Source of the DNA: a virus
DNA length: 22,080 nucleotides
Virus record (IMG/VR): IMGVR_UViG_3300043452_000043
Location: 1 to 22,080 of that record
Direction: 5' to 3' (one strand)
Shown: positions 1 through 22,080 of the stretch, piece after piece
Numbering within the stretch: the stretch's first letter is position 1
Layout of the letters: each line of letters opens with the position of its first letter
Notes under the pieces: model-generated
What the model saw: the letters and a program-made list of their open reading frames with translations, nothing else
Databases searched by the model: none
What the model was told of the DNA's origin: nothing
Translations under genes and position numbers: made by a program

Positions 1-101
1 ATAAAAAGCGCATCGCCAATTTCAGTTTCGTTAACAATGATGGCATCTTTGCGATAGCTGCGTTGAACCCCGATGAAGCGGCTCGCGATAATTTAGCCTA
101 A
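1..101 (+). CDS. 3' end of an unidentified rightward gene (partial)
   Basis: An open frame enters from the left edge (first full codon at base 3) and ends at TAA 99-101. It encodes about 32 residues ending NPDEAARDNLA. Too little is visible to name a family. It runs toward the phage late operon and is followed 16 bases later by a good terminator, so it is probably the true end of a gene. Because Mu-like genomes end just after the modification genes, it may be host DNA next to the phage end, but it could also be a rightward phage gene. Confidence 0.45.
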   Translation, partial: KKRIANFSFVNNDGIFAIAALNPDEAARDNLA

Positions 102-117
102 TTTTGCGCGATAAATC

Positions 118-153
118 AAAACCTTGCCACTTTCACGGTGTGCAAGGTTTTTT
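118..153. terminator. Bidirectional intrinsic terminator
   Basis: A perfect 10-bp inverted repeat, AAAACCTTGC (118-127) and GCAAGGTTTT (142-151), encloses a 14-base loop. On the plus strand it runs into six T (148-153), a standard rho-independent terminator for the gene ending at 101. On the minus strand the stem is followed by TTTTGATTTAT, a weaker T-rich tail, so it can also end the leftward late operon whose last stop is at 184. Confidence 0.85.
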
Positions 154-183
154 CATTTATGGGCGATTCTAAGCCTGCCGTCG

Positions 184-1305
184 CTATTCTTTGCCTAGAT
201 ACCTAAACCCTTGAACGGCTCTGAAGTGCCCACCATAGCCCGCTTTGGGGTTCACAAAGCCGCCCTTAGCGGCCGACTTGGCGATGCTGGCCATGCTGCG
301 GGCTTTGTTGTTGCCCACCAGATTAGCTGATACCTGCGTCCAGCTGCTCGATCGGCGTAGCGCCGTGGCTAAGCCGGGGTGGCTGGTGTGGAACAGGGTC
401 AGCATGGGCTTGTTGTAGCGGTTTTGGCCGGTACGCCACAGCTCGCAGACTGCGTCCAAGAATCGCAAGCCCACCCCGGCACCCTGCCATTGCGGCATGA
501 CTACAAGGCGGCAAGCCCGCGCTTCTTTCATGCCGGCCCTGGTACTCACGCCTACATGGGCTACGAGCTCGCCGTTGACCGTCGCTACATAGTTAGTGGC
601 CGCGATCATGTGGGGCAGCTTTAGATAGTGATGCGGCTCAAATACTGGCCAATGCCGCCAGTTGGTTTGCCAAAGCTCGACGCCCAGTCGTGGCCGCCGC
701 CAAAGTGACCCCCGTAAGAACTTACCGCTGCCGGTGTCAAACACCCAGTCCGGCTGTACCCAGTCCAAGATGTCGTAATGGCAGCTCAATAACACCACTT
801 GCCCCTTGGTGCGCCGCCACGCCTTGGCAAACGCGCCCGCGCCGATCTGGGCGATTTGCCGGTCGACGACGCTGCTGAACTCATCCAAAACGGCCTGTTC
901 TGGCGCTTCAGCGATCAGTCTGGCCAAGTTGGCACGGAACTGTTCGCCGTTGGACAGCACGCTGTATGGCCGCAGCCATGTGGGCACGCTGCCCAAGCCG
1001 ACGCTAGATAAGGCGGTTGTGACCTCGTCAAACGAGCCCTCAGGGGCGATGGCGTCTATCACGGGCGCATTAGTTGGCCATTCAGGCGCGTACAGGGCGT
1101 GTTTTCCCCACAAATTGCGCCCAATACTGGTCTTACCTGACCCGCTAGGGCCGACAATCACCCCGATTTGCCACGGTGCGCTCTCAAGGTCGATATCGGC
1201 CTCTAGGCTGAAATTAGCGCCCGTTTCGACATTGAACAATGACTTCACCCGCGCCGCGCGGTAACTGTTGAAATCGTCGCATTGGTGTTTAACGTCGATT
1301 TTCAT
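184..1305 (-). CDS. ABC-ATPase/GNAT fusion protein, candidate DNA-modification enzyme in the mom position
   Basis: The protein is 373 residues from ATG 1305, which overlaps the previous stop as ATGA and has an AAGGTGG ribosome site. The first half is a soluble ABC-type ATPase: Walker A GPSGSGKT at 52-59, signature LSNGEQ at 117-122, Walker B VLDEF at 139-143, a D-loop-like SVVD and a switch His near 176. The second half is a GNAT acyltransferase: an HHYL motif at 225-228 and the acyl-CoA loop QWQGAGVG at 272-279. No membrane segment is visible, so it is not a transporter. It is the last gene of the late operon, downstream of a Com homologue, exactly where Mu has mom. Mu Mom is a GNAT-fold enzyme that modifies adenine in phage DNA to block restriction. 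I infer a similar role here, with the ATPase possibly handling DNA access or substrate activation. The domain calls are firm; the DNA-modification role is an inference. Confidence 0.85.
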   Translation of the reverse strand: MKIDVKHQCDDFNSYRAARVKSLFNVETGANFSLEADIDLESAPWQIGVIVGPSGSGKTSIGRNLWGKHALYAPEWPTNAPVIDAIAPEGSFDEVTTALSSVGLGSVPTWLRPYSVLSNGEQFRANLARLIAEAPEQAVLDEFSSVVDRQIAQIGAGAFAKAWRRTKGQVVLLSCHYDILDWVQPDWVFDTGSGKFLRGSLWRRPRLGVELWQTNWRHWPVFEPHHYLKLPHMIAATNYVATVNGELVAHVGVSTRAGMKEARACRLVVMPQWQGAGVGLRFLDAVCELWRTGQNRYNKPMLTLFHTSHPGLATALRRSSSWTQVSANLVGNNKARSMASIAKSAAKGGFVNPKAGYGGHFRAVQGFRYLGKE

Positions 1306-1463
1306 ACGCAAACCACCTTGACCTTTAGGCCCTGCTTGGTCAGCCTACTATATAGAGCGCATTGGTGCATTTCGTCTCTGGCCGTGATGACTAAGCCGTA
1401 TTGCTGCCGGTAAGCAAAGCCGTTTTCACCGGGTCGGAGGCTTGTTTTTGGAGTCTTCGTCAT
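1302..1463 (-). CDS. Small 53-aa protein between com and the ATPase/GNAT gene
   Basis: This is a 53-residue ORF with a strong ribosome site (GAAAGGA, 7 bases before ATG 1463). Its start lies inside the 3' end of com, in another frame, and its stop overlaps the next start as ATGA. This tight coupling on both sides supports a real gene. The protein has a compact pattern (YGLVITARDE, then HQ.LYSRL..QG.KVKVV) that looks like a small alpha/beta fold; I do not recognise a named family. Its start is where Mu mom would start relative to com, so it is the first candidate for translational control by Com. Confidence 0.75.
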   Translation of the reverse strand: MTKTPKTSLRPGENGFAYRQQYGLVITARDEMHQCALYSRLTKQGLKVKVVCV

Positions 1464-1638
1464 GTATTGTCCTTTCAGACATCGACGCTCCAAGGCGCTC
1501 TGGTGTGGGGTTCTTGCCCCCAGGTGGGGCGACCCTCAAAGTGTTCATCACGCCGCAGCGTGGGCACTTAATTACTAAACAGGTGTATTGTCCTGCACCC
1601 AGCTTGCGCGAGCAAGCACCACATCTGATATCTTTCAT
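1426..1638 (-). CDS. com: Com-like zinc-finger translational regulator
   Basis: This 70-residue protein closely resembles Mu Com: it starts MKDIRCGAC and has two CxxC knuckles (C6/C9 and C25/C28, the second as KCPRC), which would bind one zinc. In Mu, Com binds the mom mRNA and opens its ribosome site so that the DNA-modification enzyme is made late. Here com is followed by overlapping frames for a 53-residue protein and an ABC-ATPase/GNAT fusion, so those are the expected targets. There is no clear Shine-Dalgarno sequence before ATG 1638. Instead one arm of a 9-bp inverted repeat lies just upstream, which suggests com itself is controlled. The C-terminal 30 residues are polar and probably disordered. 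Confidence 0.9.
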   Translation of the reverse strand: MKDIRCGACSRKLGAGQYTCLVIKCPRCGVMNTLRVAPPGGKNPTPERLGASMSERTIHDEDSKNKPPTR

Positions 1639-1786
1639 TTTTGCAAGTCGTTTTCACACGTTGAAAATCTGTTAGGCTCAACACGCTCTCGCGAGAGTGG
1701 CGTGTCTTGCCGACTTGCAGGTCTATTCTGCGATTAGGGGCTTGCGGCGGTGTTAGCGCACCGTCGCAGGTCGCCCGTCCTTTTAT
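1639..1786 (-). promoter_or_regulatory. Structured leader of the com operon
   Basis: This 148-base gap between the spanin stop and com holds several inverted repeats. TGCAAGTCG (1642-1650) pairs with CGACTTGCA (1711-1719), placing one arm 3 bases from the com ATG. Between them lie TTTTCA/TGAAAA (1651-1656/1662-1667) and a perfect 12-bp palindrome CTCTCGCGAGAG (1686-1697) flanked by ACACG/CGTGT. Further upstream GCGGCGGTG/CACCGTCGC (1744-1752/1759-1767) forms a stem with one mismatch. None has a T-run, so they do not look like terminators. I see no convincing -35/-10 pair and no GATC, unlike the Dam-controlled Mu mom region. Confidence 0.6.
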
Positions 1787-2263
1787 TTACTTCAACGCTG
1801 GCCAGCTGGCGGCGCAGTTGGTTTTGTCGGCAACATGCCCGTCAGCTGCTTTTGCGAGTCCTTTAGCCATGCCTCCAAGCTCTCCAAATAGCTTTTCGAG
1901 GGTATCGGCTCGTTCCACGCAGGTGCCGAGGGTATTGTTGGCGGCGCGGCTGTCACGGAGGGCGCTGCGCAGCCCGTCAAGCTCAGCGCCGACACGAGTG
2001 TCAACGCTAGCAATAGTCTGGCGGGTTTTAACGTCTGCGTCATTGGCTTTGTCCTTTTTAAGTTGGTAGGCACGCTCGGCTAGGCGTTTCACTTCTTTGG
2101 CCGCATCTTCAGCCTGGCTATGCTCCAGCTTGAGGGCGGCGATGCTGCCGGCCTGCAGCTTCCACGCGCCGGTGCCACCGAGCACACCGCCTGTGGCAAA
2201 GCACAGCACAGCCGCCCACATCCATGTGGTGCCGCCCGTGAAAAAGCTGGTAATAAGTCCCAT
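1787..2263 (-). CDS. Rz: Rz-like inner-membrane spanin
   Basis: The 158-residue protein has one N-terminal membrane anchor (about 14-34) and then a long polar helical stretch (about 38-125) typical of the periplasmic coiled coil of i-spanins. With the o-spanin it spans the periplasm and fuses the inner and outer membranes in the last step of lysis. The identification rests mainly on an Rz1-type lipoprotein gene lying wholly inside it in another frame. TAAGG before ATG 2263 is a usable ribosome site. It closes the lysis region before the com leader. Confidence 0.8.
   Translation of the reverse strand: MGLITSFFTGGTTWMWAAVLCFATGGVLGGTGAWKLQAGSIAALKLEHSQAEDAAKEVKRLAERAYQLKKDKANDADVKTRQTIASVDTRVGAELDGLRSALRDSRAANNTLGTCVERADTLEKLFGELGGMAKGLAKAADGHVADKTNCAASWPALK
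1792..2043 (-). CDS. Rz1: Rz1-like outer-membrane spanin lipoprotein, nested in Rz
   Basis: This 83-residue protein is encoded entirely within the Rz gene in a different frame. ATG 2043 has a good ribosome site (AAAAAGGA, about 7 bases upstream); a longer in-frame start at 2073 is less likely. It has a signal peptide of about 24 residues ending in a lipobox LTGC (22-25). The mature part is short and Pro-rich (APPTIPSAPAWNEP, PTKPTAPP), the hallmark of o-spanins. The full embedding is the same arrangement as lambda Rz/Rz1. Confidence 0.88.
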   Translation of the reverse strand: MTQTLKPARLLLALTLVSALSLTGCAAPSVTAAPPTIPSAPAWNEPIPSKSYLESLEAWLKDSQKQLTGMLPTKPTAPPAGQR

Positions 2264-2268
2264 AAACC

Positions 2269-2688
2269 TTACTGTGTCCCGAACTTCGGCACTAGCACAT
2301 CAAGCCCTTTGTTGGCCACATCAGGGTCAATCGCACCTCGACTGGCGTCAATCGTTGCCCGATAGTTGCCGCTCCATAGCCCGTAGACCGATGTGCCCAC
2401 GCCGCCCAGTGCCTTGAGTGACTCAAGAAACAGGTTTTGTGGCGGCGCAATGCCCATGCCGTTGCTTTGTTGGCCAACACCAGCAAAAGCCAGCGCCATT
2501 GCGGCCGCCACCTTCACCGTTGGGTCGGTCGAATTGCGTGCCACGCTGTCTAGCGCGTCATACCGAGTTGCCTCGGTTTTTGATTTCTCAATGTGCGTAT
2601 CGGCATATTTGGCGTAATCGGCCGAGGCGCAGCCAGTTGCTAAAGCCGCAACGCAGGCCATTACGGCCATCACAAGTAATTTCTTCAT
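2269..2688 (-). CDS. Small phage lipoprotein of unknown role
   Basis: The chosen start is ATG 2688, which has a textbook ribosome site (AGGAG, 7 bases upstream), giving 139 residues. The N-terminus MKKLLVMAVM...ALATGC is a lipoprotein signal with the lipid-bearing Cys at position 20. The mature part is helical at first and then Ala/Gly-rich (residues 60-105), with no catalytic motif that I recognise. It lies between a one-TM Pro-rich protein and the spanins, so a role in the envelope during lysis, or at the cell surface, is likely but unproven. Confidence 0.7.
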   Translation of the reverse strand: MKKLLVMAVMACVAALATGCASADYAKYADTHIEKSKTEATRYDALDSVARNSTDPTVKVAAAMALAFAGVGQQSNGMGIAPPQNLFLESLKALGGVGTSVYGLWSGNYRATIDASRGAIDPDVANKGLDVLVPKFGTQ

Positions 2689-2689
2689 G

Positions 2690-3226
2690 CTATTTCTCCT
2701 GGTTAAATGAACGGGAACGGGTGGCTTGTCTGCTCTCATAGGCCTGCTGCCTTGGGGTCAGCGGCATCACCAATTTGGGCTTTTCAAGGGATTCAACGGC
2801 CGCCATTGCGGGTACGCCTGGCGTAGGCTCTGGCGCGGGTGCCATCGGCTGGTAGTCTTGAAATGCGGGCTGCTTTGGCGCGTATGCATTAGTCGCGCCA
2901 TGCTTGGGCTGCTTGTTTTTACTGGCAGCAGGGGGCATGTATGCGATTTCGTCACGCGGACACTGATGTTCGTTGGTGCTAGAAGCAGGGCGCTGCGTCA
3001 AGGGCGCGGCTTCTGGGCTTACCACTCGGACTAAAGCCCAAAGTGCGACTAAAACAGCAAGCGCGGAAAACGCCGTTGTGTAGGGGTGTTTTTTGCAAGC
3101 GGCCAGAAAGCCGCGTCCGGTCTCACCGGCAAGCCAATCTTCACGGCTCACTGGCTCGCCCAGCTGCTGCGCAGGCTTCCCCTCAAATGCGGCCTGTAAG
3201 ACAGGGTCGTGGTCAAGTTGGTTCAT
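2690..3226 (-). CDS. Single-TM Pro-rich protein of the lysis region
   Basis: The 178-residue protein has a polar N-terminus, one hydrophobic helix (about 50-69, with AFSALAVLVALWALVRVV) and a long Pro/Gln/Lys-rich tail that looks disordered. Its start overlaps the stop of the holin-like gene as ATGA, so it is translationally coupled. By charge the short N-terminus is probably cytoplasmic and the tail periplasmic. I do not recognise the family. An accessory role in lysis or an antiholin-like role would fit its neighbours, but the sequence does not show this. Confidence 0.65.
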   Translation of the reverse strand: MNQLDHDPVLQAAFEGKPAQQLGEPVSREDWLAGETGRGFLAACKKHPYTTAFSALAVLVALWALVRVVSPEAAPLTQRPASSTNEHQCPRDEIAYMPPAASKNKQPKHGATNAYAPKQPAFQDYQPMAPAPEPTPGVPAMAAVESLEKPKLVMPLTPRQQAYESRQATRSRSFNQEK

Positions 3227-3408
3227 GGTTTAACCTCTTTTTGAATGCTCTTTTGAGTCACATTTGCGCCTAAATAGCCAAAAAATGTGGGGAGTACCAA
3301 AGCAATAAATCCGGCTTCGGTCAAACGGTTTATGGCGAACATCGCCGCATAAAAAAGAGATAGCCCGACTGCAAACCACAATTTCCGGCCGGCTTTCTTG
3401 AAGTTCAT
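3223..3408 (-). CDS. Putative small holin
   Basis: The 61-residue protein starts at ATG 3408, overlapping the endolysin stop (ATGA). It has a basic N-terminus (NFKKAGRK), two hydrophobic segments (about 10-26 and 32-50) and a charged C-terminus. Size and layout fit a two-TM holin, and it lies directly next to the endolysin gene, the usual partner. No family signature was recognised, so an antiholin or another small membrane protein is possible. Confidence 0.55.
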   Translation of the reverse strand: MNFKKAGRKLWFAVGLSLFYAAMFAINRLTEAGFIALVLPTFFGYLGANVTQKSIQKEVKP

Positions 3409-4358
3409 GCCAGCCACCGCTTGTACTTGGCGCTGCGCACCAGCACCACATCGCGCACGTGGTGCCGGTTGATATCGCAAGCGCTGCGCTGGCCATACAA
3501 AGCCGATCGGCTTTTGAGGCAATGCAGTTCAACGTGGTTAAACCAGCGCTGCGGGTTGCAGCCAGCACTCAGCCCACAGGCGCGGCGTTCGTTTTGGACA
3601 CCGCCCATGCCGCCGTTGTAGCCGGCATCGGCAAAGTTCAAACGCTCCATCGGGTCGGCCACCATGCGCAGCGCCTTGAAGTTGTCCAGGCTTTTCAGCA
3701 CCACGGCACGCAGCTGGTAATCCGGCCGCTGGTAAGCGTTGCTCCAGCTCCAGCCGCCCAGCGCCGGGTGCGCCGATCGCATCTCAGCCAGGGCGTCAAA
3801 GCGCAAGCCGCCGTCTTTGCGGTAAGCACGGGTGATTTGGCCAAAGCCTGCGCCTTCCTCGCGCTTTGTTTTCAGCTGCGCGGCCGGGCTCCAGCATGAG
3901 CGAACGCGTGGGCAGGCAGATTCGTGGTCAACCAAACCGCCCAGCTGCTCAGGCGCGGGGTGTTGCGGCCAGTATTTGACCTGCTCGGCCTTCAGCACTG
4001 GCAAATATGGCAGCGCCTGCTTGGGCACTTCCTGCGCGTTAACCACCCCAACAAACAAATAAACCAAGCCAAAAAAAATGATGCCTTTGTAAATCAAAGC
4101 CCGACCGGCTCCCTCTGGCGTCTCCTTAGCCTTTTGCAGCATGGCTTGCGTGTCGCCCTCCGGGTAATCGTTCCATGCCTTTGTAGCCCAATAGACAAAT
4201 GCCAATACCACCAAGCCGCGAGAGATACGCAGCGCCCATGTGATCTCATCCGCCCCGAATGGCAGAGCGTAAATAAAACCGTAATCCGGGTTGGTTGACA
4301 GCAAGGCAATCAGCGTGAGTATCGCGCCGCCAAAGATGAATTTATATCTAAATCTCAT
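3405..4358 (-). CDS. Membrane-anchored lytic transglycosylase (phage endolysin)
   Basis: This 317-residue protein has a strong ribosome site (AAAGGAG before ATG 4358). Residues 1-106 hold three hydrophobic segments (about 6-20, 47-58, 91-106). From about 120 on is an SLT/lysozyme-like domain: likely catalytic Glu146 in DHES, then CWSPAAQLKT, GFGQIT at 171-176 and YNGG at 247-250, an order typical of lytic transglycosylases. The domain has six cysteines (149, 155, 261, 267, 280, 294), suggesting disulfides and a periplasmic location, which agrees with three TM segments and a cytoplasmic N-terminus. The enzyme would cut peptidoglycan at lysis. An endolysin fused to a multi-TM region is less usual than a soluble or single-anchor one. 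Confidence 0.85.
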   Translation of the reverse strand: MRFRYKFIFGGAILTLIALLSTNPDYGFIYALPFGADEITWALRISRGLVVLAFVYWATKAWNDYPEGDTQAMLQKAKETPEGAGRALIYKGIIFFGLVYLFVGVVNAQEVPKQALPYLPVLKAEQVKYWPQHPAPEQLGGLVDHESACPRVRSCWSPAAQLKTKREEGAGFGQITRAYRKDGGLRFDALAEMRSAHPALGGWSWSNAYQRPDYQLRAVVLKSLDNFKALRMVADPMERLNFADAGYNGGMGGVQNERRACGLSAGCNPQRWFNHVELHCLKSRSALYGQRSACDINRHHVRDVVLVRSAKYKRWLA

Positions 4359-4369
4359 AAATAACTCCT

Positions 4370-4858
4370 TTAGTCTTTGAAAAATTCATCGGTTACGTCG
4401 CGTGCGCCCGGCATCGACATGGCAATCGCCCAAAACTTGGCCGGTGGGTATTGCTTTGACTCTTGAATGAACGGCTCACCCGTGGCGTTGTTGCAAAAGT
4501 ACTTGCCCGTTTGGCCAGTCACGAAAAAGATGATGGAGCCCACCGCGCCAAGCCAGTCGTATTGGCAACCCAGCCGAGCCAAGAACCACGCGCAAGCAAT
4601 AGCCACATCCCACAACGGCACGTCGGCCGCAATCCAGTTGCCCTTGGTCAAGGCAATGTTTTCTTTGATGCGTACGCCTTTGTCACGCGCCGAGCTGCTC
4701 GCGATCGTGCAGCTCTTGTAGTTGTTGCCAGCTAACACCGATTCCGTGTGCGTCACCCGCTTGTAAGCGCCACGCTGCCCCGCCCGCGTCAGCGCCCAGC
4801 CAAGGCGCACGGGTAGCGTGTCCTTGTCGTGGTTGCCGATGTAGCCGAGGATGATCAT
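4370..4858 (-). CDS. Permuted NlpC/P60 (YiiX-like) cysteine-hydrolase candidate
   Basis: The 162-residue protein is taken from ATG 4858, which lies 2 bases after the previous stop; an in-frame ATG 4885 would overlap that gene more. Visible landmarks fit a circularly permuted papain-like fold: an early His in VTHTES (H37), a middle YDWLGA (100-105) and a late Cys in KYFCNN (C122). In related proteins the Cys is often followed by Ser-Glu; here it is Asn-Asn. Such proteins cleave peptide or amide bonds, often in the cell wall or lipids. The position just upstream of the endolysin gene, after the tail-fibre genes, suggests an accessory lysis or entry enzyme. The fold assignment is by motif only. 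Confidence 0.55.
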   Translation of the reverse strand: MIILGYIGNHDKDTLPVRLGWALTRAGQRGAYKRVTHTESVLAGNNYKSCTIASSSARDKGVRIKENIALTKGNWIAADVPLWDVAIACAWFLARLGCQYDWLGAVGSIIFFVTGQTGKYFCNNATGEPFIQESKQYPPAKFWAIAMSMPGARDVTDEFFKD

Positions 4859-4860
4859 CT

Positions 4861-5367
4861 TTAAGCGCCGTAAATGACAGGCCAACCGCCTGTGAAGCTA
4901 TAAGCAGCCGGATCAGCGCTCGCCTCCATTGCCGCCTTGTGCACCTCACAAGCCGTAAATATTGCGATATCAGAGGCCGCCGCCGTGCCAAAGATTTGAC
5001 CGGCCAGCGTCTGTGTCATCACGACAAACGAGCCGTCCATCGTCTTCCACGGCGTGTTGGCCGGCATGTTCGCGCCCAGCATCACCAGCCCCATTTGCTG
5101 GGTGCGGCTGAACGTGTCGGAGTGGTACCACTTCGTGCCGACTTTGTAGCCGCCGGTTTGGATGCGACGGTCGCGCTCTACTTTGATGCGATTCCACGCC
5201 AAAGAGATAGCGGACGGCTGTGCAGCCAAAAATGCCACTACCAGCGGGTCAGTCGCGTCCAGAAATGTAGGGCGGCGGTCTTCATGAACCGCCATTAAAG
5301 CAATGTACTCGTCTGAATCTTCCGCAACGGCACGGTAACCTAAAAATGCATCTGCTAAATATTTCAT
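4861..5367 (-). CDS. DUF4376 protein, probable tail-fibre assembly partner
   Basis: The C-terminal two thirds of this 168-residue protein match the DUF4376 pattern: a WNRIKVERDRRIQ helix, then GYKVGTKWYHSD, a TWKTMDGSFV-type turn and a final helix. Proteins with this domain are common directly downstream of phage tail-fibre genes and are thought to help the fibre fold or attach. That is the position here, 11 bases after the fibre stop. The N-terminal 50 residues are short and variable. The family call is reasonably sure; the chaperone role is by context. Confidence 0.7.
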   Translation of the reverse strand: MKYLADAFLGYRAVAEDSDEYIALMAVHEDRRPTFLDATDPLVVAFLAAQPSAISLAWNRIKVERDRRIQTGGYKVGTKWYHSDTFSRTQQMGLVMLGANMPANTPWKTMDGSFVVMTQTLAGQIFGTAAASDIAIFTACEVHKAAMEASADPAAYSFTGGWPVIYGA

Positions 5368-5378
5368 AAATTTAAGCC

Positions 5379-6296
5379 TTAATCGATGTATGAAAGGGAG
5401 TGCATCGCGCTAATTTGTCCGCAGTTACTGCCGGTTGCGATGAAAGTGAGAACGTCGTTTTCAGCTACTGCGTGAATGGCTGATGTGGTCACATCCATAC
5501 CCTCTACAACGCTAACGCGTGCGTTAGTCATATAACGGGTAGGACCGCCATTTTTATAAATGGCGCACTGCAAATAAGAACCGCCACCCCCGCCGAGGGC
5601 TGACGTGTAAAAATGCGCAGAAATCGTTCCAGCGCGGTGCGCGGTGTAGGTAAAAATTGTGACGGTTTGGTTGCCGTTGGCAGTGGTGTAGGCGATGTCC
5701 GCGAGCTTGTAACGGTTCGCCACCACACGCCACGTGTTATCTAGGTACATCCAAACCTCGCCCAACGCACTCTTGTACACGTTGTACGGCAATGCCAAGG
5801 TCGGTGCGGCAATGTTCATTGGCGCCATTGATGGACCGCCGTTCGGGCATACTGCTGCGCTGAAGCGGATGCCTTTATTAAAAACGTAGGTGTCAAACTC
5901 GTTTTTGAGCAAATACGCGGCCAAATCAGTATCCAGCGCGTACTGGTTCAACACGCCAGAAATGATGTAATCGTTTAAATAAGCCAACAATTCGTCAGCG
6001 GTGTAGCCCCATCGAATCCACTTTGTTGGGTCAGTACCGGGCTCAATATCAGCGTTGGCGACCTTGCTTTTCCACGTTGTGCCGCCGTGCTGCACATAGG
6101 CGTGCGCAGGGTATTCGTTACCCGCCCCTGGCCGCCAAGGCGTCACATTGCGCATACGCTGGTAGTGTGTTCGATTCGCCAATGCGATCGGCGCTTTGTT
6201 GTCCGGGCCATCTACCCCGCCCAGAACCGGGTCGGTTACCGCCAAAAGGTAGACGCCTTCTGGGTAGTGGTCGTTCGTTTGTGCAATATCAGTCAT
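5379..6296 (-). CDS. Short tail fibre / receptor-binding protein
   Basis: The 305-residue protein directly follows baseplate gene I, where P2-like phages encode the fibre (H). The N-terminal 110 residues (HYPEGVYLLAVTDPVLGG..., then a chitin-binding-like VQHGGTTWKSKV motif) look like a baseplate-attachment or carbohydrate module. A helical stretch follows (about 95-135), then a beta-rich C-terminal domain (about 165-305) with a Gly run (GGGGGS) that resembles C1q/TNF-like fibre heads. It likely sets host range. It is short for a fibre and has no visible invertible cassette beside it. Confidence 0.75.
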   Translation of the reverse strand: MTDIAQTNDHYPEGVYLLAVTDPVLGGVDGPDNKAPIALANRTHYQRMRNVTPWRPGAGNEYPAHAYVQHGGTTWKSKVANADIEPGTDPTKWIRWGYTADELLAYLNDYIISGVLNQYALDTDLAAYLLKNEFDTYVFNKGIRFSAAVCPNGGPSMAPMNIAAPTLALPYNVYKSALGEVWMYLDNTWRVVANRYKLADIAYTTANGNQTVTIFTYTAHRAGTISAHFYTSALGGGGGSYLQCAIYKNGGPTRYMTNARVSVVEGMDVTTSAIHAVAENDVLTFIATGSNCGQISAMHSLSYID

Positions 6297-6314
6297 GGGG
6301 AAATAGCTCCAAAA

Positions 6315-6908
6315 TCAATAAGTACCGTAGGTGTAAGAGCCGTCGCGGGTTGCCACAGCGTTATGAATCAGCACGCCAGTGCCGGCTTCCAAGCTCCATA
6401 GATGGCAGCGGGCCGGTGCCCAACGCTCCAGCAGCGCCCGAGCCTTTGTGGCCATAGCCACAGTCATAATCACGTTGACGATCACGCGGTAGATCGCCCA
6501 ATCGCGCTGCCGGCCGTCATAAACGACAAAGCTGTCGCGGGTGTAGGTGCCGTCGTGCAGCTTGCCGCCACGGCCTTCTTGAATCACCACTTCGCCCAGC
6601 TGCAGCAGTCTAAAAATCTCGCGGATAGCGTGCGGTGTGCCTTTGAGGCGTTTTAGCGCGATGGCCTCTTTCAGGTATTCGCGCTTCTTGGCTTCGGAGT
6701 CGGCCAGTTCCCAGCCCAAATCACCCAGCACGTTGAACTGCTCGGCCAAGTGCGGCAAGGCGCTGGCTTCGACATGGTCAAAGTCATACACCACGATAGG
6801 CCGCAGCGGTAGCTTGCTGGTGGTGGCGTTCAGCGCTTCTTGTGCCCTGAAGTTCAGGTCACGGCGCAGCGGCGGTGGCAAAAGCGAAGGTTTAACGAAA
6901 GTCGTCAT
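6315..6908 (-). CDS. I: P2 I-like baseplate/tail protein
   Basis: This 197-residue protein fits the P2 gpI tail-protein family in size, position and sequence: an N-terminal SLLPPPLRRDLNFRAQEAL, a central LGWELADSEAKKREYLKEAIALKR and an IREIFRLLQLG helix. The C-terminus carries repeats of the HDGTYTRD/RDGSYTYG type. In P2, gpI is in the outer baseplate and links it to the fibres. The gene overlaps J by 4 bases (ATGA) and precedes the fibre gene. Confidence 0.88.
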   Translation of the reverse strand: MTTFVKPSLLPPPLRRDLNFRAQEALNATTSKLPLRPIVVYDFDHVEASALPHLAEQFNVLGDLGWELADSEAKKREYLKEAIALKRLKGTPHAIREIFRLLQLGEVVIQEGRGGKLHDGTYTRDSFVVYDGRQRDWAIYRVIVNVIMTVAMATKARALLERWAPARCHLWSLEAGTGVLIHNAVATRDGSYTYGTY

Positions 6909-8044
6909 CCTTGCACCTCACCCACCACAGTAATCGTCACGGCCGTGCATTGTGGCCACTCGTTTTTCTCCAGCACCAAGGGCGCGGCGGGCGACACCAC
7001 GGCCACGCGGTACACGCCGTACACGTCCATAGCGCTCTCAATCTGGCTCGGTACCACGTCCACACCCAATTTACCGGTAACTCGCGCCAAATAGGCGTTT
7101 GCGGCCTTGGTGGCGAGGTCTTGGGCGATGGCCACATCCGCGCCGCTATACAGCGTGAGCTGCACAGTCAAGGCGAAGGGGCGAACGACGGGTGTGTTGC
7201 TGGTCACGGTATCGCACAGCGGACGTACACGCTCGCCATTGCAGGCGGCCAGCACTTGGCCCAGCACGGCCGCGCTGGGCAAGCCAGTACGCGTGAGCGG
7301 GTAAATGGCGACCTCGCCCGGCGTGGGGCTGATCACCTCAACGTCGATGATGTCGGCGTTTGCGCCCAGTGAAAAGAACTTGTACGCCTCAATACTTCCG
7401 GCGTTGCTGAACTGCTCCGGTGCCAGCACAATGCGCTGTTTCAGCCGGTCGTCGTTCTCAGCGTCTGCGCCGGCGCTGGTCGTGTTGGTGTTGGTCACGC
7501 TGGTCACTTGCAGGCCAGGTGTGGCGCTTTGCAGCTTGTTAATTTGGCCGGCCACAAAGCCATTACCCTTCGCGCCCACGGTTTGGCAGGTGGCTGGCAC
7601 GTCATAGGTCAAACTACCGGCGGGCACGGTGGCCGCGTTGGTGGTCGCAAACATCAAGGAGGTAGTCGCACCGCCACCACCTGCCGCCACGGCCGTGCCG
7701 GCTGCAATGGCGGTATTGACCAGCGGCGCAGCGCTAAAAGTGAAACGCAGCGTACACAGGGCAGGCGCGGCACTCAAGCGCGGCACACCGATGTTTTCGC
7801 CCAGGTAATCCAATATCGGGGCGCGGCTGTAGCGCACCAGGTTGAGCTTGGCGGCGTCTTGAATCGCCTCGCGCATCAGCTTGTCGCGGTAGGCGATCAC
7901 GTTCACCAGCAGGCGTTCGGCCTGTGCTGGGTACAGGGTCAGGCCAGTCAATTCCTCGTACAGGCGCACCAGGTCGCGGGTGATCGCGTCGGCGTCACGG
8001 TCGACAAAGTTTGGCTCTGGCAGGGTGCGGTCTAATAAACTCAT
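6905..8044 (-). CDS. J: Baseplate wedge protein J
   Basis: The 379-residue protein has the baseplate J pattern: N-terminal LPEPNFVDRDADAITRDLV, then LYPAQAERLLVNVIAYRD, and an Ala-rich middle with a beta insertion. The C-terminal half contains DVEVISPTPGEVAIYPL and a VDVVPSQIESAM-type end. It builds the baseplate wedge with W and I and helps trigger sheath contraction. It is longer than P2 J, mostly because of the Gly/Ala/Thr-rich insertion around residues 110-190. It overlaps W by 4 bases. Confidence 0.9.
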   Translation of the reverse strand: MSLLDRTLPEPNFVDRDADAITRDLVRLYEELTGLTLYPAQAERLLVNVIAYRDKLMREAIQDAAKLNLVRYSRAPILDYLGENIGVPRLSAAPALCTLRFTFSAAPLVNTAIAAGTAVAAGGGGATTSLMFATTNAATVPAGSLTYDVPATCQTVGAKGNGFVAGQINKLQSATPGLQVTSVTNTNTTSAGADAENDDRLKQRIVLAPEQFSNAGSIEAYKFFSLGANADIIDVEVISPTPGEVAIYPLTRTGLPSAAVLGQVLAACNGERVRPLCDTVTSNTPVVRPFALTVQLTLYSGADVAIAQDLATKAANAYLARVTGKLGVDVVPSQIESAMDVYGVYRVAVVSPAAPLVLEKNEWPQCTAVTITVVGEVQG

Positions 8045-8508
8045 TGCACCACTCCGGCCAGCGTCGATGTCAGGTCACTCAGCGAGATATTGCTTGAGTA
8101 AATTTGCTCAGCCACACCTTGCGCAAAGCGCCAGTCCAGCAGCAGCAGCTTGTGCGACATGTTGATCTCATCCACCTGCAGCAGCTGCACGCGCACCAGC
8201 TCAATGCGGGGCTCCCAGCGCTTGATGGCGTCGGCCACCTCGCGCACGATGTGCGGGCGGGCGATGTTGACGGGTGAATCAATCCACTTGTACCAGTCGC
8301 AGCCAAACAGCGGCCGGTGGACGTCGCTACCCTTGGGGGTGAGGAAAATGATGTGCAGGCATTGGTTGATATCGTCTGCGTCCGTGACCAACGTACCAAG
8401 GCGGTTACCCAGCAAGCCCGATGTATTTGGGTTCAGCAAAGCCGTGCTGAGCGCACATTGCGCAAAGCGGGTGCTTAAGCTGTCTAAGTTACTGGCAATT
8501 TGGGGCAT
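8041..8508 (-). CDS. W: Baseplate wedge protein W (gp25-like)
   Basis: This is a 155-residue gp25/W family protein. The conserved core is visible: a DDINQCLHIIFLTPKGSDVHRPLFG segment that starts the fold (LTPKGS and the following Arg-Pro-x-Phe-Gly), then a helix with VREVADAIKRWEPRIEL. In P2 and T4 relatives it nucleates the sheath on the baseplate. The N-terminus is about 40 residues longer than the core. Its start follows a 75-base gap that holds a repeated 24-bp element. Confidence 0.85.
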   Translation of the reverse strand: MPQIASNLDSLSTRFAQCALSTALLNPNTSGLLGNRLGTLVTDADDINQCLHIIFLTPKGSDVHRPLFGCDWYKWIDSPVNIARPHIVREVADAIKRWEPRIELVRVQLLQVDEINMSHKLLLLDWRFAQGVAEQIYSSNISLSDLTSTLAGVVQ

Positions 8509-8531
8509 AGGGCTATGTTGCCCTTGACCCT

Positions 8532-8563
8532 GCTTTACTGACAGTAAAGCGCTTTAGATAATC
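8532..8563 (-). promoter_or_regulatory. Repeated regulatory element, copy ahead of W
   Basis: On the plus strand a 24-base unit at 8540-8563 (beginning GACAGTAAAG, with GCTTTAGATA inside) matches 22 of 24 bases with one at 17529-17552. This copy also forms a perfect 9-bp inverted repeat, GCTTTACTG (8532-8540) and CAGTAAAGC (8542-8550), with one base between, and contains the palindrome TAAAGCGCTTTA. It lies 24 bases upstream of the W start codon. No T-run follows on either strand. A late promoter or operator site is the most likely reading. Confidence 0.6.
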
Positions 8564-8583
8564 CCCAGTCTCAGTCGGGAGTT

Positions 8584-9282
8584 TTAGGAAAGAACCACGC
8601 CCTGGGCGGTCACCGTGCCAACAGCCACGATCGCGCCGCCAGCGGTCACATTACCGGCCACTGACAGCGTGCTTTGTGCAGTGATAGCACCTGTCACCTT
8701 CAGCGCGTGCAAACAATGCACCTCAGGCGTATCCAGCGTCACCTTGGGCGCTTTCAGGGTCACATTACCCGCGCTGTCCACAAACGATGTGCCGCCGACC
8801 TTGGCTAGCAAGTTGCCGGCCACATCCACATCCGCTTTGCCGCTGACTTTGGCGGTCAAATTCGCGCCCACCTCGATGATGGCGTCGCCGATGATCAGCG
8901 CGGTAAACAGCCCCGTCCTGCGGTTGTACGAAAACCAAGCGCCATCTTTGAAGGTGATGCCGTATTCGTCGGGGTCGTCGGTCGGAGGAATATCGACCTC
9001 CGAGTAGATCGCGCCCAAAATGCAGCCGTCCTCTAAGCGGTCATCCATCAGGCACTTGACCTGCTCACCAATATCAAGCGTCCAAAACTGCTTGTCATCC
9101 TGTGTTTTGCTGTGCACCACCGGTAGCCATTGCGTCAGCAGATCGTCAATATCGGGGAAGCGAATGATCGCCCAGCCCGGCTTGCTTTCCTCGACAATAC
9201 CATTTTTAAAGCTCACCAGTGCCGTGTTCTTCCCTACACTGCGGTCAAGGTTTTGGATATCGTGGCGGGCGGTGTAGCTCAT
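8584..9282 (-). CDS. V: Baseplate spike protein V
   Basis: From ATG 9282 (ATGA overlap with the D stop) the protein has 232 residues. Residues about 20-95 form an OB-fold-like domain (ALVSFKNGIV, WAIIRFPDIDD, GEQVKCLMDD, CILGAIYS). From about 125 come short beta repeats (IEVGANLTAKVSG, VDVAGNLLAKVGG, AGNVTLKAPKV, LSVAGNVTAGG) of the triple-stranded spike helix. It is the membrane-piercing tip of the tail. A longer in-frame start at 9438 lies inside the D gene and is unlikely. Confidence 0.9.
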   Translation of the reverse strand: MSYTARHDIQNLDRSVGKNTALVSFKNGIVEESKPGWAIIRFPDIDDLLTQWLPVVHSKTQDDKQFWTLDIGEQVKCLMDDRLEDGCILGAIYSEVDIPPTDDPDEYGITFKDGAWFSYNRRTGLFTALIIGDAIIEVGANLTAKVSGKADVDVAGNLLAKVGGTSFVDSAGNVTLKAPKVTLDTPEVHCLHALKVTGAITAQSTLSVAGNVTAGGAIVAVGTVTAQGVVLS

Positions 9283-10295
9283 TCTCTGATCCGTTTCATG
9301 TCTAAGGTGCAGCTCCAGCCCACGCCGCGTGTCACGGTGTGGGTGGCTTTGTCGATCTGGTATTTGCCGTCCAATGCCTTCCAGCCTTCGAGCTGCACGT
9401 TGATGCCGGCTTCCTGCCAGGCCTCGCCCATCATGCACAGGGTGCAGGTGGTTTGGTCTTCATTGGCTTTGTCCAGGGCAGATTCGGCTTTGATCTGCGC
9501 TTGCTCTGGCGTCTCGGCGCGGATGTTGATCTTCAGTTCGTCAGTGCTGTGGCGCTTCTTTTTGCCGTCTTCATCGTCAGCCATTTCACCGATGTAGATG
9601 TCCTTCACCAACGGGTCGTGGTAGGTCACCTTGGCGCTTTCCACGATCGTGCTGATTTTGTCTCTGAAGCGAAAGCTCGTCACTTCTTTGCGCAAGATGG
9701 TGCGAATGGGGCCCCGAGCCTTCAGGTCAACCCGTTTGAACATGCGAAGCTGGCCGCGCTTCACATTCATGCCGTGGCCGTACTCATCGGCCAAGCGCTT
9801 GATGAAGGGCAAGTCCTGCTCATACACCTGCGTCACGCGGGCGATCTCTACGTCTTGAATATCGCCCACCAGCTCCAGCCCGTTGCGGCCGGCCACCTCA
9901 CCGGCGATGGCGGCCAGCGTGGTTTCTTCGTAGGCCTTGCCCTGGCGTGAGCGCAGCTTGCGCTTCACGTTCGCGCCCAGCGCCTTGATTTGAATCACAT
10001 CGGGCACGCCTGAGAGTTCGGCTTCGTCAATGTCAAACACGCCGCAGTGCAGCCGCGGCCCTGCCAAATCACCCCGCTCGTAGAAAATCTCGGCCGAAAC
10101 CACATCGCCATGTTGCGGGTACCACTCGCCTTGCCATTTGCGATCGGCGTCTTCCAGCTCAAAGTCCAAGCTGTCGCTTTCGCCCTCCAGCACGTCCACG
10201 AAGGTCAAGCAGATCAAGTGCTTTTCAACGTACTGGGTGAAGTCTTTGCCCTGGTACGTCAGCCATACCGCTGGCTCTAAAACGTCTTGTTTCAT
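9279..10295 (-). CDS. D: Tail hub protein D
   Basis: The 338-residue P2 gpD-type protein is taken from ATG 10295, with AAAAGGGG upstream; an earlier in-frame start overlaps X. Typical features are WLTYQGKDFTQYVEKHL near the start, VLEGESDSLDFELEDAD, then GDVVSAEIFYE and the middle segment YEQDLPFIKRLADEYGHG. It forms the hub between the tube and the spike, equivalent to T4 gp27 and VgrG gp27-like domains. It lies between X and V, as in P2-type tails. Confidence 0.9.
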   Translation of the reverse strand: MKQDVLEPAVWLTYQGKDFTQYVEKHLICLTFVDVLEGESDSLDFELEDADRKWQGEWYPQHGDVVSAEIFYERGDLAGPRLHCGVFDIDEAELSGVPDVIQIKALGANVKRKLRSRQGKAYEETTLAAIAGEVAGRNGLELVGDIQDVEIARVTQVYEQDLPFIKRLADEYGHGMNVKRGQLRMFKRVDLKARGPIRTILRKEVTSFRFRDKISTIVESAKVTYHDPLVKDIYIGEMADDEDGKKKRHSTDELKINIRAETPEQAQIKAESALDKANEDQTTCTLCMMGEAWQEAGINVQLEGWKALDGKYQIDKATHTVTRGVGWSCTLDMKRIRE

Positions 10296-10311
10296 AGACT
10301 GCAAACCCCTT

Positions 10312-10551
10312 TTACGGACGCATCCACGGCGGCACATTGGCCAAGTCGCGGGCGGCTTGCTGGGTAGCGGTGGTCAGCAGCGGAATCAGCACCACGCGGC
10401 CGCTGGGCAGGTAGGGCGTCAAATTTAACGACGGGTTGGCCTCGGCAATGCGGCCATAGTCAAACGGGTTGCCGTAATAACGCCACGCCAAAGTATCCCA
10501 GCGCTCGCCCTCGGTCGTGATGTGCTTGAGTGCCTTGATTTTTGTGGTCAT
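10312..10551 (-). CDS. X: Tail protein X (LysM-like)
   Basis: The 79-residue protein matches the P2 tail protein X family, a LysM-like fold: ITTEGERWDTLAWRYYGNPFDYGRIAEANPSL, ending in LPSGRVVLIP. In this family it is a small tail protein encoded between U and D or near them, thought to help baseplate hub assembly, possibly by contacting peptidoglycan. Its start overlaps the end of U by 4 bases. Confidence 0.9.
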   Translation of the reverse strand: MTTKIKALKHITTEGERWDTLAWRYYGNPFDYGRIAEANPSLNLTPYLPSGRVVLIPLLTTATQQAARDLANVPPWMRP

Positions 10552-11087
10552 TGCTCACCGCCCAAATCGCCACCACGTACTGGGTTTTCTGCTTCGCCAC
10601 GCACCTCCGGCTCGGTGTAAACCGTTTGCGCCGGTTCACCTGTGGCAGTTTCAACAGCTACTGCAGGGCGCATCTCCGTAAACGCATCAACGTAGTTTGG
10701 CAAATCAACCACGTACTCTTTCATCGTGAGCTGGCCGGTCACCGCGATCAGCGTGCCGTCTGTCATGGTTTGTGATGCCGTTTGCTTCAGCTGCAGCAGC
10801 ACATAGTCGCCCACAATATGCCCGTTTGCGAACATAAAGGTCAACGCCTCATGCGCCCGCACCGCATTGCGAAGGCGTGCCATTTCGGCTTCCGGCTGGC
10901 AAAACCCCGCGTGGAACGACAGGTCTATGGTGATTTCATCAAGTTCATCGCCCACCCACTGCAGGCGGGGCTTGCGCTCAATCAAAGCATGCTCCGCGAA
11001 GCTAGCCCCCACAGTGTGGTCAAAGCCCGGCAAATAGGTGATCAGGTTAAATGCGATATCGCCTAAAAGTGCAAATTGTTGTTCCAT
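10548..11087 (-). CDS. U: Tail protein U
   Basis: The first 140 residues fit the P2 gpU family: LGDIAFNLITYLPGFDHTVGASFAEHALIERKPRLQWVGD, a LDEITIDLSFHAGFC strand pair, and a DYVLLQLKQT end. The final 35-40 residues are an acidic, Gly/Glu-rich extension (TGEP, TYTEPEVRG) absent from short family members. U is a tail-completion protein in P2. The start codon shares one base with the tape-measure stop (TGATG), so the two are translated in series. Confidence 0.85.
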   Translation of the reverse strand: MEQQFALLGDIAFNLITYLPGFDHTVGASFAEHALIERKPRLQWVGDELDEITIDLSFHAGFCQPEAEMARLRNAVRAHEALTFMFANGHIVGDYVLLQLKQTASQTMTDGTLIAVTGQLTMKEYVVDLPNYVDAFTEMRPAVAVETATGEPAQTVYTEPEVRGEAENPVRGGDLGGEQ

Positions 11088-13456
11088 CAGAATGCCACCC
11101 GTGACTGCTCGGCCATGACGCGACGCATCATACGCTCTAGGTCTCGCACGCTCATGTTCAAGGCCTGTTGCACGCCTTCACTAACGCCGGCGCCGCCGCC
11201 TGTGATGGTGATCTGCGGGGCGAAAGTAATGTTGATGCCGCCAGCGGCGCCGTGGCCACCTGCCATCGCTAGGCTACCGCCCGCGAAGGCAGCGCCGGCC
11301 AAGGCCACGCCGGCCAGCTTGCTGACCGCGCTCTTGACGCCTGGCACCGAGTTTTTAATACCTATCTCAGCGCCTTGCCCGATGTTTGAGCCAAAGCCCA
11401 TGAACACGCGGCTTGGGCTCTTGATGCCCAGCGTGGACGAAAACCAGCCTTTAATGTCATTACCGAAACCAACGATTGTTGTTTTCGCGGCCTGCAGTTT
11501 GGATGTCACACCGCCAATGAGGCCGTCTATCAAGTCAACGCCCATTTGCTTGAACATGCTTGGTAGCGTTTTAAACCAGCTCCAGGTGTTGAAGAATGAA
11601 GCCTTGACCAGCGCCCAGCCCTTTGCAAAAAAGCCACTGATGGGTGCCCAGTATTTGTAAAGCAGGAAAGCCGAAACGGCAATGCCCGTGATGATTAAAC
11701 CGATCGGGTTCATCAGCAAAGCGCGGCCGAGCCAAAGCACGGCTTGACCCGCCAAGCGCAGCCCAAATAGCAGCGTACCCCGCAACACCGTGCCCAGCCA
11801 AACAGCGCCCCTCGCCATCATGCTTAGCCCACCGCCAAGAAGCGGCATCATTCGTAACGCTGTACTCCCCACACGAAACGCGGCCATAGCCACGCCTACG
11901 CCGAAGAAACCGGCGGCTAATACTGCCAGTGTGCCGACAACAGCGATGCCCCCGCTTGCCGCCTTTGGATATTCCTTCATGAGCCCCGATAAGCCTGAAG
12001 TGGTTCGCCCTATCCAGTAGGCTGCAACGCCAAAAATTGGTGCAAGCCGATTACCCACCTCAATCATCAAATCATTTGTCGCTACCTTCATGTACTCGGT
12101 CTGTACAGTAGCAAGCTTCATCTGCTCGGCATAGTCATTTGCGACAGTGTCGTTTGTGCTGCTTTTCTCCAGCTCCTTGCGGCCTTCAGCGTATTTGCCT
12201 TTGCCGTTTCTGTAGGCCAAATACGCCTGTGTGGCTTGAATGTCCTGGAGCACGGCTGACAAGCCCATACGCTCAACGGAAGATTTAACGCGGTCTTGCA
12301 GTGCCTCGCCCTGCAGTCCCTCTTTTTTGGCAATCTCCATCACCTGATCAAGCTCTTTACGAACGTCGACCATTTCAGACTTGCCCTTTTTGTTCGTGGT
12401 TTTGACAAAGCCCTGCTCTGTCACGCGGTTCAGATACTCATCAAAAACCATAAAGCTCGCCTCGATCGCGGAGGTGCGCTTCTCAATCATGACTTTGAGT
12501 TTTTCTTTTTCAAAGTTGATGCCGACCTTTTGGAAATGGTCTTGCGTGCTTTTTGCTGACATGTGACTAAACCAGTTGCGCATGTTCGTGTCAGCGTCGC
12601 CAGTAGTGCCGGCGCCAGCCCGCATAACTTGCATCATCATGCCCATCTCACGAACGCCGTCTAAGCCTTTTGAGCCGAAGGAAGCAGCTGCGCCGCCCAG
12701 CTCTGGGAAGCTTTTAGCCATTTGCTTCAGCTCGTACTGGCCAAGCTTGCCCGCCTTGGCCAAGGCGTTAACCGCCTGCATCACATCGCCCTCGGTCGTC
12801 AGCTTGAATTTGGTTTGTAAGGTGTACACCAGCTCAGCCAGCTCGCCCATGTCGGTGCGGGTGGCAGTGTTCACCTGTGCCAGCAGCCCAGCATACTTTT
12901 GGGCGGTTTTAGGATCCATGCCTTGCGCTACCAGCCGTTCTACGCCCTCGGCAACTTTATCTTGCTGCACCGCGTATTTCACGGCCGCTTGGCGAATGGC
13001 GTTCGCCATCTCAGCTTCAGCGCCGCCTTGCTTGTATAGCTCGCCAACGATACTGATTTGTTTGACGCGGTCTTCAAATTTGGCCGCTCGCACGCCTGGC
13101 AAGGCCATAGACGCGCCAATGCCGACCGCTGCGGCAGCGTTTCCATATTGGTTGCGTAAGTTGGCGCGACTTGCGTCGTGCTCCGCGCCTAATGTCTCTA
13201 ACCGGTGCTTGCGGGTGGCAAGCTGCTGCAGCTTCTTGTCTAATCTATCCACCTCATTGGCGTATTTTTTGACCGAATTACCGCCGTAAACCCACTCTCT
13301 GTCCATGCTCTGCAGGGCGGCTTTTTGCTGCCCCTTGAGTTTTTCCATCGTTTTGCCTATACTTCCAACGCGCTCATTCACTGTCCCAAAGGCTGCGGCA
13401 GCCCCGCCGAAGCCAAGGGCAGAGATTACAATTCCGAGTGTGAGGGTCTTAGACAT
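11087..13456 (-). CDS. T: Tail tape measure protein
   Basis: The 789-residue protein sets tail length. It starts with MSKTLTLGIVISALGFGGA and a long helical region, followed by a TP901-type core (VKQISIVGELYKQGGAEAEMANAIRQ to YVQQDKVAEGVERLVAQG). Strongly hydrophobic segments occupy the middle (about 500-625, including GGIAVVGTLAVLAAGFFGVGVAMA and MNPIGLIITGIAVSAFLLYKYW), and a Gly-rich C-terminus ends near VMAEQSRVAF. These hydrophobic parts probably insert in the host membrane during DNA entry. The minus-strand start codon overlaps the start codon of a rightward gene (CATG), and there is no clear Shine-Dalgarno sequence ahead of it, unlike most neighbours. Confidence 0.92.
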   Translation of the reverse strand: MSKTLTLGIVISALGFGGAAAAFGTVNERVGSIGKTMEKLKGQQKAALQSMDREWVYGGNSVKKYANEVDRLDKKLQQLATRKHRLETLGAEHDASRANLRNQYGNAAAAVGIGASMALPGVRAAKFEDRVKQISIVGELYKQGGAEAEMANAIRQAAVKYAVQQDKVAEGVERLVAQGMDPKTAQKYAGLLAQVNTATRTDMGELAELVYTLQTKFKLTTEGDVMQAVNALAKAGKLGQYELKQMAKSFPELGGAAASFGSKGLDGVREMGMMMQVMRAGAGTTGDADTNMRNWFSHMSAKSTQDHFQKVGINFEKEKLKVMIEKRTSAIEASFMVFDEYLNRVTEQGFVKTTNKKGKSEMVDVRKELDQVMEIAKKEGLQGEALQDRVKSSVERMGLSAVLQDIQATQAYLAYRNGKGKYAEGRKELEKSSTNDTVANDYAEQMKLATVQTEYMKVATNDLMIEVGNRLAPIFGVAAYWIGRTTSGLSGLMKEYPKAASGGIAVVGTLAVLAAGFFGVGVAMAAFRVGSTALRMMPLLGGGLSMMARGAVWLGTVLRGTLLFGLRLAGQAVLWLGRALLMNPIGLIITGIAVSAFLLYKYWAPISGFFAKGWALVKASFFNTWSWFKTLPSMFKQMGVDLIDGLIGGVTSKLQAAKTTIVGFGNDIKGWFSSTLGIKSPSRVFMGFGSNIGQGAEIGIKNSVPGVKSAVSKLAGVALAGAAFAGGSLAMAGGHGAAGGINITFAPQITITGGGAGVSEGVQQALNMSVRDLERMMRRVMAEQSRVAF
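13335..13363 (+). promoter_or_regulatory. Sigma70-like promoter for the rightward two-TM gene
   Basis: TTGAGT (13335-13340) and TATACT (13358-13363) are 17 bases apart, matching 4/6 and 5/6 of the consensus boxes with ideal spacing. The site lies inside the 5' end of the leftward tape-measure gene and points away from it, toward ATG 13455, giving a leader of about 85 bases. Codon constraint of the tape-measure gene makes chance matches possible, but the position is just right for the gene it would drive. Confidence 0.55.
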
Positions 13457-13751
13457 GAAAACTTTTGCTGAAATTACTGTGGATCACGAGAACACATTGG
13501 CCGCCGCCGCACCATTGCGTTTTTGGGCGCACTGGCTGATTGGCGGCGTTTTATTTTTTATAGCTATGCTCATTGAAAACCCTTCCCATCTGTTAGCCAC
13601 CGTCATCAACGATCCTTTTGTCATAGCCATTGGTTTTGTATCGTTTGGGCTGATCACTGGCATCATTTCAAAAGTTCTCTTGATGCCTTTGATTCCCGCC
13701 CCCTACGCCTGGCTGGCTAAGCGCCTTGGCTTGGCGTCTCCCTCTGTTTGA
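13455..13751 (+). CDS. Two-TM membrane protein, opposite-strand moron candidate
   Basis: This is the only complete rightward gene I support. The 98-residue protein has a polar N-terminus (MKTFAEITVDHE), TM1 at about 23-40 (FWAHWLIGGVLFFIAMLI), a short loop, TM2 at about 54-79 (PFVIAIGFVSFGLITGIISKVLLMPLI) and a basic end. TGAGGG lies about 8 bases before ATG 13455. It sits in a 260-base gap in the leftward operon between tape measure and E', with a promoter-like site upstream and a stem-loop 5 bases after the stop. Such self-contained inserts (morons) often act in the lysogen, for example in superinfection exclusion or envelope change. I do not recognise the family, so this role is an inference. 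Confidence 0.72.
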   Translation: MKTFAEITVDHENTLAAAAPLRFWAHWLIGGVLFFIAMLIENPSHLLATVINDPFVIAIGFVSFGLITGIISKVLLMPLIPAPYAWLAKRLGLASPSV

Positions 13752-13863
13752 TCTGCTCGCTGGCTAGGTCACACCAGCGAGAAAAATCTGACATCTCCAT
13801 CTCATCCAGCTCCGATGGCTGGAATCCAAACCACTTAGCCAGCAGCCCCTTTGCCTGCCACAT
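13717..13863 (-). CDS. E': GpE-like tail chaperone extension E', read in a second frame
   Basis: A frame too short to appear as a normal ORF encodes MWQAKGLLAKWFGFQPSELD..., 48 residues from ATG 13863. It has the P2 GpE family pattern: a WFGFQPSEL core, then ELDEMEMSDFSRW. It overlaps the 3' end of E and is in the +1 (equivalently -2) frame. In P2, lambda and Mu, such a second chaperone is made as a fusion by programmed frameshift. A run AAAGGGG at 13852-13846, with E-frame codons AAA GGG, would let a ribosome slip +1. Independent initiation at ATG 13863 is possible, but AGGAG touches the ATG and is too close to work well. Confidence 0.75.
   Translation of the reverse strand: MWQAKGLLAKWFGFQPSELDEMEMSDFSRWCDLASEQIKQRETPSQGA
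13756..13781 (+). terminator. Stem-loop after the rightward two-TM gene
   Basis: A perfect 8-bp inverted repeat, CTCGCTGG (13756-13763) and CCAGCGAG (13774-13781), has a 10-base loop and starts 5 bases after the TGA at 13751. No T-run follows on the plus strand (it is followed by AAAAA), so it is not a standard intrinsic terminator and may instead stabilise the RNA or act weakly. It lies within the E' coding region on the other strand. Confidence 0.35.
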
Positions 13864-14227
13864 CTCCTGCAAGTTTGGCAACTTTCCGACTTGACTTACG
13901 GATAAACAAGCCCTGAAAGACGGCCTGGACTTCGGCCAAGTCGGCCATATCCAGTTCCTCCAAGTCTTCTGCGGTTACTTTTTCTTGCGTCAGCATGCTG
14001 ATCAAGAGTATTTCGCTTCGCGCGGCGTCGCTTTCTAAGCGCTGCGCGGCCATCATGTCCTTAGCCTTGCCGCGACGCAGTGTAATGGTCTCAACGACGC
14101 CATTAGGCGTGTTTAACGGCATGTCAAGCACGACGCGCACCATGCCCGCGGGCACTTCACCGCCAGGTGGCGCTACCGCTGCGGCAACCAAATTAACGGC
14201 TTGATTTTGAGTTGATGGGCTATTCAT
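13835..14227 (-). CDS. E: Tail assembly chaperone E
   Basis: This 130-residue protein fits the tail assembly chaperone family of Mu gp41 / P2 gpE: Pro/Gly-rich start, RVVLDMPLNTPNGVVETITLRRGKAKDMMAAQR core, then an acidic helix (TAEDLEELDMADLAEVQAVFQG). It binds the tape measure protein while the tube assembles around it. It lies between the tube gene and the tape measure, the standard place. Its stop is overlapped by the E' frame, whose fusion product is expected at a low fraction. Confidence 0.85.
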   Translation of the reverse strand: MNSPSTQNQAVNLVAAAVAPPGGEVPAGMVRVVLDMPLNTPNGVVETITLRRGKAKDMMAAQRLESDAARSEILLISMLTQEKVTAEDLEELDMADLAEVQAVFQGLFIRKSSRKVAKLAGDVAGKGAAG

Positions 14228-14233
14228 GATCGC

Positions 14234-14755
14234 TTAGCCTCCCAAGTTCGCGCGGTAAATATCCAACTGGTCAATGCCGCCAACCTTGTAGATATTTGCC
14301 ATCGCGTCAAATTCAACCACGTCCACCCCGTTCAACTGCTGACGAATGTAGTAACAGGCAAACGCGCTGTTGAACTCGGCGTTGTCATGCTGCTTGAAAG
14401 TGCCAAGCGGGTTCTTTTTGAACGCGACAGTTAGAAAGGTCACCAGCGCTTGCTGCTGAACTCGGCCTTGTGCTGTGTAGGTTTCCACGTTAGAACGGCA
14501 TTGCAGCTGCACCGAGGCGAACGGGTTGGCTACTTTGAGCCAGGCGTCCTCGTAGAAGCTGTTCCACTTCAAGTCGCCTTCCATCTTGTCGAAACCGCTA
14601 GGCAGCTCGATCTTGCCGACCATGCCAAGCGCTTTGTGCTCCGTCATCATGGCGCTGATTTCCGGCAACTTGATTTCTTCAGCGCGGCCAAGCAGGCTGT
14701 TGCCGTCAAAATAAATGTTCGCATTGGTGATGCGGTTGAGTTTGATTTGTGACAT
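14234..14755 (-). CDS. FII: Major tail tube protein FII
   Basis: The 173-residue protein is of the P2 FII tail tube family: NRITNANIYFDGNSLLGRAEEIKLPEI start, then KALGMVGKIELPSGFDKMEGDLKWNSFYEDAW, and a C-terminal VVEFDAMANIYKVGGIDQLD. Hexameric rings of this protein stack to form the inner tube through which DNA passes. It follows the sheath gene, as in all contractile tails of this type. CGGAG lies upstream of ATG 14755. Confidence 0.92.
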   Translation of the reverse strand: MSQIKLNRITNANIYFDGNSLLGRAEEIKLPEISAMMTEHKALGMVGKIELPSGFDKMEGDLKWNSFYEDAWLKVANPFASVQLQCRSNVETYTAQGRVQQQALVTFLTVAFKKNPLGTFKQHDNAEFNSAFACYYIRQQLNGVDVVEFDAMANIYKVGGIDQLDIYRANLGG

Positions 14756-14782
14756 TGGTTTTTACTCCGTGAAAATAGTCAA

Positions 14783-16024
14783 TTACGTGTTGGCCGCGGT
14801 AACGGCGGCCTTGTCACGGCCTTGCAACAACTGCTTGAGGTACTCGGTGTTGATGCGGGCTTGGTAGCTCACACGCTCCAGCGGGCTGAAGGGTGCGAAG
14901 TCATAGCTTGGCAACAGGTGGCCGCTGGACAGCGTCTCCGCCGTGTTCAGGTCCTTGTCCAGCCACACGCTGCCGTCTTGGATCGCACCATTGGCACGCT
15001 GGTGGCGCAGGAAGCGGCGGCCGGTCTCCAAGATGTCGTCAATGCGGGCGTTGTTCAGTGGACCATCCAAGAACTGCATGGTCGCCAGCTCAAGCGACTC
15101 AGCAATGATGTCGGCTGTACGGCGCACGTTGAGGAAGTTCTTTTGGTGGCTGCTTTGTGGCCATGACGCGCTGCGGTTGCCCCAAGTGCGAATTCCGGTA
15201 CCGAAACTGTTGGCGATGGTGATGATGCCCGCCTCGTTGAGCAAGTTCGCCTCGCAGTTGCCATCGTTCACCATGAACTCGATCGGGCTTTCAACGCCTG
15301 TCACATCCAGCAATTCGCGGTTGGAGCCTGACCACCAGTAGCCGTTCTCCTGATCCACGCGCGACCACATACCCGCCATGAACGAGCTGAGCGAGGCCAA
15401 CTCTTCAAGGTTGGTAGAGGTGTTGTACACCTTCACGTGGGGGTAGCACAGGCCGACGCGATCGGAGCTGGTGTTGAAGTTGATCGTACCCAACACGCCG
15501 CGGCCTGTGATGGCCTGCTGCACGGTCACACCGATAGGCGCATCCACAAAGGTGATAGCACGCAAAGCGGTGGCCATTGAAATCAAAGCCGCGCTGACAG
15601 CGGTGAGCGAACTCCAACCAGGCGCGATCAAAATCTTCGGTAAGAAGCCAAACTCTTGATAGCAGTCGCGGAAACCTTGCAAGCCAAGGCGCTTGCCAGT
15701 CAACGCTTCCACGCCGCCGATGATGCTGCCTGGCAATACGCCAGCGGGTGTCAAGTGCACCACAGGGTCGTACACGTTGCGCACAATCACCACGGTGGGC
15801 TTCTGGCTGAAAATGCGTTTCAACTCGCGCACCAGCGTCAAGCCGGCTGCTTCGGTGCCGAACTGGGCGATATCGGCGTACTTGGTGACCAAGATGTTTT
15901 GCTCAATCGCACCGGCATTGGCCGTGCCGATCAAGCCGATGACGGACGACTTGACCAGGCGCACCGGGCGTGGGCCATCGTTGATCTCAATCGTCTCTAC
16001 GCCGTGTAAAAAATTTGCAGGCAT
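14783..16024 (-). CDS. FI: Tail sheath protein FI
   Basis: The 413-residue contractile sheath subunit starts MPANFLHGVETIEINDGPRPVRLVKSSVIGLIGTA, the typical FI opening, and ends in the usual C-terminal module with FAPFSPLERVSYQARINTEYL. A strong AAGGAG lies upstream of ATG 16024. Its contraction drives the tube and spike into the host. The presence of sheath, tube, gp25-like W, J and spike V in one operon shows that the phage has a contractile (myovirus) tail. Confidence 0.95.
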   Translation of the reverse strand: MPANFLHGVETIEINDGPRPVRLVKSSVIGLIGTANAGAIEQNILVTKYADIAQFGTEAAGLTLVRELKRIFSQKPTVVIVRNVYDPVVHLTPAGVLPGSIIGGVEALTGKRLGLQGFRDCYQEFGFLPKILIAPGWSSLTAVSAALISMATALRAITFVDAPIGVTVQQAITGRGVLGTINFNTSSDRVGLCYPHVKVYNTSTNLEELASLSSFMAGMWSRVDQENGYWWSGSNRELLDVTGVESPIEFMVNDGNCEANLLNEAGIITIANSFGTGIRTWGNRSASWPQSSHQKNFLNVRRTADIIAESLELATMQFLDGPLNNARIDDILETGRRFLRHQRANGAIQDGSVWLDKDLNTAETLSSGHLLPSYDFAPFSPLERVSYQARINTEYLKQLLQGRDKAAVTAANT

Positions 16025-16036
16025 GGTGTGAACTCC

Positions 16037-16309
16037 TTATTTCTTGCCAGCTTTAACAGCGGCGTCGGTTACCGCAAGGGCGGCGGGGGCGGTAGCGGCT
16101 TCGTCAACCGCCTTCAAGAAGCCCTTAGCTTCAAGGGTTTTCACCGCGTCGTTGTCTTCCGGCAACTCGGCCACTTCGCCGTGACGCAGCACCACGTCGA
16201 GCTGCTTGACCGGCACTTCTGCGGTAGTAGCCGTAGCGGCCACAGCGGCGGCAAGCACGACCGTGATGCCAGAATCGGGGCCTTTGTACACATACTTTTT
16301 CAGTTTCAT
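16037..16309 (-). CDS. Small protein in the gp38 position ahead of the sheath
   Basis: The 90-residue protein has a strong ribosome site (AGGAG, 5 bases before ATG 16309). It begins with a basic MKLKKYVYKGPDSG and has a short conserved-looking core, VVLRHGEVAELPEDNDAVKTLEAKGFLKAV, flanked by Ala-rich segments. Phages of this group often encode a small head-tail or tail protein at this point (Mu gp38). I recognise the position but not a named domain with confidence. A role at the head-tail interface or in sheath loading is plausible. Confidence 0.6.
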   Translation of the reverse strand: MKLKKYVYKGPDSGITVVLAAAVAATATTAEVPVKQLDVVLRHGEVAELPEDNDAVKTLEAKGFLKAVDEAATAPAALAVTDAAVKAGKK

Positions 16310-16352
16310 GGGTTCTCCTAGGGGTAACTTGGTTGAAAGTGGCGGGGAAGGT

Positions 16353-16982
16353 TTAGGGGTAATCGCGCGGTATTGGCACGGGCGGGACGTAGGGCGTAAA
16401 AGCTGCTTCAGGGTCTGGCAGCACCGTGGTACTGTCGCCTAGGCGCTCACCAGCGCCCACGTAGCCCATCGTGTTGAGCGTGCTGTCACCGGCCATCCAC
16501 GGTTCGTCAGATTCGGCAATATCAAGCACCGTCATGAGGGGCACGGTCAATTGAATGGTGTAGCCCCACACGCCCTCGACATAGTCGTCAAACGCGTCTT
16601 TTTTAACTTTGGTCACGCCCGATGCCACCGGCACGCGCCAGCCCATCAAGGCTTTGCGGCAGGTATCCAGCAGGTCATACGCCCCCGTGCCCAGCTCCGC
16701 GCCTTGCGGTGGCTGGTGCTCGCGCAGGGTACGCGCCAAAATGCCAATCTCGTAAGAAGCCTCTTGCTCAACGCGCTGCCCCGCCATTGCAGAGTGGTCG
16801 TCATCGGTCAGGCCACGGTAGATCACCATGCACGCGCCCACGGGGTGCTGCATCTTGAACGTGCGTGGGTCGCTAGGCCATGCCAGCACATCCACGATCG
16901 GGTGCGGCTTACCAGGCGTGGTGAACGCCTCAGCCAAGCGGGCCACCAGTGCCGCTTCGACTTGTTGAATCACGCTGGCCAT
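16353..16982 (-). CDS. Mu gp37-like tail terminator protein
   Basis: The 209-residue protein resembles the Mu gp37 (DUF1834) family: ATG 16982 followed by ASVIQQVEAALVARLAEAF, the middle EQEASYEIGILARTL and GAYDLLDTCRKALMGWRV, and a WGYTIQLTVPLMTV strand. The family acts as a tail terminator or neck protein that caps the tail tube. The C-terminal 40 residues are Pro-rich (TPYVPPVPIPRDYP). It starts in one-base overlap (TAATG) with the gp36 stop. Confidence 0.85.
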   Translation of the reverse strand: MASVIQQVEAALVARLAEAFTTPGKPHPIVDVLAWPSDPRTFKMQHPVGACMVIYRGLTDDDHSAMAGQRVEQEASYEIGILARTLREHQPPQGAELGTGAYDLLDTCRKALMGWRVPVASGVTKVKKDAFDDYVEGVWGYTIQLTVPLMTVLDIAESDEPWMAGDSTLNTMGYVGAGERLGDSTTVLPDPEAAFTPYVPPVPIPRDYP

Positions 16983-17497
16983 TAACGACGACTCCGCGCA
17001 AACGGGCTCAGGTTTTCAGCGCCAAAATCAGCCGAACCAGCCGACAAGGCGGCGTCATCGCCCAGTGTGGAAACGCCGGGTACAAGCAATGCACCGGGAA
17101 TTTGTATTTCGCCCTTGGCCATCATGCGCAGGGTCTTCAAGGTGTCTTCGTAGCGGTGGCGGGCGTCTTTCACGTCATCCGCCGGGCGCAGCGTCTGCAG
17201 GCGGTAGATGGCAATGTCACAGCTCAAGCGTTTTAAAACCATTGGCGTGGCCAGCAGCGCCGCCACAAAAGGCACCAGGGGGTCTAATGCGCTTGCTGCA
17301 AGCGTTTGCAGGGGTAGCTGGTATCTTTGCCCCAAGTGGCTGTCGATCTCGCTCTGTGCGTCGTCTAGGGCTTGCTTGGTGCGGTTGTCATCAATGCTTT
17401 GCGCCTGCGGGTCGGTGACCATGCGCAAATCACGCTCGCTGTAGCGCGACTCAAGGTCGGCTTGCGTGGCGTAGGGTGTGGCAGTGAGTGCAGGCAT
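16982..17497 (-). CDS. Mu gp36-like head-tail connector protein (DUF1320)
   Basis: The 171-residue protein matches the DUF1320/gp36 family: YATQADLESRYSERDLRMVTDP at the start, DDAQSEIDSHLGQRYQLPL, then a helix-rich part with DIAIYRLQTLRPADDVKDARHRYEDTLKTLRMMAKGEI. Family members form the connector ring under the portal. The gene follows a 76-base gap containing a repeated 24-bp element, so expression may partly start here rather than only by read-through from the head genes. Confidence 0.88.
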   Translation of the reverse strand: MPALTATPYATQADLESRYSERDLRMVTDPQAQSIDDNRTKQALDDAQSEIDSHLGQRYQLPLQTLAASALDPLVPFVAALLATPMVLKRLSCDIAIYRLQTLRPADDVKDARHRYEDTLKTLRMMAKGEIQIPGALLVPGVSTLGDDAALSAGSADFGAENLSPFARSRR

Positions 17498-17528
17498 ACC
17501 GCTACTGTCGCGGTATTGCCCTCTGTGG

Positions 17529-17565
17529 GACAGTAAAGAGCTTTAGATATTCACGGGCTCTTTAC
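17529..17565 (-). promoter_or_regulatory. Repeated regulatory element, copy ahead of gp36
   Basis: The unit at 17529-17552 matches 22 of 24 bases of the one at 8540-8563. Here the inverted repeat partner lies on the other side: GTAAAGAGC (17533-17541) and GCTCTTTAC (17557-17565) form a perfect 9-bp stem with a 15-base loop. The unit is about 32 bases upstream of the gp36 start codon, in the 76-base intergenic gap 17498-17573. No T-run follows on either strand, so it is unlikely to be a simple terminator; a late promoter, operator or RNA-structure role is possible. Confidence 0.6.
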
Positions 17566-17573
17566 GGGTGTAT

Positions 17574-18377
17574 TTACAGGCCTAAGCGATACGCTACGTT
17601 AACTCGCCAAATCACGCCCGGTGTCGCGGGACAAACAATCGTGGTGCTGGTGCCGATCGCAATCGTCGCCATACCCTGCCCGCCAAAGTCCATATCGCGA
17701 ACCGTCTCCAAACCTTGCGCTTCAGCCGGCGCTGGGAAGTTGATAACAGGCGTACCGGGGATATTCGTTGATGTGACCAACACGGGTACAGTTCCTACCG
17801 TGAGCGCCAGGCCGTTGAATTTCGATACCTGCACAAAGTCAACGTAATGCCGCAATCCGGCAACGGCTGGTAAGGTAGCGGTAGCGGCCACGCCCACGGC
17901 CGCTGTCGCCGTCACCATCAAGGTTGCTGCGCGCTGGTCACGGGCGTACGGGCTAAGCGATTGAACAGAATCGCTATTAACCATCACATTCGCAGACCCT
18001 GCCACCCACCCCGCAAAACGGACTTTGATTTTTTTGAGCTGTCCACACGATACAACCACGGCTCGCTTGATCGACGCCGCGTTAACAGCTTCTAAAAACA
18101 TCGGCTGTGCCGCCAAAGGAATCACGCCGCCACTGCAAAACGCGGGCAAGGGGTACATGGGTATTGGCTGGAATGTCGCGCCGTCAATACTGCCTTCAAT
18201 AGCGTAGGTGGCATTTAAAGTGCCGCCCCCGCCGTCAAACTGTATAACTGCGCTTTCGTCGCCATTAACATCGAATTCAACCTGAGCGCCCAGAGAAGCC
18301 AGTGCCACAATGCCGGGTAGTGTGCGCATTTCTCGCACAGGAATAATAGCCTGGTCGGCGTTTTTAAAAGTACTCAT
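17574..18377 (-). CDS. Beta-rich virion-structural candidate (267 aa)
   Basis: This 267-residue protein is not assigned to a named family. It is Gly/Ala/Val-rich with many predicted strands, no signal peptide and no TM helix. The two halves look like separate beta domains: residues 1-135 (SLGAQVEFDVNGDESAVIQFDGGGG) and from about 145 (ARDQRAATLMVTATAAVGVAATATLP, then a VQVSKFNGLALTVG strand). It is the last of five genes between the head genes and gp36. A decoration or fibre-base protein of the virion is likely. Confidence 0.65.
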   Translation of the reverse strand: MSTFKNADQAIIPVREMRTLPGIVALASLGAQVEFDVNGDESAVIQFDGGGGTLNATYAIEGSIDGATFQPIPMYPLPAFCSGGVIPLAAQPMFLEAVNAASIKRAVVVSCGQLKKIKVRFAGWVAGSANVMVNSDSVQSLSPYARDQRAATLMVTATAAVGVAATATLPAVAGLRHYVDFVQVSKFNGLALTVGTVPVLVTSTNIPGTPVINFPAPAEAQGLETVRDMDFGGQGMATIAIGTSTTIVCPATPGVIWRVNVAYRLGL

Positions 18378-18380
18378 TCT

Positions 18381-18725
18381 TTATCCGATCATGTAGTTAA
18401 TGCCCACTTCGCCCAAAAAAGGCCCTGGGCAAGAAACGTTGAAATCAATCGACCCTGCTAGGGCGGTTGCCGTTACCGACCAATCGTCAATATCGTCTGC
18501 CTCGTTTTCTTCAGTACCTACTAAATTGGCGATAATTTTTGAGGCAGGCGTGACGCTGGCGGCAATCACGTTGACCGTGGTCATGCCGCCCCGTGAATAT
18601 GGCAAAGTGAGCACGGCTTGGGCGATTGACGCGCCGCCACCGCCACCCGTCTTTGCATCAACCGCGTTGATCGCGGTCGTTAGCCTGGCAAGGGCGGCGG
18701 CGACGGAATCTTTTAGTGAAGCCAT
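18381..18725 (-). CDS. Fibre-like small structural protein (114 aa)
   Basis: The 114-residue protein starts with a helix (SVAAALARLTTAINAVDA) that resembles the start of the next gene upstream (TNLAAALLRLVNASNALN). A Gly run (GGGGG) follows, then a beta domain (VTPASKIIANLVGTEENEADDIDDW and a GSIDFNV...GINYMIG end) of the sort found in phage fibre tips. Its start codon overlaps the upstream stop. It may be an attachment helix joined to a compact surface domain. Family not recognised. Confidence 0.65.
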   Translation of the reverse strand: MASLKDSVAAALARLTTAINAVDAKTGGGGGASIAQAVLTLPYSRGGMTTVNVIAASVTPASKIIANLVGTEENEADDIDDWSVTATALAGSIDFNVSCPGPFLGEVGINYMIG

Positions 18726-19186
18726 TACAAGCCCGCGTTGAGCCCTGCGTCAATCGCTGTCACGTAGTTCCAAGCGGGGTCGCCGATACCGATGTTGGCA
18801 CAGGCTTGCGCCTGCTGCGGAACGGTGAATGTTTGCGCCGCTACAGCGCTGACCAAACCGGCGTCGGCCTGTGCGACCGCAGTAATGCGATTTGCCAGCT
18901 CCAGCAGCGTATCGTTGGCGCTGTCTGCGCCGTTCAAAATCGCGGTAATGGCTGCCGTGATTTGATTTTGAATCTTGGTGCTTGACCATGTCGTGCCGGC
19001 GGCTGTCGCGGCGTCGTTGATCGTGGCGAAGCCCGCAATCGACGCCTTGACCTCGTTCAGCGCGGCGACGACGCTCGTTTTGTCGGTCGTGGTCAGCGCT
19101 GTCAGTGTGCCAATGCGGGTGTTCAGCGCATTCGACGCGTTGACCAAGCGCAAAAGCGCGGCGGCAAGATTGGTTTGTTGTGTCAT
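18725..19186 (-). CDS. Fibre-repeat protein, probable head fibre (153 aa)
   Basis: The 153-residue protein has fibre-type sequence: TTTDKTSVVAALNEVKASI, WSSTKIQNQITAAI, NDTLLELANRIT and FTVPQQAQACANIGIG, a chain of motifs seen in trimeric phage tail fibres and head fibres. Its N-terminus has the AAALLRLVNASNAL helix shared with the next gene. It is encoded among head genes rather than beside the baseplate, so a capsid (head) fibre is the more likely reading. The exact structure is inferred. Confidence 0.7.
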   Translation of the reverse strand: MTQQTNLAAALLRLVNASNALNTRIGTLTALTTTDKTSVVAALNEVKASIAGFATINDAATAAGTTWSSTKIQNQITAAITAILNGADSANDTLLELANRITAVAQADAGLVSAVAAQTFTVPQQAQACANIGIGDPAWNYVTAIDAGLNAGL

Positions 19187-19197
19187 GGTTTACGTCC

Positions 19198-19416
19198 TCA
19201 GTTAAATAAAGTGGCGGCTACGAGCGAGTCCGCGTCAACAAACGGTTCCAGCTCACCGGGCAATCCACGCTCACCCCTAGCCCCCAGCGTGACAGACGAA
19301 AAATTCATCGTCATGGCTTCGCTGGGAGTGGAAAACTGCATCACGCCCACGCGCTCCTGCGCCAGTGCCAGGCTAAAACCTTGCTCGGGTGCGAGGGGGA
19401 GCTGCCAGCCGTCCAT
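19198..19416 (-). CDS. Small protein with collagen-like triplets (72 aa)
   Basis: The 72-residue protein contains four Gly-X-Y triplets, GARGERGLPGEL at residues 45-56, followed by an acidic EPFVDADSL end. Short collagen-like stretches are common trimerising linkers in phage fibres. The gene lies 6 bases after the upstream stop. It may encode a connector between the previous beta protein and the fibre encoded next. Family not recognised. Confidence 0.6.
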   Translation of the reverse strand: MDGWQLPLAPEQGFSLALAQERVGVMQFSTPSEAMTMNFSSVTLGARGERGLPGELEPFVDADSLVAATLFN

Positions 19417-19422
19417 AGCAGG

Positions 19423-19746
19423 CTACGCGGGCACAGGGCCGACGCGTTTTTTAATCTCGATGCGCTCGGTTTGCGATGTCAGCACAAAGCCGTCAGACAC
19501 GCGCTTTAACCCGACCTCGGTCTCGTACAGGCCTTCGGGCACAGCGGTTGTGTCTAAGAAAAAACGGGCAATGCCTGCGGGTGCGGTTTGTACCCACGTA
19601 AAGGCGAAAGGAATCACGGGCGCGCCATCCACGCCCACCAGCGCCATATGCCCAAAGCCCTGCCAGCCTGTCGCAGGCTGCGGGACTTTGTTTAAAAGCA
19701 GCGGGGCAACAAGAGCGATCGTGTCGCCCCGCTTGTAGGTCAACAT
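19423..19746 (-). CDS. Small beta-sandwich structural protein (107 aa)
   Basis: The 107-residue protein begins with YKRGDTIALVAPLLL and has alternating strands (HMALVGVDGAPVIPFAFTW, ARFFLDTTAVPEGLYETEVGLKRV, TSQTERIEIKKRV). The pattern is like the small N-terminal beta-sandwich domains (BppU-like) that mount fibres or receptor-binding proteins on phage particles, here as a stand-alone protein. It is followed by a collagen-triplet protein and a fibre-repeat protein, consistent with a split fibre. Family assignment is tentative. Confidence 0.6.
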   Translation of the reverse strand: MLTYKRGDTIALVAPLLLNKVPQPATGWQGFGHMALVGVDGAPVIPFAFTWVQTAPAGIARFFLDTTAVPEGLYETEVGLKRVSDGFVLTSQTERIEIKKRVGPVPA

Positions 19747-19749
19747 GGC

Positions 19750-20082
19750 TTACTCTGCGGCCTCGTTCGCCGCGTCAGCAACTGGCGTATCCACGGCTTC
19801 AAGCAAGGGGTCGGCTTCTATCGCGTCGAGCTGGTCTTGCGACAAGTCATCAACCGGTAACTGCACGGGCACAGCGGTGAACACCATGCCGGCACGGCAG
19901 CGGCGTGCGACGCCTTGCTTGGTGCGCACCCAAATAGCGTCGGCATCGCTAACGGTTGCCGTTGCCGTTGGGGCGGCTACAGTGGCCGCTTCCGTGGCTT
20001 CAGCTTTAACCTCTGGCTTCACCGCAAGCGCTGCCACTTTGGCAGGCGCTGCGGCCGCTGGTTTAGTTGCGGCCTTCGTCAT
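19750..20082 (-). CDS. Mu gp35/HI1506-like head protein
   Basis: From ATG 20082, which shares one base with the capsid stop (TAATG), the protein has 110 residues; an upstream TTG start at 20094 is less likely. The first 45 residues are Ala/Pro/Lys-rich and disordered. The second half, VRTKQGVARRCRAGMVFTAVPVQLPVDDLSQDQLDAIEADPLLEAV, fits the FluMu gp35/HI1506 N-terminal domain, found directly after the capsid gene in Mu-like phages. Its role is unproven, possibly at the head-tail joint or on the capsid. Confidence 0.75.
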   Translation of the reverse strand: MTKAATKPAAAAPAKVAALAVKPEVKAEATEAATVAAPTATATVSDADAIWVRTKQGVARRCRAGMVFTAVPVQLPVDDLSQDQLDAIEADPLLEAVDTPVADAANEAAE

Positions 20083-20984
20083 TACAGCACCCAAGGGGTT
20101 ACGAGCGTTTCAACCAAGCCGGCGTTGACGTTGGTGTCGCCGCCGTTGATTTTGTCCGCGTTGGTGATCGCCAAGGCCGCTTCACGCAACGTTGGTGGCA
20201 CAACCAGCACCGTGGCACGCAAGCCCATCACGCGGCCGCCGTCAGCAGTTTGGCTGGCCATTTGGGCGTATGCTGCCGCAAAGTTAGCCGGTGTCAAAGC
20301 CGCTTTTGATTTGAAAGCCATCTGCCAGAAGCCGAAGCCAACGTTGGAGCGGCTATCGACACCGAAGCGGTACTCATTGCTCAAGAACACCTTTTCATCG
20401 TCATCACGCGTCATCGCGGTGAACACGGGCGCTTTGCGTTCTTGATAAATCAGCGGCTTGATAGAGCGGCTCACGTCCATCAAGTACCAGGCAGCGCCTG
20501 CGCCGGCTTGCACGTTGCTGACCAAGGTCGGCACGCCTGTGCCGTCCACGTTCGGGTAAACCGGGTGGTCGGTGTCAAAGAAGTTTTGGCCGTCGTAGCA
20601 CAACGTCGCCTCACCGGCTTTCAACAAACCAAACACCAGCTGGTCAGGGTGGCACTTCGCAGCACGGCCCATCTCGGCGAACATCGGGTTGTAGACGCCG
20701 TAGTTGTCGTCTTCAATGTCGGTGCGCTTTACGCCCACTGAGCTTTCCCAGCTTTTGTTGGTGATGCTGTACGACTGGGCTTGCATGTCTTTAAACACGC
20801 GGTCGCCGACCCACTCGCGAAAGCCCGGCCATTGGCCAAGCCAGCCGAAGGTGTTGCTGGCCGTCGTGCTGGGCACGGTGGTCGCCACTTTGTCTTTGAT
20901 GCTTTCAGCGCCGGTGAACGACGTTTGAAAGAGAGAGCTGTACGCGGTGCGTAAAGCCAAGAGGGCTGTGGATGTGATGATCAT
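20082..20984 (-). CDS. T: Mu gpT-like major capsid protein
   Basis: The 300-residue protein matches the Mu-like gpT capsid family: TSTALLALRTAYSSLFQTSFTGAE start, then WLGQWPGFREWVGDR, SWESSVGVKRTDIEDDNYGVYNPMFAEMGRAA, FFDTDHPVY and FRFGVDSRSNVGFGFW-type segments. It has an HK97-type fold in relatives and forms the icosahedral shell. It lies 2 bases after the protease stop, so it is made from the same transcript as its scaffold and protease. Confidence 0.95.
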   Translation of the reverse strand: MIITSTALLALRTAYSSLFQTSFTGAESIKDKVATTVPSTTASNTFGWLGQWPGFREWVGDRVFKDMQAQSYSITNKSWESSVGVKRTDIEDDNYGVYNPMFAEMGRAAKCHPDQLVFGLLKAGEATLCYDGQNFFDTDHPVYPNVDGTGVPTLVSNVQAGAGAAWYLMDVSRSIKPLIYQERKAPVFTAMTRDDDEKVFLSNEYRFGVDSRSNVGFGFWQMAFKSKAALTPANFAAAYAQMASQTADGGRVMGLRATVLVVPPTLREAALAITNADKINGGDTNVNAGLVETLVTPWVL

Positions 20985-20986
20985 GA

Positions 20987-21478
20987 TTAAGCGCCTTTCG
21001 CTGCGGTGAATTGTTCAGGGGTGAGGCCGGTGGTCTTGCAAACTGCAAGCTCTTCAGCACTCAAGGAGGTTTTGGTAGGGTCACCATCCGGCGCTTTGCC
21101 GTTGGTCTGCATACCCTTCAACGCTACTAAAGGCTTCGCATCTTTCAAAAATGCGGTGAGCACGGCAAGCGGCTGACCGCGCCAGTAAGCCTCATTGGCG
21201 GGCAAAATGCGGCAATCGGCCAAGGCGGCCGTCACAAGGGTTTCTTGTTCGGCTGCGTCTGCGGTTGCTTTCAAAGCGGCCAACTGCTCGGCTACTTTGG
21301 TGTGCTCGCTGAGCGGGATGTGTTTGGTCGGGTCGAACTGGTTGGCTTTGAGCGCGGCAATTTCCGCATCCTTGCCAGTCGCTTGCGCGGCTTGGCCTTG
21401 CAAGGTGGACAGCGCGGTAAGCGCCGTGTCCTCCGTTGCCGATGCTACTAGGCCGAGTGCGGCCAGAATTCGATTCAT
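20987..21478 (-). CDS. Z: Scaffold protein Z, nested in-frame start within the protease gene
   Basis: In Mu the 3' part of gene I is translated separately as scaffold Z. Here an ATG at 21478 (residue 198 of the full protein) is preceded by AAAGGAG with 6 bases between, much better than any start visible for the full gene. It gives a 163-residue protein with a helical, Gln/Ala/Glu-rich middle (EHTKVAEQLAALKATADAAEQE), suited to scaffolding. The chance of a perfect SD in the right place is low. Confidence 0.75.
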   Translation of the reverse strand: MNRILAALGLVASATEDTALTALSTLQGQAAQATGKDAEIAALKANQFDPTKHIPLSEHTKVAEQLAALKATADAAEQETLVTAALADCRILPANEAYWRGQPLAVLTAFLKDAKPLVALKGMQTNGKAPDGDPTKTSLSAEELAVCKTTGLTPEQFTAAKGA

Positions 21479-22069
21479 GGGAAGCTCCTTTGGTAAATTG
21501 TGTTTGGGGTCAAGGGAAGGGTCGAGGGAAAATCGTTGCGACAGCGCGGCGACCAGCGGCTGCAGGCAGTCCAAGCCGGGGTCATTGGTCAGCGCGAAGT
21601 GCTTGAGGTCGGTCACCGCGCCCGTGTCTTTGTCAAAGAGAAAGACGGGGGAAATGTATTTGTACTCGCCCGCTTTGAGGTGCGCCTTGGCTTTATCAGT
21701 CCATTGCACATCAGTGGCAAACAAGCCTTGGCCGTCTACCCACTCTAATTTTTTGCACCAGCCAGCGGCAGGTGCGGGCAAGCCGTTCTTTTCGGCCAGT
21801 AAGGTTTGGTGCTCGTAGTCGCACAGCATGCTGGTTTTTTTGTTGGCCAGCGCCGTGATGAGCGGCCAAGCGTCTTCCATCGTCAAGCGCCACTTTTGCG
21901 CAGTCACGCCCGCAACATTGCCAGGGCGGCCATCGATCGATTCAAAATATCCGCAAGGCAACAAGTGCACACGGCTTGCGCCGCTGGCAATAGCTTCGTC
22001 AGAAATGATGGAGGTAAGAACGGCAACGTGCTTTTTGAACATGCCGCAATGGTCGCGGCTTTGACGCAC
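20987..22069 (-). CDS. I: Mu gpI-like prohead protease
   Basis: This is the Mu-like prophage I protein: an N-terminal protease domain (about 14-180) and a C-terminal scaffold. Conserved segments are VHLLPCGYFESIDGRPG, CDYEHQT (84-89), PAPAAGWCKKLEW, YKYISPVF (about 138-143) and TNDPGL. The His of DYEH and the Ser of YISP look like active-site candidates. It trims the scaffold and itself during head assembly. The frame is open from GTG 22069, 11 bases from the window edge, with ATG 22042 as another start; neither has a clear ribosome site, so the true start may lie beyond the window. Confidence 0.85.
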   Translation of the reverse strand: MRQSRDHCGMFKKHVAVLTSIISDEAIASGASRVHLLPCGYFESIDGRPGNVAGVTAQKWRLTMEDAWPLITALANKKTSMLCDYEHQTLLAEKNGLPAPAAGWCKKLEWVDGQGLFATDVQWTDKAKAHLKAGEYKYISPVFLFDKDTGAVTDLKHFALTNDPGLDCLQPLVAALSQRFSLDPSLDPKHNLPKELPMNRILAALGLVASATEDTALTALSTLQGQAAQATGKDAEIAALKANQFDPTKHIPLSEHTKVAEQLAALKATADAAEQETLVTAALADCRILPANEAYWRGQPLAVLTAFLKDAKPLVALKGMQTNGKAPDGDPTKTSLSAEELAVCKTTGLTPEQFTAAKGA

Positions 22070-22080
22070 ATGACACAGTA

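Follow-up and report, generated by a model that had tools for sequence, protein, structure and literature searches.

The window analysed here is a stretch of 22,080 nucleotides from a virus (IMG/VR record IMGVR_UViG_3300043452_000043, positions 1 to 22,080). Near the end of this 22-kb record, at the right end of a Mu-like phage, three coupled genes lie on the minus strand from 1638 to 184: com, a 53-codon ORF (ORF53) and a gene for a 373-residue protein in which an ABC ATPase is fused to a GNAT domain (ABC-GNAT). As the remainder of the window consists of Mu-like phage head, tail and lysis genes, this operon occupies the position that mom has in Mu. The genes and protein domains are:

1426..1638, minus strand: com, 70-aa Com-type CCCC zinc-ribbon RNA-binding regulator (PF10122 and phrog_6417)
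1302..1463, minus strand: ORF53, 53 aa, start codon within com (phrog_28816 and family HMM)
184..1305, minus strand: ABC-ATPase/GNAT fusion, 373 aa, ATGA overlap with the ORF53 stop (phrog_11143, alignment, AlphaFold2 model)
697..1305, minus strand: ABC nucleotide-binding domain, residues about 1-203, catalytic motifs all conserved in the family
187..684, minus strand: GNAT domain, residues 208-373 (structure model)
469..492, minus strand: GNAT motif A QWQGAGVG, residues 272-279, acyl-CoA pyrophosphate loop
118..153, no strand assigned: terminator-like inverted repeat AAACCTTGC...GCAAGGTTTTTTC, 3' of ABC-GNAT, read by eye

The com product, the translation of which contains two CxxC pairs, matches the Pfam profile PF10122 (Zn_ribbon_Com, 3.4e-10, exceeding the curated cut-off) and phrog_6417 (translational regulator, 9.6e-15), ORF53 matches phrog_28816 (6.5e-16), and ABC-GNAT matches phrog_11143 over its full length (6.7e-158, residues 1-372) as well as ABC and GNAT profiles. 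A preliminary description of this DNA had placed exactly these three genes here and had found no separate mom; the PF10122, phrog_28816 and phrog_11143 matches, the conserved motifs and the structure model confirm the former, and no PF25680 (Mom) was found in the 22-kb record. A consensus promoter scan gave no promoter-like site for the operon, Rfam gave no match, and the inverted repeat behind ABC-GNAT (118..153) is not listed by the terminator scan. Directly upstream of the operon, an Rz1-like lipoprotein ORF (1792-2073, minus strand) lies within an Rz-like spanin gene (1787-2263, minus strand); at the other side, beyond the terminator-like repeat, the end of a convergent ORF is found at 3-101 (plus strand), for which either a host or a phage origin is possible.

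In an alignment of 34 ABC-GNAT sequences, with relatives down to about 25% identity, the Walker A motif, the LSNGEQ signature, Walker B (D141/E142), the D-loop and the switch residue H176 are conserved, with the key residues invariant, and R266, P271, G275 and G277 of GNAT motif A are kept; Q274, G275, G277 and G279 of this motif are invariant in alignment A3. The AlphaFold2 model of the protein (pLDDT 84.6) consists of two confident domains, and among the matches listed by the structure search the ABC domain resembles MalK (Z 15.0, 177 residues, 3.2 A) and the GNAT domain RimI (Z 14.6, 134 residues, 2.9 A). When the GNAT domain was searched alone, the matches listed again included ordinary CoA-dependent acetyltransferases (1y9k, Z 14.8; RimI, SpeG). 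PADLOC gave only weak matches of ATPase type to ABC-GNAT, and no toxin-antitoxin signature in the five cassette and partner proteins scanned. The annotations of Javan523, pT24 and TR-TP2 (L089, L090 and L092) assign the ABC part and the GNAT part to separate, neighbouring genes.

Relatives of ABC-GNAT were found in 54 annotated phage records, in 157 IMG/VR stretches (the best 80 of which were analysed) and at 38 bacterial genome loci, and plasmid records contain a few full-length relatives. Using profiles made here, we could distinguish 73 com-ORF53-ABC-GNAT loci from 38 loci in which a ParB-type gene takes the place of com, these counts not being independent events because many loci are near relatives. 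The succession of com and ABC-GNAT, on whose recurrence in other phages the preliminary description had staked its reading, is thus found at 73 loci. The type of regulator follows the ABC-GNAT protein tree, with 12 changes along it as compared with 43.9 when the labels are shuffled.

An ORF53-like module stands directly 5' of ABC-GNAT at 73/73 com-type and 36/38 ParB-type loci, an arrangement beyond chance. At the ParB-type loci, which have no com, the module is the C-terminal end of a ParB_N-domain protein that precedes ABC-GNAT. ORF53 itself matches an HMM of this C-terminal module at 1e-21 and gives no match to ParB_N (PF02195), the C-terminal module alone being present. Since the same module ends the ParB_N partners of ABC-GNAT, ORF53 is, at the level of profiles, the stand-alone form of an established partner, lacking the ParB_N part. 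The 53-residue protein had been put forward as a possible co-factor of the enzyme; the family HMM replaces this by a more definite identity, for ORF53 is no orphan. One ParB_N partner was compared with the PADLOC models, and it aligns with positions 3-156 of the 436 in a model for type II methyltransferases (1.3e-34).

The region between the com zinc finger and ORF53 contains the elements of an RNA switch. The RNA motifs selected by Haemophilus sputorum Com are CC(N)2-3GAG and GAG(N)2CC, presented in hairpins with 6-nt loops; the Com site of Mu is a hairpin beside an inhibitory fold by which the start of mom is concealed (PMC6483171). The corresponding features of the window are:

1485..1498, minus strand: putative Com-box hairpin GCGC-[CUUGGA]-GCGU, of the form CC(N)3GAG, with a 4-bp stem (outermost pair G-U) and a 6-nt loop
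1448..1493, minus strand: predicted TIS-like inhibitory fold, stems UUGGAG...CUCCAA and CGUC...GACG plus a hairpin over the Shine-Dalgarno (minimum-free-energy fold, z -1.71)
1470..1475, minus strand: Shine-Dalgarno-like AAAGGA of ORF53 (sequence)

The hairpin lies 21 nt 5' of the ORF53 ATG and fits the experimental Com motif of PMC6483171. The predicted fold masks the Shine-Dalgarno and the ATG of ORF53 in stems that reuse bases of the Com hairpin, which is the logic proposed for Mu, and because the two structures overlap they are predicted to exclude each other.

CC(N)2-3GAG occurs between the com zinc finger and ORF53 at 64 of 68 com-ABC loci, where 25.3 would be expected. Among 121 distinct Com-box sites, 93 of them from ABC-GNAT loci, 82 have three more stem pairs outside the C-G closing pair, as compared with a mean of 25.3 and a maximum of 36 when the partners are shuffled, and the stems are of 17 types (AGG/CCU, GCG/CGC, ACG/CGU, AUG/CAU and others). 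At least one full-stem hairpin is present at 58/68 com-ABC loci and two at 35/68, with none at 10/68. Boxes occur at 52/73 com loci, at 0/38 ParB loci and in 15 of 365 random pieces (4%). Folded as single strands, the short pieces are unremarkable one by one. When the hairpins are forced, the accessibility of the ribosome site rises in 33 of 46 sequences and falls in 3, with a gain of 0.130 as compared with 0.068 for shuffled flanks, and since this baseline is itself positive the effect is partly trivial. The accessibility effect is modest, and the covariation across loci is the stronger evidence for the switch. With Com-box hairpins at 58/68 com-type and 0/38 com-less loci, ORF53 and ABC-GNAT are very likely a payload under the control of Com, the binding of which is predicted; the same sequence evidence strongly supports control of ORF53 by Com and, through coupling, of ABC-GNAT. 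Dam control of the kind known from Mu was also considered, and rejected since there is no GATC (Dam) site between com and the upstream lysis gene. In the whole window (1-22080), GATC occurs 64 times, where 44 would be expected.

A further gene, usual in the relatives, had escaped the preliminary description. Where enough sequence is available, the start of a gene matching the Formyl_trans_N profile lies only a few bases from the stop of ABC-GNAT at 52/58 com-type loci, with an overlap, and at 27/36 ParB-type loci. Its best PDB match is the N-terminal (hydrolase/formyltransferase) domain of 10-formyl-THF dehydrogenase (8e-24), purine and tRNA formyltransferases ranking lower. The product has the motif YHPSLLPRHRG. 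All 76 of 76 sequences retain the catalytic His position, 74/76 have a D-x-G consistent with the catalytic Asp, and in 71/76 Gly stands where the usual triad has Asn. It resembles the dehydrogenase domain in this best match and in its catalytic His and Asp positions, and differs from it in being encoded by a free-standing phage gene. The database name phosphoribosylglycinamide formyltransferase, given to the gene at L083:6113-6730 and at most related loci, is disfavoured by the sequence. No copy of the formyltransferase was found in the 22-kb window record, where its usual place is taken by the terminator-like repeat and the end of the convergent ORF, while the nearest relatives of the window (L002-L004) possess the gene. 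Several other com-type lineages are without it (L014, L055/L071, L160, L161 and L162), so that the formyltransferase counts as an accessory gene, outside the core. Phage Jace has in its place, behind ABC-GNAT, a gene for an aspartate decarboxylase (L086:4110-4535; PF02261, 2e-33); in this single case the enzyme could supply beta-alanine or a CoA precursor.

Elsewhere, and with the same Com boxes, com is followed by mom (in Mu and its relatives and in PAN70) or by DNA methylases, as in the Pseudomonas phages B3, UMP151 and Bise, Curvibacter phage TJ1, Burkholderia phage AP3 and Stenotrophomonas phage Smp131. The methylase operons resemble the present one in that com precedes a DNA-modification gene, mostly with an overlap, and in having the same hairpins; they differ in having a single payload gene, of a known enzyme class that transfers methyl groups, and no ATPase. 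As com with its hairpins stands before methylases at L128-L134, P2-like phages included, the Com switch is wider than mom. The tail sheath nearest to that of the window belongs to Bise (com-methylase, 58%), and the next to Komp_PAO1_1, which has com-ORF53-ABC-GNAT-formyltransferase. In Porphyromonas phages, one and the same series of tail genes is followed by Mom in 014a and by ORF53-ABC-GNAT-formyltransferase in 008a. Phage PX29 has both Mom and ABC-GNAT, and the two are therefore not strictly interchangeable. The place of the Com switch ahead of mom and of methylases, together with the slot shared with Mom in Porphyromonas phages, supports a DNA-modification role without proving it.

We consider it reasonably probable that the operon is a late, Com-switched DNA-modification cassette in which ABC-GNAT replaces Mom and transfers an acyl group onto a base; both DNA as the target and the acyl product are suggested by context. 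In its strongly supported part, this model would have the mRNA fold mask the ribosome-binding site of ORF53 until Com binds the CC(N)2-3GAG hairpin located towards the 3' end of the com coding sequence and opens the fold, whereupon ORF53 would be translated and, via the ATGA overlap, ABC-GNAT. ORF53, whose module is elsewhere fused to ParB_N, may then serve ABC-GNAT as an adaptor or as a subunit that directs it to its target. Two ABC domains would close on ATP and so bring the GNAT domain onto phage DNA; an acyl group from acyl-CoA would be transferred to the exocyclic amine of a base before packaging, shielding the DNA from restriction. In most relatives the formyltransferase, similar to that of 10-formyl-THF dehydrogenase (FDH), would complete or feed this chemistry, and the phage of the window, with no formyltransferase at the usual place, would carry a simpler product.

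A bolder proposal, which we put forward with considerable doubt, is that the full cassette (Com or ParB, the ORF53 module, ABC-GNAT and the FDH-like formyltransferase) modifies a DNA base in a manner not previously described. The nearest solved relative of the formyltransferase transfers formyl from 10-formyl-THF to a phosphopantetheine thiol. By one route, the phage enzyme would likewise load formyl from 10-formyl-THF on such a thiol and the ATP-driven GNAT would pass it to the base, giving a formylated base; by another, the GNAT would attach an acyl group with an amine, to be capped by the formyltransferase. If this were true, phages without the fourth gene, that of the window included, would have a different or unfinished product.

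How far the cassette is a variant of the Mom system, as the preliminary description had it, depends on whether the regulation or the enzyme is considered. As in Mu com-mom, a Com-type zinc ribbon comes first, an RNA hairpin lies just 5' of the payload start, the genes overlap, the payload has a GNAT fold and the whole lies at the right end of a Mu-like genome. To read ABC-GNAT as standing in the role of mom is fair, given 73 com-linked loci, the Com-box hairpins and com before mom or methylases elsewhere. The part of the claim that did not hold concerns the enzyme. Mu Mom (PDB 8bv8) belongs to the GNAT superfamily by published work, and ABC-GNAT shares the GNAT fold with it at the superfamily level (RimI Z 14.6, 1y9k Z 14.8); Mom 8bv8 is not among the 50 matches listed for either structure model. 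Membership of ABC-GNAT in the Mom family was rejected by Pfam (no match to PF25680 up to E = 1), by our own profile and by hhalign, the profile-profile comparison of GNAT with Mom giving a probability of 0.8%. The motif A region of Mom, MPRNSESRA, lacks the QxxGxG loop, whereas the canonical acyl-CoA loop is conserved in ABC-GNAT. Further differences from Mu com-mom are the payload of ORF53 plus ABC-GNAT, the ATPase domain, the formyltransferase of most relatives, which Mu com-mom does not have, and the lack of GATC sites in the stretch from com to the lysis gene upstream of it. If ABC-GNAT were a genuine Mom that has diverged very far, it would make N6-carbamoylmethyladenine and have its ABC domain as an extra module for energy or control. 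This would explain why regulator, genome end and superfamily fold are all the same; in view of the profile results, the loop, the formyltransferase and the retention of both enzymes by PX29, we consider it highly improbable. Judged by sequence, the cassette works like com-mom, yet its enzyme is not a Mom.

The other readings concern the target of ABC-GNAT and the meaning of com. That the Com-switched enzyme acylates not DNA but a protein, whether restriction enzyme, RNA polymerase or virion protein, and so acts in late counter-defence or host takeover, seems to us rather unlikely, though it is the weightiest of these: the GNAT model, with its normal acetyl-CoA loop, is nearest to acetyltransferases of proteins or small molecules such as RimI and SpeG, so that a protein target fits it equally, and phage GNATs acetylating host RNA polymerase are a precedent (PMC7824862). 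It is opposed by the company that the enzyme keeps, since wherever another Com payload has an annotated function it is mom or a DNA methylase, the ParB_N partner scanned resembles a DNA methyltransferase model over the N-terminal part of that model, and the slot in Porphyromonas phages is common with Mom. These pairings, with ParB_N and with the switch of DNA-modification genes, are so tight that they also speak against a modification of RNA or aminoacyl-tRNA acting on late-infection translation. TmcA, an ATPase-GNAT fusion for tRNA, and the GNAT toxins that target aminoacyl-tRNA show that such activities exist; the ATPase of ABC-GNAT is of ABC type and that of TmcA of helicase type, PADLOC found no toxin-antitoxin signature in the five proteins scanned, and this reading is improbable. 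It is very doubtful, finally, that com is a hitch-hiking remnant of a former com-mom or com-methylase operon with no control over the genes behind it. Com and its payloads are indeed shuffled between phages, and the window retains one of the usual two hairpins, but the hairpin stems covary, mostly in ABC-GNAT loci, which suggests active selection, and the boxes are found at none of the 38 com-less relatives. The DNA-modifying cassette under Com control is the reading that we retain.

An ABC-GNAT system for acyl modification of DNA was predicted by Iyer in 2013, as restated with the example of Tenacibaculum phage pT24 (PMC7824862), and the pT24 protein is in the same ABC-GNAT family (match H38 of our protein search). 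From that system ours differs in the Com switch, in the stand-alone ORF53, which takes the place of a ParB fusion, and, in relatives, in the formyltransferase. A literature search that did not extend to the text of Iyer 2013 gave no paper linking the ABC-GNAT family to Com or to a formyltransferase, and no nucleoside measurement for any member came to light; as far as checked, the Com wiring, the identity of ORF53 and the formyltransferase partner are new, and an overlap with Iyer 2013 on the ParB and formyltransferase context is possible. The results suggest a general role for Com, as an RNA switch of late DNA-modification genes in phages and not of mom alone, with a Com-box consensus now drawn from many phages and the same layout recurring in dozens of them. 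They also tie a widespread ABC-GNAT family (157 IMG/VR stretches, 54 phage records) to Com and to a formyltransferase of folate-dependent type, ties that narrow its likely chemistry to acyl plus formyl transfer. The cultured PAO1 phage Komp_PAO1_1, which has the full set, could reveal a new DNA base and an anti-restriction mechanism.

Some observations on individual phages may be added. The P2-like phages AP3 and Smp131 also have com and Com-box hairpins before their DNA methylases. An exception among Com payloads is Pseudomonas phage DVM-2008 (L135), where com precedes a 214-aa gene with no annotated function in a holin/colicin-M-like cluster; this gene is possibly a further Com payload. The window itself is mosaic between 14783 and 22069, its head protein being nearest to those of the non-contractile phages DMS3/JBD24 (60%) and its contractile tail sheath nearest to that of Bise (58%).

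What the first reader, a model, noticed from the sequence alone, without database searches (positions are those of the whole stretch)
13335..13781. Self-contained rightward two-TM gene inserted in the tail operon (moron candidate)
A TTGAGT-17-TATACT promoter-like site, an SD, a two-TM 98-residue ORF and a stem-loop after the stop form one unit on the plus strand, in the only 260-base hole of the leftward operon, between tape measure and E'. Genes with this layout are often expressed from the silent prophage and change the host envelope or block superinfection.
Basis: partly seen in the sequence, partly recalled or inferred. Interest (0 to 1): 0.75.

Follow-up and report, generated by a model that had tools for sequence, protein, structure and literature searches.

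The report
Antisense membrane gene beside tape measure
A small gene for a two-span membrane protein is wedged backwards between two tail genes of this Mu-like bacterial virus; relatives carry very different small membrane genes in the same spot, probably made by the dormant virus to keep rival viruses out.

Summary
The + strand carries a 98-residue two-TM ORF (13455-13751) in the 260-nt gap between E' and the tape measure gene T, with a Shine-Dalgarno and a TTGAGT-17-TATACT promoter inside T's coding sequence. The hairpin after the stop lacks a U tract and lies within E', so it is not an intrinsic terminator.

It is a gene. Of the six viral contigs closest in protein E, five carry a homologue; the sixth lacks gene and gap alike. 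The antisense -10 sits in the same T codons in all seven sequences compared. The class shows purifying selection.

It is one member of an apparently undescribed class. Of 97 locus clusters, 47 carry an antisense membrane gene at this slot (46 scoring two or more spans), in 19 sequence families. They start beside T, mostly end overlapping E', and come and go as a unit between close relatives. In about half, a -10 hexamer ends 6-8 nt before the ATG, predicting leaderless mRNA; the window's own gene does not do this.

Best reading: a prophage-expressed inner-membrane moron that blocks genome entry by phages with related tape measures, like HK97 gp15, which occupies the corresponding slot. Moron status is well supported; expression and exclusion are untested.

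The parts
13455..13751 (+). 98-aa two-TM protein gene (the slot gene), convergent with E' and divergent from T
   Evidence: ORF; homologue on the opposite strand in the same slot in L003 (49% identity, E 5e-26) and relatives in Bise, L010, L011, L016, L017
13335..13340 (+). -35 element TTGAGT, inside T coding sequence
   Evidence: TTGxxx in 6 of 7 family members and TTCAAT in the seventh, spacing 16-18
13358..13363 (+). -10 element TATACT, antisense of T codons 32-33 (AGT ATA)
   Evidence: same alignment column in 7 of 7 sequences compared, 91 nt before the ATG (88 in L002)
13370..13454 (+). predicted 85-nt leader (start site inferred from the -10 position)
   Evidence: inference
13442..13446 (+). 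Shine-Dalgarno-like GAGGG, 8 nt before the ATG
13454..13457 (.). CATG palindrome in which the start codons of T (-) and of the slot gene (+) overlap
   Evidence: alignment
13756..13781 (+). hairpin (8-bp stem, 10-nt loop) after the stop, without a U tract, inside E' coding
11087..13456 (-). tape measure gene T (789 aa, PhageMin_Tail PF10145)
13717..13881 (-). E' reading frame (P2 GpE, PF06528), presumably reached by frameshift from E
13835..14227 (-). tail assembly chaperone E (PF10109)
14234..14755 (-). tail tube FII (PF04985), the survey anchor

Best explanation
The gene is a moron made by the silent prophage. It encodes a small inner-membrane hairpin with both ends in the cytoplasm. It is read against the late tail operon from a sigma-70-type promoter buried in the 5' end of the tape measure gene. 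In the lysogen the late operon is off and the gene is on; during lytic growth, late transcription from the other strand would switch it off by collision (inferred). The protein most likely blocks DNA entry of incoming phages whose tape measure resembles the resident one, acting at the inner membrane on the tape measure or on the host protein it uses (inferred). It is one member of a class of fast-diverging membrane morons locked to the slot between E' and T in phages with this tail type. Shown by sequence: gene, selection, promoter conservation, topology bias, presence or absence as a unit. Inferred: expression, silencing, exclusion.
For: Slot enrichment: 43 of 97 slot windows hold an antisense 45-130 aa two-TM ORF, against 1 of 230 antisense windows in T bodies and 0 of 435 upstream; on the sense strand 0 of 97, 0 of 230 and 3 of 435 (KD>=1.5). 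Selection: pN<pS in 119 of 121 pairs, median dN/dS 0.27; WIN/L002 pS 0.73, pN 0.34. Promoter: TATACT/TAAACT in 7 of 7 sequences compared at the same place; null probability of such a hexamer under own codon usage 0.016-0.0004 in six loci; 0 of 27 gene-lacking clusters have one in the first 50 T codons. Absence as a unit: L129/L136, L134/L133, L065/L056. Topology: C-tail K+R exceeds loop in 45 of 46, loop K+R zero in 42 of 46. Among 37 loci (666 pairs), slot similarity follows the T N-part given E' (partial Mantel 0.331, p 0.0005) and not tube given T (0.018, p 0.40); 27 of 27 slot-similar pairs have similar T N-part and middle, 21 of 27 similar tube. Precedent: HK97 gp15 lies between chaperone and tape measure; [quoted passage not shown] Phage Tab targets the tape measure from a prophage (PMC10884400 passages). 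T4 Imm, an entry-exclusion protein of a contractile-tailed phage, has the same build: 83 aa, two hydrophobic spans.
Against: No transcript or phenotype data. The coupling to T could be plain linkage, since the promoter lies in T; slot similarity also follows E' given T (0.188, p 0.017) and does not follow the T C-part given tube (0.128, p 0.10). In 48 of 91 pairs with a similar T middle, and 8 of 53 with a similar T N-part, the slot proteins look unrelated. No defence-library match for 10 slot proteins, no fold match below E 3, no real sequence match of Imm or gp15 to the 47 slot proteins (best E 0.23). 14 of 60 clusters with a gap of 140 nt or more lack an antisense two-TM gene. With the full -35/-10 score the synonymous test is weaker: P 0.0002-0.059.
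Confidence: 0.5

Rival explanations
1. A prophage-expressed membrane moron that does not exclude by entry block but alters the envelope or host physiology (receptor masking, stress tolerance, membrane potential), sitting next to T only because that junction tolerates insertions.
For: One slot family matches phrog_20219, filed as 'membrane protein; moron' with no function stated. Slot families are very diverse (19 by blastp), and many T-similar pairs have unrelated slot proteins.
Against: Slot similarity follows T rather than tube. The same slot holds HK97 gp15. Membrane proteins recur here in either orientation (Smp131 'putative membrane protein'), which suggests a shared membrane role tied to T.
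Confidence: 0.27
2. A Tab-like tail assembly blocker that binds newly made tape measure of superinfecting phages in the cell.
For: Tab is a small prophage-expressed moron whose target maps to the tape measure; same gene neighbourhood as T here.
Against: Two membrane spans with strong positive-inside bias point to the membrane. Tab is encoded between the terminase genes and the word transmembrane does not occur in its paper's main text. Tab's effect maps to the T C-terminus, the part that slot similarity does not follow. No anti-Tab-like partner was looked for here.
Confidence: 0.08
3. The antisense RNA, not the protein, is the functional product: a cis-antisense regulator of T and E'.
For: The transcript would cover the T start region and the E' 3' end; gene ends overlap E' in 39 of 46.
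Against: Protein-level purifying selection and charge topology in 45 of 46 demand a protein. An RNA role could exist as well.
Confidence: 0.08
4. A holin or antiholin, or another lytic protein.
For: Small two-TM protein.
Against: Opposite strand to the late operon. An endolysin match (3405-4358) and a weak spanin match (1787-2263) lie elsewhere on the minus strand. No PHROG match for the protein.
Confidence: 0.03
5. A chance open frame opposite a spacer.
For: Promoter score alone is at chance level.
Against: Homologues with low dN/dS, 43 of 97 against 1 of 230 enrichment, promoter conservation.
Confidence: 0.01

Closest known systems
Escherichia phage HK97 gp15 (superinfection exclusion moron)
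   Same: Small membrane protein encoded between the frameshifted tail protein and the tape measure gene; predicted inner-membrane location; blocks DNA injection, with escape by tail tube/tape measure exchange (as told in PMC10883804, passages).
   Different: HK97 gp15 is on the same strand as the tail genes, has a putative terminator annotated, is 62 aa and scores one hydrophobic span. The window gene is antisense, two-span and overlaps both neighbours. No sequence similarity to the window protein at E<=1.
Phage T4 Imm (immunity to superinfection)
   Same: 83 aa with two hydrophobic spans; the record's note says it mediates a membrane change that leaves superinfecting DNA in the periplasm; T4 has a contractile tail (recalled).
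   Different: Gene of a lytic phage, beside gene 42, not beside a tape measure gene; no sequence similarity to the window protein at E<=1.
Pseudomonas phage Bise WWQ71680.1 (hypothetical protein)
   Same: Same slot, same antisense orientation, same C-terminal motif (P-x-P-[YF]-A-W-L-A-x-R-L-G), same promoter position.
   Different: Diverged (31% in the family alignment); no function given.
PHROGs phrog_20219 ('membrane protein', moron category) and phrog_18301 (unknown function)
   Same: Match two other slot families (L081 type E 2.8e-34; L056 type E 1.2e-17).
   Different: They do not match the window protein.
Phage JBD26 Tab
   Same: Small prophage-expressed moron whose target is the tape measure of incoming phages (PMC10884400 passages).
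   Different: Encoded between the terminase genes; blocks tail assembly, not entry.
Stenotrophomonas phage Smp131 Smp_29 ('putative membrane protein')
   Same: Lies between E' and T and has one strong hydrophobic span.
   Different: On the sense strand; 138 nt as annotated.

Membership tests
phage moron | Own promoter | tested here: met
   Antisense -10 at the same place in 7 of 7 sequences compared; synonymous test. By sequence only.
phage moron | Own terminator | tested here: not met
   Hairpin without U tract; 3 of 47 in the class have a terminator-like site. Many described morons have one (recalled), so this departs from the textbook layout.
phage moron | Present or absent as a unit between close relatives | tested here: met
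   L129/L136 (first 150 T residues 94%, tube 95%; gap 21 against 183 nt), L134/L133 (90%, 97%; -1 against 145), L065/L056 (84%, 91%; 37 against 246). For the window's own family the lacking relative, L019, is more distant: 51% over 136 T residues to its closest gene-bearing cluster L011, gap -1.
phage moron | Expressed from the repressed prophage | not testable with these tools
   No RNA data.
HK97 gp15-type superinfection exclusion | Located between chaperone and tape measure gene | tested here: met
HK97 gp15-type superinfection exclusion | Integral membrane protein | tested here: met
   Hydropathy and charge bias; AF2 helices. Predicted, not measured.
HK97 gp15-type superinfection exclusion | Same strand as the tail genes, as in HK97 | tested here: not met
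   Antisense in the window; the 47 class members were collected as antisense genes.
HK97 gp15-type superinfection exclusion | Sequence similarity to HK97 gp15 | tested here: not met
   blastp of gp15 against 47 slot proteins: best E 0.23, none to the window protein at E<=1.
HK97 gp15-type superinfection exclusion | Blocks genome entry, relieved by tape measure change | not testable with these tools
   Only indirect: slot similarity follows T.
leaderless slot-gene subclass defined here | -10 hexamer ending 5-8 nt before the ATG | tested here: not met
   Window: -10 ends 91 nt before the ATG and there is an SD. Met by 26 of 47 class members.
known defence families (PADLOC) | Profile match | tested here: not met
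   0 of 10 slot proteins matched, the window protein among them, at E<=0.01.

The most novel reading that the evidence does not exclude
Phages of this Mu-headed, P2-tailed type carry, head-to-head with their tape measure gene, a dedicated and rapidly diversifying exclusion gene. Gene and likely target form one exchangeable cassette. The gene is often leaderless, its promoter is woven into the first codons of the tape measure gene, and it is switched off simply by late transcription running the other way, so the phage needs no self-immunity factor. The chaperone-tape measure junction would then be a general site for genome-entry immunity in both contractile and non-contractile tailed phages.
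Probability: 0.33. Interest if true: 0.78.

Novelty: new variant of a known kind. Interest (0 to 1): 0.66.

Why it matters
If right, it gives a large set of mostly unannotated candidate superinfection-exclusion genes that can be found by position rather than by sequence. It names their likely target (the adjacent tape measure protein) and predicts specificity from the tape measure type. It would bring entry-level exclusion, described in the passages read for siphophages and podophages and known for lytic T4 through Imm, to temperate contractile-tailed phages. The promoter inside tape measure codons is also a clean case of overlapping regulatory and coding constraint that can be tested by synonymous changes in a laboratory phage.

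Tried and rejected
Chance ORF: rejected. Intrinsic terminator after the stop: rejected for the window. Close homologues by straight search: tblastn of the protein in phages found none at E<=1, and peptide-pattern scans of viral contigs and genome contigs confirmed none. The way in was the flanking genes (the last two keep only the best 80 loci each).

Class counts rest on these choices. Loci were clustered by shared 11-mers (167 loci to 97 clusters). From 51 automatic slot calls I dropped five as likely chance frames (L019, L077, L156, L167, L169) and added L010 by homology, giving 47; L010 is the one that does not score two spans. I reassigned the start codon by eye in 11 of the 47 after seeing the -10 pattern. 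To remove that bias: among the 36 untouched genes, 18 have a -10 at gap 5-8 (15 at exactly 6); with two start rules blind to the -10 the numbers are 22 of 45 and 20 of 44. The further sample also favoured starts with a -10. The hexamer list in the synonymous test (TATACT, TAAACT, TATAAT) was chosen after seeing the sites. The loci of that test share ancestry, so its printed product is not a probability. At the laxer KD>=1.4 the controls rise to 5 of 230 and 2 of 435 antisense, with the slot still at 43 of 97. The E similarity column came out at 0.06 for both groups, which I take to be a wrong ORF choice; it was not used. T starts near slot genes were chosen partly by nearness to the gene, so start-to-start distances are soft. 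The sense count of 0 of 97 depends on the window placed; one search shows sense TM ORFs in L035 and L036. The 149-nt gap of L004 is overstated, since one search shows another frame running up to T there.

Fold searches gave nothing below E 3; profile search of solved structures gave none. E. coli genomes: the L053 slot region had no match; the L055 region matched 28% of the query, in T, in 54 of 5,426 genomes (20 rows seen). BcepMu itself could not be examined (record not held). KS10 has a 48-nt chaperone-T spacing and no such gene annotated. Ten paper searches (searches found nothing, one search listed 20 of 155) showed, in their listings and in the passages opened, no paper describing this antisense slot gene; subscription journals are mostly not held.
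Full report
What is there. The window is a head module whose protease and major head protein match PHROGs head families (that they are of Mu type is recalled), followed on the minus strand by a P2-type tail module: sheath, tube FII, chaperone E, E' (GpE), tape measure T, U, X, D (D below Pfam's cut-off). Between the E' stop (13717) and the T start (13456) lie 260 nt, the largest of the seven gaps of 40 nt or more in my hand-drawn minus-strand gene list. The plus strand holds an ORF of 98 codons, 13455-13751. Its ATG overlaps T's ATG in a shared CATG, and its last 35 nt overlap the end of E'. A promoter-like site TTGAGT-17-TATACT lies at 13335-13363 inside T, and GAGGG stands 8 nt before the ATG. 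The hairpin at 13756-13781 is stable but has no U tract and lies in E'.

It is a gene. The closest relative found in viral contigs, L003 (69% identical in the best T segment), has an ORF in the same place on the opposite strand, 49% identical to the window protein. Pseudomonas phage Bise has an annotated hypothetical protein there, antisense, and L010, L011, L016 and L017 have further members. An unbiased view comes from the search by protein E: of the six viral contigs closest in E (L014-L019), five carry the gene and L019 has neither gene nor gap. Five relatives are joined to the window gene by blastp linkage (L017 is a cluster mate of L008), and the seven aligned proteins share a C-terminal motif P-x-[PL]-[YF]-A-[WM]-[LA]-A-x-[RK]-L-G. 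In the 7 upstream regions compared, including the window, a TATACT (TAAACT in L010) stands at the same alignment position, 91 nt before the ATG (88 in L002), with a TTGxxx hexamer (TTCAAT in L002) at spacing 16-18. In T this is Ser-Ile (Ser-Leu in L010) coded AGT-ATA (AGT-TTA) in the six whose T frame is intact. In L016 and L017 that ATA is the only one among 47 and 44 Ile codons in T, and in L010 that TTA is the only one among 116 Leu codons. Resampling codons from each gene's own usage gives a TATACT, TAAACT or TATAAT anywhere in the first 50 codons with probability 0.0164 (window), 0.0056, 0.0018, 0.0058, 0.0012 and 0.0004; for the whole -35/-10 score the probabilities are 0.0022 (window), 0.033, 0.013, 0.059, 0.0004 and 0.0002. 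None of 27 clusters that lack the slot gene has one of these hexamers. The loci share ancestry, so the figures should not be multiplied, but synonymous sites between the window and L002 are near saturation (pS 0.73 in the slot gene).

It is one of a class. Using the tube protein as anchor, 179 loci were analysed; 167 had a tape measure ORF and fell into 97 clusters. Within -450..+150 of the T start, 43 of 97 have an antisense ORF of 45-130 aa with two hydrophobic spans. The controls are 1 of 230 antisense windows in T bodies and 0 of 435 antisense windows upstream; on the sense strand the three figures are 0 of 97, 0 of 230 and 3 of 435 (KD>=1.5). After curation (see Tried and rejected) 47 slot genes remain, in 19 families by blastp single linkage. 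Of 87 clusters with a recognised E', the gene is present in 46; the median gap is 256 nt with and 92 nt without it. Of 60 gaps of 140 nt or more, 46 hold such a gene. Of the other 14, L012, L132, L157 and L168 hold an antisense one-span ORF of 31-75 aa, and L035 and L036 a sense-strand membrane ORF; the remaining 8 hold no convincing one. Of 27 gaps below 140 nt none holds one. The genes are packed tightly: 39 of 46 overlap the E' end, by a median of 23 nt over all 46. Among named phage records outside the survey set, Pasteurella phage AFS-2018a has an unannotated antisense 77-aa two-span ORF in this slot (L183:4060-4293), while Salmonella SARB27 (L190) and PhiKM (L191) show none.

Selection and topology. 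Across 121 pairs (45-98% identical proteins), pN is below pS in 119, with median dN/dS 0.27, counted only on codons clear of the start and largely clear of E'. Exceptions exist: L159/L163 and L159/L166 have 1.17, comparisons among L028, L128, L133, L139, L141, L149 and L150 reach 0.66-0.85, and in the window's own family L010 or L018 against L008 or L017 give 0.65-0.73 (0.41-0.42 against L016). K+R in the C-terminal tail exceeds that in the loop in 45 of 46, and the loop has none in 42 of 46: a hairpin with both ends in the cytoplasm. AF2 gives the window protein helices 4-18, 23-41, 43-52, 54-79 and 81-90 at mean pLDDT 87.3, with no fold match.

Present or absent as a unit. L129 and L136 are 94% identical over the first 150 T residues and 95% in tube, but have gaps of 21 and 183 nt. 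L134 and L133 are 90% and 97% with gaps of -1 and 145. L065 and L056 are 84% and 91% with gaps of 37 and 246. L019, the lacking relative of the window's family, has gap -1 and one weak -10-like hexamer (GACAAT) but no TATACT-like site in its first T codons.

Leaderless subclass. In 26 of 47 genes a -10-like hexamer ends 5-8 nt before the start codon, in 20 exactly 6 nt, against a mean of 3.2 (maximum 9) in 2,000 shuffles at gap 5-8. It occurs at 0 of 47 T starts and 0 of 47 tube starts at that spacing. By family, 12 of 19 have a member with it. SD motifs of 4 nt or more occur in 2 of these 26 and 6 of the other 21, against 26 of 47 T starts and 42 of 47 tube starts. An extended -10 (TGn) occurs in 13 of 26; the -35 match is modest, 2-5 of 6. 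With start rules blind to the -10 the counts are 22 of 45 and 20 of 44. These mRNAs should therefore begin at or within a few nt of the ATG. In several, the -35 TTGCCA or TTGGCC is the antisense of T's own first codons. The window gene does not belong to this subclass. In a further sample, 29 loci from 399 genomes of the order of G002, 26 showed T and 4 an antisense two-span gene, 3 of them with a -10 at gap 6-7; by eye those three resemble families already seen. I did not type the remaining 22. P2, PSP3, KS5, AP3 and Acica have no gap to hold the gene.

How it probably works. HK97 has its exclusion moron gp15 between the frameshifted tail protein and the tape measure. [quoted passage not shown] PMC13190303 passages link membrane defence at injection to tape measure proteins. 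PMC10884400 passages describe Tab, a prophage-expressed moron aimed at the tape measure. T4 Imm, whose record says it leaves superinfecting DNA in the periplasm, is an 83-aa protein with two hydrophobic spans, the build of the slot proteins, from a contractile-tailed phage, though without sequence similarity to them (best E 0.60). In my data (37 loci, 666 pairs) slot-protein similarity follows the T N-part after allowing for E' (0.331, p 0.0005) and not tube after allowing for T (0.018, p 0.40); it also follows E' after allowing for T (0.188, p 0.017), and not the T C-part after allowing for tube (0.128, p 0.10). 27 of 27 slot-similar pairs have similar T N-part and middle. Against a tight lock, 48 of 91 pairs with similar T middle have unrelated slot proteins, and linkage alone could give the trend. 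I therefore hold the moron reading firmly, entry exclusion as the most likely function, and silencing by late transcription as an inference from orientation only.

What is known. PHROGs holds two of the ten slot proteins tested as families, one filed as a membrane protein in the moron category; a third has a weak amino-acid permease match (E 0.0036). PADLOC and NCBIfam match none of the ten. Bise's gene is annotated as hypothetical; those of Komp_PAO1_1 and AFS-2018a are not annotated. That phages of this build are called BcepMu-like rests on recall and on the record of PhiKM, filed under Bcepmuvirus. My ten paper searches showed no description of the class (listed in Tried and rejected), with the limit that most subscription papers are not held; the BcepMu paper is known to me only from a reference list.

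Noticed in passing
L157 and L168, between E' and T (antisense, 71 and 75 aa): The same slot sometimes holds antisense proteins with one N-terminal membrane span and a charged tail, an architecture like HK97 gp15; L012 and L132 hold 37- and 31-aa one-span ORFs.
   Followed up: partly
L035, L036 and Smp131 (L184:4029-4166): In other P2-like loci the E'-T gap holds a membrane protein on the sense strand, so the junction seems to attract membrane genes in either orientation.
   Followed up: no
L183:4060-4293 (-), Pasteurella phage AFS-2018a: An unannotated antisense 77-aa ORF with two hydrophobic spans lies between the tail assembly gene and the tape measure gene of this named phage.
   Followed up: partly
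L008 (Pseudomonas phage Bise), 5' end of T: The T reading frame breaks at about codon 35 compared with L017 and reaches a stop at codon 44; the deposited T annotation starts downstream. Sequencing error or real cannot be told; intact relatives exist.
   Followed up: partly
L068, L071, L078, L079, L123: In these clusters the distance from tube end to T is 2.2-2.6 kb, so there is extra DNA besides the slot gene. L071 and L123 also carry a second antisense two-TM ORF just after the tube gene.
   Followed up: no
window 184-1311 (-): A 375-aa protein matching phrog_11143 (E 6.8e-158, unknown function) with weaker ABC transporter and acetyltransferase matches lies at the far end of the late region, a candidate for another moron.
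   Followed up: no
L013, L031-L033 (L013 from Avibacterium paragallinarum): The slot gene here encodes a protein of 125 aa with four hydrophobic spans; L013's is linked by blastp to the two-span L025 protein, which suggests duplication of the hairpin.
   Followed up: no
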